From Hyphococcus flavus (GTDB lineage: Bacteria > Pseudomonadota > Alphaproteobacteria > Caulobacterales > Parvularculaceae), in contig NZ_CP118166.1 in assembly GCF_028748065.1 (NCBI RefSeq), forward strand, positions 201,501-265,500: a stretch of DNA of 64,000 nt, in the 5' to 3' direction. The notes beneath the pieces were generated by a model. That model was not told where the DNA came from. It made no database searches and saw only the letters and a program-made list of their open reading frames with translations. Positions within the stretch are counted from its first letter, which is position 1; every line of letters begins with the position of its first letter. Shown here in pieces: positions 1 to 64,000 of this stretch. The translations under genes were made by a program, and so were the position numbers.

Positions 1-603
1 CGCCCTATTCATGGCGATCTCGCACAGGCGTTTCGCACGGAAACGCTCGACAAATTCCGCAATGACGAAATTCAATTTTTGGTGGCGTCGGATGTGGCTG
101 CGCGCGGCCTCGATATTCCAGCAGTAAGTCACGTTTTCAACTATGATGTTCCAATCCATGCTGATGATTATGTTCACCGGATTGGCCGGACTGGCCGTGC
201 CGGCCGGAAAGGCGCAGCGATGATGCTGGTTACGCCAGCAGACAGCAAGTATTTCGACGCGATATTGAAAACGATTAGCGCTGATGAAATCCAGGCATTA
301 GACTTTACGAAGTTTTTTGAGGAGAATCCTGGAACCGAAAAGCGCCGCCGTAAACCGGATGATAAACGTAAACGCACCACGAAACGGAACAGCCGTAAAG
401 ACGGCGATGCGAAAGCTGATGACAACAGGCAGCCGGAAGCAAGCCTGAAAGAGTCCGGTCAGGATGACAATCAACAACGCCCCGGTCGCCGTAAACGGAG
501 CGAATCCAAGAGTTCATCGCGGCGACGCGAAAAAGCGCCTGAACCTGTTGTTGGCTTGGGCGAACATGTCCCGGCATTCATGACGCGAGCGGTCGCAAGA
601 TAA
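1..603 (+). CDS. DEAD-box RNA helicase, C-terminal part (5' end outside window)
   Basis: The reading frame is already open at base 1, so only about 200 residues of the helicase C-lobe are present. Visible motifs are motif IV-like IHGDLAQ, motif [14 protein letters not shown] and motif [13 protein letters not shown], which bind RNA and ATP in superfamily 2 helicases. After the core comes a Lys/Arg-rich, low-complexity tail of about 90 residues ([16 protein letters not shown]), as in RhlE-type helicases of ribosome assembly or RNA decay. The exact subfamily cannot be set without the N-terminus. Confidence 0.93.
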
Positions 604-648
604 AAGCTATTAACTTTCCGGTAAGCTCTGTTTCCGAAATACTGAATG

Positions 649-667
649 AAGGGTTTAGCCAAACCTT
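649..667 (+). terminator. Weak hairpin after the helicase gene
   Basis: GGTTT and AAACC form a 5-bp stem with a 4-base loop, with an imperfect outer AAG/CTT extension. A T-rich stretch follows at about 673-679. It lies about 50 bp after the helicase stop. The stem is short, so this is only a plausible terminator. Confidence 0.3.
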
Positions 668-684
668 TACCATGTTTTTCTAGG

Positions 685-716
685 CTCCCCATGAGCTAGG
701 GGGAGGCGAACGCCTC
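685..716 (+). promoter_or_regulatory. Two mutually exclusive hairpins in the leader of the diguanylate cyclase gene
   Basis: CTCCCC (685-690) can pair with GGGGAG (700-705). GAGGC (703-707) can pair with GCCTC (712-716) around a GAAC loop. Bases 703-705 are shared, so only one hairpin can form at a time. The second sits about 20 bases before the ATG. This is visible geometry only. It does not resemble a c-di-GMP riboswitch I recognise. Confidence 0.25.
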
Positions 717-737
717 GATACAAGTCAGCAGGACAAC

Positions 738-1796
738 ATGGCTTTAGATACTGAAACATCGCATCGTTATGCCGAGATCACTTTAGGCGCATTAAAACAA
801 TCAGGGCTTTCTTCGACGCCCGATAATTATGAGCTGTGGTACGCCCATGTTGAAGGCGGAAACGCCGCCTTGTCTTCTGCAATACAAAAAGCGACTGATA
901 AGGATGGCAAGCTATCGCAGGAAAAAGCTGACCGTCTTTACAAAGAATTTATACAGCACGCAGAACTTTCCCATGACATGATGAAGCTGGTCGCACGGTT
1001 TCACGAAGAGGTCTCTGACCTTTATGATGTTGTTGAGCAAGGCGGCGAAAACGCGACCGGTCACAGCGAAAAGCTGACCAGCATTTCAGATCAGTTAACA
1101 GCAGCGGCTTCAGACACGCCGAACGTCGGGGATCTGCTCGAAAGCATTCTGAATGTCGCTAAGACCATGCGTGCTGAAAACGAAGCCTTAGAGTCAAGGC
1201 TCGCGGAGTCCGCCAGTGAAGTGAGCGCTCTACAACGCGACGTTGAAGCTATTCAAGCAGAAGCCATGCGCGATGCGCTGACTGGCGTTGCAAACCGGGC
1301 GACTTTTGATCGCTCTTTAGTCGTACATATGCAAGAAGCGCTTGATGAAGAAGAACCTCTCGCCCTCTTGCTTGGCGATATCGATCATTTCAAGAATTTC
1401 AATGACACTTGGGGTCATCAGACTGGGGATCAGGTGCTGCGTCTCGTTGCCGACGTCATGAATAATAACGTGAAGGGGCAGGACTTGCTGGCCCGGTATG
1501 GCGGTGAGGAATTCGCTGTCGTACTGCCGGGTACTTCGCTCGCGAACGCGAAGATGCTTGCAAACCGCATTCGTGAGGCAGTGCAATCGCGACGATTGAA
1601 AAAGCGACGTACTAACGAAGACTTGGGCGTCATTACGATGTCTATCGGCGTTGCCACGCTCAATGAAAATGATTCGTCAGAATCATTAATTGAGCGCGCC
1701 GACCAGTGCCTTTACGCAGCAAAACATGCCGGCCGCAACTGCGTGATCGGTGAAGAAGAGCTTTCACAAAAGCAAGCTGACAAGGGCGTGGCCTAA
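738..1796 (+). CDS. GGDEF-domain diguanylate cyclase
   Basis: 352 residues, predicted to make cyclic di-GMP from two GTP. The N-terminal ~170 residues are helical with no membrane segment and contain a coiled-coil-like stretch (ENEALESRLAESASEVSALQ). The GGDEF domain spans about 178-335, with the signature GGEEF in LARYGGEEFAVVLPG and the metal/GTP motif GDIDHFKNFND. The product-inhibition I-site, RxxD five residues before GGEEF, reads KGQD, so its Arg is replaced by Lys. No EAL domain. Convergent with and overlapping the DnaJ-like gene by 4 bp. Confidence 0.93.
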   Translation: MALDTETSHRYAEITLGALKQSGLSSTPDNYELWYAHVEGGNAALSSAIQKATDKDGKLSQEKADRLYKEFIQHAELSHDMMKLVARFHEEVSDLYDVVEQGGENATGHSEKLTSISDQLTAAASDTPNVGDLLESILNVAKTMRAENEALESRLAESASEVSALQRDVEAIQAEAMRDALTGVANRATFDRSLVVHMQEALDEEEPLALLLGDIDHFKNFNDTWGHQTGDQVLRLVADVMNNNVKGQDLLARYGGEEFAVVLPGTSLANAKMLANRIREAVQSRRLKKRRTNEDLGVITMSIGVATLNENDSSESLIERADQCLYAAKHAGRNCVIGEEELSQKQADKGVA

Positions 1797-2266
1797 CCCT
1801 CCCCCAGACGTCGCAACAAAAAATCCCTCGCCTCGTTTATTTTTGAGGCGAGGTAATCAGTCCCGCCCCGGTCGGGATGAAGCTGGGAAATCAGTTTCCG
1901 ATGCGCGGCTCGAACAGCACCAGCGTCCGCATCTTTTTCAAGGCCAAGTACTGAGAGCGCTTCATCTTCGCTCATTTTCCTGTCGTTGCGAGACGGTGCT
2001 ACACTCGTTTCGTCTTCTTCAAGATCCTTTTGTGATCCGCGCCACGCCTCAATCGCCGTGACGCCGCCCGCTGCAATCAGCACCATGAACGCCAGCGGCC
2101 ACAGCTTGGCGGCAAGGAGCGCCGCAGTCAGGGCGAGCCAAACAACCCCCTTCAAAATCGTCATGCTGCGTTTGTCGCTGTTTGAGTCATCTCCGGCGGC
2201 AAGGCGAAACAACAACCAGCCCGCCGCTGCAACCGCTATCACCAATGAGACTAATCCAAACCACAT
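1793..2266 (-). CDS. Membrane-anchored DnaJ-domain protein
   Basis: 157 residues. Two hydrophobic segments (about 3-20 and 37-56) precede a C-terminal J domain at about 97-155 with the Hsp70-activating HPD motif in LISQLHPDRGGTDY. This layout is like TIM14/DjlC-type alphaproteobacterial proteins, with the J domain at the extreme C-terminus and no Gly/Phe or zinc-finger regions. It probably recruits DnaK to the membrane; the client is unknown. Its stop overlaps the stop of the convergent GGDEF gene. Confidence 0.85.
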   Translation of the reverse strand: MWFGLVSLVIAVAAAGWLLFRLAAGDDSNSDKRSMTILKGVVWLALTAALLAAKLWPLAFMVLIAAGGVTAIEAWRGSQKDLEEDETSVAPSRNDRKMSEDEALSVLGLEKDADAGAVRAAHRKLISQLHPDRGGTDYLASKINEARDFLLRRLGEG

Positions 2267-2312
2267 TTCTGAAGTCTAGACGTTTCCTGAGTGGAGAGCG
2301 AATGGTTTGGCT

Positions 2313-3149
2313 TCAGGCCGCCGCCGCTTCGCTTTCGCCGCCCTGTTCTTGTTGCGGCAGGTTCAGGGACGCCACCAGCGAACGTATTTCCAGCCGCGCC
2401 GTTACGTGGCTCATAGTTGTAAGCCGCACTGGAGAATCGACCCCGCCTAAGTCAAGCAAAGTCAAACCGATGGGGAACAACTCTCGATAGATCACCCGAT
2501 CGCCAAAGCCACGCGCTAGCCGGAAACCTATCCGCGAAGAAAGCTCATCGAGTTTATCGCCCATGTTCTTTTTGTTACGAGCCCGTGTTGCAGAAAGCCT
2601 GTTTCGCATAACGACCCAGTCAATGCCGCCGGGCACCCCGGTCATCGCCCGCTGCTTGCGAGCGGTCCAAACCATTTCGCTGTAAAGACTAGGCCCAGTC
2701 ACTTTGCCAGTCTCAGGATCAATCCGCGCCAGAAGGTCGAAATCAACAAAACTATCATTCAAGGGCGTAACAATCGTATCGGCATGCAAGTGGGCCAGCC
2801 GAGAAAGGTGCGTATTCGCACCAGGGCAGTCGATGACGACAAAATCACACCCCTCAAGCGACTGCAGAGCGGCTTTGAAGTTCTCAGATTCTTTTGCCTG
2901 GCTTTCTGCCCGGCTATCCAGACTCGATGGCTCAACATCCACCTCGGTCGGAAAAACCAGCTCTTTTCCTTTGATTTCACAGAATTTTTTTCGGTTTTCA
3001 ATGTATCGCTTAAGGCTACCTTGCCGCAAATCAAGATCTACGGCGCCAACCTTATAGCCTGATCGCATTAGCGCGACGATCAAGTGCATGGCGGTGGTGG
3101 ACTTGCCCGACCCGCCCTTTTCATTTCCCAGTACAATTACGTGCGTCAT
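2313..3149 (-). CDS. mipZ: MipZ-like ParA-family ATPase, division-site positioning
   Basis: 278 residues from the ATG at 3149, chosen because GGAA lies about 6 bases upstream and the protein then starts MTHVIVLGNEKGG as MipZ does. An in-frame GTG at 3161 is possible. The deviant Walker A is GNEKGGSGKST, and DLDLRQGSLKRYIENRK matches MipZ closely. FVVIDCPGANTHLSRLAH is the Walker B region. In Caulobacter MipZ binds the ParB-parS complex at the poles and inhibits FtsZ polymerisation, placing the ring at mid-cell. Divergent from the chaperone gene. Confidence 0.88.
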   Translation of the reverse strand: MTHVIVLGNEKGGSGKSTTAMHLIVALMRSGYKVGAVDLDLRQGSLKRYIENRKKFCEIKGKELVFPTEVDVEPSSLDSRAESQAKESENFKAALQSLEGCDFVVIDCPGANTHLSRLAHLHADTIVTPLNDSFVDFDLLARIDPETGKVTGPSLYSEMVWTARKQRAMTGVPGGIDWVVMRNRLSATRARNKKNMGDKLDELSSRIGFRLARGFGDRVIYRELFPIGLTLLDLGGVDSPVRLTTMSHVTARLEIRSLVASLNLPQQEQGGESEAAAA

Positions 3150-3257
3150 TAATGTTTCCACTGACCCGCGCTTGAAAAAGCCGGGATTTCATCTTTCTTG
3201 CATACCGATGAGAAACCATCTCCCGCTAGTTTCGAGTGTGAGACGATTCTGGTTTCT

Positions 3258-4085
3258 ATGGCGATAGGCAAATATTTCAGCACTTTCTCGGCCCTGGTTG
3301 GCATTCTGGCTATGTTCGCCATGCCCGCCAACGCTGATATGGGCGTCTTTCCCCTGCGACAGGTCCTGACACTGGAGGACCCTTCCTCGGTTTTCACCAT
3401 ATCAAACCCTTCGGACCGGATTATTGAAGGCCGCGTGACGTGGATCGACCTGAGCGCAACCGAAACCGGTTATGCTCAGGCCAGCCCAGAAAGTCGGGCA
3501 AAGCTCAGCGCTGCTCCCTACCTTGTGGTGACACCAGCGCAGTTTCGGCTGAAACCGGGCGCCCGCATGGATATATCCGTTCAAATTCGAGATGGAGTAA
3601 AACTGCCAAAAGGCGAACGCCGATCGCACCTGCTTGTAGAAACCGAGGCCTCTCGAACGCCTATCCGCAAAGCAAGTAACAGAGGCCTGCAGGTCGATGT
3701 TGGACTCGGCGTTTCCGTACCAGTGATCCTTCGAAACGGCGGAAAAACAAAATCCAAGTTCGATGATACACGTCTCTTACGCGATACGGACGGCACGCTG
3801 AATTTGGAAACAATGATTGTGCCGTCTGGCAACAACTCCAGCTATGGCCGGGTTATCGTTGAATACACGCCCGAACAACACAACAGCAGCGCTGTCCAGC
3901 TTGGGGTCAGGGAAAACGTCGCTGTTTTTACTGATACCGAAAAACGCAAGGTTTCGGTGCCGTTTGGTTTTGTGTCGCTGGACGCGGGCGAAATACTAAT
4001 CCGCTATGAGGGCCAGGAAGAATATGAGGGCGTCGTTTTTGACGAACGTGTTTTTGATCTCGCACCTCCGGTTGAAGAAGACTAA
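3258..4085 (+). CDS. PapD-like periplasmic pilus/fimbrial chaperone
   Basis: 275 residues from the ATG at 3258. A longer TTG start at 3198 would put 20 polar residues before the signal peptide (MAIGKYFSTFSALVGILAMFAMPANA). The mature part has the first immunoglobulin-like domain of the chaperone family: FTISNPSDRIIEGRVTW, then YLVVTPAQFRLKPGARMDISVQ, then LPKGERRSHLLVE. Family members cap subunits of surface fibres in the periplasm, but no usher or subunit gene lies nearby. Convergent with the SPOR gene, overlapping by 4 bp. Confidence 0.8.
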   Translation: MAIGKYFSTFSALVGILAMFAMPANADMGVFPLRQVLTLEDPSSVFTISNPSDRIIEGRVTWIDLSATETGYAQASPESRAKLSAAPYLVVTPAQFRLKPGARMDISVQIRDGVKLPKGERRSHLLVETEASRTPIRKASNRGLQVDVGLGVSVPVILRNGGKTKSKFDDTRLLRDTDGTLNLETMIVPSGNNSSYGRVIVEYTPEQHNSSAVQLGVRENVAVFTDTEKRKVSVPFGFVSLDAGEILIRYEGQEEYEGVVFDERVFDLAPPVEED

Positions 4086-4855
4086 CTATCTGACTCCGCG
4101 AGCGACAAACGCTCTCCCTCAAAGCCCTCCACAGCGCAAAACATGCCCTTCGCTTTCAATTGTGCGCAGAGGGCATCGGCTTTGTCTTTCGCTGCGAAGC
4201 CGCCGCCGATCAGGCGGAGAAACCTTCCCTTGTCAGTAACGGTTATATTTTCAACACGCGGCTCGAGTAAGCCTAGTTCATCAGGGTTTTCCCGTTGCAA
4301 TTGACGCCATCCGGCGCGCGCTTCCTCAAGCTTGCGATAGGACGCCAGATGAACGCCATACAGCACGCTTTCAGTCTTGATTTCACCATTAGCTTCGTTC
4401 TCGAACACAGTTTCATTGGAAGCGAATGTTGGCTGGACAAGCCGCGGAGATGTTTGCACCGGCACTTCAGACTGGGCGAGCGCTGGAGACGCAGCATCAT
4501 CTACAACCGCAGTGGACGGTTCCGGGTCTTTTGTAATTGCTTCCGGCGCTGGAGGCAGTGAGACTTCAGCTTCTTGTTGAATGTCTCCGTCAGTCTCATT
4601 TTCCAAAGCCGCGCTGTCTCGCTCGCGCTGAAAGGACAGCACCTGATTGGCGAGTCGCGCATTTTGAGATTTTAATCGCGCAACTTCCGCTTCAAGCGAA
4701 GCGACTTTCAAAGCTTGCGCTTCCAAATCGCTATCACTGAGTTCCGCTGCGCTGTCGCCGCCTGATAGAGAGGCGCAAGCAGAAAGCAAGGTGAACACAG
4801 CCAGGGCGCCAAGCGTACGCAAAAAGGAGGCAGAGGTTGTTTTGAGTGTTAACAA
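4082..4855 (-). CDS. SPOR-domain lipoprotein
   Basis: 257 residues. The N-terminus is a lipoprotein signal (ALAVFTLLSACASL, lipobox Cys about 26). A coiled coil (about 45-78), an acidic Pro/Ser-rich linker and a C-terminal SPOR domain (about 165-250, starting YGVHLASYRKLEEARAGWRQLQ) follow. SPOR domains bind peptidoglycan stripped of stem peptides, typically at the septum, so an envelope role during division is likely. mipZ lies two genes away. Confidence 0.85.
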   Translation of the reverse strand: MLTLKTTSASFLRTLGALAVFTLLSACASLSGGDSAAELSDSDLEAQALKVASLEAEVARLKSQNARLANQVLSFQRERDSAALENETDGDIQQEAEVSLPPAPEAITKDPEPSTAVVDDAASPALAQSEVPVQTSPRLVQPTFASNETVFENEANGEIKTESVLYGVHLASYRKLEEARAGWRQLQRENPDELGLLEPRVENITVTDKGRFLRLIGGGFAAKDKADALCAQLKAKGMFCAVEGFEGERLSLAESDS

Positions 4856-4965
4856 GGCCCGGTTTCTCCTCGAGAATCCTGAATCGCTGCTATCATACCC
4901 CTCATAAGCCAGCCATCCAAGCTTTATGGCGCTTTATCGTTACAGTTTCACGAAACAGGTAAGAA

Positions 4966-5745
4966 TCAGCCAGCCGCGCGCGCGCCAGCCTCCGGGTTGT
5001 GCGACACCGGCGTGAAGACAAGCGCAGCGCCCTTTGCATCTTTTTCTAACAATCCGACATCATAAAACAGCGCAGATCCGCCTCTGGTTCCACCCGCCAA
5101 AAAAAACAGAATCTCTTCCACCCCGTCACTGTCGAAATCAGCGTTCGCCAACTCCTGCATCTCGACAAACTGATTATTTTCCGAAATGCGCCATTGGTGG
5201 GCGCTGGGCTGTTCGACAGAGAGTGGCGTTGATCCCCCTGCTTCTTCTCCGAGTCTCATAACGCTTCGAAGCAACGCCAAATCTTCCTTCGTGGGCGAGC
5301 CGTCCTGAAAATGGCTGCCGTTTGCGGGTTGGGCGTTCATCAGCGCAAACAAAGCGCCGCATGCCCTGATGAAATATCCTTCCCGGCGCATCTCGCGCGT
5401 TGTACCGGCGTACCAGCCATCGAAGGAAAGCTCGCGAAAAGCGCGACAGGTTTGAACCTCGCGCTGCGAAGTCATGTGGCCGCCAGGGTCGCTCATAACG
5501 AGCGTGACGGATTTCCCTTGAAGGTCGAGAATTTTTTGATCCTGCAGCGCCGACAGGTCAGCATGGCCATAACATCTCGCACTGGCGTCTTCGAACAACG
5601 GCATATCTGTCTTCAGGCAGATTTCGTAGGCGGATTGACTGGTCCGGGGTTGATCGTTGTCATCATCCAGCTGTTGCGTGACAAATGCTGCAACCGCCGC
5701 GCTCCCCGCGCCCAAGCCAATAGCAAGCGTTCTCAATGCGACCAT
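4966..5745 (-). CDS. Exported protein of unknown function with a Ca-loop-like motif
   Basis: 259 residues, no family recognised. A hydrophobic N-terminus (about 3-24) suggests a signal peptide or anchor. Five Cys are scattered in the first half. Near the C-terminus ANADFDSDGVEEILFFLAGG resembles FG-GAP or EF-hand-like DxDxDG calcium loops. Its ATG overlaps the stop of the upstream DUF1489 gene as TAATG, so the two are translationally coupled. Confidence 0.75.
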   Translation of the reverse strand: MVALRTLAIGLGAGSAAVAAFVTQQLDDDNDQPRTSQSAYEICLKTDMPLFEDASARCYGHADLSALQDQKILDLQGKSVTLVMSDPGGHMTSQREVQTCRAFRELSFDGWYAGTTREMRREGYFIRACGALFALMNAQPANGSHFQDGSPTKEDLALLRSVMRLGEEAGGSTPLSVEQPSAHQWRISENNQFVEMQELANADFDSDGVEEILFFLAGGTRGGSALFYDVGLLEKDAKGAALVFTPVSHNPEAGARAAG

Positions 5746-6179
5746 TACAGCAACCCCAGCTCAGCTAGCTCAAGCGCCAGTTCCGGCGGCGGAGACTTTT
5801 TTTGACTACTGGCCTCAATATCGCGCGGCGCTTCTCTATCCTGCAAGTACCGCCATCCCTGAAACGCGCGTCGAGGCGACGGGGCTGTGAGCACCAATGC
5901 CGGATCGAAGAGGATTGCCGTACGCTCGATCTGATCCTGCCCAATTCGCTTTTCAAATCCGATGATCTTTTGACGGGAGAGGATTACCCCCTTGATCACC
6001 CAGTAAATAGAACCGCCGTTTAAAAGCTCATCCGCGCGTCTCGGGTGCATACGGGTGACATGGTCGTGGCAGCGGCCCATGCCAGTTTTGATGTTTGCCT
6101 GCACACGCTTTTTGATCCAAGCGCGCAGATCATCAACGCCATTGGCGCCGACACAGAGCTTAACAAGATGAAGCGTCAT
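5745..6179 (-). CDS. DUF1489 family protein
   Basis: 144 residues, matching the whole of DUF1489, a small family conserved in Alphaproteobacteria. Typical elements are MTLHLVKLCVGA at the start, HVTRMHPRRADELLNGGSIYWVIKGVI in the middle and an RQKIIGFE segment. Function is not known. Its stop is fused to the start of the following exported protein (TAATG). Confidence 0.88.
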   Translation of the reverse strand: MTLHLVKLCVGANGVDDLRAWIKKRVQANIKTGMGRCHDHVTRMHPRRADELLNGGSIYWVIKGVILSRQKIIGFEKRIGQDQIERTAILFDPALVLTAPSPRRAFQGWRYLQDREAPRDIEASSQKKSPPPELALELAELGLL

Positions 6180-6212
6180 CCCGAGACAATAGCATGTTAG
6201 AGACTTATTTCG

Positions 6213-7184
6213 CTATTCAGCGACGCGCATGCGCGCGAGGTCCCGCGCCCGCTGACGTTTGAGATCGTGGCGCGCTGTGCGTTTCACAAGAATATAGAGG
6301 ATGAAATAGCACATCGCTGCACCAGTAGCGGACAGCCATATGGGCAGATTCTCAAACAGCGCAGCAAACCTGTCGTAGGAAAGACCCAGCGCTTCGGCGA
6401 TGCCAGGCGCTTCCTGCCCCAACAGCAAAATGACGCCAATACCGGTCAGCACGAACGCCAGCATTCCCGCCAGTAACGCGCCGATGGTGACGCCCATGTC
6501 GGCTCGTTCTTCAGCTTTCGAAACAATCATTTTCGACGGGTCGCCGGAAAGCGCCTGCGTCGCCGCGAACAATGCGCGCGTTCTCGCCGCTCTTTCCTCC
6601 GGCGCTAACTCGCGCTTGGAATCATGTTTGATTTTTTCAAAATCAACGAGCGGTTTTGCATTCATCACGCGGTCTGACACGAATTCCGGCTCGCACTCAG
6701 CCGCCGGTAGAACATCCGAGGACGGAACGACTAGCGCCGCATCAGTAGGCATCAGAAAAAGCGATTTCTCCGCCGCGCGTCTGCGCACAAGGCCGTCAAG
6801 CGTTGCAAGTTCGTTATTTACGAAAGCCTTGGTCCATAATTCAAAAGCGTTAGCGGCGCCAATCTTGTCGCCGGCATTCAGTTTACGAAGAACGGTAGAT
6901 CGCTTCCAATTATCTTCGCCAATATTGAATATTAACGAAACGAGCGCGTCATGTTCATTCTGATTAAGGGGCGCACGGACAGTGTCGCCTATGAGCTGCT
7001 CTATTGGCTGAACGTCATCTTTGAGGAGGCGTTCTGCATCACCTTCTGTGACGCTCATGCCGTGGCGGGCCGAACCTGTGTGGCCATAGCCAACAGTCCA
7101 TTGTTCAGTCGGCGCATAATGCGCAGACATGCGAAGGCCCTCATACCCTTTGATCAGATTAAGACCGGTCTCTCCCGTCCGCAT
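6213..7184 (-). CDS. Membrane-anchored GH24 (phage-type) lysozyme homologue
   Basis: 323 residues from the ATG at 7184; an ATG at 7214 would add 10 residues. Residues ~1-150 match GH24 endolysins: LIKGYEGLR carries the catalytic Glu, and WTVGYGHT the Thr and following His. Two C-terminal membrane segments follow (about 240-265 and 285-308). The usual catalytic Asp (AYxDP in phage enzymes) is replaced: the sequence reads AHYAP. Activity is therefore uncertain. No holin or phage genes nearby, so a chromosomal cell-wall gene is likelier than a prophage remnant. Confidence 0.82.
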   Translation of the reverse strand: MRTGETGLNLIKGYEGLRMSAHYAPTEQWTVGYGHTGSARHGMSVTEGDAERLLKDDVQPIEQLIGDTVRAPLNQNEHDALVSLIFNIGEDNWKRSTVLRKLNAGDKIGAANAFELWTKAFVNNELATLDGLVRRRAAEKSLFLMPTDAALVVPSSDVLPAAECEPEFVSDRVMNAKPLVDFEKIKHDSKRELAPEERAARTRALFAATQALSGDPSKMIVSKAEERADMGVTIGALLAGMLAFVLTGIGVILLLGQEAPGIAEALGLSYDRFAALFENLPIWLSATGAAMCYFILYILVKRTARHDLKRQRARDLARMRVAE

Positions 7185-7214
7185 TAGACCCGCTCTACCC
7201 CTCTCGACACACAT

Positions 7215-7610
7215 TCAACCATACCGGACCCGTTCGGATGGATAACCTTCTGGTTGATCCCACAGCTCCCCCCGACAAATACCGTTAATGATTCCTAACA
7301 CGAGATGGCCGGATTTGGTAGACGGATGGCATTCCCTAGGACATTTCACGGTCTAGAGGCGCCAAAACGGCACAGTCGGAGCCTGTCGTTAATGAGTTTT
7401 TACCTGCACAAAGGACGGGGGAGACCGGCTCAAAACGCATAATAAGCTGAAAAATATAGCATTTTTCGAATTCCCCTCTGCTCCCCTGACGCACAATTCT
7501 GGCACAATAATTGGTACTAAGTCCCTCGTAGAGCCATATCCGCCGGAAATGAGGGTGAAATTCCTCACTCTCAGCTATAATTCCCCAGGCGGGGGTGTCA
7601 GAGGTGTCTT
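7215..7610. other. Intergenic region between the lysozyme homologue and the split PEP-CTERM-like gene
   Basis: About 400 bp without a supported gene. Near the right end, 7551-7558 and 7565-7572 form an 8-bp hairpin with one G-T pair. TATAAT follows at 7576-7581 with no good -35 box, then GAGG about 8 bases before the ATG at 7611. A stretch from about 7305 looks faintly like a leucine tRNA D-arm but lacks a T-arm. Confidence 0.4.
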
Positions 7611-7838
7611 ATGTTGGGCAATGGGATCACAAACATCATCGCCGCCGCCATCATAGCGGTTGCGATCGTGTTCACCGGCGGTCTAGGCGGCGGAAAAGGG
7701 TCTTCGGGCATGACCGAAGAGGAATTCGCCGCTTGGTATGCGCGCGCAGTGGGCGATATTCGCAACGACATTGTCGTGAATTGCGGCTGTTGCGGCGAAG
7801 CTGAGGGCCAGCGGAGGGCCGCCGCCGATTCTTTTTAG
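7611..7838 (+). CDS. Small exported protein, 5' half of a probably frameshifted gene
   Basis: 75 residues. An N-terminal hydrophobic segment (NIIAAAIIAVAIVFTGGLGG) is followed by a short acidic region and a CGCC cluster (about 58-61). The frame ends at a TAG inside TCTTTTTAG (7830-7838). A shift of -1 at this T run continues without a stop through a proline-rich region to 8164, giving 184 residues with a C-terminal sorting-like tail. AGAGG upstream of the ATG fits a ribosome site. I recognise no family. Confidence 0.5.
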   Translation: MLGNGITNIIAAAIIAVAIVFTGGLGGGKGSSGMTEEEFAAWYARAVGDIRNDIVVNCGCCGEAEGQRRAAADSF

Positions 7839-8164
7839 CACCCCGCCCGGTTCCAACACGGCTCGCAGGGTATAATCCGGTTGAGCCAGTAGAGCCGAGG
7901 CGGGTTCCGCCAACCCCGGTATTGCCGCCGGTCCTGCCGCCGGACACGCCGGTGAGTACACCGGACGGGCCGCCGATACCGCCCGTGATCATACCGCCAA
8001 TTTATATTCCGCCGGTCGACCCGCCTTGCGACCCAGAAACTGATCCCGAATGCGAGCCGGAGGAGCCGCCTGTAGATGCGCCGGAACCCGCGCTTCCCTT
8101 GCTGCTGCTTATCGGCTGCGGCCTGATCTGGTGGTATCGCCGAAATTCGCTTCAGGCTTACTAA
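7835..8164 (+). CDS. Proline-rich segment with PEP-CTERM-like tail, 3' half of the split gene
   Basis: The frame is open from 7805. Read from 7835 it adds 109 residues; read alone it could start at 7922 (80 residues). The composition is strongly Pro-rich (PVLPPVLPPDTPVSTP, IPPIYIPPVDPP) with two Cys in an Asp/Glu-Pro segment. The end has the PEP-CTERM layout: PEP, a ~16-residue hydrophobic helix, then YRRN. Such tails are recognised by exosortase, but no exosortase gene is in view. Convergent with mgtE, overlapping its stop. Confidence 0.5.
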   Translation, partial: LAPRPVPTRLAGYNPVEPVEPRRVPPTPVLPPVLPPDTPVSTPDGPPIPPVIIPPIYIPPVDPPCDPETDPECEPEEPPVDAPEPALPLLLLIGCGLIWWYRRNSLQAY

Positions 8165-9624
8165 CCGGCGGCGGGCAAGAGCACCGCTGCCGCTAGTCCG
8201 AGAAACACAAAGAAGCCGACGATATCCGTTACTGTCGTTACAAAGACAGCAGATGAAACCGCCGGATCGGCGCCCGCGCGTTGAAGCCCGATTGGGATAA
8301 GAATACCGGCTAGCCCCGCAGCCAACAGGTTGATGATCATGGCGACGCCGACGACTAGGGCGAGATTAATCGCAGCCGCCTCGGTCCCCCATCCGCTCGC
8401 AAAAAACCAAACGCCCGCAAGGGCGCCCATAATGACTGCGAAGATAAGGCCGTTTAAAAAGCCTACGAGCGCTTCGCGGAAAACGATGCGCGCAGCGTTC
8501 GTTGCTGTAAGGTCTTTTGTCGCCAGAGAACGAACGACAACGGTCAGTGTTTGCGTACCGGCATTGCCACCCATTGAGGCGACAATCGGCATAAGCACGG
8601 CAAGTGCAACAATCTGACCGATGGCGGCGTCAAACATTGCGATCACAAGCGATGCAAGGATTGCCGTACCTAAATTTACTGCAAGCCATGAAAATCGCGA
8701 ACGCACGGTTTCAAACACTGTGTCGGATAGACCCGTGTCCGCCTCAACGCCGGCCAACGCAAGCATGTCCTCTTGCGTTTCCTCGCGGACCGTTTCCACG
8801 ACGTCGTCCACCGTCACCATGCCGATCAGGCGGTCGGCGTCATCGACGACTGGCGCGGAAATGAGGTTGTACTGTTCGAAGAGATACGCGACCTCTTCCT
8901 GGTCCATGGTCGCAGGCACGGTGCGCATATCGCGGCTGGACATTATATCCTGAATAACCGTTTCGCGTTTTGACTTTAACAGCGTTGAAAGCGGCACCGA
9001 CCCCATTGGCTTGAATGCCGGATCGACGACAAACACCTCATAGAACTTGTCGGGCAGATCTTCGGTTCCACGTAACCGGTCTATGATCTGACCGACGGTC
9101 CAGAATGCAGGCGACGCGAAAAACTCACGCTGCATGAGGCGGCCGGCGCTATCCTCTTCAAAGTCGAGAGCCGCGCGTAGAGCGAGCCGGTCTTCAATCG
9201 GCGCAAGCGCAAGAATTTCCGCCTGTTTTTCTTCATCCAGATCTTCGAGTACGAACGCGGCGTCGTCCGTATCAAGCTCCATGACCGCTTCTGCGACCTT
9301 GGCCGGCTCCATGGCCTCGATGACGTCTTCGCGCAGATCTTCATCCAGTTCTGCGAGAACTTCGGACGGAATCGCGCCGCCAAGCATGGCGATCAGCGCA
9401 TCACGCTCTTCTTCACGCAGAAGGCCGATTAAGTCAGCAACGTCCGCCGGGTGTATTTCACGGGTCAGGCCATGATATGCCTCTACGTCTTCGGCATCGA
9501 TGGCGTCCTCGACAGACCGGACGAACTCTGGCGACAGCGTCTGGTCGTCCGCAAACTGACCATCTTCTTCCGGCGGCAGGTCACCGTGCCGCGGTTCTTC
9601 CTCAGGGGGCGCAATTTCAGACAT
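8161..9624 (-). CDS. mgtE: Magnesium transporter MgtE
   Basis: 487 residues from the ATG at 9624, preceded by AGGGGGG. The ORF could extend to 9702 but the extra residues look non-coding. Order: acidic N-terminus, MgtE_N helical domain (LHPADVADLIGLL-type, VLAELDEDLREDVIEAM), two CBS domains (IQDIMSSRDMRTVPATMDQEEVAYLFEQY, LIGMVTVDDVVE) and five membrane helices forming the channel (PIVASMGGNAGTQTLTVVVRSL is the signature). MgtE is a Mg2+-gated Mg2+ channel of the inner membrane. No riboswitch is visible in the short leader. Confidence 0.93.
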   Translation of the reverse strand: MSEIAPPEEEPRHGDLPPEEDGQFADDQTLSPEFVRSVEDAIDAEDVEAYHGLTREIHPADVADLIGLLREEERDALIAMLGGAIPSEVLAELDEDLREDVIEAMEPAKVAEAVMELDTDDAAFVLEDLDEEKQAEILALAPIEDRLALRAALDFEEDSAGRLMQREFFASPAFWTVGQIIDRLRGTEDLPDKFYEVFVVDPAFKPMGSVPLSTLLKSKRETVIQDIMSSRDMRTVPATMDQEEVAYLFEQYNLISAPVVDDADRLIGMVTVDDVVETVREETQEDMLALAGVEADTGLSDTVFETVRSRFSWLAVNLGTAILASLVIAMFDAAIGQIVALAVLMPIVASMGGNAGTQTLTVVVRSLATKDLTATNAARIVFREALVGFLNGLIFAVIMGALAGVWFFASGWGTEAAAINLALVVGVAMIINLLAAGLAGILIPIGLQRAGADPAVSSAVFVTTVTDIVGFFVFLGLAAAVLLPAAG

Positions 9625-9741
9625 AAACCCCCCTTGGCTGGCGGATAAACCGTTGGAAAGGCTGAATAGTCTGTTGCTAGGCCAGCCCTTTTTGGAACGC
9701 AAGAGGGTTGGAAGATGAAACTGTCAGCATCAATGACAGCG

Positions 9742-9987
9742 TTAATCTCTAAAATTGAAAACGCCGCTCAGGATGATCGCGACGGTGATAAGCCAGAGAA
9801 CACCCGACACTTTAGTCGCCAGCCACATCTTCTTTTTGATGTGCGGTTCGGTCGGCGCGCCGGGATCCGCGCCCTTTACGCCATCATCCTGGGCTTCCCA
9901 GCGCCCGGTGATGTCTCGCGGAAGGACCGCCAGAAACGCGACCCACCACCAGATGATATAAATGACGATTGCGCCGGCAATGTTCAT
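9742..9987 (-). CDS. DUF1467 small membrane protein
   Basis: 81 residues, two membrane helices (about 5-22 and 57-77) around a polar loop. It begins MNIAGAIVIYIIWWWVAFLAVLP, typical of DUF1467, an alphaproteobacterial family usually found after rnj. Function unknown. Its ATG overlaps the rnj stop by 4 bp (ATGA), so it is the last gene of the nuoN-birA-coaX-rnj unit. Confidence 0.9.
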   Translation of the reverse strand: MNIAGAIVIYIIWWWVAFLAVLPRDITGRWEAQDDGVKGADPGAPTEPHIKKKMWLATKVSGVLWLITVAIILSGVFNFRD

Positions 9988-11648
9988 GATCCGAGCCTCA
10001 ATATGTGCGTGACGATCAGCGGCCTCTTACCCCAGACTTCATCAAAATAGACACGCGCCGCCCTTTTGACGGCCAATGCAACGGCTTCGTCGTCCTTACG
10101 CTTCGTTCGCGGCAGATCGTTAACCGCCTCATCGATCTCATCAGCGAGTTCCGCTGCCGCATCGGGCGCGTCATCCGCCCAGACAATGCCGGCCCCGTCA
10201 GCGGCAACCACATCAGCAAGCTCTCCTTTTTTATCAAACGCCAGAGACACGAAAAGCGCGCCTGCATAGGAAAGCTTGCGCCGCTCGCGCATGGCGGCGG
10301 CGCCGTCAGGCAACAACACGTCTCCATCTAGATACATACGGCCCGCGGGAACCTCATCAATGCGTTCAGGACCGTTTGGCGCGATGCGGATAAGATCGCC
10401 ATTACGGGGTGCGAAAGATTTTTCAGCGCCTAGCTCCAGCGCAAATTCCGCATGTTCTTCGAGATGCCGCGCCTCTCCATGAACGGGGATGGCTATTTCC
10501 GGCCGCGCCCATTCGTACATTGAGCGTAATTCTTCGCGACAAGGATGACCGGAGACGTGCACAAACTCATCTTTCTCGGTGATGATTTTGACGCCAAGTT
10601 CAACGAGATCGTTCTGCAGATTGTAAATCTCTCGATCGTTTCCGGGTATGATCTTCGACGAAAAGATCACCGTATCCCCTTCGGACAAGGTAAGATCGCG
10701 ATGATCGTTTCTGGCGATGCGTGACAGCGCCGCACGCGGTTCGCCCTGCGAGCCTGTGCACAAGTAAAGCACATGTTCGCGCGGCAGGTGCCCTGCATCC
10801 TTCGGCTCAACAAAGGACAACCCTTCAGGCAGCAACCCTGTCTCGCGAGCGGCATCGACAATGCGCAGCATGGAACGCCCGAGAAGACATACGCTGCGAT
10901 CTGCCGCCGCAGCCGCTTCGCAGATGGAAACAACACGGGAGACATTCGAAGCGAAGGTCGTGACGGCCACCCTGCCCAGCTGCTCTGCGATCAATTTGGT
11001 GAGTGATTTTTTCACCGCCGATTCCGAACCGGACTCGCCCGATGACAAGACATTGGTGGAATCGCAGACCATGGCGAGAAGTCCGTCATCGCCCAGTTTT
11101 TTGATTGTCCCGCTGTCAGTTACAGGGCCCAATGCGGGCGAAGCGTCAATTTTCCAGTCGCCAGTATGCAATACGGTTCCAAGGTCAGTTCGCAAAATGA
11201 CGCCGCTTGGTTCCGGGATTGAATGCGTGAGCGTGACATATTCAATATCAAACGGCCCCAGCTTGAACCGCGCGTTCATATCTATAACATTCAGTTCGTA
11301 ATTGGTTTCTTCATATTCTTCGAGCTTGCGCGCCACCAATGCCGCCGTAAAAGGCGTTGCGTAAATCGGACAGCCAAGCTTCGGGGCAAGCAACGCGACA
11401 GCGCCGATATGGTCCTCATGACCGTGCGTCAGCAACAACCCATGCAGCGCCTCTTTTTCTTCGAGAATATAGGTCGGATCCGGACAAATCAGATCAACTC
11501 CGGGTGTTGACAGGTCGCCAAACATGACGCCGCAATCGATCATCACCCATTGCCTGTTCGCCGGCGTGCCGAACCCATAAAGGTTCATGTTCATGCCGAT
11601 CTCGCCCGAACCGCCAAGCGGCAGGAAGACAAGTTCCTTACGCGACAT
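9984..11648 (-). CDS. rnj: Ribonuclease J
   Basis: 554 residues, the usual length for alphaproteobacterial RNase J. This cytoplasmic 5'-3' exo- and endoribonuclease functions in rRNA maturation and mRNA decay. The metallo-beta-lactamase motif HGHEDHIGA is at about residues 76-84, further ligands lie in HTGDWKID, and the beta-CASP region contains CTGSQGEPRAALSRIA and HVSGHPCREEL. The start overlaps the coaX stop as TAATG, and the stop overlaps DUF1467. Confidence 0.95.
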   Translation of the reverse strand: MSRKELVFLPLGGSGEIGMNMNLYGFGTPANRQWVMIDCGVMFGDLSTPGVDLICPDPTYILEEKEALHGLLLTHGHEDHIGAVALLAPKLGCPIYATPFTAALVARKLEEYEETNYELNVIDMNARFKLGPFDIEYVTLTHSIPEPSGVILRTDLGTVLHTGDWKIDASPALGPVTDSGTIKKLGDDGLLAMVCDSTNVLSSGESGSESAVKKSLTKLIAEQLGRVAVTTFASNVSRVVSICEAAAAADRSVCLLGRSMLRIVDAARETGLLPEGLSFVEPKDAGHLPREHVLYLCTGSQGEPRAALSRIARNDHRDLTLSEGDTVIFSSKIIPGNDREIYNLQNDLVELGVKIITEKDEFVHVSGHPCREELRSMYEWARPEIAIPVHGEARHLEEHAEFALELGAEKSFAPRNGDLIRIAPNGPERIDEVPAGRMYLDGDVLLPDGAAAMRERRKLSYAGALFVSLAFDKKGELADVVAADGAGIVWADDAPDAAAELADEIDEAVNDLPRTKRKDDEAVALAVKRAARVYFDEVWGKRPLIVTHILRLGS

Positions 11649-12418
11649 TATTTGGCCTTCAGCCGTTTTGAGATTTCAAGCAGTCCACGAATGGTCAGAT
11701 CATGGTCGAAGATGTCAATCGCCTCAGTCTGCCCTTCGAACAAAGACGCAATGCCGCCGGTTGCGACGACTTTGATCGGTTTCGCGTATTCCTTTTTTAT
11801 CCGCTCGATCAGTCCGTCGATCAAGCTGACATAACCCCAGAAAACGCCAGTCTGCATGGCGCCGACAGTATCCGTTCCAATGACCTTATCCGGTCTCTCT
11901 ATGGCGATGCGCGGCAGACGCGCCGCCGCCTCATGCAACGCCTGCATTGAAAGATTGATGCCCGGCGCGATCACGCCGCCCTCGAAAGCGCCATCCGAGC
12001 CGACAATGTCGAAGTTTGTCGCCGTGCCTGAGTCGACAACGACCAAAGGGCCGCCATGGGCGGTAAACGCGCCCACAGCATTGACCAATCTGTCGGCGCC
12101 AGCTTCGGACGGTTTGTTAATCCGAACCTCAACGCCTGGAATATTGTGATGACCAATAACGAACGGCTCGCAGTTGAAATAACGACGGGATAAATTGCGC
12201 AAGTGGAATAAGGACTGCGGCACCACGGTCGAGATGATGCATTCAGAAATATCCGTCAGCTTTTGTCCGTGAAACTCCATCAACTGCGAAAGCCAGACCG
12301 CATATTCGTCAGCCGTGCGCGTTGTGGAAGTCGAAGCGCGCCATTGCGCGACCGGTTCGTCGCCTTCAAAAAGCGCGATCACGGAGTTGGTATTGCCGAC
12401 ATCGATGGCGAGTAACAT
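11648..12418 (-). CDS. coaX: Type III pantothenate kinase
   Basis: 256 residues from the ATG at 12418; the ORF is open further upstream but the family starts at [17 protein letters not shown]. CoaX phosphorylates pantothenate, the first step of coenzyme A synthesis, and needs a monovalent cation. Visible are the ASKHA phosphate-1 loop (DVGNTNS), the catalytic region ([11 protein letters not shown]) and [11 protein letters not shown]. Translationally coupled to rnj (TAATG) and directly follows birA. Confidence 0.95.
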
Positions 12419-12428
12419 TGGCCTTGCC

Positions 12429-13169
12429 TTAACTTTTCTTTCCGGGCGCTGTGAAAAACACCTCGCCCGCTGCAATTGTCCGCTTTCCTTCGGCCAAGCG
12501 CAACTCCAGGGCGCCGGTTTCATCGAGCCCGGCAAAGACGCCTTTCAGCTCCTCGTTTGGCAGGCGAACGGTGATTTCCTCGAAAACGCCCGCTGCACTG
12601 CTCAGCCATTGCTGGCGGATTGGTTCAAAGCCTTGCTCCCGCCACTCTTTGTAAATGCGCCAGAAATGCGTATCGAGGATTTCAGCAAAGGCAGCCGGTT
12701 CCGGCAATTCGTCGCTATGATCCATCAGCCGTGTGGTCGGATACGGCATGCCCTCAGGCGCCGTCACCATGTTGACGCCTATGCCGATGGCGAGATGTGC
12801 GCCTAAGTTTTCAAGCAGAATTCCAGCGCATTTCGCTCCATCAATCAGCACATCATTTGGCCATTTGAGTTTGATTTTTTCTGCAGAAGTGAATTCTTCA
12901 AGCGTTTCAGCAAGCGCCAGAGCGACAATAAACGAAACCTGTCCCAGATTTTCAGCGGGACCAGCAGGTTCGAAAAACAGGCTTCCCGCGAAATCACCCG
13001 TTCGCTGTTCCCACGCGCGCCCGCGCCGCCCATAGCCACCGGTCTGGGTTAGCGCAACGATCCAGCGCGGACCGTTCTCTCCCGCTTCAACTTGGCGCTT
13101 TGCTTCAAGGCTTGTGGAATCAAGCGTGTCGAAAAGCTGAAAGTCTGTTCCGGAGGTTAGTCGCGGCAC
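12429..13169 (-). CDS. birA: Biotin--[acetyl-CoA-carboxylase] ligase
   Basis: 246 residues with a GTG start immediately after the nuoN stop. Ligase-only form without the N-terminal DNA-binding domain of E. coli BirA, so no repressor function is expected. The biotinyl-AMP loop is [12 protein letters not shown], and the catalytic segment is [19 protein letters not shown]. It attaches biotin to acetyl-CoA carboxylase and similar enzymes. The order nuoN-birA-coaX-rnj is standard in Alphaproteobacteria. Confidence 0.95.
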
Positions 13170-14621
13170 TTAAAAGAGCGACGCCGCCGCAAGCCCGGCG
13201 ATGTCAATCAGCGGGCCAATGAACACCGTCAGCACCGGGAACATCAACAGCGCCGAGCCCCAGGCCGCAACAGTCAGCGTTGGGCCGGCATCACGTTCAA
13301 ACGCCGGGGCCGGTTCGTCGAACCACATGAACCAGACAATGCGCAGATAGTAGAAAGCGGATATGGCGCTGGCGATGACGCCTACGACGGCGAGCCAGAT
13401 GAGGCCAGCGTCAACAGCAGCGAGAAAGACGAACCACTTTCCGAAGAACCCTGCCGCTGGCGGCACGCCTGCAAGCGAGAACAACAACACGGTCATAATC
13501 AGCGCCATTGGAGCATTGGTGCGCGAAAGCCCGGAGAGGTCTGATATATTTTCCGTCATGCCGCCGCGACGGCGCATCATCAAGATCACTGCGAAGGTGC
13601 CGATGGTCATGACAATATAGATAGCCATGTAGATCAGGACGGACGAGACCCCTTGCGTCGTACCGGCAGCAAGCCCGACCAGCGCGTAGCCCATATGGCC
13701 AATTGATGAGTACGCCATCAGGCGCTTGATGTTGGTCTGTGCAATCGCTGAAAAGGCGCCGACCGCCATGGAAGCGACGGCAATGAGCGCGATGACCGGC
13801 TGCCAGTCGGTTAGAACGCCTGGGAAGGAAACAGTCAGCGCACGCGCAAACAACGCCATGCCCGCAAGCTTTGGCGCGGCGGCGAAGAACGCAGTCACCG
13901 GCGTCGGCGCGCCCTCATAAACGTCAGGCGTCCACATGTGGAACGGCGCGGCGGAAACCTTGAACGCGAGGCCGGAGATCATGAAGATGAGACCGATGAC
14001 GAGGCCGGTATTCTGATCCGTTGAGGCTGCAACACTGGCAATACCTTCAAAAGTTGTCGTGCCGGTGAAACCGTAAACAAGTGAAGCGCCGTACAGCAAA
14101 AGGCATGACGACAAGGCGCCAAGCACAAAATACTTTAACCCCGCCTCCGTCGAGCGGCGGCTATCGCGATTGAATGAGGCGAGAATGTAAAGCGCTAGGC
14201 TTTGCGTTTCGATCCCCATGTAAAGCGATATCAGGTCAGTCGCCGACACCATAAGCGACATGCCGAGAACCGCGAGCACAATAAGCACGGGATATTCGAA
14301 CCGGCCGAGTTTTTCGCCGGCGAGATAACGGTCAGACATCAAAATGGCGAACGCCGCCGCGCCATAAATCAGGACCTTGGCGAACTTCGCGAAAGCATCG
14401 ATCTGAAACGCGCCGTTGAATAGCGACACATTCTGTTGCGCGCCGGGAGAAAAAATCACCAGCACGCCTGCGAAAACAAGAAGCGCGACGGACGCCAGCG
14501 AAACCTGTCCGGCGGCTTTGTCACCTCGAAAAACACCGTAGATCAACAGAGCCATGGCGCCGATCGCCAGGGCAAGTTCCGGGTAGGTAAAAGTCAGGGT
14601 TTGAGCGAGGCTGAGTTCCAT
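13170..14621 (-). CDS. nuoN: NADH-quinone oxidoreductase subunit N
   Basis: 483 residues, about 14 membrane helices. One of the three antiporter-like proton-pumping subunits of the complex I membrane arm. FKVSAAPFHMWTPDVYEGAPTPVTAFF is the family signature with the key Lys and Pro residues on a broken helix, and MAYSSIGHMGYALVG follows. Starts at TAATG overlapping the nuoM stop. Confidence 0.97.
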   Translation of the reverse strand: MELSLAQTLTFTYPELALAIGAMALLIYGVFRGDKAAGQVSLASVALLVFAGVLVIFSPGAQQNVSLFNGAFQIDAFAKFAKVLIYGAAAFAILMSDRYLAGEKLGRFEYPVLIVLAVLGMSLMVSATDLISLYMGIETQSLALYILASFNRDSRRSTEAGLKYFVLGALSSCLLLYGASLVYGFTGTTTFEGIASVAASTDQNTGLVIGLIFMISGLAFKVSAAPFHMWTPDVYEGAPTPVTAFFAAAPKLAGMALFARALTVSFPGVLTDWQPVIALIAVASMAVGAFSAIAQTNIKRLMAYSSIGHMGYALVGLAAGTTQGVSSVLIYMAIYIVMTIGTFAVILMMRRRGGMTENISDLSGLSRTNAPMALIMTVLLFSLAGVPPAAGFFGKWFVFLAAVDAGLIWLAVVGVIASAISAFYYLRIVWFMWFDEPAPAFERDAGPTLTVAAWGSALLMFPVLTVFIGPLIDIAGLAAASLF

Positions 14622-16201
14622 TACATCACCCCGCCTGCGGCAAGTGCCGCATTGTAATTGTTGATCAACAAATCCACTGCCGGTGAAAACACGGTGAGCG
14701 CAGGCCCCGGGTTGAAGCCAAGATAAAGCGCGAACGCCATAAGCACGCCCAGAGACAATAATTCGCGCCGGTCCACATCAGGGATAGACATCAGCGCTTC
14801 CTTGGTGAGATCCCCGTACACAACCTGACGATAAAGCCGTAGCGCATAGGCAGCGGAAAGGATCACGCCAAATGCAGCAAAGAATGCAATCCACGAATTC
14901 ACTTTAAACGCGCCCGTCATGGCGAGAATCTCGCCAACAAAACCGCTGGTGCCCGGAAGGCCAACATTCCCCAGCGTAAAGAACAGGAACAAAAACGCGT
15001 AGATCGGCATCCGGTGCACGAGCCCGCCATAAGCGGCAATCTCTCGCGTATGCATGCGGTCATAAACAACGCCGACACATAAAAAGAGCGCGCCGGAGAT
15101 AAAGCCGTGCGAGAGCATCTGGAAAAGCCCCCCCTCAATCCCCTGCTTCGTGCCAGTGAAAATGCCCATGGTGACGAAGCCCATGTGAGCGACGGAGGAA
15201 TAAGCGATCAGCTTTTTCATGTCCTCTTGCGCCAATGCTACAAGTGACGTGTAGATGATGGCGATAATAGAAAGCGCATAGACGAGCGGCGCGAAATCGG
15301 CGCTCGCAATCGGGAACATGGGCAGAGAGAAACGTAAAAATCCGTAACCGCCCATTTTCAACAGGATCGCCGCCAGCACGACCGAGCCGGCCGTCGGCGC
15401 CTGAACGTGCGCGTCGGGCAGCCAGGTGTGCACCGGCCACATAGGCATCTTCACGGCAAACGAGGCAAAGAACGCAAGCCACAGCCATTTCTGGGCGCCC
15501 GCCGGGAATGCGGTTTGCTGCAAGGTCGGAATATCCGTGGTGCCGGCCTGCGCATACATCCACGCCATGGCGATCAGGAGCAGGAGCGAACCAAGCAGCG
15601 TATACAGAAAGAACTTGATCGCGGCATAAACACGGCTCGGCATTGAAACGCCGGCGAATTCTTTTGTGCCTTTTGATCCCCAAACGCCGATGATCAGGAA
15701 CATCGGGATAAGGCTGCCCTCAAAGAAGAAGTAGAACAGGAACAGATCGAGCGCGCAGAAAACCCCGATCATCAGCGTTTCAAGAACGAGAAACGCGATC
15801 ATGTAATCGGCGACACGCGACTTGATGGAGTGCCAGGACGCCAGCACGCAGATCGGCATAAAGAACGTGGTCAGCAGGACGAACAGGATCGAAATCCCGT
15901 CAACGCCCATCTTGTAACCGATGCCGCCGCCGATCCAGTCGAATTCCTCGACTAGCTGATAGCCGGCAATAGAAGGATCATAGAGCGCGTAAACGCCAAG
16001 CGAAACGAGAAACGTGCCGACGGCGGCGAGCATCGCCACCCACCGCGCAACATTATCAACCTGAGACTGTTCGTCTGAACTGACGGAACCATCTTCGTTG
16101 GCCTTCATCATCCATCGGCGCAGCATAATGAACGCGGCGCCAACCAGCGGCAGGAAGGTGACAAGGCTTAGCCAGTGCTGATCAGCAAAACTCTCGGTCA
16201 T
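14621..16201 (-). CDS. nuoM: NADH-quinone oxidoreductase subunit M
   Basis: 526 residues, about 14 helices. Antiporter-like proton-pumping subunit. Signature segments are [24 protein letters not shown] and [13 protein letters not shown], plus [17 protein letters not shown] with its conserved Glu. The ATG overlaps the nuoL stop by 4 bp (ATGA). Confidence 0.97.
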
Positions 16202-18363
16202 TGGCCGCCCCCGGCGCGAATAAGAATGAACGTCACGAGGATGGCGATGCCGACCAGCATGGCGAAGGCGTAGTGATAAAGATAACCGCTCTGCATTTTC
16301 ACGATCCGGCGCGCGCCCGCGGCGACAGCAGCGGAGATGCCGTCAGGACCGACGCCGTCAATCGTCTTGCCGTCGCCGTCCTTCCACAGGAACCGGCCGA
16401 TAGCGAGCGCGGGCTTGACCAGAATGAAATCGTAGATTTCGTCGAAATACCACTTGTTCTTCAGAAACGCGTAGATCATGCCACCCGGACGCAAAAGGCC
16501 CGGTTTCAGCGGATCGCCGCGCAGATAATGCCAGGCTGCCGAAAGCGTGCCAATCAGCATGGCAAGGAACGGCGACCACAAGACCCAAGCAGGGATATCG
16601 TGATGGCCGCCGCCGCCCGCTGCATCATGAGAATCTTCCGCCGCGTGATCGCCGGCAGGCGCGGCGGCATGTTCGCTCGCCGGTGCATGATCAGTTTCAT
16701 CCGCATGCGTATCAGCCGCGCCGTGACCGTAGTCTGCACTTGCGTGCTCGCCCGCTTCAACATGATGTTCTTCCGCTGAGTAAAGCGCGCCGTTCCAGAA
16801 CTGATCGGAATCCTTGCCGGTAAAATTCGGATAAAACGCCATGCCCGCGAACAGTGCGCCAACGGCCAGCGGCACGAGCGGCATCATCATTGTATCCGGC
16901 ACCGCATGGGGATGCTTGCGGATATGCTCAGGCGCACGGCTCGGCCCCCAGAAGGTGAGGAAGATCAGCCGCCATGAATAGAACGCTGTCATCACCGCTG
17001 CGAGCAGGCCGAGGGTGAAGGCGAAATAGCCAAACGCCTTGCCGGCCTCGCCGCCGAAATAAGCCGCCTCGATGATCATGTCTTTGGAGACAAATCCGGC
17101 CGTACCGAATGGGGCGCCAAAGAGATAAAAGCCCGGAATACCGACACCGGTAATCGCAATGGTGCCGATGACCATCAGAATATGGGTGAAGGGCATTAGC
17201 GATTTGACGCCGCCCATCTTTTTAATGTCCTGCTCGTGATGCATGCCGATGATGACCGCGCCGGAGCCAAGAAACAAAAGCGCCTTGAAGAACGCGTGCG
17301 TAAATAGATGGAACATCGCCGCGTCATAAGCGCCAACGCCCGCCGCGAAGAACATGTAACCAAGCTGCGAACAGGTTGAGTAGGCAACGATCTTTTTAAT
17401 GTCGTCCTGTAGAAGACCGACGGTCGCCGCAAAGAACGCCGTCACTGCGCCCACGAGCGTCACCAGCGCGGCGGCGCTCGGCGCGTATTCGAAAAAGACC
17501 GAACAGCGGCAGACGAGAAAGACGCCGGCGGTTACCATGGTCGCGGCGTGGATCAATGCGGAGACCGGCGTTGGGCCCTCCATGGCGTCCGGGAGCCAGG
17601 TGTGCAGGAGGAACTGCGCTGACTTACCCATCGCGCCGATGAATAAAAGCACGGAAATAACCGTCAGCGCATGCCAGTCATTGTCAAGGAAGTTGATGGT
17701 CAGTTCGCGGATCGGCGCGCCGGCCCCAGCATTCCACGGCGTTACGACTGCATTTGCAGCAACGGCGGAAAAAACCTCATCAAACTGGATCGAACCGAAG
17801 ACATAATAAACCGCCATGATTCCGAGGGCGAAACCAAAATCCCCCACCCGGTTCACAACGAACGCTTTAATCGCCGCGTCGTTCGCAGACTTCTTTTTGA
17901 ACCAGAAGCCGATGAGCAGGTACGACGCGAGACCAACCCCTTCCCAGCCGAAGAAGAGCTGCAGGAAGTTGTCCGCCGTCACCAGCGTTAACATCGCGAA
18001 GGTAAAGAGCGAGAGATAGGCGAAGAACCGCGACTGCTCGCCATAGTCCTTCATGTAGCCCATGGAATACATGTGCACGAGGAAGGAAACAGAATTCACG
18101 ACGATCAGCATCACCGACGAAAGCGTATCGAGCCGCACCGCCCATTTCGCTTCAAATCCGCCCGATGCGATCCAGGTGAACAATTCAACAGTGCGGGCGT
18201 TGCCGCCGAGCGCGACATCGAAAAACAGAACCCATGAAATAATGGCGGCAACCAACAACAGACCCGTGGTGACGAATTCCGCCGCGCGATAGCCAGCAAG
18301 GCGGCCCACCGGCATCGCCAGCATGGCGCCGAACAAGGGCAGTAAAACGACTAACCTGTCCAT
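16198..18363 (-). CDS. nuoL: NADH-quinone oxidoreductase subunit L with a His-rich loop
   Basis: 721 residues, longer than a typical ~620-650. Distal proton-pumping subunit with the long lateral helix. [26 protein letters not shown] is the family signature. The extra length is a low-complexity His/Ala/Asp/Glu-rich stretch (about residues 525-590, encoded near 16600-16790) between two membrane segments, which could bind metals or only lengthen a loop. A 15-bp gap separates it from nuoK. Confidence 0.96.
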
Positions 18364-18378
18364 CAGCGTGCCGGCCCT

Positions 18379-18690
18379 CTAGTTCTTCATGACGTTGGCT
18401 TCATCGACAGCGATATCGCCGCGATTGCGGAAAAAGGCGACAAGAATGGCGAGGCCTACGGCGGCTTCAGCCGCTGCAACGGTCAAAACCATAAACGCGA
18501 AAACCTGGCCCGTTAGGTCGCCCAGAAACTGCGAAAACGCCACCAGGTTGATGTTGACTGAAAGCAACATCAACTCAATCGACATCAGAATGACGATGAC
18601 GTTTTTGCGGTTCAGAAAGATTCCCGCCATGCCGATAGCGAACAGGATCGCCGCAACAGAAAGATAATGTCCAAGGCCAATATCCAGCAT
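18379..18690 (-). CDS. nuoK: NADH-quinone oxidoreductase subunit K
   Basis: 103 residues, three membrane helices. Both conserved membrane Glu residues of the proton path are visible ([12 protein letters not shown] and [13 protein letters not shown]). The ATG follows the nuoJ stop directly. Confidence 0.97.
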
Positions 18691-19329
18691 TTATGAAAGC
18701 CCCTGCCCTGGCTTGATGTCGACAAGCTCGTAGCCTTCTTCACGCTTGCGGCCCACCTGTTTGCCTGGGTCCTGCTTCTTGATGCCGTCGCGCGTACGGA
18801 AGGTCAGAATGATCGCGCCGATCATGGCGACGAGCAGAACCATGCCCGCAATCTGAAAATAGTGAACGTAGTCGGTGTAAAGGATCAGCCCCAGAGACTC
18901 GATGTTATTCGGGCCATTCGGGTTTGTAATGGTCTCGGCTGCCGTCGGCGACGGGTGCGCGCGGGCCATTTCCGCATCAGAGGGAAACGCCCAGACCGCC
19001 ACGACCATTATCAATTCAAAGACAACAATAGCGGCGAGCGCGCCGCCAATCGGCAGATACTGCAAAAACCCCTGTTTCATCTCGACGAAATCGACGTCAA
19101 GCATCATCACGACGAACAGGAACAGCACCGCAACGGCGCCGACATAAACAACCACAAGCACCATGGCGAGATATTCCGCGCCCATGAGCACGAAAAGACC
19201 GGCTGCGGAAATGAACGCTGAAATCAGAAAAAGAACCGAATGGACCGGATTCTTGGACGCAACCACCATCAGACCGGAGGCCACCGCGGCGAAAGCAAAC
19301 AGGTAAAATGCAAAAGCGGCTAAAGTCAT
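18691..19329 (-). CDS. nuoJ: NADH-quinone oxidoreductase subunit J
   Basis: 212 residues, five membrane helices, including the pi-bulge helix region YVGAVAVLFLFVVMMLDV. The C-terminal tail is polar. nuoJ begins the uninterrupted J-K-L-M-N block. Two plus-strand genes separate it from nuoI, so it must have its own promoter in 19330-19748 or be read through from nuoI on the opposite strand. Confidence 0.96.
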   Translation of the reverse strand: MTLAAFAFYLFAFAAVASGLMVVASKNPVHSVLFLISAFISAAGLFVLMGAEYLAMVLVVVYVGAVAVLFLFVVMMLDVDFVEMKQGFLQYLPIGGALAAIVVFELIMVVAVWAFPSDAEMARAHPSPTAAETITNPNGPNNIESLGLILYTDYVHYFQIAGMVLLVAMIGAIILTFRTRDGIKKQDPGKQVGRKREEGYELVDIKPGQGLS

Positions 19330-19748
19330 GATGAAACTACGGCGCGAAGTCCCCTGGTCAGTACCGACTCGTTAAAAAAACGCGCCGAATGGCGCTGCTA
19401 GATCGCCCGCCCGGCCAAAACAATGCGACTCACCGGCGCGGACGGCTTGGCGCGCTTTTAGAGGCTTCGGCGCCCATTTGCAAAGGTCCTACTGGCCTGT
19501 TTTCAGTGAAATTTGCGCCCATGAACGTAGTGGTCGTCTGCTGGCGCCAAAACAGCCGTTCAGTATTTCCCCAGAACGAGCATATGGGTCTCAGCGGAGA
19601 TCGAAACCGCATTCGCGCCAGTCACACCTGGCAAGCCAGCACAGGTCATCCCGAAATTCACCCCGCCCACCGCTTTCAGGCCGCCTTACGGGCCTCCTCA
19701 GCGCGCTTTGACCTTAGGGTGATCCCGACAAACACTTTCAGGAGGGTC
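19330..19748. other. Divergent intergenic region upstream of nuoJ and the DUF3108-like gene
   Basis: About 420 bp. An open frame runs from 19389 into the plus-strand gene, but its composition is unlike the gene and the real start has a strong ribosome site at 19740-19745. The region should carry promoters for nuoJ (minus) and the exported protein (plus). I see no clear -35/-10 pair. Confidence 0.4.
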
Positions 19749-20456
19749 ATGATGAAAAAACAACTGGGATTAATAGGCGCTGGCGTTTGCGTCTGGGCCG
19801 GAGCCGCTATGGCGGATCCGCTGCCCGTGGACAGGGACAAAGTCGAATTCGGCGAAATGACGTTCAGGCTGATGCTGGCCGGCGAAGAAAAAGGCGAAAT
19901 GTTTTACGCACTGGAACAGCGTGATGACGTGCTCGTGTTGCATGATGGATCGACAATGATGCCGTCCACGCGCGAGTCGCTCACTGCCGTATTCGATGCG
20001 GAAACACTGGCGCCGCGCTCGATTGTACTCGACGCCGATTTCAGCCGCACGGTCCTGGACGCCGATCTTGAATTTACAGGCGGCAAGGCGACGGGGCTTT
20101 ACCGGATCAAGCAGCCCGACCAGCTAGATAAAACAGATCGTCCGTTCGATCTCGAGATTCCTGAACACACGGTATTTCGCGGATCAGTGTTCGGCCTTGC
20201 TAGCGGCCTGCCTCTGGAAGAAGGCGACGTTTACAACATCAAATGGTTCGCGTCGCTGGCTGGCGCCGTGCAGGATGTCGAACTCGCCGTCGAAGGAGAA
20301 GAAACCGTAACGGTTCCGGCTGGCGAGTTCGAGACCATCAAACTGCATGTCAAAGCGCAACCTGAAAACATGATCTATGTCACCAAGGCGTCGCCGCGCC
20401 GCATCGTACGCATTGATGTGATCGGCATGGATATGGTTTTTGAACGGATGCCCTAG
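19749..20456 (+). CDS. Exported DUF3108-like protein
   Basis: 235 residues from the ATG at 19749, preceded by AGGAGGG. The signal peptide is MMKKQLGLIGAGVCVWAGAAMA. The mature protein is mostly beta strands with the DUF3108-like pattern: a repeated strand register, TVPAGEFETIKL, and a C-terminal statement of a processed sugar/polymer-like substrate is absent, so function is unknown. It lies on the opposite strand inside the nuo locus between nuoJ and nuoI and is followed by a second exported protein. Confidence 0.75.
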   Translation: MMKKQLGLIGAGVCVWAGAAMADPLPVDRDKVEFGEMTFRLMLAGEEKGEMFYALEQRDDVLVLHDGSTMMPSTRESLTAVFDAETLAPRSIVLDADFSRTVLDADLEFTGGKATGLYRIKQPDQLDKTDRPFDLEIPEHTVFRGSVFGLASGLPLEEGDVYNIKWFASLAGAVQDVELAVEGEETVTVPAGEFETIKLHVKAQPENMIYVTKASPRRIVRIDVIGMDMVFERMP

Positions 20457-20655
20457 GAAAACAAAACGCTTGGGGTGTTTGAAGCTCAGAACTACCGTTT
20501 CATTCACCCCAAAAAGGCGGGCATTCGCGTCCCGGCGCTGGTAACTCGTCACAAAACCGCCTTGTGTCGCTCACTGCGCATAGCGGCTCTTTCCACACAA
20601 AAATAAATACAGACGCGATGCGCGATTATCGCGTCTTATGTGGAAAGGCTTTTTA

Positions 20656-21288
20656 ATGATAAAACGAACGCTCGCAGCTTTGTCTCTCGTAATGACTGCT
20701 AATCCGGTCATGGCGCAAACCGATGGTGATTTCACGCATCCGTGCCGGGGAACCCCGTCATGGGCGCAAACTGATGCGCAATTCAGCGATTTCGACTTCT
20801 GGGTCGGCGAGTGGCACGTGTACGACACAAAGTCCGGCGAACTTCGCGGCTTCGACGATATCGAAAAGGTCCTCGAAGGCTGCGTGATCAAACAGCATTG
20901 GCGGCAAATGGACGACCTCTTCAGCGCTCAGGGTCTACCCTGGCGGCTGCAGGGAAATTCGCTCACGGGCATGGGTGCGGACGGCGTCTGGCGTCAGACA
21001 TGGACGGATAACCATGGCGCTTTCATGGTGCTTGAAGGCGGCCTGAACGATAAAGGCCACATGGTCTTGACATCGGAGTGGCTGACTTTCCCCGCGCAGA
21101 ACGGTCAGCTGCAAACCGTCCGCTATATCTGGAACTGGGACGCAGCAGACGACGGACTTACAATCCATAACTGGGGCTATGTTCAGGCTGGTGATGAAAA
21201 CGGCGAGATGCGTCCGTACTTCGACATCACGTATCGTAAGAGCGTTAAAGGCAGCGCCGCCGCGAAAATTCGCGATCAAACAGACTAA
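20656..21288 (+). CDS. Exported DUF1579-like protein
   Basis: 210 residues from the ATG at 20656 (GGAAAGG about 8 bases upstream; an ATG at 20638 has no such site). Signal peptide ends ANPVMAQ. The motif FDFWVGEWHVYD and later VRYIWNWDAADDGLTIHNWGYV are characteristic of small secreted proteins with a lipocalin-like fold often annotated DUF1579. Ligand unknown. Together with the gene before it, this splits nuoI from nuoJ. Confidence 0.72.
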   Translation: MIKRTLAALSLVMTANPVMAQTDGDFTHPCRGTPSWAQTDAQFSDFDFWVGEWHVYDTKSGELRGFDDIEKVLEGCVIKQHWRQMDDLFSAQGLPWRLQGNSLTGMGADGVWRQTWTDNHGAFMVLEGGLNDKGHMVLTSEWLTFPAQNGQLQTVRYIWNWDAADDGLTIHNWGYVQAGDENGEMRPYFDITYRKSVKGSAAAKIRDQTD

Positions 21289-21300
21289 CGGAAATTCGGA

Positions 21301-21789
21301 TTACCGATACGGTGCGTCGAGCTCGAGATTGCGTGCAATCTCGCGCTCCCACCGGTCGCCGTTCGCGAGCAGACGGTCCTTGTCGTAGAACAGCTCCTCG
21401 CGGGTTTCCGTGGCGAATTCGAAATTCGGCCCTTCAACGATAGCATCCACCGGGCATGCTTCCTCGCAGAACCCGCAATAGATGCATTTCGTCATGTCGA
21501 TATCGTAGCGGGTGGTGCGCCGCGAACCATCGTCGCGCGGTTCCGCCTCAATCGTAATCGCCTGCGCCGGGCAGATCGCCTCGCAGAGTTTGCAAGCGAT
21601 GCAGCGCTCCTCGCCATTCGGGTAGCGGCGCAATGCATGCTCGCCGCGAAAGCGCGGACTAAGCGGGCCTTTTTCAAAAGGGTAATTCAGCGTCGCTTTC
21701 GGTCGGAAATAATACTTCATCGCCAGAATGAACGCGCCGACAAAGTCAGCGAGCGCGAAACCTTTAATTGCTTGGGTTAATCTGGACAT
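21301..21789 (-). CDS. nuoI: NADH-quinone oxidoreductase subunit I
   Basis: 162 residues. Carries the two tetranuclear clusters N6a/N6b: [14 protein letters not shown] and [15 protein letters not shown]. Connects the peripheral arm to the membrane arm. Starts 2 bp after the nuoH stop. Confidence 0.97.
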
Positions 21790-21791
21790 CT

Positions 21792-22880
21792 TTAGGACCT
21801 CCAGCTTTGCAGGTAATCAACGGCGCCCGGGAACATCAAGAGGAAACCGGACACGAGAACCACCCAGACAAGACACAATGGCAGGAAAATCTTCCAGCCG
21901 ATGCGCATGAGCTGGTCATAGCGATAACGCGGCACGATCGCCTTCACCATGGCGAACAGGAAGAAGAAAAAGACCACCTTCAGGCAGAACCACAGGACAG
22001 GCATGGGACCGGCGTTGAGCCAGGGCGCCCAGGCGTCAGGAAGCGGCGAATGCCAGCCGCCAAAGAACAGCACCGTCAGCATGGCGCACATCAGAACGAT
22101 ATTCGCCAGCTCGCCGATCATGAACATGAGAAACAGCGTGGAAGAGTATTCCACCTGATAACCCGCAACGAGTTCTGATTCCGCTTCCGGCAGGTCGAAA
22201 GGCGGACGGTTGGTTTCCGCCAGCGCCGAAATGAAGAATACCACAAACATCGGGAAAAGCGGGATGAAGTTCCAGTGCCAGAAACCGCCGCCCGCGCGCG
22301 ACTGACTGACGACAATATCGGATAGGTTAAGCGAGCCGACGAGCAGTAGCACCGTGATAATCACGAAACCGATGGAGACCTCGTAGGAAACCATCTGCGC
22401 CGCTGAACGCAGCGAGCCGAGAAACGGATATTTCGAGTTTGAGGCCCAGCCGCCCATGATCACGCCGTAAACCCCGAGCGAGGAAATGGCGAAAAGATAG
22501 AGGATGCCCACATTGATGTCGGAGCCAACGAGCCCGGGACCGACGGGGATAACCGCCCACCCGACCAGCGCCAGCACAAATGTGATGATCGGCGCGAGGA
22601 TAAAGACGACCTTGTTGGCGCCCGCCGGGATGACGATTTCCTTGAAAACGAATTTCAACAGATCGGCGAAAGACTGCAGCAGACCAAAAGGACCAACGAC
22701 ATTAGGCCCCTTGCGCATCTGCACGGCGGCCCAGACCTTGCGGTCAAAATACATCAGGAACGCCTGCGCCAGAAGCAGCGTCACCAGGATCGCCAGCGCG
22801 CCAGCGGTTGTCGAAGCAAGCCACCAGCCCCATCCGAGGTCAGTCGGGCGCGTGACCAGATTTGTCCAGATCTCTTCCAT
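21792..22880 (-). CDS. nuoH: NADH-quinone oxidoreductase subunit H
   Basis: 362 residues, eight membrane helices. Forms much of the quinone chamber. Signature segments include [21 protein letters not shown] and [24 protein letters not shown], whose acidic loop lines the quinone site. A strong hairpin between the upstream GIN gene and this start (22928-22956) suggests transcription begins anew at nuoH. Confidence 0.97.
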
Positions 22881-22927
22881 GGGCCCGCGTCTTAGTGCGG
22901 ATTGCGCCGCTAGTCACGGGGGAAAAT

Positions 22928-22956
22928 GCGGGCCAATCAGTCGCGGATTGGCCCGC
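22928..22956 (-). terminator. Intrinsic terminator between a GIN-domain gene and nuoH
   Basis: GCGGGCCAATC and GATTGGCCCGC form a perfect 11-bp stem with a 7-base loop. On the minus strand it is followed by ATTTTCC. It lies 18 bp after the stop of the GIN-domain gene and about 50 bp before the nuoH start, so it should end the transcript of the inserted genes. Confidence 0.65.
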
Positions 22957-22974
22957 CCCGCCCTACGGGCCGGC

Positions 22975-23667
22975 TTATTTCACCGAAATGCTGGACAGGA
23001 ACGTGGTGCTCTTCTCGACATTTCTGGGCGAGCCATAAACGCTTATGGAGCCGATTCCGTTAACCGAAGCATCGACGGACTCGCTGGCGTAGACACTGGC
23101 GTCGCCAATACCTGAAACTTCAACATCCACATCTCGGCATTCAAGATCGCGGGCATTCAGATCGCCAACGCCGGAAACGTCAGCATTAAACACGCCGCAC
23201 GTACCCGAAACATTGAGATCACCCACACCAGACAGATCAACACTGAAGTTTTCACTCTCGACACCGCGCACGTCGGCGTCAGCAACACCGGCGATGTCTA
23301 TAGCTTCAAGTATCGGCAGGTTAATTTCAGCGGTTAGTCCCATATCGCGCCAACGGCGTTTCGACTTGTTAAAACGGTCCTGATCAAGAACAAGCCGTCC
23401 GTTTTCTACGGAAACCTCCAGCCGCTCCATCTCTGATGGCGCGCCGGAAACGACGACGGAAAAATCTCCGCCGACACTGACGTTGATTTCATAAACGCCG
23501 GCGACATCTATCTGATCGAAATCCGAAACATCGATCGTCCGTGTAATGTCATTTGACTTATCGCGTTCGCTGATGTCGCCCAGCCCGCCAAACGCATGAA
23601 TGCCCGCTGCAATAGCGATACCGACCGCCAGCAGCAAACCAATTAAAATACCAAAAAAGAGTCTCAT
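22975..23667 (-). CDS. GIN-domain (DUF2807) membrane-anchored protein
   Basis: 230 residues from the ATG at 23667, preceded by GGGAGG. One N-terminal membrane segment (MRLFFGILIGLLLAVGIAIAAG) is followed by a beta-helix-like head domain of repeated short strands: SGVGDLNVSG, SGVGDLNARD, SGIGDASVYAS, NGIGSISVYGSP. GIN-domain proteins are exported adhesin-like or auto-transporter-like solenoids of unknown function. A paralogue lies at 24086-24739; the shared pattern LECR...VSG.G.ASV.AS..VDA indicates tandem duplication. Confidence 0.82.
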   Translation of the reverse strand: MRLFFGILIGLLLAVGIAIAAGIHAFGGLGDISERDKSNDITRTIDVSDFDQIDVAGVYEINVSVGGDFSVVVSGAPSEMERLEVSVENGRLVLDQDRFNKSKRRWRDMGLTAEINLPILEAIDIAGVADADVRGVESENFSVDLSGVGDLNVSGTCGVFNADVSGVGDLNARDLECRDVDVEVSGIGDASVYASESVDASVNGIGSISVYGSPRNVEKSTTFLSSISVK

Positions 23668-23717
23668 GGGTCGCCTCCCGTCCTTTTCTTTCCCCATCAT
23701 ATATTAACACGCATCGG

Positions 23718-23739
23718 GACAAAACAAACGCGTTTTGTC
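23718..23739. repeat. Inverted repeat upstream of the GIN gene
   Basis: GACAAAAC and GTTTTGTC form a perfect 8-bp inverted repeat with a 6-base spacer, between the 46-residue gene and the GIN gene at 23667. It could be an operator for the GIN gene or a weak terminator of the small gene. Confidence 0.35.
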
Positions 23740-23786
23740 GAAGATGGCGCGCTGTTCAGCGAATACGCTGCGTTGTTCCCGACGCT

Positions 23787-23927
23787 CTAGTCGTCGGAAA
23801 ATGTTATGCTGAAGTCCTCGCCGCCGCAGGAGTTTCTGAAGTCTCCGTCACAAGCGATGTAGGCTGAGGCCGCGGCAATGCTGACCGCGAGCACCAATCC
23901 TATCAGTATGCCAAGTAAGATTTTCAT
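23787..23927 (-). CDS. Small single-pass membrane protein
   Basis: 46 residues from the ATG at 23927, preceded by AAGGAGA. One membrane segment (MKILLGILIGLVLAVSIAAASAYIA) closely resembles the anchor of the neighbouring GIN protein (RLFFGILIGLLLAVGIAIAA). A short tail with two Cys (ACDGDFRNSC) and acidic residues follows. It looks like a GIN-gene duplicate reduced to the anchor plus a new tail. Confidence 0.65.
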   Translation of the reverse strand: MKILLGILIGLVLAVSIAAASAYIACDGDFRNSCGGEDFSITFSDD

Positions 23928-24035
23928 TATTGTTCTCCTTTTCCGCCAAGGAAAATAGCACATCGCGGAAATCGAGAAATACGTTTCGCCGTCCATCGAT
24001 CTCGGGTCAGCGCTAATACACGGAAAAATATAAAC

Positions 24036-24062
24036 AGCGCCGCGAACTGTATTCACGGCGCC
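24036..24062 (-). terminator. Intrinsic terminator after the second GIN-domain gene
   Basis: On the minus strand GCGCCGTGAA pairs with TTCGCGGCGC (10 bp, one G-T pair, 5-base loop) and is followed by TGTTTATATTTTTCC. It begins about 24 bp after the GIN gene stop. Confidence 0.7.
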
Positions 24063-24085
24063 GATCACCAGTAATGCTGAGTGGT

Positions 24086-24739
24086 TTAGTGGATGGTAAT
24101 GTCCGAAAACATGCTGTCTGACTTGTTTACCCGGCTCGGGGAGCCGTAAACATCAATATCGCCCATGCCGGAAATGTTCGCGTCGACCGCTTCGCTTGCA
24201 AAAACCGAAGCGCTGCCGACACCGGACACGTTAATGTCTGCTTCACGGCATTCAAGTTCGCGCGCATCGAGATCACCCACGCCGGAAACCTTGGCGTCGA
24301 TCATGCCGCATTCACCGGCGATGCGGATATCACCTACGCCAGAAAGCGAAACGTCAAATCGGTCGATATCGACGCCGGAAATTTCACCATCGACAACGCC
24401 CGAGACCTTGAGCCCTGACAGCGACGGCATGGTGATCACCGCCTCAACCCCATGATCATTATCGCGACCGCCGCGCCAACGGCGATTTTTCTGGCCCAGG
24501 CCAAGTTCGCCGTTGCGGACTGACGCCTCAACGCGATCCAGTTCGTCGGCGGGACCGGAAAGTTCAATGGAAAAGTCGGACCCGACCCGGACGTCTATCT
24601 CATAAACGCCGGAAATCTTGATGCGTTCGAAGCCTTCGAGATCCAGCGTACGGCTCACCCGCTCGTCGTCGTCCGCGAGCGCCGCGCCTGCAATCGCAAG
24701 ACCGAAAATACCTGCTGCAATTCCTGTGACTTTCATCAT
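24086..24739 (-). CDS. GIN-domain (DUF2807) exported protein, paralogue of 22975-23667
   Basis: 217 residues. Cleavable signal (MMKVTGIAAGIFGLAIAGAALA) instead of the anchor of its paralogue. The repeated head domain carries LSGVGDIRIAG, VSGVGDLDARELECREADINVSG and ISGMGDIDVYGSPSRVNKSD, matching the other copy segment by segment. Followed by its own terminator. Confidence 0.82.
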   Translation of the reverse strand: MMKVTGIAAGIFGLAIAGAALADDDERVSRTLDLEGFERIKISGVYEIDVRVGSDFSIELSGPADELDRVEASVRNGELGLGQKNRRWRGGRDNDHGVEAVITMPSLSGLKVSGVVDGEISGVDIDRFDVSLSGVGDIRIAGECGMIDAKVSGVGDLDARELECREADINVSGVGSASVFASEAVDANISGMGDIDVYGSPSRVNKSDSMFSDITIH

Positions 24740-24829
24740 GATCGCCTCCCTGATACTGCGACCTTGGTAGCACCTTCAGAGCAAAATCAAAAGTCGGCTC
24801 ACCGCAAGACCGCCGCGATTGATCGAAAG

Positions 24830-25402
24830 TCATTGCATGCGGAAAACAATAGGGCCGGCCGCAGCTTGTTCCGCTTTTTCAGCGGCGCGCCAGTGCGGCT
24901 TCATCAGCCGGGCGAATGTCAGGGCAATGATCAATGCCGGCACAATAACAACAGCCAGCGTCATCAGGGTTAAGTCCCCTTGCGCCGGCAATCCGCCAGC
25001 CCTGAACACTATCGTGGCGAGCGCAACGCCCATCGCCGCTGCGAGATAGGGCCAGAGGTTTCTGCGCTTGCGTTTTTCCAGCGCCATGAAAAGCGGCGCG
25101 CCAATAGCAACGCTGGAGAAAAATCCGACAAGGAATATCAGGAAACCGGCGAGCAGCGTTTCGAGAAAAACATTGACGAATCCGCTAAGCGTCATGCCGC
25201 CGGACAAAACAAACGCGCCAAACTGGATGATGAACACCAGACCACCGCCAGCAAAGGCGCCGGCCAATACCGCGACAATCATCTGCTCGAAGGCGACATT
25301 AACGCGGATTTGTTCGGCGAGTTGCTGCTCGGATGAAACCGGCTGCTTCAACCAGCCTACTCCGCCGCCATCTTGTTCGTACCGCGCATGATAGCGGAAC
25401 AT
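24830..25402 (-). CDS. Four-helix integral membrane protein of unknown function
   Basis: 190 residues in the longest frame, four hydrophobic segments (about 42-66, 72-100, 118-135, 148-165). The first ~18 residues overlap the nuoG 3' end; a TTG at 25351 with GGAG 8 bases upstream is a credible alternative start 5 bp after the nuoG stop, giving 173 residues. No family recognised. Placement right after nuoG suggests co-transcription with it. Confidence 0.65.
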   Translation of the reverse strand: MFRYHARYEQDGGGVGWLKQPVSSEQQLAEQIRVNVAFEQMIVAVLAGAFAGGGLVFIIQFGAFVLSGGMTLSGFVNVFLETLLAGFLIFLVGFFSSVAIGAPLFMALEKRKRRNLWPYLAAAMGVALATIVFRAGGLPAQGDLTLMTLAVVIVPALIIALTFARLMKPHWRAAEKAEQAAAGPIVFRMQ

Positions 25403-27462
25403 TCCGCCATGGTTTTGGAAGCACGAGCAATGGGATTGGTAAGGTAGTAATCAGCAATGCCGGAAACGAAGGGGGCAGAATCCATCGCGCCCGCAACACC
25501 GGCAGCAGATGCATCAAATTGCTCTTCCATCTCGCCGGTCTGATCGATCCGGGCTAGTGAGGGCGCATCTTCAAACATCGCCTGGCGGAGCGCAAACATG
25601 TCATCATAAGGAAGCGTGTGGCTGACGCGGTCCGACAGCGCGCGGATGATCGCCCAGTCTTCGCGCGCATCCCCCGGAGGAAAACACGCACGCGACGCCA
25701 TTTGAGCGCGTCCCTCGGTATTTACGAAGATGGCGTTTTGCTCGGTATAGGCGGCGGCCGGAAAGATCACGTCCGCATGGCGCGCGCCGGCGTCACCATG
25801 GCTGCCCTGATACACAACGAACGCGCCGTTCAGACGCGCCGGGTCAAATTCATCGGCGCCGAGATTGTAAACGACTTCGATTTCGCGGTTGGTACAGGCT
25901 TCGAGAATGCCGTCAAAGTCCTTGCCGCCCTCACCCGGCAAAAACCCGAGATCGAGCGCGCCAACACGGCCGCCCGCATCGTGCAGCACATTAAATCCGT
26001 TCCAGTCGCTGCGGATCGCGCCGACGCTGTCGGCAAATTTTGCTGCGGCGTTCAAGATGGCTGCACCGTCTTTTCGTTTTAACGCGCCCATGCCGACGAT
26101 GACGACAGGGTTCTTAGCGTTCTTCAATGTCTCGAAAAACGCGCCATCGCCATTCACCAGACTCTCTAGTGTGTCCGGCCCGGCGCCGAGATAATCATAC
26201 TCGTAAGACAAATCTTTCTGTTCGCCGATAAGTCCGATTTTCACATCGAGCTTATTCAACCACAGTTTGCGGATGCGCGCATTCACCATCGGCGCTTCAG
26301 CGCGCGGGTTGGTTCCCACAAGCAGGATCGCATCGGCCTGTTCCAGCCCGGCGATGCCAGTGTTAAACAGATAGCCGCGACGGTCGCCTCCACCAACTTT
26401 GGCGCCGTCCTGGCGACAGTCCGTATGCGGCGTGCCGATGGCGGTCATCAGGTCTTTCAGCGCTTTTACCGCTTCTGCCGGAACGAGATCGCCTGCAAGC
26501 GCAGCAATTTTGTTCTTGTCTGTGCTTTTCAGCTTATCGGCAACGACACTCAATGCCTCGTCCCAACTCGCGGCTTTCAGCTTGCCGTCCTTACGGATAT
26601 ACGGCTTGTCGAGACGCTGGCGGCGAAGCCCGTCCCAGACAAAACGTGACTTGTCGGCAATCCACTCCTCGTTCACGTCTTCATGCAGCACCGGCAAGAT
26701 GCGCATGACTTCGCGGCCGCGCGCATCAACGCGGATGTTTGAGCCGACCGCATCCATCACATCCACAGTCTGTGTTTTGCGCAACTCCCATGGGCGCGCA
26801 TTGAACGCATAAGGTTTCGATGTCAGCGCGCCCACCGGACAAACGTCGATCAGATTGCCGGTCAGTTCGCTTTCCACCGCCTTTTCAAGATAGGTGGTGA
26901 TTTCCGCATTCTCGCCGCGATTGACGAGACCAAGATCGTCAACGCCCGCAATCTCCGTCGCGAAACGCACGCAGCGCGTGCATTGAATGCAGCGGGTCAT
27001 GATCGTCTTGATCAACGGGCCCATGTATTTTTCTTCGACGGCGCGCTTGTTTTCTTCGTAGCGCGAACCGTCACGGCCATAGGCCATGGCCTGATCCTGA
27101 AGATCACATTCGCCGCCCTGATCGCAGATCGGGCAATCGAGCGGGTGGTTGATCAGGAGAAATTCCATCACTCCTTCGCGCGCCTTTTTCACCATCGGCG
27201 TATTGGTGAAGAGTTCCGGCGGCTGTCCTTCCGGGCCGGGGCGCAGGTCACGCACATTCTGGGCGCAGGAAGCAACCGGCTTTGGCGGGCCGCCCTTCAC
27301 TTCAATGAGGCACATGCGGCAATTGCCCGCGACCGACAGCCGTTCGTGATAACAAAATCGCGGGATCTCTTCTCCCGCCGCTTCACAAGCCTGTAAAAGC
27401 GTCAGGTTAGAAGCAACCTCGACTTCCTCGCCGTTGACTTTGATGACGCGCGTATCGCTCAT
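25357..27462 (-). CDS. nuoG: NADH-quinone oxidoreductase subunit G
   Basis: 701 residues from the ATG at 27462 (GAAGG upstream; the open frame reaches 27612). N-terminal [2Fe-2S] Cys (CYHERLSVAGNCRMC), His-ligated cluster (HPLDCPICDQGGECDLQ), and CIQCTRCVRFATE ... CPVGALTSKPYAF, then a molybdopterin-oxidoreductase-like domain that no longer binds cofactor. Electron wiring of the peripheral arm. Divergent from the methyltransferase gene. Confidence 0.97.
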   Translation of the reverse strand: MSDTRVIKVNGEEVEVASNLTLLQACEAAGEEIPRFCYHERLSVAGNCRMCLIEVKGGPPKPVASCAQNVRDLRPGPEGQPPELFTNTPMVKKAREGVMEFLLINHPLDCPICDQGGECDLQDQAMAYGRDGSRYEENKRAVEEKYMGPLIKTIMTRCIQCTRCVRFATEIAGVDDLGLVNRGENAEITTYLEKAVESELTGNLIDVCPVGALTSKPYAFNARPWELRKTQTVDVMDAVGSNIRVDARGREVMRILPVLHEDVNEEWIADKSRFVWDGLRRQRLDKPYIRKDGKLKAASWDEALSVVADKLKSTDKNKIAALAGDLVPAEAVKALKDLMTAIGTPHTDCRQDGAKVGGGDRRGYLFNTGIAGLEQADAILLVGTNPRAEAPMVNARIRKLWLNKLDVKIGLIGEQKDLSYEYDYLGAGPDTLESLVNGDGAFFETLKNAKNPVVIVGMGALKRKDGAAILNAAAKFADSVGAIRSDWNGFNVLHDAGGRVGALDLGFLPGEGGKDFDGILEACTNREIEVVYNLGADEFDPARLNGAFVVYQGSHGDAGARHADVIFPAAAYTEQNAIFVNTEGRAQMASRACFPPGDAREDWAIIRALSDRVSHTLPYDDMFALRQAMFEDAPSLARIDQTGEMEEQFDASAAGVAGAMDSAPFVSGIADYYLTNPIARASKTMAECSAIMRGTNKMAAE

Positions 27463-27594
27463 GCGGGGGCCTTCTTCGCTGTGATGTTCATCCGTTTGAG
27501 ATGCGTGGTTTAGCCGTCTTTCCGGTACGTGGCCAGAGCGCCGAATTGACGCCCTGCTTGACTTTGGAGCCGAGCCGCCCACCCGATAGCGGGC

Positions 27595-28413
27595 ATGAAG
27601 AACGATCGTCAATCCGCCGCGTCGTGCCCGGCCTGTAGCGCCAGCGAGGCGTCAACCGTGGCGGCCTGGTCTGACTGGGAACGTGAGGCTGCAGCACGCG
27701 ATGACGGCCCCATGCGGATCGCCTCCGCTGAAGCGTCCGGTTACGCCGCTCGGAAACCTGATTTTTCGAGATGTCTGACGTGCCGCTCGGTGTATCTGCA
27801 TCCGCTGCCTGACGCTAAGGAGCTGGCGGCATTCTATCAGAATTACCACCGCACAGGCGACTTCGTTCGCAAGGCTGAAAAGAAAGTCGCGAGGGCGTGG
27901 CGGCGCATTGCATTCCTGCGCCATCGCGCGCCCGGAAAAAAGTTTCTCGAAATTGGCGCGAATATCGGCGCCGGCGCTGAAGCCGCACGACGCCTCGGCT
28001 TCTCCGCGACGGCGATCGAACCCGATAAAGAGGCGAGCTCGGCCGGTGAAGCCCTTTTTTCAGAGGTTCGTCATGTGGCTGGCATGCTTGAAGACCTGGC
28101 GCCGCAGGAGCAGTTCGATTTTATATATATGGCCGAGGTGATTGAGCACGTGCCAGATCCGCTCGCATTCATGAAGCGTGTCGCCTCGCACATGGCGCCC
28201 GGCGCCATCCTGTTTGCGACGACGCCGGACGCGGGTCATTGGCGTACGCCGAACAACATCATGAGCTATAAATCGATGATCCCGCCTGAACATGTAGTGC
28301 TGTTTACGCAGACAGGACTACGCGCGCTTTTCGAGCGCGCCGGATTAAAACAGGTGCGCTTTCGCCCTCACCTTAAACCCGGCATTCGCGTGACGGCAGT
28401 AAAAAGCAACTAG
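27595..28413 (+). CDS. SAM-dependent methyltransferase with N-terminal zinc ribbon
   Basis: 272 residues. N-terminal CPAC (11-14) and CLTC (59-62) form a zinc-ribbon-like module. The class I methyltransferase domain has motif I FLEIGANIGAGAEAARRLG (about 116-134), acidic AIEPD, and FDFIYMAEVIEHVPDP. This architecture (Methyltransf_23 after a Zn ribbon) is common in polysaccharide or natural-product loci; the substrate here is unknown. It lies on the opposite strand between nuoG and the HU-like gene. Confidence 0.82.
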   Translation: MKNDRQSAASCPACSASEASTVAAWSDWEREAAARDDGPMRIASAEASGYAARKPDFSRCLTCRSVYLHPLPDAKELAAFYQNYHRTGDFVRKAEKKVARAWRRIAFLRHRAPGKKFLEIGANIGAGAEAARRLGFSATAIEPDKEASSAGEALFSEVRHVAGMLEDLAPQEQFDFIYMAEVIEHVPDPLAFMKRVASHMAPGAILFATTPDAGHWRTPNNIMSYKSMIPPEHVVLFTQTGLRALFERAGLKQVRFRPHLKPGIRVTAVKSN

Positions 28414-28432
28414 CAAACGTCAAACATGAAAA

Positions 28433-28466
28433 CGCCCGGCCGCGAAATCATTCGCAAGGCTGGGCG
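28433..28466. terminator. Bidirectional terminator between the methyltransferase and HU-like genes
   Basis: CGCCC/GGGCG and GCGAA/TTCGC pair, with a partly paired middle (GGCC against AAGGCT), and a 4-base loop. On the minus strand TTTT follows, so it fits best as the HU-like gene terminator. The two genes converge here. Confidence 0.55.
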
Positions 28467-28492
28467 CTTCTCACGCATTCGAATAATACAGC

Positions 28493-28924
28493 TTAAAGAA
28501 CGCGTTCTTTGAGGTCTTTAGCGACGCGGAAAGCAACTTTCTTCGACGCTTTGATGCGGATTTTCTCGCCCGTCGCAGGGTTGCGGCCCCAGCGCGCGGC
28601 GCGATGACGAACCTGAAGAATGCCAAGACCGGCGATACGCAGTTTCTTGCCTTTTTTCAGATAGCCGCCAATGCGGTCGACGTAATCGGAAAGAAGCTCT
28701 TCAACTTGCTTTTTCGGCAACTCGTGGGCTTCGGAAAGTTCTGCAGCGAGGTGCTTGTATGTCAGCGTATCCGGCAACGCTTTCTTTGTAGCTTTTTTCT
28801 TTGCAGCGGTTTTGCGGGCTGGCGCCTTGCGTGTCGCGGTTTTCTTTTTCGCAGCTGTCTTACGCTTGGCTGGAGCCTTGCGCGCTGGCGTTTTCTTCTT
28901 CGTTGTTTTCCGTCTAACGGCCAT
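28493..28924 (-). CDS. HU-like DNA-binding protein with histone H1-like N-terminal tail
   Basis: 143 residues. The first ~48 are almost only Lys, Ala, Arg, Thr and Pro (KTTKKKTPARKAPAKRK), like bacterial H1-type tails. From about 55 onward is an HU/IHF fold: TYKHLAAELSEAHELPKKQVEELL, GGYLKKGKKLRIAGLGILQVRHRAARWGRNPATGE, ending with a DNA-wrapping arm segment KASKKVAFRVAKDLKERV. Expected to bind and compact DNA. AAGGAA precedes the ATG. Sits between nuoF/GNAT and nuoG. Confidence 0.88.
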   Translation of the reverse strand: MAVRRKTTKKKTPARKAPAKRKTAAKKKTATRKAPARKTAAKKKATKKALPDTLTYKHLAAELSEAHELPKKQVEELLSDYVDRIGGYLKKGKKLRIAGLGILQVRHRAARWGRNPATGEKIRIKASKKVAFRVAKDLKERVL

Positions 28925-29093
28925 TTTGAAATTCCTTTTTTATCAATCGGCGAATGCGGGAAGCAGACAAAAATCACTTGTTTGCCTGCAATACAAGCGT
29001 TTTTGCGCCTGATTCGGGCAAATGTTGTAAACAAAAATTTTGCAGTGACGTGTAAGAAAGCCGTATTTCATCGGCAAAAGTGAGCATTTGGTA

Positions 29094-29618
29094 TTATGAA
29101 TGCGATGTGCGTTTCATGATCCATTCAGGGTCTGGATGCTCGCCAACCATGAAAAAGTAGTCGTGAATTTTTTCAAATCCGTGCCGCTTGTAGAGCTTTT
29201 GCGCACCTTTGTTTTCTGCGTAAACGCTGACAAAAACGTGCTCGAAATGTGCATCCAGCCAATCGAGAGCGAGGCGCAGCAACTTTGTGCCGACGCCCAT
29301 TCCATGCGCTTTTTCAAGCATATAGAGCCGTTGCAGTTCGCCTGCGTTATTCGGCAGGTCAGGAACAGGCAGATCACAGGGGCCAACGCTTGCATAGCCG
29401 ATTGCGTCGCCATCCTGCTCAACCAGCCAGGCTTGCGAACGGGGGTCACCCGTCAGTTTTTCGTAGACCGACGCATCATGCGATTTCTTGAGAAACGCAT
29501 TGAGATCGTCCGGCTTATAAAGGTGACCGAAAGTTTCGATAAAAGTGGATTTTCCGATTCGCGAAAGCGTCTCGGCGTCAGTCGGTTCAGTCTCCCGGAT
29601 TACCGGCGCTGACGTCAT
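29094..29618 (-). CDS. GNAT-family N-acetyltransferase
   Basis: 174 residues. Acetyl-CoA loop [19 protein letters not shown] (about 105-123), preceded by ELQRLYMLE and followed by [20 protein letters not shown], the usual GNAT order. Substrate unknown. Its ATG overlaps the nuoF stop by 4 bp (ATGA), so it is co-translated with nuoF. Confidence 0.9.
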
Positions 29619-30922
29619 TCCGCCGCAACGCCAGCCATGGAAACGTGGCCGCGGTCGGCGCGATAGTTGTTGATGCGCTCCTCGATCTCACCGCGGAAGT
29701 GACGGATGAGACCTTGTACCGGCCATGCGGCGGCGTCGCCAAGCGCGCAGATGGTGTGGCCTTCGATCTGGGTTGAAACCTCAAGCAGCTTGTCGATTTC
29801 TTCGGTGCTTGAGTTGCCTTCGGCCATGCGCTCAAGCACGCGCCACATCCAGCCAGTGCCCTCACGGCAGGGCGTGCACTGACCGCAGCTTTCGTGCTTG
29901 TAGAAGTAGCTGATGCGGGAAATCGCGCGGACAATATCTGTCGACTTGTCCATAACGATCACCGCCGCCGTGCCGAGACCGGACTTGTGCTCTTTGAGCG
30001 CATCGAAATCCATCAGCACGTCATCGCAGATGTCCTGCGGCAGGCACGGCACGGACGAGCCGCCCGGAATGACCGCTTTCAGGTTGTCCCAGCCGCCGGT
30101 GACGCCGCCGCAATGTTCGTTGATCAGCGTTTTGAGCGGGATCGACATCGCCTCTTCGACATTACAGGGGCGATTGACGTGACCGGAGATGCAATAAACT
30201 TTTGTGCCGTGGTTGTTCTCGCGTCCGAACTTGCGGAACCAGTCCGCGCCACGCCGCAGGATCGTCGGCACCACCGCAATCGATTCAACATTGTTTACCG
30301 TGGTCGGACAGCCATAAAGCCCCGCTCCCGCCGGGAATGGCGGCTTCAATCTCGGCTGGCCCTTTTTGCCTTCAAGGCTTTCAAGCAGCGCGGTTTCCTC
30401 GCCGCAGATATAGGCGCCGGCGCCATGGTGAACATAGACGTCAAAGTCCCAGCCTGAACCGGCGGCGTTTTTGCCGACGAGACCCGCTGCATACGCTTCG
30501 TCGATGGCGGCCTGAAGATTGTTACGCTCGTCCACATATTCGCCGCGAATATAGATGTAACAGGCATGCGCCTTCATGGCGAAAGAAGCGATCAGGCAAC
30601 CCTCGATAAAGAGATGCGGGTCGTGGCGCATCATCTCCCGGTCTTTACAGGTGCCGGGCTCGGACTCGTCAGCGTTGACCACAAGATAGTGCGGGCGCTC
30701 GCCCACTTCCTTGGGCATGAACGACCATTTAAGGCCCGTCGGGAAGCCGGCGCCGCCGCGCCCGCGAAGGCCAGAGTCCTTAACCTGCTGGATGATCCAG
30801 TCCTGCCCCAGCGCCATCAGGTCCGCCGTGCCGTTCCAGGCGCCGCGTTTCTTGGCTGCTTCCAGCCGCCAGTCATGGAGGCCGTAGAGATTGGTGAATA
30901 TCCGGTCTTTATCTTCGAGCAT
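29615..30922 (-). CDS. nuoF: NADH-quinone oxidoreductase subunit F
   Basis: 435 residues. NADH- and FMN-binding subunit: [20 protein letters not shown] (NADH loop), [28 protein letters not shown] (FMN), and the N3 [4Fe-4S] ligands in [12 protein letters not shown] with the last Cys in [14 protein letters not shown]. First electron acceptor from NADH. Confidence 0.97.
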
Positions 30923-31235
30923 CGCTTACGCCTGATAGAAGCTGTTTGACGGGTGTCTTAGCCGACTTCAGAAGCCAATGAAAACCCAGAAAGGGCAGAA
31001 AGGACCAGACCATTTGCCGCGAGAGGTGGGCAGAGCCTTACGTGATAGTTGAACGAGCCATTCGCAGGCAGGTGAGATAATCCATCTTGCAAAAAAGGCT
31101 AAAAACCACACTCGCTTCTAATCGGCTATGAAATAGCGATAGCGGCAGTTCTGATTCAGTTCCAGCCTGGTCGATTTTGTTCGCAGGAGTTTTACGAATC
31201 CACCTAAGCGTCACGAATAAATAGCTTAACGCACT
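30923..31235. other. Intergenic region upstream of nuoF
   Basis: 313 bp with no credible ORF. It should hold a nuoF promoter or leader, since the inserted NUDIX gene precedes it. A 6-bp hairpin (31231-31246) overlaps the NUDIX stop and could weakly terminate it. Nothing else is evident. Confidence 0.4.
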
Positions 31236-31799
31236 TTATGAAGTGCTGGCTTCTTCAAATAAACTCTTCGCAGGCGCTGCATGAGAAGTTTTCATGTCGC
31301 CATTTTGGAGGGCGCGTAATTCGCGTTTCAATGCTGCCCAAACGCCACCATGAAATCTGTCTTCCATCTCTTCAAGAGAAGCCCAAAATACATCGTCGGA
31401 TTTTGTTTTTTCCTGTACACAAGCTGTGGAGCGCTTAGAAACTGACCTGTCGTTGAAGTAAACATAGGTAAGCACTGCATTCGTAACAGGATGCTGGCGG
31501 ATACATAAACTCCGACCGCCACGAATGACAACCAAGCCTGTTTCTTCTTTGAGCTCACGGCGAGCCGCGCGACAAGGCGTTTCTTTTTTACCCTTAGTGT
31601 CGCATTCAATTTTCCCGCCGGGGAATACCCAACCCTTAAAGTCCTTACTTCCAGAGCGTCTAAGTAAAAGATATCTATTGTCGCTTTGGCGATGAACGAT
31701 CGCCAACGCAACTTCAGGCATATTTTCTTTGGTCTGGTTCATAATTGTATCTTCCAGACAATCAAATGGTAACTGGCTTTCATTTTCATAGTGATGCAT
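31236..31799 (-). CDS. NUDIX hydrolase (intact NUDIX box)
   Basis: 187 residues. NUDIX fold at about 28-150: LLLRRSGSKDFKGWVFPGGKIE, then a five-residue insertion, then ETPCRAARRELKEETGLV, which has the catalytic REL-x-EE-x-G core. Members cleave nucleoside diphosphates linked to another group; the substrate is unknown. Starts 9 bp after the stop of the cyclase-NUDIX gene, so the two form an operon and show a shared NUDIX layout (a HP-T motif after the box in both). An ATG at 31742 is a shorter alternative start. Confidence 0.85.
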   Translation of the reverse strand: MHHYENESQLPFDCLEDTIMNQTKENMPEVALAIVHRQSDNRYLLLRRSGSKDFKGWVFPGGKIECDTKGKKETPCRAARRELKEETGLVVIRGGRSLCIRQHPVTNAVLTYVYFNDRSVSKRSTACVQEKTKSDDVFWASLEEMEDRFHGGVWAALKRELRALQNGDMKTSHAAPAKSLFEEASTS

Positions 31800-31808
31800 A
31801 ACACACCA

Positions 31809-32840
31809 TCATATGTATTGTTCCAGATAAACTCTTATTTCAGGCGTCAAGTCTTTACCTATCATTTCAATTGCCTTTGCAATTGGAACAAATTTTACCT
31901 CTAAGTTTTCACCGGATTGGAGGTTTTCAGGCATTTTATCATCAAGAGGCTCCAAATGGTAGTAGTGACAATGCGCTCCTGTTAAGGGGTGTTTTTCAAT
32001 TTCGTGCACCTTTTGGTTGAACGCGCAAGAAACTCCAGTCTCTTGGAATACATGCTTAGCAGCAACGGCAGTAGCCTCCTCAGTGGGAACTCTTGTGCCA
32101 GACGGAAACATCCAACCTAATCCTTCCGTATTTTCTTTTCGCCGGACAAGAAGAACTTTTCCATCCCTAATTACGATTGCAATCACAACTTCATAATAAC
32201 CACTACTCATTTTTACGCTTGTGCGATGCTCCAATACTTCTTTACGACCTTTCAATGCATCAAAAATTTCCTGCTTTTCTGCTTCGCTAAGTGTTGTCTC
32301 GTTGCACCGCCTTAATACGTATAGCTTCTGACGCCCAGCTTGCTTGGGTAATTCCATCTCACCTATTTCATCGTAAGCAAAACTTTCAATACCTTGCCCG
32401 CGCTGAGCATCTCTCAAATTTATCATCGCTGTATCAGTCATCCATACACGACCCGGCTTAGTAATTGGCTCAATGCGAGCTGCAGTAATAATTGTATGGC
32501 CCGCTATTACGCCCCCTTCAGTAAATTTATCCTCGCCAGAAAAGTACTGCCCTACGTGTATAGAAATTCTAATTTGCAATGGTAATAGATGATACCGATC
32601 CCATCTTTCATGCTCAAAAACATCGCGCATAGCCAAAGCACGATCACAAAGATCGATGATGTTATTTGCCGCAATCACGATGCCATCACCCCACGTATTA
32701 ATATGCTTCAACTCTACGTCGTCGAGTAACTTTGCAACCTTTGGCAATATATTAGTGTGAAAGGATTTGATCTGATTATCGTTCAGGCTGCTATAGCCTT
32801 TCACGTCTGCAAATAACACAGAGGTTATTTCTGTCTCCAT
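31809..32840 (-). CDS. Class III nucleotide cyclase homology domain fused to a degenerate NUDIX domain
   Basis: 343 residues, soluble. Residues ~5-175 resemble class III cyclases: SVLFADVKGYSSLN (first metal Asp), INTWGDGIVIAAN (second metal Asp), GHTIITAARIEPITKPGRVWMTD (the transition-state Arg kept, the usual Asn absent). The adenine-contacting Lys position is Asn, as in the NTWGD subfamily. Residues ~218-335 are a NUDIX fold (VVIAIVIRDGKVLLVRR, GLGWMFPSGTRVP) whose box reads KHVFQETGV, so the Arg and two of the catalytic Glu of REUxEE are lost. GAGGGTGGG precedes the ATG. Product and ligand unknown. Confidence 0.82.
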   Translation of the reverse strand: METEITSVLFADVKGYSSLNDNQIKSFHTNILPKVAKLLDDVELKHINTWGDGIVIAANNIIDLCDRALAMRDVFEHERWDRYHLLPLQIRISIHVGQYFSGEDKFTEGGVIAGHTIITAARIEPITKPGRVWMTDTAMINLRDAQRGQGIESFAYDEIGEMELPKQAGRQKLYVLRRCNETTLSEAEKQEIFDALKGRKEVLEHRTSVKMSSGYYEVVIAIVIRDGKVLLVRRKENTEGLGWMFPSGTRVPTEEATAVAAKHVFQETGVSCAFNQKVHEIEKHPLTGAHCHYYHLEPLDDKMPENLQSGENLEVKFVPIAKAIEMIGKDLTPEIRVYLEQYI

Positions 32841-32891
32841 CCCACCCTCTTCTTAAAATTAAAGTAAACATAAATATCAGAGCTCAACCGA

Positions 32892-32903
32892 ATAGTCGAC
32901 TAT
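32892..32903. promoter_or_regulatory. Palindromic operator candidate upstream of the cyclase-NUDIX gene
   Basis: ATAGTCGACTAT is a perfect 12-bp palindrome, 52-63 bp before the start of the cyclase-NUDIX gene, within AT-rich DNA. Position and symmetry suit a dimeric repressor site. Confidence 0.35.
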
Positions 32904-32944
32904 GAGTTGGGCCGAACTATTAATCAGACTTGATTTTTATCTGC

Positions 32945-32965
32945 TTAGACTTTCCCCCAGTCTAA
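32945..32965. terminator. Hairpin after the thioesterase gene
   Basis: TTAGACT and AGTCTAA form a 7-bp stem with a TTCCCCC loop, 7 bp after the thioesterase stop (minus strand). No T run follows, so it may be a weak terminator or another operator of the downstream cyclase gene. Confidence 0.35.
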
Positions 32966-32971
32966 TAGCGC

Positions 32972-33421
32972 CTAGCGACTAGTTCCGGCCTGCAAATCAA
33001 GCAGCCGCGCAGTCTGAGATGCGGCGGCGACTTTCTCGCCCGCTTCATTGTATAGCGTCGCGCGGGTGAACGCCGTCGATTTCGTCATATGGACGAGTTC
33101 GGCTTCACAGATGAGGCGTTCGACACCCGCCGGCTTGAAATACTGTGTGTGAATATCGACCGATGCGGGCGCCTTGGCGCCATTGGTCAGCACCACCACC
33201 ATCGAACCCGATGCATCGTCGAGCATCGCCGTTAAAAACCCGCCCTGCACGCCGCCGCGCGGATTGAGCATTTCTTTCGTCCCTCTAAACGCGACGCGCA
33301 TGGTTTTCGCTTCGCGGTCGACGGACAAAAGCTCGTATCCTAAAAACGCCGCGCAGGCGGGCTGCGGGATTTTGTCGAGCGCCGTGCCCGATCCGCCGCC
33401 AAAAGTATTTTTCTCAGTCAT
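32972..33421 (-). CDS. PaaI-type hotdog thioesterase
   Basis: 149 residues, single hotdog domain. FLGYELLSVDREAKTMRVAF, then NPRGGVQGGFLTAMLDDASG. The PaaI family usually has His in the HGG turn; here it is Gln (VQGG), with the Asp of the next helix retained. Expected to hydrolyse an acyl-CoA thioester. Follows the PLP enzyme by 14 bp, so it is in the nuoE-linked operon. Confidence 0.85.
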   Translation of the reverse strand: MTEKNTFGGGSGTALDKIPQPACAAFLGYELLSVDREAKTMRVAFRGTKEMLNPRGGVQGGFLTAMLDDASGSMVVVLTNGAKAPASVDIHTQYFKPAGVERLICEAELVHMTKSTAFTRATLYNEAGEKVAAASQTARLLDLQAGTSR

Positions 33422-33435
33422 TGCGCCCGCGCTCT

Positions 33436-34737
33436 TTAAATCGCCGCAAGCGCCTGATCGAGATCGGCGATCAGATCGTCGGGATCTTCGACGCCCACGG
33501 AAATTCGTATCAGCGCTTCGGTAATGCCGAGCCGTAAACGCTCCTTGGGCGGAACATCGCTATGGGTCATGGCCGCCGGGTGCGAGGCGAGCGTTTCCGT
33601 TCCGCCGAGACTTACCGCCAGCTTGATGATTTTAAGCGCATTCAACACCTTGAACGCTTCAGCTTCGCCGCCGTTGACTTCAAAAGAAAAGGTCGAGCCC
33701 GGCGCGCCGCATTGGCGGTCGTAAATTTCCCGGTCCGGGTGATCCTTCGGCAGATAGTCGAGATACCAGACGCTTTTGACCTTGTCGTGACCGTGCAGGA
33801 AATCCGCCACTTTGCGCGCGCCTGTCGTCGAGGCTTCCATTCGCAGTTTTAACGTCTCCAGCGAACGCAGCAGCATCCAGCCCGTGTGCGCATCGCCCAT
33901 AGTGCCAAGGATCGTACGCATCACCTGCACCGGACCAGTCCAGCTTTCAGCGCCCGAACATGAACCGGCGATCAGGTCCGAATGACCACCCACATATTTG
34001 GTGAGCGATGTGACGGTGAGATCAGCGCCAAGCTCAAGCGGCGTCTGCCACAAGGGGCCAAGAAAAGTATTATCGACGATCACCGGCGGACGTTTGCCAT
34101 CCTTCGCCAGCGCTTCTGAATGTTTGCGCGCCGCAGCGATATCAACAAGACCATTGGTCGGGTTCGCCGGCGTTTCGAGATAGATGGCGCCGACACGTCC
34201 GCCTGTTTCATCCGCCAGTTTTTTCGCATCGGCGACAGCGGTGTTCATGCCAGCCGTCCCCTCCTCCGCATTGAAGCCGACACGCTTGATGCCGAAACTA
34301 GGGAGAATGTTGTGTACGAGATACTCCGTGCCGCCATAAACGGGTTCGGAATGGACGAGCGCATCGCCCGGCGTCAGGTAAGACCATAGAGACGTTGAAA
34401 TAGCCGCCATGCCGGACGCAAAGACGAGTGACTTTTCCGCCTTGTCCCAGACGGCGAGCCGATCCTCCAACACTTCGAGGTTGGGATTGTTGATGCGCGA
34501 ATAAATGAGCCCGATTTCCTCAGTCTCTTCTTTCTGGCGCAAGCCGTAGGCAAGCTCAAAAAACGCCTTGCCTTCTTCAGCCGACTGAAAAACAAACGTC
34601 GACGTATGAAAGACCGGCGGTTTTAGCGAGCCCTCGGACAGTTCAGGCGAAAATCCGTAGCCCATCATCAGGGTTTCCGGCGAAAGCTGACGGTTGCCGA
34701 GTATTCTCGCTTTATATTTCTTATCGCCGTTACTCAT
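33436..34737 (-). CDS. Cystathionine gamma-synthase/lyase family PLP enzyme
   Basis: 433 residues, fold type I. The PLP Lys is in TVTSLTKYVGGHSDLIAG; other family elements are YSRINNPNLEVLEDRLA, LVFASGMAAIST, EPVYGGTEYL, and IYLETPANPTNGLVDI. Members catalyse gamma-replacement or gamma/beta-elimination of sulfur amino acids; this longer subgroup is usually left unspecified, so methionine gamma-lyase or cystathionine synthesis cannot be chosen. Lies in an operon-like series with nuoE. Confidence 0.88.
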   Translation of the reverse strand: MSNGDKKYKARILGNRQLSPETLMMGYGFSPELSEGSLKPPVFHTSTFVFQSAEEGKAFFELAYGLRQKEETEEIGLIYSRINNPNLEVLEDRLAVWDKAEKSLVFASGMAAISTSLWSYLTPGDALVHSEPVYGGTEYLVHNILPSFGIKRVGFNAEEGTAGMNTAVADAKKLADETGGRVGAIYLETPANPTNGLVDIAAARKHSEALAKDGKRPPVIVDNTFLGPLWQTPLELGADLTVTSLTKYVGGHSDLIAGSCSGAESWTGPVQVMRTILGTMGDAHTGWMLLRSLETLKLRMEASTTGARKVADFLHGHDKVKSVWYLDYLPKDHPDREIYDRQCGAPGSTFSFEVNGGEAEAFKVLNALKIIKLAVSLGGTETLASHPAAMTHSDVPPKERLRLGITEALIRISVGVEDPDDLIADLDQALAAI

Positions 34738-34746
34738 ACGCCTTGC

Positions 34747-34977
34747 TTATTCCGTATTGGGTTTCGACGGCTTGAATGCGTCTCCATGCGCCTTGAACCA
34801 GCGGAAAAACATTGGTCCGAAAATCAAGGTTGATGCGATTATGCCGCCCATAAGATGCGTGATGTCTTGCGTGTTCACGTAGAAGGCGACAACAGCGAAC
34901 AGCACCGCCCCTTCGAGAATCGCAATATTGATCAGTGCGCGGATCGCAGCTTTTCGTTTTTGCTGATCCGGCGTCAT
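34747..34977 (-). CDS. Small two-helix membrane protein
   Basis: 76 residues with a basic N-terminus (MTPDQQKRKAAIR) and two membrane helices (about 14-35 and 39-59), ending in a soluble tail. No family recognised. Begins 7 bp after nuoE and ends 9 bp before the PLP gene, so it is very likely translated from the nuoE transcript. Confidence 0.72.
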   Translation of the reverse strand: MTPDQQKRKAAIRALINIAILEGAVLFAVVAFYVNTQDITHLMGGIIASTLIFGPMFFRWFKAHGDAFKPSKPNTE

Positions 34978-34984
34978 CGGCGGC

Positions 34985-35662
34985 CTACTCTGCCGGCGCG
35001 GGGTTGGCGTTTGGAATCTCTTTCAGGGGCTGCGCCGCCGACCCGTCATAAAGGGAAGCGTCAGTCAAAGTGGTATTCTCACCCTCTGGATCGGATGTAT
35101 GCCGGTTCGGATGCTGCGTCCCGACCTTCACTTCCTCGCCGCGTCGAAGCTTGCCGAGCAAGTCTTCAAAAATCTCCGGCGTCAGATCTTCGTAATAGTG
35201 ATCGCCCTTGGTTGTCGAAATCTGGATCATGGGCGCATTGCAGCAGGCGCCGAGACATTCGACTTCGAGCCAGGAAAATTTCTTGTCTTCGGAAACGTGA
35301 TGCTCCGGCCCGATCACTTTTTTACAGACTTCGCGCAATTCATTCGACCCGCGCAGCATGCAGGGCGTCGTGCCGCAAAGCTGAACGTGGAACTCGCCCA
35401 CCGGCGCAAGGTTGAACATCGTATAAAAAGTCGCGACCTCGAATACCCGGATGTACGGCATGTCCAGATCGCTGGCGATCGCCTCCATCATCGGGATAGA
35501 AATCCAGCCTTCCTGCTTCTGGCCGCGCCACAAAAACGGAATGACGCAGGAGGCCTGACGCCCTTCCGGGTATTTTTTCTTTTGCGCTTCGCACCAGTCC
35601 TTGTTTTCGCTCGTCCACTCAAAGGATTTTGGCTGGTCTTTCGCGGGGCGTCGGCTCGCCAT
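34985..35662 (-). CDS. nuoE: NADH-quinone oxidoreductase subunit E
   Basis: 225 residues, with a polar tail of about 50 residues beyond the conserved domain as in other Alphaproteobacteria. Thioredoxin-like fold with the N1a [2Fe-2S] Cys in LCGTTPCMLRGS and VECLGACCNAPMIQI. TTTAGGAG precedes the ATG. Separated from nuoF by about 4 kb of inserted genes. Confidence 0.97.
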   Translation of the reverse strand: MASRRPAKDQPKSFEWTSENKDWCEAQKKKYPEGRQASCVIPFLWRGQKQEGWISIPMMEAIASDLDMPYIRVFEVATFYTMFNLAPVGEFHVQLCGTTPCMLRGSNELREVCKKVIGPEHHVSEDKKFSWLEVECLGACCNAPMIQISTTKGDHYYEDLTPEIFEDLLGKLRRGEEVKVGTQHPNRHTSDPEGENTTLTDASLYDGSAAQPLKEIPNANPAPAE

Positions 35663-35895
35663 GTGGGGTCTCCTAAAGGCCGGGTCATTATTTGCTGCAG
35701 CGAGACATAACTGATTGGCGGCAAAACGAAAGGGGCCAGCGTCGCGATGCCGCTAACCCGGCCTCGCACGCCCAACTCCATGATTTTTCTATTTTTTCCG
35801 CCAGCGTGTTTTTCTGAACACTTGACCCCCTTATCAAGCATGGGCTGAATAGCGGCAGGGCGCGGCAAGCCTAAACCTTTAATCAGGAGTAAGTG

Positions 35896-37362
35896 ATGCA
35901 GAACCGGGACCCTGAAGGCAGCCGCCTCCCCATCAAGATCGACACAACCTCAAACGGTGAATTTTCACCGATCCCCCTAGAAAAACGCAATATCGCCGGC
36001 AACGCCTTTGCCCATGAATGGGCGGGCGAAAACGCGCGACGGAAAGGCGCGTCGCGCCGCGATTTCATGGTTTCCGCATGTGGCGCGGCGACCAGCCTGT
36101 TGGCCGTCAATCACGCAAACGCCATGGCGAAAAAAACCGGCGGCAAATTTGATTTGCCTGAGGATGCAGCGCTCGACGTCGACGCCGCCATGGAAGCGCT
36201 CGGCGGCAATGAGTTCATCTTTGATGTTCAGGGGCACTATGTGAACCCGGAAGGCGCATGGCTGAGAAACGTGCCGGAAGGCGCCCGCCCCCTCGCCGGC
36301 ATGCCGAACGCGTGTGTTCGTGAAGCCGGCACGGACGATCTCGAATACCTTCAATGCCTGCGCGCTGAAGAGTTCATAAAAGACGTGTTTATGGATTCTG
36401 ACACCGACATGATGGTGTTGTCTTTCGTACCGAGCACGCGCGACGCAGAGCCCTTGACCATTGAGGAGGCCGATCAAACCCGCCGTATTATTGATGCAAT
36501 GGAAGGCGACCATCGCCTGTTGCTTCATGGCCGCGTCAATCCGAATCAAGACGGCGATCTTGATGACATGGACAGGCTGGCTGAGAATTTCCCTATCTCG
36601 GCATGGAAGACCTACACCCAATGGGGACCTAACGGCGCCGAAGGCTTCTTCATGACTGATGATTTTGGTGAGGCCATGATCGCCAAGGCAAAATCGCTCG
36701 GGATCAAAAATATCGCCATCCACAAAGGCATTCCGTTCGGACCAACCTCTTACCGGCAAAGCACGTGTGAGGATATTGGCGAGGCCGCAAAACGTCACCC
36801 AGACATCAACTTCATCCTCTACCACTCCGGCTATGACATGAGCGTTCCGGAAGAAGCATTTACGCCTGGCGCGGGAAAATCTGGTGGCATCGATGTTTTA
36901 TGTCAGTCACTGATCGATCATGGCATTGCGCCAGGATCGAATGTTTATGCAGAACTTGGCAGCACCTGGCGGTTTTTGATGCGCGATCCCGATCAGGCGG
37001 CGCATTTGCTCGGTAAGCTGATCAAGTACTGCGGCGAGAACAATGTTTTATGGGGAACAGACTCGATCTGGTACGGCTCGCCGCAAGATCAGATTCAGGC
37101 ATTCCGCACGTTCCAGATCTCTGACGAATATGCGGAACGGTTCGGCTACGCGAAACTGACACCGCAAGTGAAGGCGAAAATCTTTGGCCTGAACGCAATG
37201 AAGCCATACAACATCAGCATGGACGAAGCCGTTAAGCGCGCCTCTAACGACGCGCTTTCCCAGCGCAGGCACGCCTATCTAGAGCGGCCCGATCCTAGCT
37301 TTGCGACTTATGGTCCGAAAAACCGCCGTGAGTTTCTATATCTGAAGTCCATCGGCGGTTAA
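35896..37362 (+). CDS. Tat-exported amidohydrolase (amidohydrolase-2 family)
   Basis: 488 residues from the ATG at 35896 (AGGAG 6 bases upstream; a GTG lies one codon earlier). A twin-arginine signal (SRRDFMVSACGAATSLLAV) begins near residue 55, after an unusually long polar leader. The TIM-barrel metal hydrolase segments are FDVQGHYV, AWKTYTQWG, FILYHSGYD and LWGTDSIWYGSPQ. Members decarboxylate or hydrolyse ring or amide substrates; which is unknown. On the plus strand between nuoE and nuoD. Confidence 0.85.
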   Translation: MQNRDPEGSRLPIKIDTTSNGEFSPIPLEKRNIAGNAFAHEWAGENARRKGASRRDFMVSACGAATSLLAVNHANAMAKKTGGKFDLPEDAALDVDAAMEALGGNEFIFDVQGHYVNPEGAWLRNVPEGARPLAGMPNACVREAGTDDLEYLQCLRAEEFIKDVFMDSDTDMMVLSFVPSTRDAEPLTIEEADQTRRIIDAMEGDHRLLLHGRVNPNQDGDLDDMDRLAENFPISAWKTYTQWGPNGAEGFFMTDDFGEAMIAKAKSLGIKNIAIHKGIPFGPTSYRQSTCEDIGEAAKRHPDINFILYHSGYDMSVPEEAFTPGAGKSGGIDVLCQSLIDHGIAPGSNVYAELGSTWRFLMRDPDQAAHLLGKLIKYCGENNVLWGTDSIWYGSPQDQIQAFRTFQISDEYAERFGYAKLTPQVKAKIFGLNAMKPYNISMDEAVKRASNDALSQRRHAYLERPDPSFATYGPKNRREFLYLKSIGG

Positions 37363-37680
37363 GCGCCTTAGGATCGGACGCGCGCCAGCTAACGCCGGTC
37401 GCGCGTTCGGTATCCACCATGTCAAAGAGCCCGCCGCAGCGTTTCGTTTCCGAAGCCTGCGGCGTGACATTGAATATGGTCCTGTTCAGTGTTTGCGTTC
37501 CGCGTGTTGTTGCTCATCGAACGCCTCTCAGTGAGGCCGCCTTTCAACATGAGGGAATAATACGGCGCCCAGAGAAGTGGTGGATAACCACGCACCAAAA
37601 GCGGGTTTCATGCAGATTTTCATCACATAAGTTGTATTTTTCTGCGCATGATTCTCGCTTTTGGGGCGCCGCTTTAACCC
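37363..37680. other. Intergenic region after the amidohydrolase
   Basis: 318 bp. ACGCGCG (37378-37384) and CGCGCGT (37400-37406) form a GC-rich hairpin 16 bp after the amidohydrolase stop, without a T run. An overlapping 103-codon frame has no coding character. Otherwise nothing is visible. Confidence 0.35.
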
Positions 37681-37929
37681 TTACAGAGTGTCTTGGTCAC
37701 CCTGGTCGTAAGAGCTTTTCCCGCCCGTGAGAACATGCATCACGATCATGGCGACAGTGATGAAACCGAGCAGCAGGAAAAATTTGACGGTCTTGTCTTC
37801 AATGCCGCCGAACAGCGAAATCTCATTGGCGAATGTTACGACACCGAACATCACCGCCATGGAGATTACCACCGTCAGCAAGGTGGCGATAAAAGCACGG
37901 CTGTCGTTTTTTTGTGGGTAGTCACTCAT
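37681..37929 (-). CDS. Small two-helix membrane protein
   Basis: 82 residues, two hydrophobic segments (about 12-32 and 48-68), no family recognised. GGAGAAACC precedes the ATG. It follows the 77-residue gene by 54 bp and is probably read from the same promoter at 38316-38344. Confidence 0.75.
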   Translation of the reverse strand: MSDYPQKNDSRAFIATLLTVVISMAVMFGVVTFANEISLFGGIEDKTVKFFLLLGFITVAMIVMHVLTGGKSSYDQGDQDTL

Positions 37930-37983
37930 TAGGTTTCTCCTCCTGGTTGATCCAAAGCTGAACTTAAAAACGCATGTGTCGCG

Positions 37984-38217
37984 CTATTGACCGCAAGGCC
38001 GGTTGCGGGCCCGGAATGATCGCAAGCCTGCGACCGCGATGAGAATCACGGCCAGCGTGATCGCCAGTCTGACGGCTAAGCCCGCCGCACCACCAAGCGC
38101 GAAGGCGCTATCGGCCAGCGCAGTCAGCCCGAAGGCGGCGGCTGCAGCGATGACCACGGTAACGATCAGGCCCAGAATGGTTGGGCAGCCGCCCCTCCCT
38201 TTTTGATACTCGTTCAT
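37984..38217 (-). CDS. Small two-helix membrane protein
   Basis: 77 residues, two membrane helices (about 13-35 and 42-65), short Arg-rich C-terminus ending RARNRPCGQ. AGGAG lies 7 bases before the ATG. First gene of a two-gene unit behind an operator-rich promoter. No family recognised. Confidence 0.75.
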   Translation of the reverse strand: MNEYQKGRGGCPTILGLIVTVVIAAAAAFGLTALADSAFALGGAAGLAVRLAITLAVILIAVAGLRSFRARNRPCGQ

Positions 38218-38298
38218 CTTTTCACTCCTGAATTTCCACGTCGGCCAAACAGCCAGCGCGCATGTTTAAATCATTGTTTTTGCTACGTTTTACATTTA

Positions 38299-38314
38299 GT
38301 AAAGCGTGCTTTAC
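38299..38314. promoter_or_regulatory. Operator candidate over the transcription start of the small-membrane-protein unit
   Basis: GTAAAGC-GT-GCTTTAC is a 7-bp perfect inverted repeat with a 2-base spacer. A second half-site TTTAC (38289-38293) pairs with GTAAA (38299-38303). It sits immediately after the -10 box at 38316-38321, where a repressor would block initiation. Confidence 0.5.
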
Positions 38315-38315
38315 A

Positions 38316-38344
38316 TATATAATGTCAAGAACCCTTTACGTCAA
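38316..38344 (-). promoter_or_regulatory. Sigma70-type promoter of the small-membrane-protein unit
   Basis: On the minus strand TTGACG (38344-38339), a 17-base spacer, then TATATA (38321-38316). A second TTGACA (38330-38325 region) lies within the spacer, giving direct repeats of TTCTTGAC 16 bases apart. Start of transcription is predicted near 38309, inside the operator palindrome. Confidence 0.5.
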
Positions 38345-38402
38345 GAACTCTTGACACAAAGGCAATATTTTTCTCATCCGACTGAGTAGAAACCCCTGCT
38401 AC

Positions 38403-38436
38403 ATCATCGGGCGATAAGGTAGCATCACCCGATGAT
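38403..38436. repeat. Inverted repeat between the Zn-ribbon and small membrane genes
   Basis: ATCATCGGG and CCCGATGAT form a perfect 9-bp inverted repeat with a 16-base loop, about 100 bp downstream of the Zn-ribbon gene stop (minus strand). Terminator or operator; no T run on either side. Confidence 0.3.
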
Positions 38437-38533
38437 CTGGATTCTTAGTTGCCGCGCCGGATTTGCTAAAAACCGAATTCCACTTTTTCGCCCGGCGCTC
38501 GAGCAACTCAATAATTTTGCAAAAAATCGAGCC

Positions 38534-38800
38534 CTAGCTCAGCTCAACCTCATTGAGTGCGGCCGCATCTTCAAAACAGCCGAGACAGATAACCCCGATA
38601 TTGCCAGGCCCGAGCTTGTCGAAGTCATCCTGAGACAGAGAGTTGCACTGATCGCAGATGGCGTCCCAAACGCCGTCCGGCCCTCGTGACCACCAGAAAC
38701 CTTTCGGCTCTCCCTCGCGGATTGATTCAATAATATGCACGCAGACAAACGTCTGGGGCTGTTTGCCGTGGGTGCCGCAGGTGACGGATGGGACTTTCAT
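38534..38800 (-). CDS. Small Cys-rich, zinc-ribbon-like protein
   Basis: 88 residues from the ATG at 38800. Probable zinc ligands: CGTHG (about 8-12), CVHII (20-24), CDQCN (about 50-53) and CLGC (71-74). The pattern CxxHG...FVCxH...CxxC...CxGC is seen in small conserved bacterial proteins of unknown function. Lies about 270 bp downstream of the N-methyltransferase gene in an AT-rich segment. Confidence 0.65.
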   Translation of the reverse strand: MKVPSVTCGTHGKQPQTFVCVHIIESIREGEPKGFWWSRGPDGVWDAICDQCNSLSQDDFDKLGPGNIGVICLGCFEDAAALNEVELS

Positions 38801-39068
38801 AGTTGCCTTTTCTAGCGCCCTTTTCGAAAGACGCAAAAAACACTGCAAAATGGGTCTTCGAGATGAGGCTGTTATCTTTTATTGAATGTCTTAGAAAGGC
38901 AAAAAAGCACTGTCGGCCCCAGCACCCGTTTTATAAATTCATTGCGGTCAGTCGGGTAAAACCTTTGTTTTAAGACGGCACCCTAAGCAATTGCTTCATG
39001 TCAAATATATGCATGTAGCCTGAAAAAAGTTTTTTTGAACTTACCTGCATTTTGCTCCGGTGAGCCTT

Positions 39069-39809
39069 TTAATTTTCATGTCCCCCTATACCCGGAACAA
39101 AAAGCGTCGATACCCCGCTCACATTCGCTTCTTTCAAGCGCTTCAGCGGAACAGGCTCAATTTTTGGGCTAACTTCCGAGTACAGTGACGCCTCATAGAC
39201 AGTTACAACATGCTCACCGCCATAAGTTTCTGACAAGCGTCTCGAAAGCAGCTCAAGACCTTCAAGTTTTTGCTTGTTCTCCCCAACGCCGCTGTGTCCT
39301 ATGTGGCAAATCTGCAAGAGAATTAGTGAGGCTCTAGAGTCTAGAGCATAACATTTATCAACGAAATCTGGCGCTCTATAACATTGCATCCCATGTCTGG
39401 GGTCAGCCCCTAAATCGGCAAACAAACTATCCAACGCAGAAATCGCGGGATACATTTTGGCGGAAAAGCCTTCTGCGCGGGCGCGCCGAACAATCTCATG
39501 AGGAGCAAAGCAGCAAACACCGGGATGGCCATAGGAAACCATGCAGACATTCAAGCCCTTGCGTAAATCTGCAATCGCAGCGTCAACCCAAGAATTATAG
39601 CTGTCCTGTCGCTGTTTGCCAGGAATGTATTCTAACATTTTTGCATTGGGATTAAGCTTCTGGATCATTTTTGCTGAATCCGATTCGGCTGTCCCGTAAT
39701 AAACTACATCAGCTTTCTTTATCTGATCCAAAGCCTCTTGTGTTACATGCGCCAAATAGGTCATTCCCAACCCAACAACGGCGAATGACGGTTCAGAGTT
39801 TTTAGCCAT
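39069..39809 (-). CDS. Borosin-type (OphMA/SonM-like) peptide N-methyltransferase homologue
   Basis: 246 residues, tetrapyrrole-methylase fold. Early VVGLGMTYLAHVTQEAL is the SAM-binding start. QRQDSY keeps an Arg-x3-Tyr pair where OphMA has its catalytic Arg72/Tyr76. SYGHPGVCC, ARAEGFSAKMYPAISALDSLFADLG and later VVTVYEASLYSEVSPKIEPVPL match the split borosin methyltransferase SonM along the whole length as I remember it. That family methylates backbone amides of a precursor peptide. No C-terminal core peptide is fused, and no convincing precursor lies adjacent. GAGG precedes the ATG by 5 bases. Confidence 0.75.
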   Translation of the reverse strand: MAKNSEPSFAVVGLGMTYLAHVTQEALDQIKKADVVYYGTAESDSAKMIQKLNPNAKMLEYIPGKQRQDSYNSWVDAAIADLRKGLNVCMVSYGHPGVCCFAPHEIVRRARAEGFSAKMYPAISALDSLFADLGADPRHGMQCYRAPDFVDKCYALDSRASLILLQICHIGHSGVGENKQKLEGLELLSRRLSETYGGEHVVTVYEASLYSEVSPKIEPVPLKRLKEANVSGVSTLFVPGIGGHEN

Positions 39810-40156
39810 GTTTGCCTCGGGTATAGCTCGCCAATAGTCGCCGTCGCAATCTACAGAATAGAACCTTCTTTATCGTTTAATATAACTATTAGCAATACAC
39901 GTGTCTCTACGTGTATTCCACATAAATTCAGGCTAGTTTTCAGGAAAGAGCCAGCTTTGTAAGGTGATGACGCGCTATTAGTCTATACGACTTGTTTTAG
40001 GCTTTTCCTGGCGCTTCATGAAGCTCTACCCTCGCCCACTCGCCGCCAGAAACCTTTCGTATTAACCCCGCGGATCGATACAATAGATGTATACAGATGA
40101 ATTTCTATGACTGCTTGCTGTTGGCGACGCAACTGACGAAAGGGAGTTTCATCTTA
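39810..40156. other. AT-rich upstream region of the methyltransferase with a 9-bp inverted repeat
   Basis: 347 bp with no ORF longer than about 15 codons on either strand. AATACACGT (39894-39902) and ACGTGTATT (39909-39917) form a perfect 9-bp inverted repeat with a 6-base spacer, about 85 bp before the methyltransferase ATG, likely an operator. No T run. Confidence 0.45.
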
Positions 40157-41185
40157 CTATTCTTCCGCCATGCCTTCATTCACCTCCAGAGGCGATGCGG
40201 ACAACGCTTCGCAATGCTGTGCGATGACATCTAATGGACACACTGCCCCAAGCATCGCGACCGTGCGGTCGCGCATCAACCGCCCTTGTGATGAATCAAG
40301 TTCATAGGTGAAGCCGCCAGAAAGTAATGCTTCAACCTTATAGTCAAAGCTCGCCTTGTCGGTTTCGTTCAGTTGCGCATATTTTTCGAGTATGCCTCTC
40401 ACGTTCGCCGTGTCGCTGGTATCTGCGAGATACGCCAACATGGCGTTCGTCAGAACGGACACTTCCGGGAAACTGCGGTAGCTTAGTTTTTTTAGTTGAT
40501 CCTTGAGCAGTCCATAATAAACCGCCTGTTCGCTGTTTTCATCAAACCATGATTGCGGCGCGTCCGGAGCCGAAAGCGTTTGATCGGCCAGTTCAACAGC
40601 GAATAAAAAAGAGCCGTCGGGGTCCTCTTCAAATATGCGTGGCGCGGCCTCTAGCAACCTGAGGCACAGATCGAGCCGTCCCGCGTCAGAGAACACATCA
40701 AGTAGCATGATTGCAGGCTCGGAAATCATCGCCTTGCTGGCGGCGCGTTCTGCCGCGCTTAAATCCTCATTCTCGACATAGTCATTGTACCAGACGCCCA
40801 TTTTTTCGATCGCAGCAACAGCTTCCTGATCGTCGAAATCCTTGTCGATGTCGATTTTCGCGGCCTGAAACGACAGGCGCGCCGCATCCATGCCGAGTCG
40901 AGCCTGGGACAGCTCCCGTTCGAGCGCCGTATTCACGCGCGTTTCAATCCGCATATCGAGAAGCTCGTTGACCAAAAAGCCGCCTCCCGCCATGAGCAGC
41001 GCAATCACAGCCGAAAGGCCGGTGATGATCATGTTCCGTGAACGGTCGTTGCGCGCCTCGACCTCGTCGATTACCGCCTTTGCCGCATGCGTTACCAGCA
41101 ATTCGTGATAATGCGGATTGACCTGGTAACTGTCTCCAGCTTCCGGGTTTTCCGGTTTGTTCATCTTATTGTCCTGATCAGTCAT
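40157..41185 (-). CDS. Single-pass membrane protein with a large helical extracytoplasmic domain
   Basis: 342 residues. Polar N-terminus (about 1-50), one membrane segment (about 51-73, MIITGLSAVIALLMAGGGFLV), then a mostly helical domain of about 260 residues with repeated Leu/Ala patterns that resemble a tetratricopeptide-like or coiled fold without clear repeats. No family recognised. Directly follows the TonB-C-like gene, 54 bp away. Confidence 0.7.
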   Translation of the reverse strand: MTDQDNKMNKPENPEAGDSYQVNPHYHELLVTHAAKAVIDEVEARNDRSRNMIITGLSAVIALLMAGGGFLVNELLDMRIETRVNTALERELSQARLGMDAARLSFQAAKIDIDKDFDDQEAVAAIEKMGVWYNDYVENEDLSAAERAASKAMISEPAIMLLDVFSDAGRLDLCLRLLEAAPRIFEEDPDGSFLFAVELADQTLSAPDAPQSWFDENSEQAVYYGLLKDQLKKLSYRSFPEVSVLTNAMLAYLADTSDTANVRGILEKYAQLNETDKASFDYKVEALLSGGFTYELDSSQGRLMRDRTVAMLGAVCPLDVIAQHCEALSASPLEVNEGMAEE

Positions 41186-41239
41186 TGGTCCGCTCGTTTT
41201 GACCTGCTGTTCAGGTCGTGCTGATGGTGATTTGCACTA

Positions 41240-41662
41240 TTACGACGCTAACTGCATTGTTATTGTTTCCAATAAGCCTGTCGCACCATCCACGGTTTTC
41301 TCATAACGCCACTTCAATACTGCAGTCGCCGCAGCTTTATTGAGACATTCGTTGGTCGTTCTTGTAATTCTGACATTATGAGGCTTACCATCGGAATCGA
41401 CGTCAAACAAAAGCTCAACAGCTTCTACTTGCTGGGCACGACGCATACACCGTTCAGGATAACGTGGAGCACACCGATATACGAGCTTTGGGACGCCTGA
41501 ATAATTTTCATCTACATACCGATAGCGTTTGGGACACTGTCCGGCTCGTTCAACACCCGACGCTATTGGTGGGTCATAAACCACCACCTCGGCCCGGCTC
41601 TCTGAAGCAAAAATAGTCCCTGCGAACACAGCGAAAGCAAGAAGCGAAATTAACAGGCGCAT
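41240..41662 (-). CDS. Exported TonB C-terminal-like protein
   Basis: 140 residues. A signal peptide (MRLLISLLAFAVFAGTIFA) precedes a TonB_C-like fold: YRCAPRYPERCMRRAQQVEAVELLFDVDSDGKPHNVRITRTTNECLNKAAATAVLKWRYE. Two to four Cys may form disulfides. It lacks the membrane anchor and Pro-rich linker of true TonB, so energy transduction is doubtful. A strong AGGAGG sits upstream and the nuoD stop is 24 bp away, so it is probably co-transcribed with nuoD. Confidence 0.78.
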   Translation of the reverse strand: MRLLISLLAFAVFAGTIFASESRAEVVVYDPPIASGVERAGQCPKRYRYVDENYSGVPKLVYRCAPRYPERCMRRAQQVEAVELLFDVDSDGKPHNVRITRTTNECLNKAAATAVLKWRYEKTVDGATGLLETITMQLAS

Positions 41663-41686
41663 ACCCCCTCCTCAAAGAGAGGCAAG

Positions 41687-42907
41687 TTACCGGTCAATCT
41701 CGCCAAAAACAATGTCGAGCGAGCCGAGGATCGCGGAGACATCAGCCAGCATATGGCCTCTGTTCATCCAGTCCATGGCCTGCAGGTGCGGATAGCCAGG
41801 CGCGCGGATCTTGCACTTGTAGGGCTTATTTGAGCCGTCAGAAACAAGATAAACACCGAACTCGCCCTTCGGCGCCTCGACGGCGGCGTAAACCTCACCC
41901 GCCGGCACGTGAAAGCCTTCCGTGTACAGCTTAAAGTGATGAATGAGCGCCTCCATGGAGCCCTTCATCTTGTCGCGGCGCGGCGGCGCGACCTTGCCAT
42001 CCGTTGTCATCACCGGCCCCGGCGTTTCGCGCAGCTTCTGGATCGCCTGCTTCATGATGTGAACGGACTGGTACATCTCCTCCATCCGGCAGAGATAACG
42101 GTCGTAACAATCGCCGTTTTTGCCGAGCGGAATTTTGAAATCGTATTCATCATAGGTCTCGTAGGGCTGCGCGCGGCGCAAATCCCACTGAATGCCCGAG
42201 CCGCGCACCATCACGCCGGAGAAGCCCCACTGGAACGCTTCTTCGCGGCTGACGACGCCGATATCCACGTTGCGCTGCTTGAAGATGCGGTTGTCGGTGA
42301 TGAGGGTTTCAATGTCCTTCATCTTTTGCGGGAACTGGTCGCACCACGCATCGATATCGTTGATGAGTTGTTCAGGGAGGTCCTGGTGCACGCCGCCAAC
42401 ACGGAAATAGGCCGCATGCATGCGTGAACCCGACGCACGCTCGTAAAACACCATCAGCTTTTCGCGTTCCTCAAAGCCCCAGACCGGCGGCGTAAGCGCG
42501 CCAACGTCCATCGCCTGCGTCGTGACGTTAAGGATATGATTAAGGATGCGGCCAATCTCGCAGAAAAGAACGCGAATATGTTGGGCGCGTTTCGGCACTT
42601 CGATGCCGAGCAGTTTTTCCGCCGCGAGGCAGAAAGCGTGCTCCTGATTCATCGGCGCCACGTAATCCAAACGGTCGAAATACGGGATCGCCTGTAAATA
42701 GGTTTTATGCTCGATCAGCTTTTCCGTGCCGCGGTGAAGCAGGCCGATATGCGGATCAACGCGTTCAACGATCTCGCCGTCAAGCTCAAGCACCAGGCGC
42801 AACACGCCATGCGCCGCGGGGTGCTGCGGGCCGAAGTTGATGGTGAACTGACGCTCAGAGGATGAGTCAGATGTGGAATCTTCAGGCGCTACGTGTCCGT
42901 CAGCCAT
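41687..42907 (-). CDS. nuoD: NADH-quinone oxidoreductase subunit D
   Basis: 406 residues from the ATG at 42907 (GGAG 8 bases upstream; a TTG two codons earlier is possible). 49-kDa-type subunit: [36 protein letters not shown] with quinone-site His, and conserved [15 protein letters not shown]. Separated from nuoC by the S23 insertion. Confidence 0.97.
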
Positions 42908-42932
42908 TAGCAACGCTCCGCGTTGGCGAGTG

Positions 42933-42944
42933 AGTAGTGCGTAG
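42933..42944. repeat. Left inverted repeat flanking the S23 gene
   Basis: AGTAGTGCGTAG, an exact reverse complement of CTACGCACTACT at 43360-43371 on the other side of the four-helix-bundle gene. Further partial repeats (GTACGTAG here) occur inside each arm. Confidence 0.65.
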
Positions 42945-42967
42945 TTCGTTGTACGTAGAATTTCATA

Positions 42968-43348
42968 TTATGTGTCGCTTCGTGACTTGCTCTGAACAGA
43001 ATTGATTAATCCGCGCATCATTTTTCCAAGTTCGTCAGTTCTTTCCAGCAGGGACGTTACCCTGTCTGGATTGAGCATGCCTAGCCGGCCCGCCAAAATG
43101 ATATGCGTTTCAAGCTCTTTGATAGAGCCCTGCGAAATTCGCAGAAACTGAATGAATGACCCGTCGCTGTCCCGGCCATAACCTTCAGCAATGTTTGCAG
43201 CGATTGAAACGGAACAGCGCCGCATTTGCGAAGTCATGCCGTATAGCTCTTCCTTCGGGAAAGCGCTTGTCGCTTCGTAACATATCTCGGCGAGGTCCAT
43301 GGCTTTTTGCCAGACCTTGAGATTGCGAAATGAAACGTCATTCGTCAT
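42968..43348 (-). CDS. Four-helix-bundle (23S rRNA intervening sequence) protein
   Basis: 126 residues, the full S23/four-helix-bundle family: FRNLKVWQKAMDLAEICYEAT, LYGMTSQMRRCSVSIAANIAEGYGR, FLRISQGSIKELETHIILA. The family is often found in mobile or intervening sequences; members are small homopentameric helical proteins of uncertain role. It sits alone between nuoC and nuoD and is enclosed by 12-bp inverted repeats, so it looks like an inserted element. AGGAAGG precedes the ATG. Confidence 0.88.
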   Translation of the reverse strand: MTNDVSFRNLKVWQKAMDLAEICYEATSAFPKEELYGMTSQMRRCSVSIAANIAEGYGRDSDGSFIQFLRISQGSIKELETHIILAGRLGMLNPDRVTSLLERTDELGKMMRGLINSVQSKSRSDT

Positions 43349-43359
43349 TTTCTGCCTTC

Positions 43360-43371
43360 CTACGCACTACT
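43360..43371. repeat. Right inverted repeat flanking the S23 gene
   Basis: CTACGCACTACT, the exact reverse complement of the repeat at 42933-42944. The next bases (TACGACGCACTA) repeat the theme, giving a small cluster of TACG/CGTA units on each side. Confidence 0.65.
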
Positions 43372-43388
43372 TACGACGCACTAAGCGC

Positions 43389-43988
43389 TCACTCAGCCTT
43401 TTCATCACCCGGCAACACATATTGCGCGCCTTCCCACGGGCTGAGGTAATCGAAATTGCGGTATTCCTGAACGAGCTTCACCGGCTCGTAGACGACGCGC
43501 TTTTGCTCATCGTCATAGCGCACCTCGACATGGCCGGTAAGCGGGAAGTCCTTGCGCAACGGGAAGCCTTCGAAACCATAGTCCGTCAGGATACGGCGCA
43601 GATCCGGGTGACCGGAGAAGACGACGCCATACATGTCGAATGCTTCACGCTCGAACCAGTCGGCGCACGGGTAAACGCCGGTGATCGTCGGGATCGATTC
43701 ATCTTCCGCCACCTGCGCCTTCACCCTGATGCGCGTATTATTGTGCATGGAAAGCAAGTGATAGACGATATCGAACCTTTTCGACCGGCCCGGATAATCG
43801 ACCGCCGTCAGATCGATCAGCACCAGAAACTTCGCCAGCGGATCGTCACGCAGGAAAGTTAAAACATGCGCAATGCGGTCGGCGCGGGCGTCAACCGTCA
43901 ACTCGCCATATTCGACCCGCCATGAATGGATGTCGGCGTCAATGGTCGCGGCGATGTGCTCGCCCAGTTCTTTCAGTTCTTCAGTCAT
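43389..43988 (-). CDS. nuoC: NADH-quinone oxidoreductase subunit C
   Basis: 199 residues. 30-kDa-type subunit: PSITGVYP-like segment [52 protein letters not shown] is the family signature. The start overlaps the end of the small membrane protein gene by 8 bp. Confidence 0.96.
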
Positions 43989-44217
43989 TTTCAGCTATCG
44001 TTTTGTTATGAAACCGTCTTAACCGCTCGAAGTGGTACGTAAAAAACAAACCGAACATTCCAAAGATATATACGGTTATAAACTGAAAAAAATTCAGTTC
44101 CGGTAATGCAAATTTTGCGAAGCAGTATGCGATCATGTGAGAAGCCATGAAGACTGGCGCATCTATACGCCAATCGGAGTAAGGTGGTCGCCCAAATAAC
44201 GGCACCTTCTTCCTCAC
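43981..44217 (-). CDS. Small membrane protein coupled between nuoB and nuoC
   Basis: 78 residues. Basic N-terminus, a hydrophobic segment (about 22-38) and a second (about 42-62), then Arg/Lys-rich [11 protein letters not shown]. Its ATG overlaps the nuoB stop by 4 bp (ATGA) and its end overlaps nuoC by 8 bp, so it is translationally linked to both neighbours. Not a standard complex I subunit and no family recognised. An accessory, assembly or lineage-specific subunit is possible. Confidence 0.62.
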
Positions 44218-44783
44218 CGAACAATGCTCCCTTCACGGCGGATCTTCTTCTGCAGTTGCAGCACGCCATAGACGAGTGCTTCCGCCGTCGGCGGGCAGCC
44301 CGGCACATAGATATCCACCGGCACGACGCGATCGCAACCGCGCACCACCGCATAGGAATAATGATAATAGCCGCCGCCATTGGCGCAGGAGCCCATGGAG
44401 ATGACGTAGCGCGGGTTCGGCATCTGGTCGTAAACCTTGCGCAAGGCCGGCGCCATCTTGTTGGTGAGCGTGCCGGCGACGATCATTACATCCGACTGGC
44501 GTGGGGATGCGCGCGGCGCGAAGCCGAAGCGTTCAAGGTCGTAACGCGGCATCGACGCCTGCATCATTTCAACGGCGCAACAGGCAAGCCCGAAGGTCAT
44601 CCACATGAGTGAACCCGTGCGGGCCCAGTTGATCAACGCGTCTGCGGGCGCGGTGAAAAACCCGCGGTCCGCAAGCTGGTCTGAAAGCTCGCCAAAGAAC
44701 GGATCTTTCGCTGTCGGGTTATAGCCCGGCGACCCGGCGCGCGCGGCGGTGCCATAGGGAAGTTTCGTTTCTTCTAGCGCCAT
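44214..44783 (-). CDS. nuoB: NADH-quinone oxidoreductase subunit B
   Basis: 189 residues from the ATG at 44783 (AGGAGC upstream; overlaps nuoA). N2 cluster ligands: [33 protein letters not shown] and [18 protein letters not shown]. Terminal [4Fe-4S] cluster that passes electrons to quinone. Confidence 0.97.
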
Positions 44784-45169
44784 TCCAGCGCTCCTTTCTT
44801 CCACTCGTAGAGGAAGCCCACAGCGAACACCAAGAGGAATACAAACATCGACCAGAAGGCGAAAATCTGAAATCCGCGATCCATGCCGAGTTCGGGATTG
44901 AACAGCGCCACTGCCCAGGGGAAAAGGAACGCCACGTCGAGATCGACGATGATGAACAGGATCGCGACGATATAGAACTGAACGTCGAACTTCATCCGCG
45001 CGTCATCAAAGGCGTTGAACCCGCATTCATAGGTCGAGACTTTTTCAGGATCGGGCTCGTTCGGGGCGATGATCGCCGGGGCCACGAGAAAACCGATGGC
45101 CAGCGCCGTCGCAATCCCGAAAAAGACGAGAATGGGCAGCCAGTCGAGCAAAAATTCAGGGGTCGCCAT
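44774..45169 (-). CDS. nuoA: NADH-quinone oxidoreductase subunit A
   Basis: 131 residues, three membrane helices. [41 protein letters not shown] is the family signature. First gene of the nuo series; AAAGGAG precedes it. The leader has a GC-rich hairpin at 45193-45209. Confidence 0.97.
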
Positions 45170-45192
45170 GTGGCGCAGCTCCTTTACTTAAA

Positions 45193-45209
45193 GGGCGGCG
45201 GGACCGCCC
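45193..45209 (-). promoter_or_regulatory. Hairpin in the nuoA leader
   Basis: On the minus strand GGGCGG and CCGCCC form a 6-bp stem with a 5-base loop, followed by TTTAAG, about 25 bases before the nuoA ATG. Could be a weak attenuator, a terminator of the upstream lipoprotein gene, or a chance hairpin. Confidence 0.3.
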
Positions 45210-45328
45210 CTCTTCAATGCTGGCCGGAACCTAGAAAGCTGCGCCGCCAAACGCAACGCGATTCCGGGCCGGTGAGGCTGAAAATCGCAGGGATTTTGGC
45301 GATTTATGGCTCGGACCGGACGCGCGTC

Positions 45329-46867
45329 CTAGCCCTCAACAATCGCAAGGGTGCTGTTCCACTCTGCGACCGGCATCGTCTGAACCGTGCCGGAGGGCCA
45401 TCTGACCGTAAGCTCGACCGCCTCAGCCCCTTTGCCGAGCCCGAAATGCTGGACGAGGTCGCTCTGGCTGCGCCAGCCGGAATGGGTGGCGACCTCACGA
45501 ATCTGAAGCTTTTCGGCGCCGTCCTGCTGGTAACGCAGCTCCAGCCGCGCGCCGACGCCCGAGCGGTTTGACGCGGTTCCTTCGAGCGAAACCTTCAGCC
45601 AGTCGCCGCTGGCGAAGTTGTTTTCGATCAGCACGTTTTCCTCAAGCCCGGCGCCGGGCCGGTTCGGCCAGTTGCCAATCAGAATATCGAGATCGCCGTC
45701 GAGATCGGTGTCAGCGATGGCGACCGATGCGCTGTGATGCAGGGAAGCCGAGTAGGCTTCGGGCGCCAGCCGCGAAAAGTTTCCCGATCCGTCGTTGAGA
45801 TAGATATGACTCGACGCGCCCCAGTTCGCGGAAACAATGTCAAGATCGCCGTCATTGTCGAGATCACCAAAGCTGACAGCGTATGTGAACCCCGGCTCTC
45901 GCGTCGCTGCGCCAGCATCCGATGCTTCGAACGCACCGTCGCCGCGGTTGAGATAAAGCTTGTTCGCCAGACCGGAAAGATTGCCAACGTAAACATCAAG
46001 ATCGCCGTCATTGTCCACATCGCCCAGCGCAACCGACATGGGCAGTGTCGGATCCTCCGCGAAAGCATCCGCATCGACGCGCGTGAAATTGAAATCACCA
46101 TCGTTGCGGTACAATGCGAGGCGATTGAGTTCAGGATTATTTGGTGAGCGATTGGCGACAAACAAATCCTGATCGCCGTCATTGTCATAGTCCGCCCACG
46201 AGGCGCCGCCCGTCGGCTGGTCCTGCATCGCCGGAACCTGATCTTCTATTTTGACAAAGCGCTCGCCATTCTCATTACGGTAGAGATAATTGACGCCCGT
46301 ATGGCTGAGGCCGCCATTGGAAACATAAACGTCGAGAAAGCCATCATTGTCAGCGTCCGCAGCGGCTACGGAATAAGACCAGCCGCCGTCAGTCGTCAGC
46401 GGCTGCGTTTCCATCGAAACGAAACTGACTTCTTCGCCACCTCTTTGCTTGACGAAGTAGTTCCGTTGATCGCGCTGGTTAGCAAGAAACCCGTCGAGGT
46501 CGCCGTCATTATCATAGTCGGCCCAGGCGCTGCCTGAACCGAACCCTTCGATCTCACTTAGACCCGGCAACGCCATCGCCACAAAAGTCCCGCCGCGATT
46601 TTCGTAGAATTTATTTTCCTGCGGCGCCGGTTCCTCCAACTGAACATTATAGCCGTTGGTGACGATAATGTCGGGATCGCCATCCGAATCAATATCAGCG
46701 AAAGATACGCCGCCGGTGCTGGCGCGGTCGGTTGTTAAAGGCGGCATCGCCACTTCGGAAAAGCTGCCGCGCACGACAGTCGCTTCACTTTGCGTGTTGC
46801 ATGCTGCGGCGCTGAGCACGCAAATAAGCGAAAAACCCGCAACAGAAAAGGAATGACGGTTTTGCAT
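45329..46867 (-). CDS. FG-GAP repeat lipoprotein with ASPIC/UnbV C-terminus (CRTAC1-like)
   Basis: 512 residues. Lipobox LSAAAC near residue 23. At least seven FG-GAP/VCBS-type repeats with calcium loops of DxDxDGxxD form (SFADIDSDGDPDIIVTNG, WADYDNDGDLDGFLANQ, SFGDLDNDGDLDIVSANWG). The C-terminus is the ASPIC/UnbV domain (GVGARLELRY ... VELTVRWPSGTVQ). These are outer-surface beta-propeller proteins whose ligand is not known. Followed by a cytochrome c lipoprotein on the same strand. Confidence 0.88.
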   Translation of the reverse strand: MQNRHSFSVAGFSLICVLSAAACNTQSEATVVRGSFSEVAMPPLTTDRASTGGVSFADIDSDGDPDIIVTNGYNVQLEEPAPQENKFYENRGGTFVAMALPGLSEIEGFGSGSAWADYDNDGDLDGFLANQRDQRNYFVKQRGGEEVSFVSMETQPLTTDGGWSYSVAAADADNDGFLDVYVSNGGLSHTGVNYLYRNENGERFVKIEDQVPAMQDQPTGGASWADYDNDGDQDLFVANRSPNNPELNRLALYRNDGDFNFTRVDADAFAEDPTLPMSVALGDVDNDGDLDVYVGNLSGLANKLYLNRGDGAFEASDAGAATREPGFTYAVSFGDLDNDGDLDIVSANWGASSHIYLNDGSGNFSRLAPEAYSASLHHSASVAIADTDLDGDLDILIGNWPNRPGAGLEENVLIENNFASGDWLKVSLEGTASNRSGVGARLELRYQQDGAEKLQIREVATHSGWRSQSDLVQHFGLGKGAEAVELTVRWPSGTVQTMPVAEWNSTLAIVEG

Positions 46868-47000
46868 GAGAACCCCCTCCAGCGTTTCTCATCACCGGCC
46901 ATGCCGGCAAATGAAAAATTCACTAAACGCTTTTGAACGAGATTCCGCGTCCCTTAGCGGCAAGCCGCATCACAATCGCGATAAGCTGAGTTCAGGTCGA

Positions 47001-47576
47001 TCAATTCCTGTCGACCGGCGCCTCATCAAGCGTTTCGGTGGGGACCTCCCCTTCACGACCGCGTGATAAATAATCGTCCCAGTCTTCCATTTCCCAAAAT
47101 CGCTGATCTAGCAGGCTGTCAGCGATGTTTTCGGGTAATGATTCGGGCGTCAGTTTCTTTTGCGCTTCACGGTCCGCAGCAAACGCAGCGAGATCGGCAA
47201 TCTCTTCCGCCGTGAGATAGATGGTGTAGCCGAGTTCAACCGACTGCAATTCGATCATCGCGGGCGCGCCGCGCCACATGCGGGCGGCGAAATCAAGCGG
47301 GTCGACTTGAGGGTCGCCAATATGGGCGTCAAGCGCCGGCGCAGCCTTGCCGCCAACGCCGTTCGCCGAATGACAGATCACGCATCCTTTTTCCACAAAC
47401 AGCTCGCGGCCATGGGCGGGATCCACCTGGCGCTTAACCGCAGGGCGCAGGCTGACCCGTGCCGGAGACGCTGCATTTTCTGTCCGGGCGTTCGAGTTGG
47501 ACGCAGGCGCGCTTGTTTCCGCGCCGCAGGCGGCGAGAAAAGTGGATAACGTGGCGGCGGCGATATGTGTCCGCAT
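47001..47576 (-). CDS. Cytochrome c-like lipoprotein
   Basis: 191 residues from the ATG at 47576; ATG 47591 adds five residues. The lipobox is FLAAC and the heme site is GCVICHSANG (about 95-104). The following VGGKAAPALDAHIGDP and a Met-containing segment (RMWRGAPAMIEL) suit a class I single-heme cytochrome. Membrane-anchored electron transfer is likely. With the FG-GAP lipoprotein this resembles CRTAC-cytochrome modules. Confidence 0.8.
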   Translation of the reverse strand: MRTHIAAATLSTFLAACGAETSAPASNSNARTENAASPARVSLRPAVKRQVDPAHGRELFVEKGCVICHSANGVGGKAAPALDAHIGDPQVDPLDFAARMWRGAPAMIELQSVELGYTIYLTAEEIADLAAFAADREAQKKLTPESLPENIADSLLDQRFWEMEDWDDYLSRGREGEVPTETLDEAPVDRN

Positions 47577-47680
47577 GTGGCAGGCCCCCATTTCTTTCAG
47601 ACCATTTTCGCGCCGTTTTAGGCGCACTGCAACGGGGTCATGATGAAAGTCAGGAAATGCTTAACCGCTTGCAGACAGGG

Positions 47681-48979
47681 CTAGTGAAAGACGCCGAGCA
47701 ATCCCGCGACAGCCATCAGCGCCAATGAGAAAGCCCACATGGGTAACAGGGAATACCGGATATGGCGTCCCATCTCGAGGCCGGAAAGCCCAAGCGCCAG
47801 CCAAAGGGCCGGCGAAAACGGCGAGATGAATGTACCCACAATATTTCCGATCATCAGCGCGTAAACGACGCTTTCCGGTGATGCGCCGTGCGGGGCGACG
47901 ATTTCATTCACGACCGGCAGCAGCCCAAAATAATAAGCGTCGGTGTTTAATACCAACTCCCACGGCACGCCGAACACGCCCAGCAAAAAGTGGAGATTAG
48001 GCGCGACCGCATCCGGCAAAAGATGACCTGCGTCATTTGCAATGGCGCTGAGCATTCCCGAACCATCCATCACGCCGAGAAACGATCCCGCCGCAAGAAT
48101 GATGGCGCCCATTGTAATGGCGTTGGGCGCATGCACCGCGATCGCAGCCATTTGCGCTTTGGCGCCCGCGTAATTGACGGGCAACGCAAGCGACAATCCG
48201 ATGAGAAAAACGTAAGCCGCCGGAAGAACGCCCATGATCAGCGCCGCCATAACGGCGATAAAAATTGCAACGTTAAAGGCGATCTTTACGGGCGACAATG
48301 AAAGCGCCGGCTGCTTTTCTTCATTCTCTTCAACCGTTGCTGCTTTTGTTTGCAGCGGGAGGCGCGCGATGCGGAGTTGTTCAAACCAGCCGAGTGTTGC
48401 AGCGAAAACGACAAGCATGACGGCCCCGACACCCTGAACCGCTATCAAGGGCCGCCAAAGTTCTGCAGAATCTACGCCGATTACAGCAGCGGCGCGGCCC
48501 AACGGCCCTGCCCAGGGCATCATGTTGAAGATGCCTGCACCGATCGCAAGCAACAAAAGCATCAGATAAAGGCTCATTCTGAGACGCAGATAAACTGGCG
48601 CAAGAGCAGGAACAGTCAGCAGGAATGTCGTTGCGCCTGCTCCATCAAGATGAGCGAGCATGCCTGCGATACTCGTTCCCACCGCCACAGCGATGACATT
48701 ACCGCGCGTCATGCGAATTAGAAAATTGATCAGTGGCCGAAACAAACCGGCGTCCTGCATGGCGCCGAAAAACAAAATCGCGAAAATGAACATCGCCGCC
48801 ACGGGGGCGACCTTCGCAAGGCCGGCAGAAAAGAACCCTGTAATCTCTGGCGCGCCAAACCCGGCTATGAGGGCGCCGACCAGCGGCGGCAATGTCAGGC
48901 CGACCACGGGGCTGATCCGGCCGCTCAATAGCGCCGCAACAACAGCCGCAATTATGGCAAGGCCGATGACTGTCAGCAT
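47681..48979 (-). CDS. CitMHS-family citrate/metal:H+ symporter-like transporter
   Basis: 432 residues, about 12 membrane helices, divided by a polar loop at about 210-230 (KAATVEENEEKQPALSLS). Segments GMLAHLDGAGATTFLLTVPALAPVYLRLRM and LVLNTDAYYFGLLPVVNEI match the CitMHS transporter family. The substrate may be citrate complexed with a divalent metal. Divergent from the FAD oxidoreductase. Confidence 0.85.
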   Translation of the reverse strand: MLTVIGLAIIAAVVAALLSGRISPVVGLTLPPLVGALIAGFGAPEITGFFSAGLAKVAPVAAMFIFAILFFGAMQDAGLFRPLINFLIRMTRGNVIAVAVGTSIAGMLAHLDGAGATTFLLTVPALAPVYLRLRMSLYLMLLLLAIGAGIFNMMPWAGPLGRAAAVIGVDSAELWRPLIAVQGVGAVMLVVFAATLGWFEQLRIARLPLQTKAATVEENEEKQPALSLSPVKIAFNVAIFIAVMAALIMGVLPAAYVFLIGLSLALPVNYAGAKAQMAAIAVHAPNAITMGAIILAAGSFLGVMDGSGMLSAIANDAGHLLPDAVAPNLHFLLGVFGVPWELVLNTDAYYFGLLPVVNEIVAPHGASPESVVYALMIGNIVGTFISPFSPALWLALGLSGLEMGRHIRYSLLPMWAFSLALMAVAGLLGVFH

Positions 48980-49171
48980 GAGGTATTATTCATCCGATCA
49001 GACCGGCCCGAGCTGATCCCGCCGCCGCGAAGCAGCGATCATACATCAAGCTTTGAGGATGCGAACCACGTTTTTTCAAGTGAAAACTGCGCCATCCGGA
49101 GGGTTGGCGCTAACGGTAGCTGCAATCGCTCCCCGTCAGGCCAACTCGTAACGGTACGCCTTGAAAAGCAC

Positions 49172-50404
49172 ATGGCGGGGGTGCTTGCGCCAGACGTCTT
49201 AAGGGGTTCATGCCGAAATGCGCAACGAGATTTAGGTTTGAAGCGTACAGCACCCGAAACACATGATTGCGACTGTGTCGTTATTGGCGCCGGAGTCGTC
49301 GGCCTTGCTTGCGCGGCGCAGCTTGCACGCGCCGGGCGGGAAGTGCTGGTTCTCGAAAAAAACAACATGATTGGCAGCGAAACATCGTCCCGAAACAGCG
49401 AAGTAATCCATGCGGGAATTTATTACCCACCCCAATCTCTTAAAGCGCAAACCTGTATCTCAGGGCGTCGCCTTCTCATTCAATATGTGAAGGAGCGGCA
49501 TATTGATTTTCATCTGTGCGGCAAACTGATTGTCGCTACCAATGATGACGAAGTGATCACCTTAGAAAAGTTACACACGAACGCCCGCGATTCCGGCGTC
49601 AGCAATCTGGAATGGATTGACCAATCGCAACTGTCGACGGTGGAACCGGCGTTGTCAGCCACGGCTGCGCTACTCTCACCCGGTACCGGTATTGTCGACA
49701 GCCATCATTTCATGACGTCGCTACATGGCGATCTCGAAGACCAAGGCGGCATGATCGCCTTTGGAACCTCTGTAGACAGCGGAACTGTTGAGAACGACAA
49801 AATCGTTCTTTTCACGGATACCGCGAAACTTAAGTGCGAAACCGTTGTGAACGCAGCTGGATTGTACGCGCCTGCGCTCGCCGGAACGATTGAAGGGGTC
49901 AATGTTAGATCGCTACCGAGACAGCACCTTGCGAAAGGGTCGTACTTTACTTCTTCCGAACGATCGCCTTTTCGACGTTTGATTTACCCGGCGCCTGCTG
50001 ACGGTGGACTTGGCGTGCACGTAACACTCGACCTTGCTGGCAGAATGAGGTTTGGACCGGATGTCGAGTGGCTTGAGGAAGATAATCCGTCAGCCGCAGA
50101 TTATCGCGTTGAACACGGCCGTGCTGATAGGTTTTATCATGCAATACGAAAATACTGGCCGGGCCTGCCTGATGGCGCCCTGGCGCCGGACTACGCAGGC
50201 ATTCGGCCCAAATTGAGCCCAAAGGGCGCTCCTGCTGCGGACTTTCAAATCCAGGATGAACGTGAACATGGCGTTCCTGGTCTGATCAATCTTTTCGGTA
50301 TTGAAAGCCCCGGGCTGACCGCGTCACTCGCTTTGGCGGAAATCGTTCTCGACAGAACTCAAAACAACCCACGGTCGTTTGATCTGGTTGGGGGCGGCGC
50401 GTAA
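49172..50404 (+). CDS. FAD-dependent oxidoreductase, LhgO-like (L-2-hydroxyglutarate oxidase family)
   Basis: 410 residues in the long frame; a TTG at 49238 would drop 22 dubious residues. The Rossmann motif is DCVVIGAGVVGLACAAQLARAG with EKNNMIGSETSSRNSEVIHAGIYYPPQSLK, a hallmark of LhgO-type enzymes, and later KLSPKGAPAADFQI. Family members oxidise L-2-hydroxyglutarate or similar 2-hydroxy acids with an electron-transfer partner. Substrate not fixed. Confidence 0.82.
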   Translation: MAGVLAPDVLRGSCRNAQRDLGLKRTAPETHDCDCVVIGAGVVGLACAAQLARAGREVLVLEKNNMIGSETSSRNSEVIHAGIYYPPQSLKAQTCISGRRLLIQYVKERHIDFHLCGKLIVATNDDEVITLEKLHTNARDSGVSNLEWIDQSQLSTVEPALSATAALLSPGTGIVDSHHFMTSLHGDLEDQGGMIAFGTSVDSGTVENDKIVLFTDTAKLKCETVVNAAGLYAPALAGTIEGVNVRSLPRQHLAKGSYFTSSERSPFRRLIYPAPADGGLGVHVTLDLAGRMRFGPDVEWLEEDNPSAADYRVEHGRADRFYHAIRKYWPGLPDGALAPDYAGIRPKLSPKGAPAADFQIQDEREHGVPGLINLFGIESPGLTASLALAEIVLDRTQNNPRSFDLVGGGA

Positions 50405-50465
50405 TATCGTCGGAATTGCAAGCATGGTGACTGCCGGTCAGGCGCCGAAATGGGCGGGATTTCAT

Positions 50466-51020
50466 ATGGCGGAGCGAGACAATCGCGACGGAAAGGAGCA
50501 GGATCTCGCCGCCCCGCATTCCAGCGAAAAAGCCGGAGAGTTGGAAGCCGTCTTCCTGGCCACCCGCCCTGAGCTCAAATCCTTCATTCAAAGGCGCATT
50601 GACGACCCGCAGATGGCGGATGACCTCGTCCAGGACGTCTACATAAGGGCGGCAAGGTCGGAAAATTCCAACGAAATCCGGCAGCCGCGGGCGTTACTTT
50701 TTTCCATCGCCCTTAATCTTTTGCGCGACCGTTTCCGGAAAAAGAAAGTCCGCCGGGAAACACAGATCGATCGCGTGGAATGGGTGTCGGGAGAACCTGC
50801 GGAAACGCCGGAAGAAGCCCTCATCAGGGGGATCGAAAGCGAAAGAGTGCGCGCCGTGTTTGATGAAGCGACGGAAAGACAACAGGCGATATTTGTCATG
50901 CATTGGCAACAAGGCCTGGTCTATGCCGAGATTTCAAAACGATTGAATATTTCTGTACGGACCGTTGAGCGCGATATGAGCCGAATTGTGAAACGAATGT
51001 TGCTGGAGCTTGAGAGTTAA
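50466..51020 (+). CDS. ECF RNA polymerase sigma factor, FecI-like
   Basis: 184 residues from the ATG at 50466; ATG 50424 is an alternative. Sigma2 region: ELKSFIQRRIDDPQMADDLVQDVYIRAARS. Sigma4: ATERQQAIFVMHWQQGLVYAEISKRLNISVRTVERDMSRI. FecI-type sigma factors are released by their FecR partner when a TonB receptor is loaded. Next to fecR with 1 bp separation. Confidence 0.9.
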   Translation: MAERDNRDGKEQDLAAPHSSEKAGELEAVFLATRPELKSFIQRRIDDPQMADDLVQDVYIRAARSENSNEIRQPRALLFSIALNLLRDRFRKKKVRRETQIDRVEWVSGEPAETPEEALIRGIESERVRAVFDEATERQQAIFVMHWQQGLVYAEISKRLNISVRTVERDMSRIVKRMLLELES

Positions 51021-51021
51021 A

Positions 51022-51960
51022 ATGGGTATCGAAAATCTCATCCAACGCTGGCGTCGCCGAAGGCAACTTGCTCAGATTGCGAAAAATTTTGCTCATGAAG
51101 GCGGTTTGTCGGGCAGGAACACAGAAACGCTACCAGAAATCGAAAACCTGAGATCAGTGCTCCGCGAGGCTGAGCCACTACCGATGCCGGCTGCATATGT
51201 TGCTAGCCGAACTGATGCTGCTCCTCGTATGAACTGGTCTGTTCCGGCTTTGCGGCTTGCGTTGGCAGGCGGTGCAGCAGCGACCATCGCAGCTTTCAGT
51301 ATAATCGTCTTCACGCCGCCAGCCGCCACCGAGTACGCGACCCGTGTAGGAGAAACAACGACTGTGGCGCTACAGGATGGAAGCGAACTTTTCCTGAGCG
51401 GAAATACATCGGCAAGCGTTCGCTTTACCAAAAACGCCAGGTCAATAACGCTGAATTCAGGCGAAGCGACATTTGATGTCGCGCATGACCCAGCGCGACC
51501 GTTCTCAGTTGACGCGTTAAACACGACGATTGTCGCCGTTGGCACCGAATTCAATGTGTCTCGCCGCGACAATGTCGAGGTAGACGTATTGGAGGGGCGC
51601 GTTCTTGTTAGCCTGGCTCAAAATACAAGCGATCCTGTCTCGGTTTCAGCCGGCGGTCGGGCCATCGCAAATATGGAGACAGGCGACATTGATCTCGCGA
51701 GTGCAGAAACCGAACGCATCAGGTCGTTACAAAGAGGCCGGCTCTATTTTGACAACACGCCTCTATCCGAAGCGTTTGAAGAGTTTGAGCCTTTTTCACC
51801 CTTAAGGGCCCGCATTACTGATGCGACTCTCGCCAACTTAACTGTCAGTGGATCGTTCGACATTGCAGGCATCGAAGATTTCATTTTATCGGTTGAGCAA
51901 GCTCTTAACGCGAATGTCCGTCGCAGCGGCCACGTGGTTGTCGTCAGCCCCTCCCCTTAA
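51022..51960 (+). CDS. FecR-like anti-sigma/signal transducer
   Basis: 312 residues from the ATG at 51022. Short cytosolic N-terminal part with a basic WRRRRQLAQIAK segment, a membrane helix (about 75-95) and a periplasmic FecR domain: YATRVGETTTVALQDGSELFLSGNTSASVRF, then RPFSVDALNTTIVAVGTEFNVSRRDNVEVDVLEGRVLV. Ends in an STN/DUF4974-like module. It receives the signal from the receptor at 53434-55872 and activates the adjacent sigma factor. Convergent with the MFS gene. Confidence 0.88.
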   Translation: MGIENLIQRWRRRRQLAQIAKNFAHEGGLSGRNTETLPEIENLRSVLREAEPLPMPAAYVASRTDAAPRMNWSVPALRLALAGGAAATIAAFSIIVFTPPAATEYATRVGETTTVALQDGSELFLSGNTSASVRFTKNARSITLNSGEATFDVAHDPARPFSVDALNTTIVAVGTEFNVSRRDNVEVDVLEGRVLVSLAQNTSDPVSVSAGGRAIANMETGDIDLASAETERIRSLQRGRLYFDNTPLSEAFEEFEPFSPLRARITDATLANLTVSGSFDIAGIEDFILSVEQALNANVRRSGHVVVVSPSP

Positions 51961-51982
51961 CGCGCTCTGAACAAACCTTTGA

Positions 51983-53374
51983 TTAGCCCGTCGCGCGGAA
52001 GGACTTCTCCAGAAGTCCGTCTTCTTCGATTATCCGACGAATTTCAGCGTGCTTTTTGCGGTCAATCGGAAATTGCCAAAACAGAATGGCGCCAATGATA
52101 TAAAGCGGCGCCGGCGCGACGAGGTAAAGCATCCTGATGACAGGTGCGAGACTGTCCTTGCTCACAGCAGGATCATCAAAGCCGAAAAAAGCCAGCACGG
52201 GTAATGCAAGACCGATCGCGAAAGCATGCACGAGTTTTTGCATCAGGCTCCAACTCGCAAAATGCAAACCGTATCGCATCCGCCCTTTCTGGACAGCGTC
52301 ATAGTCAACCGCATCCGCAATGACCGCCGCCGGGAGAACCAGATACCCCGCCGCCGCGAGCCCTACAAAAAACTCGATAACAACAAACGTCCAGCCTTGC
52401 CCAGGCCCCAAGGGAACAGCAAAAATCATCAAGATCGCCACCGCCAGAATAAGGGACGCAGCAACGCTTCGGTGCTTGCCAAGGGTTTTACTTAAAGCCA
52501 CCCATAAAGGCGTGCCGATGATGACGCCGCTAAACGCGGCAAACAATACATACCCCACGACCTCGGGCTGCTTGAGCACATACGTCGCGTAGTACACTGT
52601 CATGGCGTTTTGAATGCCCTTCGCCAGCCCCATGCAAACATAGGAGATCAAGACGAGCACAAACGGCCTCGTGAACTCCGCAGAACGAATCCGTGACAAC
52701 AATCCTGTCTGTGGTTGCTTAGAAATTTGCTTTTCAGCCGGACGATCAGGAAATGACGTTGATGCGATCAGTACTGCCAGCGGCATTGCAATCATGACCG
52801 CGCCGCCGACCATCGCCATCACAAATCGGTCAATAGAGTCATGTCCGAAAAACATTGCGGCGAGGATCGGTATGCTTGCGGCGCCGACAATACCGAGATT
52901 TGTAAAGGTCTCGCGCATGCCCGACAGTACGGCGCGGCGGTCATAGTTCGTAATCGTTTCCGCGCCCCATGCCTGATACGGAATTTGGATACAGGTCCAC
53001 CCGAAGAATACAGTCGTCGTTGCGATAAAAAGATGAGCGGCGCCGGCGCCTTCAGGAGGCATGAACATCATCCAGGCGCCAAATACAAAGATCGGCGCAC
53101 CGATAAACATCCATGTTCGGCGTCTGCCAAATTTGATACGTGTCCGATCGGACATCCACCCGACAAGCGGGTCAGTAATGACATCCAGCAGGCGGGAATA
53201 AAGCAAAATCATGCCGACAAGAGCGGCGGAAATACCAACGACGTCGTTATAAAAAAAAGGCAGGAAAGCGTTTACCGGGATCAGCATGACCGCGAGCGGC
53301 AAGGCCGGCAGACTATATCCCAAGATACGAAAGAGCCCAGGCGATGCGCCTGCAGCCGGTTGATCTGTTTTCAT
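51983..53374 (-). CDS. GPH-type MFS (sugar/hexuronide:cation symporter) transporter
   Basis: 463 residues from the ATG at 53374. An ATG at 53404 lies inside the TonB receptor's terminator hairpin and is not preferred. About 12 helices. Family segments are LLYSRLLDVITDPLVGWMSDRTRIKFGRRRTWM and FFGWTCIQIPYQAWGAETITNYDRRAVLSGMRE, typical of the glycoside-pentoside-hexuronide:cation symporters. Substrate unknown; placed after the TonB receptor it probably imports the same solute across the inner membrane. Confidence 0.88.
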   Translation of the reverse strand: MKTDQPAAGASPGLFRILGYSLPALPLAVMLIPVNAFLPFFYNDVVGISAALVGMILLYSRLLDVITDPLVGWMSDRTRIKFGRRRTWMFIGAPIFVFGAWMMFMPPEGAGAAHLFIATTTVFFGWTCIQIPYQAWGAETITNYDRRAVLSGMRETFTNLGIVGAASIPILAAMFFGHDSIDRFVMAMVGGAVMIAMPLAVLIASTSFPDRPAEKQISKQPQTGLLSRIRSAEFTRPFVLVLISYVCMGLAKGIQNAMTVYYATYVLKQPEVVGYVLFAAFSGVIIGTPLWVALSKTLGKHRSVAASLILAVAILMIFAVPLGPGQGWTFVVIEFFVGLAAAGYLVLPAAVIADAVDYDAVQKGRMRYGLHFASWSLMQKLVHAFAIGLALPVLAFFGFDDPAVSKDSLAPVIRMLYLVAPAPLYIIGAILFWQFPIDRKKHAEIRRIIEEDGLLEKSFRATG

Positions 53375-53394
53375 GCTGCGCTTTCTAAAAACCA

Positions 53395-53416
53395 CCGCCG
53401 GCATTTAAGCCGGCGG
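53395..53416 (-). terminator. Intrinsic terminator after the TonB receptor gene
   Basis: An 8-bp perfect stem (CCGCCGGC with GCCGGCGG, 6-base loop) is followed on the minus strand by TGGTTTTTAG. It lies 18 bp after the receptor stop and 21 bp before the MFS start, so the transporter is likely read by read-through or its own promoter. Confidence 0.7.
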
Positions 53417-53433
53417 CGGCCCAGGGAGGGAGG

Positions 53434-55872
53434 TTAGAGCCTGCCCGTCAGGGACACGCCGAATGTCCGCGGCGCGCCATACCAAGTCGCTGTGCCGTAA
53501 AAGCCTGCGCTGCGCAGCACGTTCACGGCATAGGCCTTGTCGGTGATGTTCTTCGCCCAAACATCTACCGTCAGGTTTCCTCCAGGCAGCGTGTAACCAA
53601 CCTTGCCGGAGAGCGTCGCGAAACCGTCCTGCGATCGCGTGTCATAGTTGAACTCATCGAAGAATACTTTCGATTGATAACTGACATCGCCTCGGATCAG
53701 AAAAGCGCTTTCATTACCGAGATCCCACTCATATTGAGCTCCGCCGGATAGTTGCAGTTCCGGCGCACGGGACAACCGGTTGCCTGCAAGATCAATAACC
53801 GCCATTGGCATGGCGCTGTCAGGGTCGGTTGTCAGGAACTCGCCAAACTCTGCATCCAGCCATGAGACGTTCAGGTTAAGCGAAAATTCGTCTGTAGGGT
53901 TCAGATCGAACTGTCCTTCGAGACCCTTGATGTCAGCTTTCGCCGCGTTGGATACGCCGCTGATTATGCCGCTCACGAGAGCACGAACCTGCAGGTCGCT
54001 ATAATCGTAATAGAAACCGGTAAGGTTCGCCGTGACCAAGCCGTCACCCCAGGTGGAACGCAACCCGACTTCATAGCTGTTGATTTTTTCAGGATCAAAA
54101 CCCGGCACAGCCGTTGACGTTGCGTTAAACCCGCCTGACTTGAAACCTTTTGTATAGGACGCGTACAACATGACGTTATCCGCAGGCGTATACTCAAGAG
54201 CCACGCGAGGCGTAAAAGCGCTCCAGTCTTCGGAGGCTGTGGTGAATGGACTTGGCGTCGCGCCCGCTGTCCGCACCCTCGCCTCTTTATCCTCACCGCT
54301 CCAACGCGCGCCAACGGTCAGGCCAAGCTGATCAGCCAGCCGCAATGTCGCCTGTCCGAAAACCGCGTAGGCGTTGACTGTAGTGAACCCGTTGGGAACG
54401 ACCCTCGTTGACGGCAAAATGTTGATATCAAAAAGTGTTGAGGCTTCTTCATTAAGATAGAAACCGCCAATTAACCAATCAAAACCATCACCGCCGCCGT
54501 AGATTTGCAGTTCTTGCGTGATTGTATCCGAATCTTCGTTTTCAGGATCGACAAAAGAATGCGCGTTGTCACTTGCATCCAAGTCAAGCGAGAGCATGAA
54601 TTCGCTATGACGATAAGCGGTGATCGACTTTATATTGACCCCATCCAGCGCCAGATCCGCCGTCGCACTGACGCCATAGGCTTTTGTATAGGTGCGTGCA
54701 GGATAATCCTTGCTGACAATGAAGGGATCATCAAAGAAGGTTGCCCCAGCCGAACCGCCGCCGGGTTCGGTGACCCGGAAACCTTGCCCGCGCGTGCTGT
54801 CTTCTCTGCTGATATCACCCGCAACAAGAACCGAAAAATTATCGGCCGGTTCAAGAAGCAATTGTCCGCGCACGCCCCAGATGTCCTGATCGTCCAGATC
54901 AGAGCCATCAAATGCGTTTTCGGTAAACCCGTCACGCTTTGCACGGAAACCTGTCAGCCTCATTGCGACGCCTTCGGCAAGAGGGCCGCTTACAGTTGCA
55001 TCACCGCGAAGCTGGTTATAGTTGCCGTAGGTAAAACGGGCAGACGCTTCAAATTCATCCGTCGGTTTTGCCGAAATGATATTCAAGACGCCGCCGGTTG
55101 CGTTCCGGCCATAAAGCGTTCCTTGCGGACCTTTCAGAACTTCGACCCGCTCGACGTCAAAAAATTCCTGATAAGCGGACATGGGGCGCGTCAAGTAAAC
55201 GCCGTCAAGGTGAACAGCAACACTGGAATCCGACCCAATCGTCAGCGTACCATTGCCGATGCCTCGGATGTACGGTTGTCCGAAGACAACATTCGACCCC
55301 ATGGTAAAACCCGGCGTTCTCAGCTGCAGATCCTGCACGTTTTGCACGCCTTGATTATCCAGATCTTCTCCGCTGAATGCCTGAACGGAAAGCGCCACAT
55401 CCTGAAGGTCCTGCTCTTTCTTCTGCGCTGTAACGACAATGCGATCGCGTCCTGTAGAACCGCCTGAGCCCGTGACCTGCGTGCCGCCGGAAGTTGTTTC
55501 ATCCTGAATAAAAGCAGCTTTGCGTACGACCGCCGTGCGGTCATTGACCATCGCATATTCAAGACCAGTGCCTTTCAATGCCTGGTCCAACGCACCTGAC
55601 GGCGAATCCGTCTCGTGTACAGCGTTCGCCACAACGCCATCAAGGTCGTTGTTTGCATATAAAATCTGCAAGCCTGAGCTACTGGAAATGCCGTCCAGCG
55701 TTTTCGCCGCATCCTGAGAAGGATAAGCGTCAATTTTCTGTTCGTTCGCCAATACGGGATGGCCATAAGCTGCAGCCAGCAAGATCGAACCCGCAAGCAG
55801 GCGTTTTTTCAATGTTGAGCGCATACTGAGCGCCTTCGCTTTCGCACAATTCCCGTGCGTCACATTATGCAT
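53434..55872 (-). CDS. TonB-dependent outer-membrane receptor with STN signalling domain
   Basis: 812 residues. The ATG at 55872 has GGGAGG upstream; an ATG at 55824 gives the standard signal peptide (MRSTLKKRLLAGSILLAAAYGHPVLA). Order: STN domain (about 50-110, YPSQDAAKTLDGISSSSGLQILY), linker, TonB box region RIVVTAQKKEQDLQDV, plug (about 160-280, FFDVERVEVLKGPQGTLYGRNATGGVLNII) and a 22-strand barrel ending GVSLTGRL. The STN domain connects it to FecR (51022). It imports a bulky substrate, probably a glycan or aromatic compound rather than iron, given the catabolic genes nearby. Confidence 0.92.
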   Translation of the reverse strand: MHNVTHGNCAKAKALSMRSTLKKRLLAGSILLAAAYGHPVLANEQKIDAYPSQDAAKTLDGISSSSGLQILYANNDLDGVVANAVHETDSPSGALDQALKGTGLEYAMVNDRTAVVRKAAFIQDETTSGGTQVTGSGGSTGRDRIVVTAQKKEQDLQDVALSVQAFSGEDLDNQGVQNVQDLQLRTPGFTMGSNVVFGQPYIRGIGNGTLTIGSDSSVAVHLDGVYLTRPMSAYQEFFDVERVEVLKGPQGTLYGRNATGGVLNIISAKPTDEFEASARFTYGNYNQLRGDATVSGPLAEGVAMRLTGFRAKRDGFTENAFDGSDLDDQDIWGVRGQLLLEPADNFSVLVAGDISREDSTRGQGFRVTEPGGGSAGATFFDDPFIVSKDYPARTYTKAYGVSATADLALDGVNIKSITAYRHSEFMLSLDLDASDNAHSFVDPENEDSDTITQELQIYGGGDGFDWLIGGFYLNEEASTLFDINILPSTRVVPNGFTTVNAYAVFGQATLRLADQLGLTVGARWSGEDKEARVRTAGATPSPFTTASEDWSAFTPRVALEYTPADNVMLYASYTKGFKSGGFNATSTAVPGFDPEKINSYEVGLRSTWGDGLVTANLTGFYYDYSDLQVRALVSGIISGVSNAAKADIKGLEGQFDLNPTDEFSLNLNVSWLDAEFGEFLTTDPDSAMPMAVIDLAGNRLSRAPELQLSGGAQYEWDLGNESAFLIRGDVSYQSKVFFDEFNYDTRSQDGFATLSGKVGYTLPGGNLTVDVWAKNITDKAYAVNVLRSAGFYGTATWYGAPRTFGVSLTGRL

Positions 55873-55964
55873 TACACCCTCCCGTTATACGGTTTTATTT
55901 ATCGTTTCGCATAGTGTTAAGACGCGCATCCCTTTTTCAGCCGCCACTCAATGCAACACTTTTT

Positions 55965-56933
55965 CTAAGTAGCGACAGGATTCGCCAAAACGCCTATTCC
56001 TTCGACATCGAATTCAAGCAATACCCCCGGCGAAAGCCACCGGTTCAGCTCAATACCGCTGCCGTTTTCAATACAGCCGCTTGAAATAACCTCTCCGGGA
56101 ACCAGCGTTTCACCCGCGCTCGCAAAGCTGATTATGGATGGCCAGTCAAACGCCGCGCCAGCGATTGTCGTCTTCGACCAGACTTCTCCATTGACGCGAA
56201 TTTCCGCGCGCTGAGTAGATGGAAAAAATTCATCTGCTGTGACGATCACAGGGCCAATTTTCATGCCCCCGTCAAAACCTTTTCCTTTGCACGGACCAAT
56301 CCCGAACGGCATCTCCTGCAATTGCGGCAGGCGGGCGCTGACATCATTGAGAATGGTGAAACCAAAAATCGCAGCTTTCGCACTTTCCTGACCAAGGTTT
56401 GCCCCGCCGGACCCGAGGACCGCTGCAATCTCACATTCAAAATCTAGATATTGGGCGTAGTTCGGCCAGATAATGTCGTCGCCGGGGCCACCCAGGGATT
56501 TGTGATTTCCCCTGCAAAAATACGGATGCTCAAAAAATAGTGGCGGTGGCGTATCCGGGAAATCCGACGGCGCCTTAACACCAAGCTCACGCTCAGCAAG
56601 TAATGCCGCGGCTTGGCGTGCTTGAACGAAATGCCCTGGGTAAACTGTACACAATCGCAAGGCTGGCGGATCGGGAAGCGGGCAAGCCAGCATCGCAGGA
56701 GAATAGCTTATGACGTATTGCGAACCCTCACTTTGTGACGCTTCATCCAGACATTTTTGCGCTGATAACAGTGCGTCAGCGCCGCCCTCTATAAGCGTAT
56801 TCATGTCTTCAAAAAAATGAATTGGTTCGCCCAGGGTTTCCGCTAGGCCAACCAGATCCGCAATATCGCCAGACTGTGTAAGCGCGCCAAGCTTAACCTG
56901 ACCAGATACTGTTCTATAGCGAAGCAGTTTCAT
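55965..56933 (-). CDS. Fumarylacetoacetate hydrolase-family protein
   Basis: 322 residues. The FAH domain occupies the C-terminal two thirds; metal ligands lie in YLDFECEIAAVLG and ILNDVSARLPQLQ, and GKGFDGGMKIGPVIV is another family segment. Members hydrolyse or decarboxylate/isomerise 2-oxo acids from ring cleavage. Start overlaps the NTF2-like stop by 4 bp, so co-translated. Confidence 0.88.
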   Translation of the reverse strand: MKLLRYRTVSGQVKLGALTQSGDIADLVGLAETLGEPIHFFEDMNTLIEGGADALLSAQKCLDEASQSEGSQYVISYSPAMLACPLPDPPALRLCTVYPGHFVQARQAAALLAERELGVKAPSDFPDTPPPLFFEHPYFCRGNHKSLGGPGDDIIWPNYAQYLDFECEIAAVLGSGGANLGQESAKAAIFGFTILNDVSARLPQLQEMPFGIGPCKGKGFDGGMKIGPVIVTADEFFPSTQRAEIRVNGEVWSKTTIAGAAFDWPSIISFASAGETLVPGEVISSGCIENGSGIELNRWLSPGVLLEFDVEGIGVLANPVAT

Positions 56934-57376
56934 CGCGGCTCAGCCGCCCAGCTAAAAACGGAACTCACCACTCTGGAACGAAACCGCCAGTTTCCATCAC
57001 TGTGTTGCAACGTATCTTTGTAATCCGCAACGACAATCAAAAACGGCGCGCCGCCTTCCTTCGGGCCGCGAATACCTATGCCGGTTGATTTGACATCAAT
57101 CCGGTCTGCCTGGTTACACACAACCGCTATGTTGCCAACAATGTGCCGACTTGCAAAAGGCCTATCACCCCGCCATCTGGCGAGAATGGCTTCCCGGCCT
57201 TGCAACACTTCACGTTTTTGATCACCGCTCAACGCAGGCAAATCCATTGTCGCGTCCGCACAAAACAATTGCCCTAATTGTTTTAAGTCTCCCTGATCGA
57301 CTGCGTTCGCGAATTCGGTCAGCAGCGCCGTCGCCGTGTGAAGCGCTCTCATTTCATTGTCAGACACCAAACTCAT
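56930..57376 (-). CDS. NTF2-like (SnoaL-type) protein
   Basis: 148 residues, cone-shaped NTF2-like fold: LLTEFANAVDQGDLKQLGQLFCADATMDLPA, HIVGNIAV, and YKDTLQHSDGNWRFRSRVVSSVF. Could be a dehydratase, isomerase or a substrate binder in the catabolic route. ATGA overlaps on both sides couple it to the Ldh and FAH genes. Confidence 0.82.
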   Translation of the reverse strand: MSLVSDNEMRALHTATALLTEFANAVDQGDLKQLGQLFCADATMDLPALSGDQKREVLQGREAILARWRGDRPFASRHIVGNIAVVCNQADRIDVKSTGIGIRGPKEGGAPFLIVVADYKDTLQHSDGNWRFRSRVVSSVFSWAAEPR

Positions 57377-58437
57377 CCCTGATCAGCGCAACGGTTTAAT
57401 TCGCTAGCCGAAACGCCCAGATTTTCGCCGGTTTCTTCCAACAAGCGCCAGGCGCCGTCGGACATTTCAAAACCTTCCGCCAATCTTTTCCGGCGCGCTA
57501 TTGCCTCAGGCTCGCCTGGAGAAAGGACTTTATCCTGACCGGGCGCAGGCGGTGTTTGCTTCAGCCAGTCAAGCAGCGTTTCGGATTCTTTTTGCAACAC
57601 CTCCTGCGGCATAAATTTTTCTGGATCGAATACGATGCTAAGCATATTGTTGATGATTTTGTCGGGCGCCTGACGGTCTGGCCCGCAGGCGTTTCCCGCG
57701 AGCGCCCCTCCTAGCAGTTCGCACATCACAGATAACGCGTAGCCTTTGTGCCCCGCCATTGGCAGAAGCGCGCCAAGCGGCGCTTCAAAAAGCCTGGCGG
57801 CATCTGTTGTTTGCACGCCATCAGCATCGCACAACGCTCCTTCAGGGGCTGGCTTTCCTGCTTCATAAGCAAGCCGCACTTTTCCTGCGGCGAAGGCGGA
57901 CGTTGCAAAGTCGCATATCACAGGCGCCTCCCCGTTAGTCCGGGGAAAGCCAATACAAACAGGATTTGTCGTAAGGCGCGCCTCGCGACCAAAATGCGGC
58001 GCAACGAGGGACCGGGAAATAGCGCCGACGAAATGCACGGAAACAAATCCCGCATCCGCACATTGTTCACCCCATGCCCCGATACGACCAAGGTGAAATG
58101 AGTTTGCAAGAGACGCGATGCAAACCCCCTCTCTTGCCGCAATGTCACAGGCGGACGCCATAGCTTCGCGTCCTATGCGCTGGCCTAAACCGGCATTTCC
58201 ATTGATTTTCAAAATTGAACCGAGCTGGCGGGCTTCGAGTTCAGCGTTGAGTACAAGCTGACCTGCCTCTGCAGAGCGCGCATACATGTACAAAACGCCA
58301 ATACCGTGGCTGTCATGGCCTGAAAGATTTGCGTCGGTCAGCCCTTCGGCCCCAATTTGTGCTTCATCATCGTCCGCCCCCATGGCGAGCAAAAGGCTTT
58401 TTGCAACAGCAATTGACGTGGCTTTAGTCAGGCGCAA
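57373..58437 (-). CDS. Malate/L-lactate dehydrogenase-family (Ldh2) oxidoreductase
   Basis: 354 residues, TTG start. MRLTKATSIAVAKSLLLAMGADDDEAQIGAEGLTDANLSGHDSHGIGVLYMY is the family N-terminus, with SGHDSHG as the signature, and HKGYALSVMCELLGGALAGNA as the NAD-binding part. Oxidises a 2-hydroxy acid or reduces a 2-oxo acid with NAD(P). In the same unit as YceI, NTF2-like and FAH. Confidence 0.9.
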   Translation of the reverse strand: MRLTKATSIAVAKSLLLAMGADDDEAQIGAEGLTDANLSGHDSHGIGVLYMYARSAEAGQLVLNAELEARQLGSILKINGNAGLGQRIGREAMASACDIAAREGVCIASLANSFHLGRIGAWGEQCADAGFVSVHFVGAISRSLVAPHFGREARLTTNPVCIGFPRTNGEAPVICDFATSAFAAGKVRLAYEAGKPAPEGALCDADGVQTTDAARLFEAPLGALLPMAGHKGYALSVMCELLGGALAGNACGPDRQAPDKIINNMLSIVFDPEKFMPQEVLQKESETLLDWLKQTPPAPGQDKVLSPGEPEAIARRKRLAEGFEMSDGAWRLLEETGENLGVSASELNRCADQG

Positions 58438-58528
58438 TGCGGCGAGCCCCTTTTTTCACTTAGCCCCTAAGACGCGCACCCTCTCCTCTCCCGCCACCTT
58501 GCCTGCTCGCCAATCAGCACCAGGGCGC

Positions 58529-59149
58529 TCACTCATCCTGCTGTTCTTGCGCGTAAATAAACTCACCACTGAATGAAAACCGGACCTCATCACCAACATC
58601 AGGGGTGAATGCTGACATCCCCCACGTCGACCGGTCGAGACTGCCTGACGCTTCGAATCCGAGCACCTGAGCGTTTTCAAACCTGTTCACCCCCGCGCCA
58701 ACGAGGTTCACATCAAACTCCACCGGGTGTGTTTGCCCCGCCATGGACAGTTGACCGCCGATTGATGCGCTATTGCCGGGCGTGATGTTGAGACTACCCA
58801 TTTCAAAGGTGATTTCTGGCGCTATCGCCGAGTTCAGCATGGATGCGCCTTTTAGAAAATTGTCCAGCGCATCAACATTTGTATCAACGCCAACCCCGTT
58901 GATTTCGACGATAAGCTGGGCCTCTTCAGGGTTAGCCGGATCAATGGTCAGCGTTGCATCAACCTCGTTGAAGCGGCCAACAATGTGCGAAAATCCGAGA
59001 TGATCAACACGAAACAGCAATGAGAAATGATTTGGATCCAGACGATAAACGCCAGCAGGCGCCTCAGACGCTGATAATGCAGCACCGACGCTCGGCGTGA
59101 GTGTTCCCAATGCCAATAAAATGCTCGCCAATATCGACCGAAACGACAT
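58529..59149 (-). CDS. YceI-family periplasmic lipid-binding protein
   Basis: 206 residues from the ATG at 59149 (GGAGG upstream; ATG 59161 overlaps that site). Signal peptide ends GAALSASEA. The lipocalin-like YceI fold is evident in YRLDPNHFSLLFRVDHLGFSHIVGRFNEVDATLTIDPANPEEAQLIVEINGVGVDT. YceI proteins bind isoprenoid-like or other hydrophobic ligands in the periplasm. Follows the dioxygenase by 37 bp. Confidence 0.9.
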   Translation of the reverse strand: MSFRSILASILLALGTLTPSVGAALSASEAPAGVYRLDPNHFSLLFRVDHLGFSHIVGRFNEVDATLTIDPANPEEAQLIVEINGVGVDTNVDALDNFLKGASMLNSAIAPEITFEMGSLNITPGNSASIGGQLSMAGQTHPVEFDVNLVGAGVNRFENAQVLGFEASGSLDRSTWGMSAFTPDVGDEVRFSFSGEFIYAQEQQDE

Positions 59150-59186
59150 GGATCCTCCCATAATAATTCTGTTTTGCTAGCCCTGT

Positions 59187-59909
59187 TCAGGTCAGCCCGA
59201 TGTCGAAACGGCACGCGAGGGCCCCTGGCTCCGCTTCGACGCCAAGATCGCTTTTGTTTACAGCCAGCATTGACTCAACAATCAAAGACTCGCGCGCAGG
59301 AGCAGGCCGGGAAGACCAAACCACATCGTTCATACGCCGCTCATCGTGTTCCGCGCCGGCGAAGTACATTTCGGTGGTCATTGTTTCCACACCGGGCGCC
59401 GCAATTCGGAAGTGTATGTGCGCCGCGCGATTTAAACCAAAAGCAACATAGGACTTCGGCTGTATCGTCCGGAAACGGTAAAATCCTGTTTCTGACGTTT
59501 CGATTTCGCCAAAATACTGAAAGTTAGGATCAAGGTCATCATGCCCCTCAGCTCGTGGATGGTCATAATGCCCTTCAGCATCCGCCTGCCATATTGCAAC
59601 CCTCGCCCCCTGTACAGGCTGACATTGCCCGTCTCTGACAACTCCGTAGACATACAAAAGCTTGCCGCTCGCCTGCGCGCCTCCATTGTGGCCGCCAGCC
59701 AGATCTGCGGCGAAATTCATGTTTTTTACGGGAAAAAAAGGGCCAGGCTCGGTTACCAGTGTTGAAGCACAAAAAGTTTTCGCCAAAGCCTGGTCAGCAA
59801 GAGCCGCCGCGCCTACGGACGTGCCTAACAAGCTACGTCGCGTTATTTGCTTGCCTTCAGGGGCAATAAGGACACGCTGTCCATTGTAAAGACTGGCTTT
59901 TTTTCTCAT
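59187..59909 (-). CDS. Tat-exported intradiol ring-cleavage dioxygenase
   Basis: 240 residues from the ATG at 59909 (GGAA 5 bases upstream). Twin-arginine signal (TRRSLLGTSVGAAALADQALA). Iron(III) ligands of intradiol dioxygenases: Tyr in AEGHYDHP, Tyr in IQPKSYVAF and two His in RAAHIHFRI. Cleaves a catechol-type ring between hydroxyls. A secreted, Tat-type enzyme is less common than the cytosolic catechol dioxygenases. First gene of the minus-strand catabolic unit. Confidence 0.88.
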   Translation of the reverse strand: MRKKASLYNGQRVLIAPEGKQITRRSLLGTSVGAAALADQALAKTFCASTLVTEPGPFFPVKNMNFAADLAGGHNGGAQASGKLLYVYGVVRDGQCQPVQGARVAIWQADAEGHYDHPRAEGHDDLDPNFQYFGEIETSETGFYRFRTIQPKSYVAFGLNRAAHIHFRIAAPGVETMTTEMYFAGAEHDERRMNDVVWSSRPAPARESLIVESMLAVNKSDLGVEAEPGALACRFDIGLT

Positions 59910-60427
59910 TATCATTCCGTATCTAGACCTTCATGACAACGGAGGCGCGCGGTCCCAAGAGAAGGTCACATCAGTAGGGATGCCGCAACGCCTCCGCGCC
60001 ACGATGCCCGCCAGAGCTTGCACGCTTTTTTCTGGAGGCAGGTTTCTAAAGACTTGCTCACTCACGGCTTTTGCCATGCCTCAGGCTGGCGCCTTGGAAA
60101 TTTAAAGTCTCTCATTAAGGCCGTCTTGAACATTCGAAGCCAACCTTGTTCTCACCGGTCAGGAACAGCCCGCATATGGCGGTCAATCTTTCTGTTGATG
60201 TTTCTTATTCATTTATTTATGATTTTTTCAATAATAATTCGACAGCACGAGGCATATCAGCGACGAAAATGCGCTAGCAATAAAAGCTTTTTAAAAGCTT
60301 GGCGTTTCGAGTTTGTCGCACCAAAGCAGAAGGCTAAGAATTATTCGTAGATTTAGGAGCAAGACTAGGCCTTGCTGATAGGGCAAAGGCACCCAATACT
60401 GTTGAAAACCTGTTGAGAAAGCTTTCA
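59910..60427. other. Divergent intergenic region between the dioxygenase and exported amidohydrolase
   Basis: About 520 bp, AT-rich around 60190-60300. A palindrome AAGCTTTT-T-AAAAGCTT is at 60284-60300. A 110-codon plus-strand frame (60018-60350) shows no coding character. It should contain promoters for the operon on each side. Confidence 0.4.
60284..60300. repeat. Palindrome in the amidohydrolase upstream region
   Basis: AAGCTTTT and AAAAGCTT are exact reverse complements around a single T. About 130 bp before the amidohydrolase ATG; could be an operator. Confidence 0.35.
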
Positions 60428-61738
60428 ATGAAAAACATCATCCTTGTATTTTTAATGACAATTTCCGGACTGGTGACGCCTGCCGCATTAGCGCAAGACA
60501 GTTATGCATTCACTGATGTGACTGTCATCATGATGGAGAGCGGCGAAACACGCCCTCATCAGACAGTTCTTATCTCCAATGACAGAATTGAGGCGGTTGG
60601 CCCCGCTAGTGATGTAACATTGCCGGCATCAGCGACAGTGATCGATGGCGCTGGCCGGTACTTAATGCCCGGTCTCACAGAGATGCACGGTCATATACCC
60701 GGGACGTCTTCATCATGGCCAGCAGAAGATGTGTTGTTCCTTTATGTCTCACAAGGCGTCACGACCGTCAGAGGGATGTTGGGTTCAGAAGGTCAACTTG
60801 AACTCCGCGATAAAGCAGCAAGAGGCGAAATCATCGCGCCCACGCTTTATTTAGCTGCTCCGGCTTTGGGCGGCATGAATGTCGATGGCCCCGATGATGC
60901 TCGCGCGAAAGTCACCCAATACGCCCGAGAAGGATGGGATTTGCTGAAGGTTCATGAAGGTCTCAGCCTTGAGGAATATGACGCAATCGCTGATGTGGCA
61001 AACGAGATCGGCCTCCCGTTTGGCGGCCATATCGCCGAGGATGTTGGATTGTTGCATGCGCTTGAGAAGGGTCAGCGTACTGTTGAACACATGGATAATT
61101 ACCTAACCTATATAGGTGCAGATGAAACCCCGGTTACAGAACAGCAGCTTCAAAAAGCCGTAGAGGTCACCCTTGCTGCAGGTACTGGTATTGTGCCGAC
61201 GCTGGCGCTGTTTGAACAGTATGGCACTGAACCCGATGTTCTCGCTGCCTACGCCGAGCTTCGTTATACGCCGCACGGTATCACTGAAAACTGGGCCGAA
61301 AATCGGGTAAATCAATACGAACAAAATTCTGACGAATTGCCGGAAATAGCTCTGTTTCTAGAAAATCAGCGCAAATTGTTGAAAGCGTTTTCTGAGGGCG
61401 GCGTAGAGGTGCTTCTCGGATCTGACGCACCGCAAGTCTATTCCGTTCCGGGCTTTTCGCTTCATCGTGAGATGACGAGTATGGAAAACGCTGGCATGGA
61501 ACGGAGCGCCATTTTATATTCTGGAACTGTGTCCGCCGGAGCCTATTTTGCTGACAAGGATTCATTCGGAGTCATCAAGCCCGGAGCCAGAGCAGATCTG
61601 GTGTTGCTCGACGCCAATCCGTTTGAAGCGATAGGAAATATGAGAGAGATTAAAGGCGTAATGGTCCGCGGTCAGTGGGTTTCGAAAGATTTCATCGACC
61701 AGAAGCTTGGCGAGATTGAAAAAGCTTACAAGAATTGA
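60428..61738 (+). CDS. Exported amidohydrolase (imidazolonepropionase-like)
   Basis: 436 residues from the ATG at 60428. Signal peptide (MKNIILVFLMTISGLVTPAALAQ). Metal ligands: LTEMHGHIPG (HxH), DLLKVHEGLS (Lys), PFGGHIAEDVG and TVEHMDNYL (His), LLGSDAPQVYS (Asp). Hydrolyses a cyclic or acyl amide or related bond; substrate unknown. Convergent with the AraC gene. Confidence 0.88.
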   Translation: MKNIILVFLMTISGLVTPAALAQDSYAFTDVTVIMMESGETRPHQTVLISNDRIEAVGPASDVTLPASATVIDGAGRYLMPGLTEMHGHIPGTSSSWPAEDVLFLYVSQGVTTVRGMLGSEGQLELRDKAARGEIIAPTLYLAAPALGGMNVDGPDDARAKVTQYAREGWDLLKVHEGLSLEEYDAIADVANEIGLPFGGHIAEDVGLLHALEKGQRTVEHMDNYLTYIGADETPVTEQQLQKAVEVTLAAGTGIVPTLALFEQYGTEPDVLAAYAELRYTPHGITENWAENRVNQYEQNSDELPEIALFLENQRKLLKAFSEGGVEVLLGSDAPQVYSVPGFSLHREMTSMENAGMERSAILYSGTVSAGAYFADKDSFGVIKPGARADLVLLDANPFEAIGNMREIKGVMVRGQWVSKDFIDQKLGEIEKAYKN

Positions 61739-61763
61739 CGCGGCAGCGCCTCGCTCTAAAGCC

Positions 61764-62555
61764 TCAATGCCCGCTGTCAAATACACACTCTGTTGTGCGC
61801 CTTAAAAAGGCGGGCGTCAGGCCAAAAAAACAACGAAATTCTCGTGTCATGTGACTTTGGTCAGCATAGCCGCAAGTTAAGCTGACATCCGATAATGGCG
61901 CTGGCTCTTTTATTACGCGATAAAATGCCCGCTCAGCACGCACGCGGCGGCGAAACTCCCCCATGCTGCACCCATGCAGACGGCGAAATTTTTTTGTCAG
62001 AGTCATAGGATGCATGCCAGCCATATCAGCGAGATGTTCCAAGCTAGGGGGGGCTTTTATAGAAGCAGATATGGCTTCGATAATCGAAGAACACCAGCAT
62101 GTTTCTGACTTACAGTCTTCTTTGAAAAGATGAATTGAGAGTTTTTCAATGTTATCCAAGTCAACCTCACTCAAGCTATTGAGCGACCGACTCATCAGTG
62201 CTGAGATCAAATAATAGGAATATGAGTCCTCGATCCTTCTGGGCGCACTATTCGTATTCACTTTTCCTGATGGAAACAGGTCAATAGAGAGTATCTGCGC
62301 ACCCTGATCACTCGCAACGCATGCATGTTCTACCGTTGCGGGTATGTAGGCAGCATAGCTCGCGGAAATTTCGATATTTCCATGTTCGGATTGCGCATGA
62401 AACATCCCCTTCAATGAAACATAAAGCCGAGGATACTTAACCGCACGACAGGCCCATGGCTGGCCGTTGTGCAAGAGGTGATGTCCAATTTCTGGCGATT
62501 TAAAATCCAGAATCGGAACTTTTGGGGTTATAATCGTCTGAACACACTCACTCAT
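61764..62555 (-). CDS. AraC-family transcriptional regulator
   Basis: 263 residues. An N-terminal cupin-like sensor (about 1-130) precedes two helix-turn-helix motifs: LEHLADMAGMHPMTLTKKFRRLHGCSMGEFRRRVRAERAFY and LSDVSLTCGYADQSHMTREFRCFFGLTPAFLRR. Probably controls the divergent metallo-beta-lactamase-like gene and perhaps the amidohydrolase. About 170 bp separate it from the former start. Confidence 0.9.
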   Translation of the reverse strand: MSECVQTIITPKVPILDFKSPEIGHHLLHNGQPWACRAVKYPRLYVSLKGMFHAQSEHGNIEISASYAAYIPATVEHACVASDQGAQILSIDLFPSGKVNTNSAPRRIEDSYSYYLISALMSRSLNSLSEVDLDNIEKLSIHLFKEDCKSETCWCSSIIEAISASIKAPPSLEHLADMAGMHPMTLTKKFRRLHGCSMGEFRRRVRAERAFYRVIKEPAPLSDVSLTCGYADQSHMTREFRCFFGLTPAFLRRTTECVFDSGH

Positions 62556-62728
62556 CTCATTAAATTATCATGATTTTTTTGAAAGAGTAACTCTCCCAGC
62601 AAACCAGAAAGCTCGCCTAGCGGCCTGTTTGCGATCACAAAATCGTGTGAGAGCGCTTGCCCCATTCAAGATCGGCAAGCCAGACCCCGTTACCTTCGAG
62701 CGATTGAATCTCAGGATGGAGTATCGTT

Positions 62729-64000
62729 ATGAAGATGCGTGGCTTGACAGTCGTTACGGCGGCGGTTTTTGCTTTTTGCTCGTTATGTTCAGCGTTCGCG
62801 GCCGAAACCAGCGAAGAACTGATGCGCGAGGTGGTGGCGGCCTATGGCGGCGCAGATGCGCTAAATGCAATCCAGCAGCTTGAACTTGATTCAGCTGGTT
62901 ACTCGATCGCTCGTTACCAGAGTAGAACAACGCACGAACCTTATGACCGTCTGCCCATCCGGTCATTCGGCGCAATCGACTATGAAAACGATAGAGGCGT
63001 CTGGGAAAACATCAGCACCTGGCCGGGCGAGCTGAATATGGGCACAAGATCGATCGTCAATGGCGACGAAAGTGCGACGCTAAATACGATCCTGAGAACG
63101 TACAATGACGGGGCTATGATGTCCCTCGACTACATAAAACGGTCAACAGCATTTTGGCTTACGCCGTTGCTTGTCAGAGAAATGATGGAAAACGCTGACG
63201 AGGTCACCCTCGGTGAGCAAAAAGAGTTTCGCAACATCGCATATGATACGCTGCGATACCGTGATCGGTATACGGTTTATGTCAATCCCAAGACGCGGCT
63301 TATTAATGTCATATCTTCAACAGAAGGCGGCATGTGGGACCATACGATTGATGAAGACCAAAGGGTTGAAGTCATTCGTTTTTATGACGCCTATGTGAAG
63401 ACGCATGGCGTATGGTTCCCTACCCGTTACAACCAGTTTGTCGACGGCGTCGCAACGCAGGATCGCGGCATTTATTCACTTAAGATAAACCAGCCGATTG
63501 ATCGTTACTTGCAAGTGCCGGACGGATTTGAAACCGCTGACACCAGCGGCTATGGCGGTGAAGGATGGGACATCGCCGTACGTGAAGCTGGCGATGGCCT
63601 TTACGTTACTGGCAACGGTGAAATTCATGTTCTATTCGTTGAATTTGATGACTATTTCATAGCTTTGGAAGCAGGCAATTTTCCTTCGCACGCGGTCAAT
63701 ACGCTTGAAGCAATGAAGCCGTACATGAACGGCAAGCCTCTTAAGTATATCGTACCGACGCACCATCATGATGATCACGCCTGGGCCGTGCATGGTTACA
63801 CCCGTCTTGGCGCGAAAATACTGACGACGCCGGATAAGGAAGGTTTTCTGCGCAAACTGCTGAACCGTACCTACGGAGAGCATGGTCCAGTCGAAGACGC
63901 CGAGTTTGAATTTATTGAAGGTAACCGCCTGCATATCAGCGATAGCACCAACACGTTTGATGTGTTCGTGTGGCCAGACTCTCCTCATTCGGAGAACATG
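62729..64000 (+). CDS. Exported metallo-beta-lactamase-fold hydrolase (3' end outside window)
   Basis: 424 codons without a stop. GGAG lies 8 bases before the ATG. Signal peptide MKMRGLTVVTAAVFAFCSLCSAFA. A long N-terminal region of about 290 residues (YGGADALNAIQQLELDSAGY) resembles the lipoprotein-sorting-like half seen before MBL domains. The metal motif THHHDDHAWAVHGY is at about 349-360. The domain is incomplete at the window edge. Divergent from the AraC regulator, its likely control protein. Confidence 0.85.
   Translation, partial: MKMRGLTVVTAAVFAFCSLCSAFAAETSEELMREVVAAYGGADALNAIQQLELDSAGYSIARYQSRTTHEPYDRLPIRSFGAIDYENDRGVWENISTWPGELNMGTRSIVNGDESATLNTILRTYNDGAMMSLDYIKRSTAFWLTPLLVREMMENADEVTLGEQKEFRNIAYDTLRYRDRYTVYVNPKTRLINVISSTEGGMWDHTIDEDQRVEVIRFYDAYVKTHGVWFPTRYNQFVDGVATQDRGIYSLKINQPIDRYLQVPDGFETADTSGYGGEGWDIAVREAGDGLYVTGNGEIHVLFVEFDDYFIALEAGNFPSHAVNTLEAMKPYMNGKPLKYIVPTHHHDDHAWAVHGYTRLGAKILTTPDKEGFLRKLLNRTYGEHGPVEDAEFEFIEGNRLHISDSTNTFDVFVWPDSPHSENM

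Follow-up and report, generated by a model that had tools for sequence, protein, structure and literature searches.

A class III cyclase–NUDIX fusion gene and its NUDIX partner form a rare, horizontally acquired pair in Hyphococcus flavus

The window, a stretch of 64,000 nucleotides from the genome of Hyphococcus flavus, contains on its reverse strand a pair of genes encoding a nucleotide cyclase fused to a NUDIX domain and a separate NUDIX protein. The fusion gene (positions 31809–32840) specifies 343 amino acids, which form a class III cyclase domain, a helical linker, and a NUDIX domain, called here NUDIX-A. This organization is supported by Pfam, AlphaFold2, and a full-length homologue. 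Residues 5–176 match PF00211 (E 1.3e-10; 41.6 bits against a cut-off of 21.9) and residues 218–323 match PF00293 (E 1.5e-10, above the curated cut-off), which bears out the original prediction, made from the letters of the window, that both domains reside in one protein. The cyclase domain spans residues 5–178, and its part of the gene (32286–32840, reverse strand) was compared in a 31-row alignment and an alignment to Rv1900c. The linker comprises residues 186–211 of the AlphaFold2 model. NUDIX-A, identified by Pfam, alignment, AlphaFold2, and Foldseek, extends from approximately residue 215 to residue 343 (31809–32225, reverse strand) and contains a degenerate box, G-x5-E-x7-KHVFQETGV. The product of the downstream gene (31236–31799, reverse strand) is the second NUDIX protein, NUDIX-B (Pfam; E 2e-15). 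Both reading frames are unbroken across 1.6 kb, and both genes and their domains are real.

The spacer between the fusion gene and the longest downstream open reading frame is 9 bp, as originally predicted. However, a better ribosome-binding site, TGGAAGATACAATT-ATG, is positioned ahead of the ATG at 31742 (by eye), and this ATG aligns with the first methionine of the NUDIX-B homologue from Rhizobium beringeri. Judged by these features, 31742 is the likely start of NUDIX-B, in which case the two genes are separated by 66 bp.

The pair is located in an AT-rich insert of 2,049 bp (30923–32971), at a site where related genomes lack the pair. The GC content of the insert is 43.7%, compared to 54.4% for the window, and the GC3 values of the two genes are 38% and 40%, compared to 74% in nuoF. 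The original prediction recognized the AT-rich insert but placed it between nuoE and nuoF. It is positioned between nuoF on the downstream side (29615–30922, reverse strand; Pfam) and a thioesterase-family gene on the upstream side (32972–33421, reverse strand; Pfam), which is separated from nuoE by a cystathionine-gamma-synthase-like gene (metZ, by eye). The nuoF gene was detected in 26 of the 27 genus genomes searched, that of H. flavus included, and the pair is absent from all 23 other genus genomes with a readable nuoF start and approximately 1.5 kb upstream of it. In loci L117 and L137, nuoF adjoins the thioesterase gene across approximately 0.3 kb, and one of these two gaps contains a 90-codon frame. 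No other full-length match to the fusion was found in the H. flavus genome and 59 relatives, 27 of which belong to the same genus. The pair is an insertion of foreign-looking DNA that was acquired horizontally.

In eight relatives the nuoE–nuoF spacer contains differing, ordinary-looking genes (by eye), and the spot of insertion is therefore variable. The spacer was considered as a defence hotspot and rejected, because the inserts in these eight genomes are polysaccharide deacetylase-like, OmpA-like, and thioesterase genes (by eye). A tRNA gene as the insertion site was dismissed, since none is present within the window, and no convincing target-site repeats or insertion-sequence ends flank the insert. 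The perfect 12-bp palindrome reported in the original prediction upstream of the cyclase gene is real (32892–32903). However, the window contains 20 perfect palindromes of this length, no more than expected by chance, and the palindrome therefore provides no evidence of an operator or a mark of insertion.

The motifs FADVKGYS and NTWGD of the cyclase contain the two metal-binding aspartates, D12 and D52, which had been quoted correctly in the original prediction. Residues D12, D52, R122, and K166 are kept in all 31 aligned cyclase domains of the subfamily (31 of 33 rows; L100 and L115 were omitted as partial). We read these residues as the catalytic core, which appears complete in the window cyclase: the alignment, which had been proposed as a check for nucleotide-binding residues, places in it both metal aspartates, the transition-state arginine, and the lysine, K166, presumably the triphosphate-binding lysine of class III cyclases, so that the original proposal is not refuted on this count. 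The usual transition-state asparagine is missing, as had been noticed, and its column is occupied by Ile118. The column contains serine in 14 rows, asparagine in 10, threonine in 4, valine in 2, and isoleucine only in the window protein. With asparagine in 10 of 31 rows, its absence is common within the subfamily. At the first substrate-site position the window protein has N48, and 26 of the 31 rows contain asparagine; we take this column to be part of the substrate site of class III cyclases.

All 50 matches listed by Foldseek for the cyclase model are class III cyclases, and the top match among those listed is Rv1900c, with approximately 24% sequence identity. In our reading of the alignment, Rv1900c has an asparagine opposite N48 and a histidine in the column of the transition-state asparagine. 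A passage in PMC4886424 reports this histidine together with purported adenylyl and guanylyl cyclase activity of Rv1900c, and mentions mycobacterial cyclase-like proteins with a conserved isoleucine at the asparagine position. The cyclase Ma1120 has an alanine at this position, according to a passage in PMC4215837. Since the core residues are invariant and cyclases without the asparagine have been described as active, cyclase activity is expected, and we expect from the sequence that the domain is catalytically competent.

The box of NUDIX-A reads KHVFQETGV, as originally quoted, with K, H, and Q in positions where R, E, and E are expected, and the NUDIX fold of the domain is supported by Pfam, AlphaFold2, and Foldseek. 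Modelled alone, NUDIX-A reached a pLDDT of 84.6 (AlphaFold2, 7 sequences), and Foldseek ranks NUDIX pyrophosphohydrolases (2rrk, 3i7u) first among the matches to this model. The nearest solved NUDIX relatives are CTP, Ap4A, and MutT-type pyrophosphohydrolases. A third NUDIX-A is encoded in the same-genus genome G002, in a protein whose N-terminus resembles a membrane helix (by eye), and its gene is followed by a second NUDIX gene of its own. The NUDIX-A domains of the window, Rhizobium, and G002 form one clade (support 0.94 in a small tree of 26 sequences). Their boxes are KHVFQE, KEVLEE, and KEVFKE, respectively; lysine replaces arginine in all three, but loss of metal-binding glutamate is confined to the window and G002. 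The Rhizobium box, KEVLEET, is near canonical and retains all three glutamates. Therefore, the description as a pseudo-NUDIX holds for the window protein and is no family trait. The suggestion that the box degenerated by design, as a sensor, finds no support, since the degeneration is not conserved.

The second NUDIX protein keeps the RExxEE motif in the window, Rhizobium, and G002. In the window NUDIX-B the RELKEE motif is intact, as predicted, but the preceding loop is five residues longer than usual (G-x10-E instead of G-x5-E); the box of the Rhizobium NUDIX-B is canonical. The NUDIX-B proteins of the window and Rhizobium pair with a support of 0.79 in the 26-sequence tree, in which the second NUDIX of G002 does not group specifically with them. 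The PADLOC model PDC-S07 weakly matches both the NUDIX part of the fusion (E 2.1e-6) and NUDIX-B (E 1.1e-11). This model carries no description and covers the NUDIX part only, and we read the matches as general NUDIX similarity.

The full-length model of the fusion (AlphaFold2, 5 sequences) has a mean pLDDT of 69.3, and its cyclase core alone is reliable. Residues 101–130, which include I118 and R122, have pLDDT values of 61–66, most of the NUDIX blocks are below 60, and residues 201–220 are below 40. The linker helix is present in the model, with a pLDDT below 50 in its second half. With such low values beyond the cyclase core, the model does not allow an interface between the domains to be read.

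A full-length homologue of the fusion is present in one of 72,556 plasmid records, pRlX2 of Rhizobium beringeri (99% of the query, 42.7% identity). A NUDIX gene is positioned 88 bp downstream of it, so that the linkage of the two genes, absence of which elsewhere would have weakened the original prediction, was found once. The aligned sequences from the window and Rhizobium are 43% identical in the fusion and 36% identical in NUDIX-B. R. beringeri is a root-nodule bacterium and a distant host. Its pair is flanked by a piece of GajB and a type I methyltransferase, in a neighbourhood with IS66 and ISL3 transposases, and RES/Xre genes are located approximately 10 kb away. The GajB piece is a 163-amino-acid match to the C-terminal part of GajB of Gabija (E 1.7e-31) and, since it covers positions 463–605 of the 637 of the profile, it is a fragment. 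Four other Rhizobium neighbours that were scanned match no PADLOC model. These surroundings hint that the Rhizobium pair belongs to a defence island. No Pycsar effector was recognized among the scanned neighbours of the window or Rhizobium pair, several of the Rhizobium neighbours being without any match.

No second fusion was found in 385 genomes of the class, 299 of the order, and 398 of the phylum, in overlapping samples and with searches of limited sensitivity that score only the best few first-look candidates per genome. Matches were obtained in 24 of the 385 class genomes (that of H. flavus included), 32 of the 299 order genomes, and 19 of the 398 phylum genomes; outside the H. flavus genome they correspond to one part of the fusion, the NUDIX part in G002 and the cyclase part in the others. 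When 84,980 species genomes were scanned, with coverage limited to those matching either of two short peptide patterns and hence not exhaustive, 71 cyclase relatives were found, and no NUDIX match shares a reading frame with any of them. In one of these 71 loci (L077) a NUDIX gene is located approximately 2 kb from the cyclase match on the opposite strand, which we take as chance. Neither 50,697 phage records nor viral contigs, scanned three times with the fusion or NUDIX-A as the query, contained a relative, and a viral origin was rejected. The module of a cyclase–NUDIX fusion and a NUDIX protein is rare, with two fusions found.

The cyclase subfamily is characterized by the motif NTWGD, present in most members, and R-x-E-P; both are present in the window cyclase. 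Most of the other cyclase relatives are frames of 580–760 residues. Among six relatives scanned with Pfam, four contain TPR-S (‘Tetratricopeptide Repeats-Sensor’). In L014, TPR-S comes first and the cyclase is C-terminal, with a SLOG-like stretch between them (by eye), whereas in L113, L199, and L200 from Priestia the cyclase comes first and is followed by TPR-S. The remaining two relatives contain a cyclase with a glyoxalase-type domain (L016, Pfam) and a cyclase with a region without a Pfam match (L013). The position of the partner domain is thus occupied variably. The cyclase parts of L113, L199, and L200 are below the Pfam cyclase cut-off and were recognized with a profile of two sequences, which gives E values of approximately 1e-30 for L199 and L200, also labelled L191 and L192. 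TPR-S is absent from the window fusion, in which Pfam identifies a NUDIX domain instead, and the sequences suggest that NUDIX occupies the place of the TPR-S sensor in the proteins of the window and Rhizobium.

A sister cyclase from Priestia is encoded near a gene for a PycTM Pycsar effector and an RyR-domain gene. One neighbour in Priestia is annotated as TIR, and the part of it inside the fetched locus has no Pfam match. Five fetched loci have the layout of approximately 490 residues with the cyclase first; TPR-S is confirmed in two of them and three are alike by eye. In three of the five, a TIR-domain gene is located within 0.8 kb, convergent in L199, divergent in L200, and on the same strand in L203, and no TIR gene was recognized among the frames scanned in L201 and L202. 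Because of the TPR-S partners and the TIR and Pycsar-effector neighbours, the cyclase family looks as if it were built for conflict or stress signalling. No TIR, RyR, or PycTM gene was recognized beside the window or Rhizobium pair, and the indications of a defence role for the pair itself are indirect.

The cyclase superfamily and both NUDIX domains are known, whereas their combination and the paired NUDIX gene appear to be new. No description of a cyclase–NUDIX fusion was found among the open papers searched, as judged by titles and the beginnings of abstracts, and the literature search found no paper dedicated to the TPR-S-linked cyclase subfamily. A passage in PMC7159879 lists cNMP cyclases and, elsewhere, Nudix domains among the domains of conflict systems. 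The TPR-S-linked class III cyclases, including that from a Priestia aryabhattai plasmid, belong to the same subfamily and have the invariant D, D, R, and K, but carry TPR-S where the window and Rhizobium proteins carry NUDIX. Pycsar is similar in that PycC is also a small soluble class III cyclase and that sister cyclases are located near PycTM or TIR genes; it differs in that no effector gene was recognized adjacent to the window pair. Structures of PycC are given as 6YII and 7R65 in a passage of PMC11224242. Neither is among the best 60 of 68 PDB matches to the cyclase profile, nor does either appear in the Foldseek list of 50 matches to the cyclase model. The pair is therefore not classed as Pycsar. 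Rv1900c (LipJ) likewise combines a cyclase with a partner of a hydrolase-type fold, and has the substrate-site asparagine but no transition-state asparagine; however, its partner has an alpha/beta-hydrolase fold. MutT, NudG, and Ap4A hydrolases resemble NUDIX-A and NUDIX-B in sequence, and NUDIX-A also in fold, but the window NUDIX-A has K, H, and Q for R, E, and E. NUDIX folds serve as ligand sensors in NUDT9-H of TRPM2 and in NrtR, where they act on a channel and a repressor, respectively, rather than on a cyclase.

We tentatively favour the possibility that the pair is an acquired two-gene module, in which a cyclase senses a ligand through NUDIX and NUDIX-B clears that ligand or a related nucleotide. 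NUDIX-A would take the place of the TPR-S sensor, and the helix would transmit its state to the cyclase dimer. The ligand may be of the nucleoside-diphosphate type, with ADP-ribose, dinucleoside polyphosphates, and unusual NTPs as examples, and its binding to NUDIX-A would either activate or shut off the cyclase. The window NUDIX-A may have largely lost hydrolysis and act mainly as a sensor; the Rhizobium NUDIX-A may still hydrolyse. The cyclase would produce a 3',5'-cyclic nucleotide to be read by receptors encoded elsewhere, and NUDIX-B would reset the switch by hydrolysing the NUDIX-A ligand or a nucleotide related to it. We infer the activity of the cyclase, the sensing of a ligand, the reset through NUDIX-B, and the receptors. 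The H. flavus genome contains five cyclase matches, the fusion included, and six cNMP-binding matches in five frames, so that a receptor could come from outside the pair. No receptor or effector gene was recognized adjoining the pair in the window or Rhizobium, and the single TIR match above the cut-off in the H. flavus genome is located elsewhere than the pair.

The substrates of NUDIX enzymes are nucleoside diphosphates joined to another moiety, X, and we know of no such enzyme that cuts cyclic mononucleotides. Because cyclic 3',5'-monophosphates have no diphosphate for a NUDIX enzyme to cut, it is unlikely that NUDIX-B switches off the signal by removing the product of the cyclase, and the single loop of making, sensing, and destroying one signal, as originally proposed, is unlikely as well. 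It is also rather unlikely that NUDIX-gated cyclases are a new class of conflict or stress sensors, in which NUDIX replaces the TPR-S of a conflict-linked cyclase and directly reads a danger molecule derived from NAD or nucleotides and the partner NUDIX destroys this molecule, a diphosphate-type metabolite being coupled to a cyclic-nucleotide signal in a single relay. If the favoured reading of a NUDIX-sensing cyclase is correct, a cyclase would sense a nucleotide-type metabolite directly via a NUDIX fold, and two small genes would tie the NUDIX world of NAD, ADP-ribose, and alarmone turnover to cyclic-nucleotide signalling. The pair also draws attention to a cyclase subfamily with some members beside TIR and Pycsar-effector genes.

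The pair could instead be an anti-phage module of the Pycsar type that lacks a dedicated effector gene, in which infection shifts a nucleotide pool, the NUDIX-cyclase produces a cyclic nucleotide, and NUDIX-B acts as a nucleotide-depleting effector that stops growth. The surroundings of the Rhizobium copy, which lies amid insertion sequences with a GajB fragment on one side and a type I methyltransferase on the other, are consistent with this, as are the PycTM gene near a sister cyclase, the TIR genes beside three of the five loci with the cyclase–TPR-S layout, and the patchy distribution. However, the window copy is surrounded by housekeeping genes, and no match was obtained in the phage records or in the three scans of viral contigs, for which the fusion or NUDIX-A served as the query. 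The matches of both NUDIX parts to PDC-S07 would also fit, but the model covers only the NUDIX part and the similarity is read as general. We consider the anti-phage function somewhat doubtful. It is doubtful, too, that both NUDIX domains are housecleaning hydrolases, with the fusion an accidental tether and the window NUDIX-A decaying. The near-canonical box of the Rhizobium NUDIX-A, unlike that of the window, and the CTP, Ap4A, and MutT-type pyrophosphohydrolases as nearest solved relatives point in this direction; against it stand the fusion and gene order kept at 43% and 36% identity across distant hosts, the lysine in place of arginine in all three NUDIX-A boxes, and the existence in G002 of a membrane-helix-like NUDIX-A protein with its own NUDIX neighbour.

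An inactive cyclase, serving as a dimerizing scaffold or nucleotide binder while the NUDIX pair does the work, is improbable. The substrate site contains non-canonical residues (N48, I118), and the asparagine usual in such enzymes is lost, but the metal aspartates, transition-state arginine, and lysine are invariant in 31 of 31 rows, and Rv1900c, with asparagine and histidine in the same columns, is described as active in a passage of PMC4886424. Still less probable, and in our view very unlikely, is that the pair is recently imported, non-functional cargo heading for loss. Such cargo could be AT-rich, as the insert is, and confined to the H. flavus genome among the 28 genus genomes searched (its own and 27 others). 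However, both frames run uninterrupted through 1.6 kb, the ribosome-binding sites are plausible (by eye), and the cyclase and NUDIX-B retain their catalytic residues.

The possibility that double-NUDIX modules are widespread was rejected. At a threshold of 1e-9, the NUDIX-A profile has matches in 10 of the 397 other genomes of the phylum, with one NUDIX per fetched locus and a MutT-like box (by eye); at 1e-14, it has none in the 384 other genomes of the class. NUDIX genes on plasmids from three Streptomyces and one Tsukamurella were set aside as unfused. A viral-contig search with the two NUDIX-B proteins provided eight viral NUDIX loci. In the tree, L161 is positioned next to NUDIX-B, and the other seven are separate from it. 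In the plasmid NUDIX locus L109, a second NUDIX gene is located approximately 0.5 kb away on the opposite strand.

A TIR-domain gene adjoins a gene of the cyclase-TPR-S (Tetratricopeptide Repeats-Sensor) layout in three of the five fetched loci. The paired genes are located at positions 1952-4741 and 4876-6348 of L199, 4006-4503 and 5262-6716 of L200, and 5278-6723 and 6796-8127 of L203. The TIR genes of the three loci are of the TIR_2, ThsB_TIR, and FHA-GGDEF-TIR types. The neighbouring cyclase-TPR-S and TIR genes possibly form an undescribed system, similar to Pycsar or Thoeris.

The Priestia aryabhattai plasmid NZ_CP128553.1 carries a cyclase-TPR-S gene set (L113:1118-8490), in which the cyclase-TPR-S gene lies downstream of one gene for a PycTM Pycsar effector and of two others that have no clear Pfam match, and is followed by an RyR-domain gene. 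The set is flanked by an MBL-fold gene and by a gene annotated as TIR, for which the portion inside the locus has no Pfam match.

The glyoxalase/VOC-type domain fused to a cyclase of the window's subfamily in Zavarzinella formosa (L016:7965-9041) is another exchanged partner of these cyclases. A close cyclase relative from Magnetococcales (39%; L013:6453-7577) has a C-terminal region for which there was no Pfam match. Among the environmental bacteria in the cyclase listing, two entries (L044 and L082) originate from one record titled as a Klebsiella pneumoniae MAG.

On the Rhizobium beringeri plasmid, the cyclase-NUDIX pair adjoins a 163-residue fragment of the Gabija helicase GajB (L003:8507-8998). 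The spacer between nuoE and nuoF holds different genes in different species of the window's genus (window 30923-34984; L145-L152). In the same-genus genome G002, a membrane-helix-like NUDIX gene is followed by a second NUDIX gene (L005:1006-2043; L155), and the pair is flanked by genes that, by eye, resemble rdgB and hemW.
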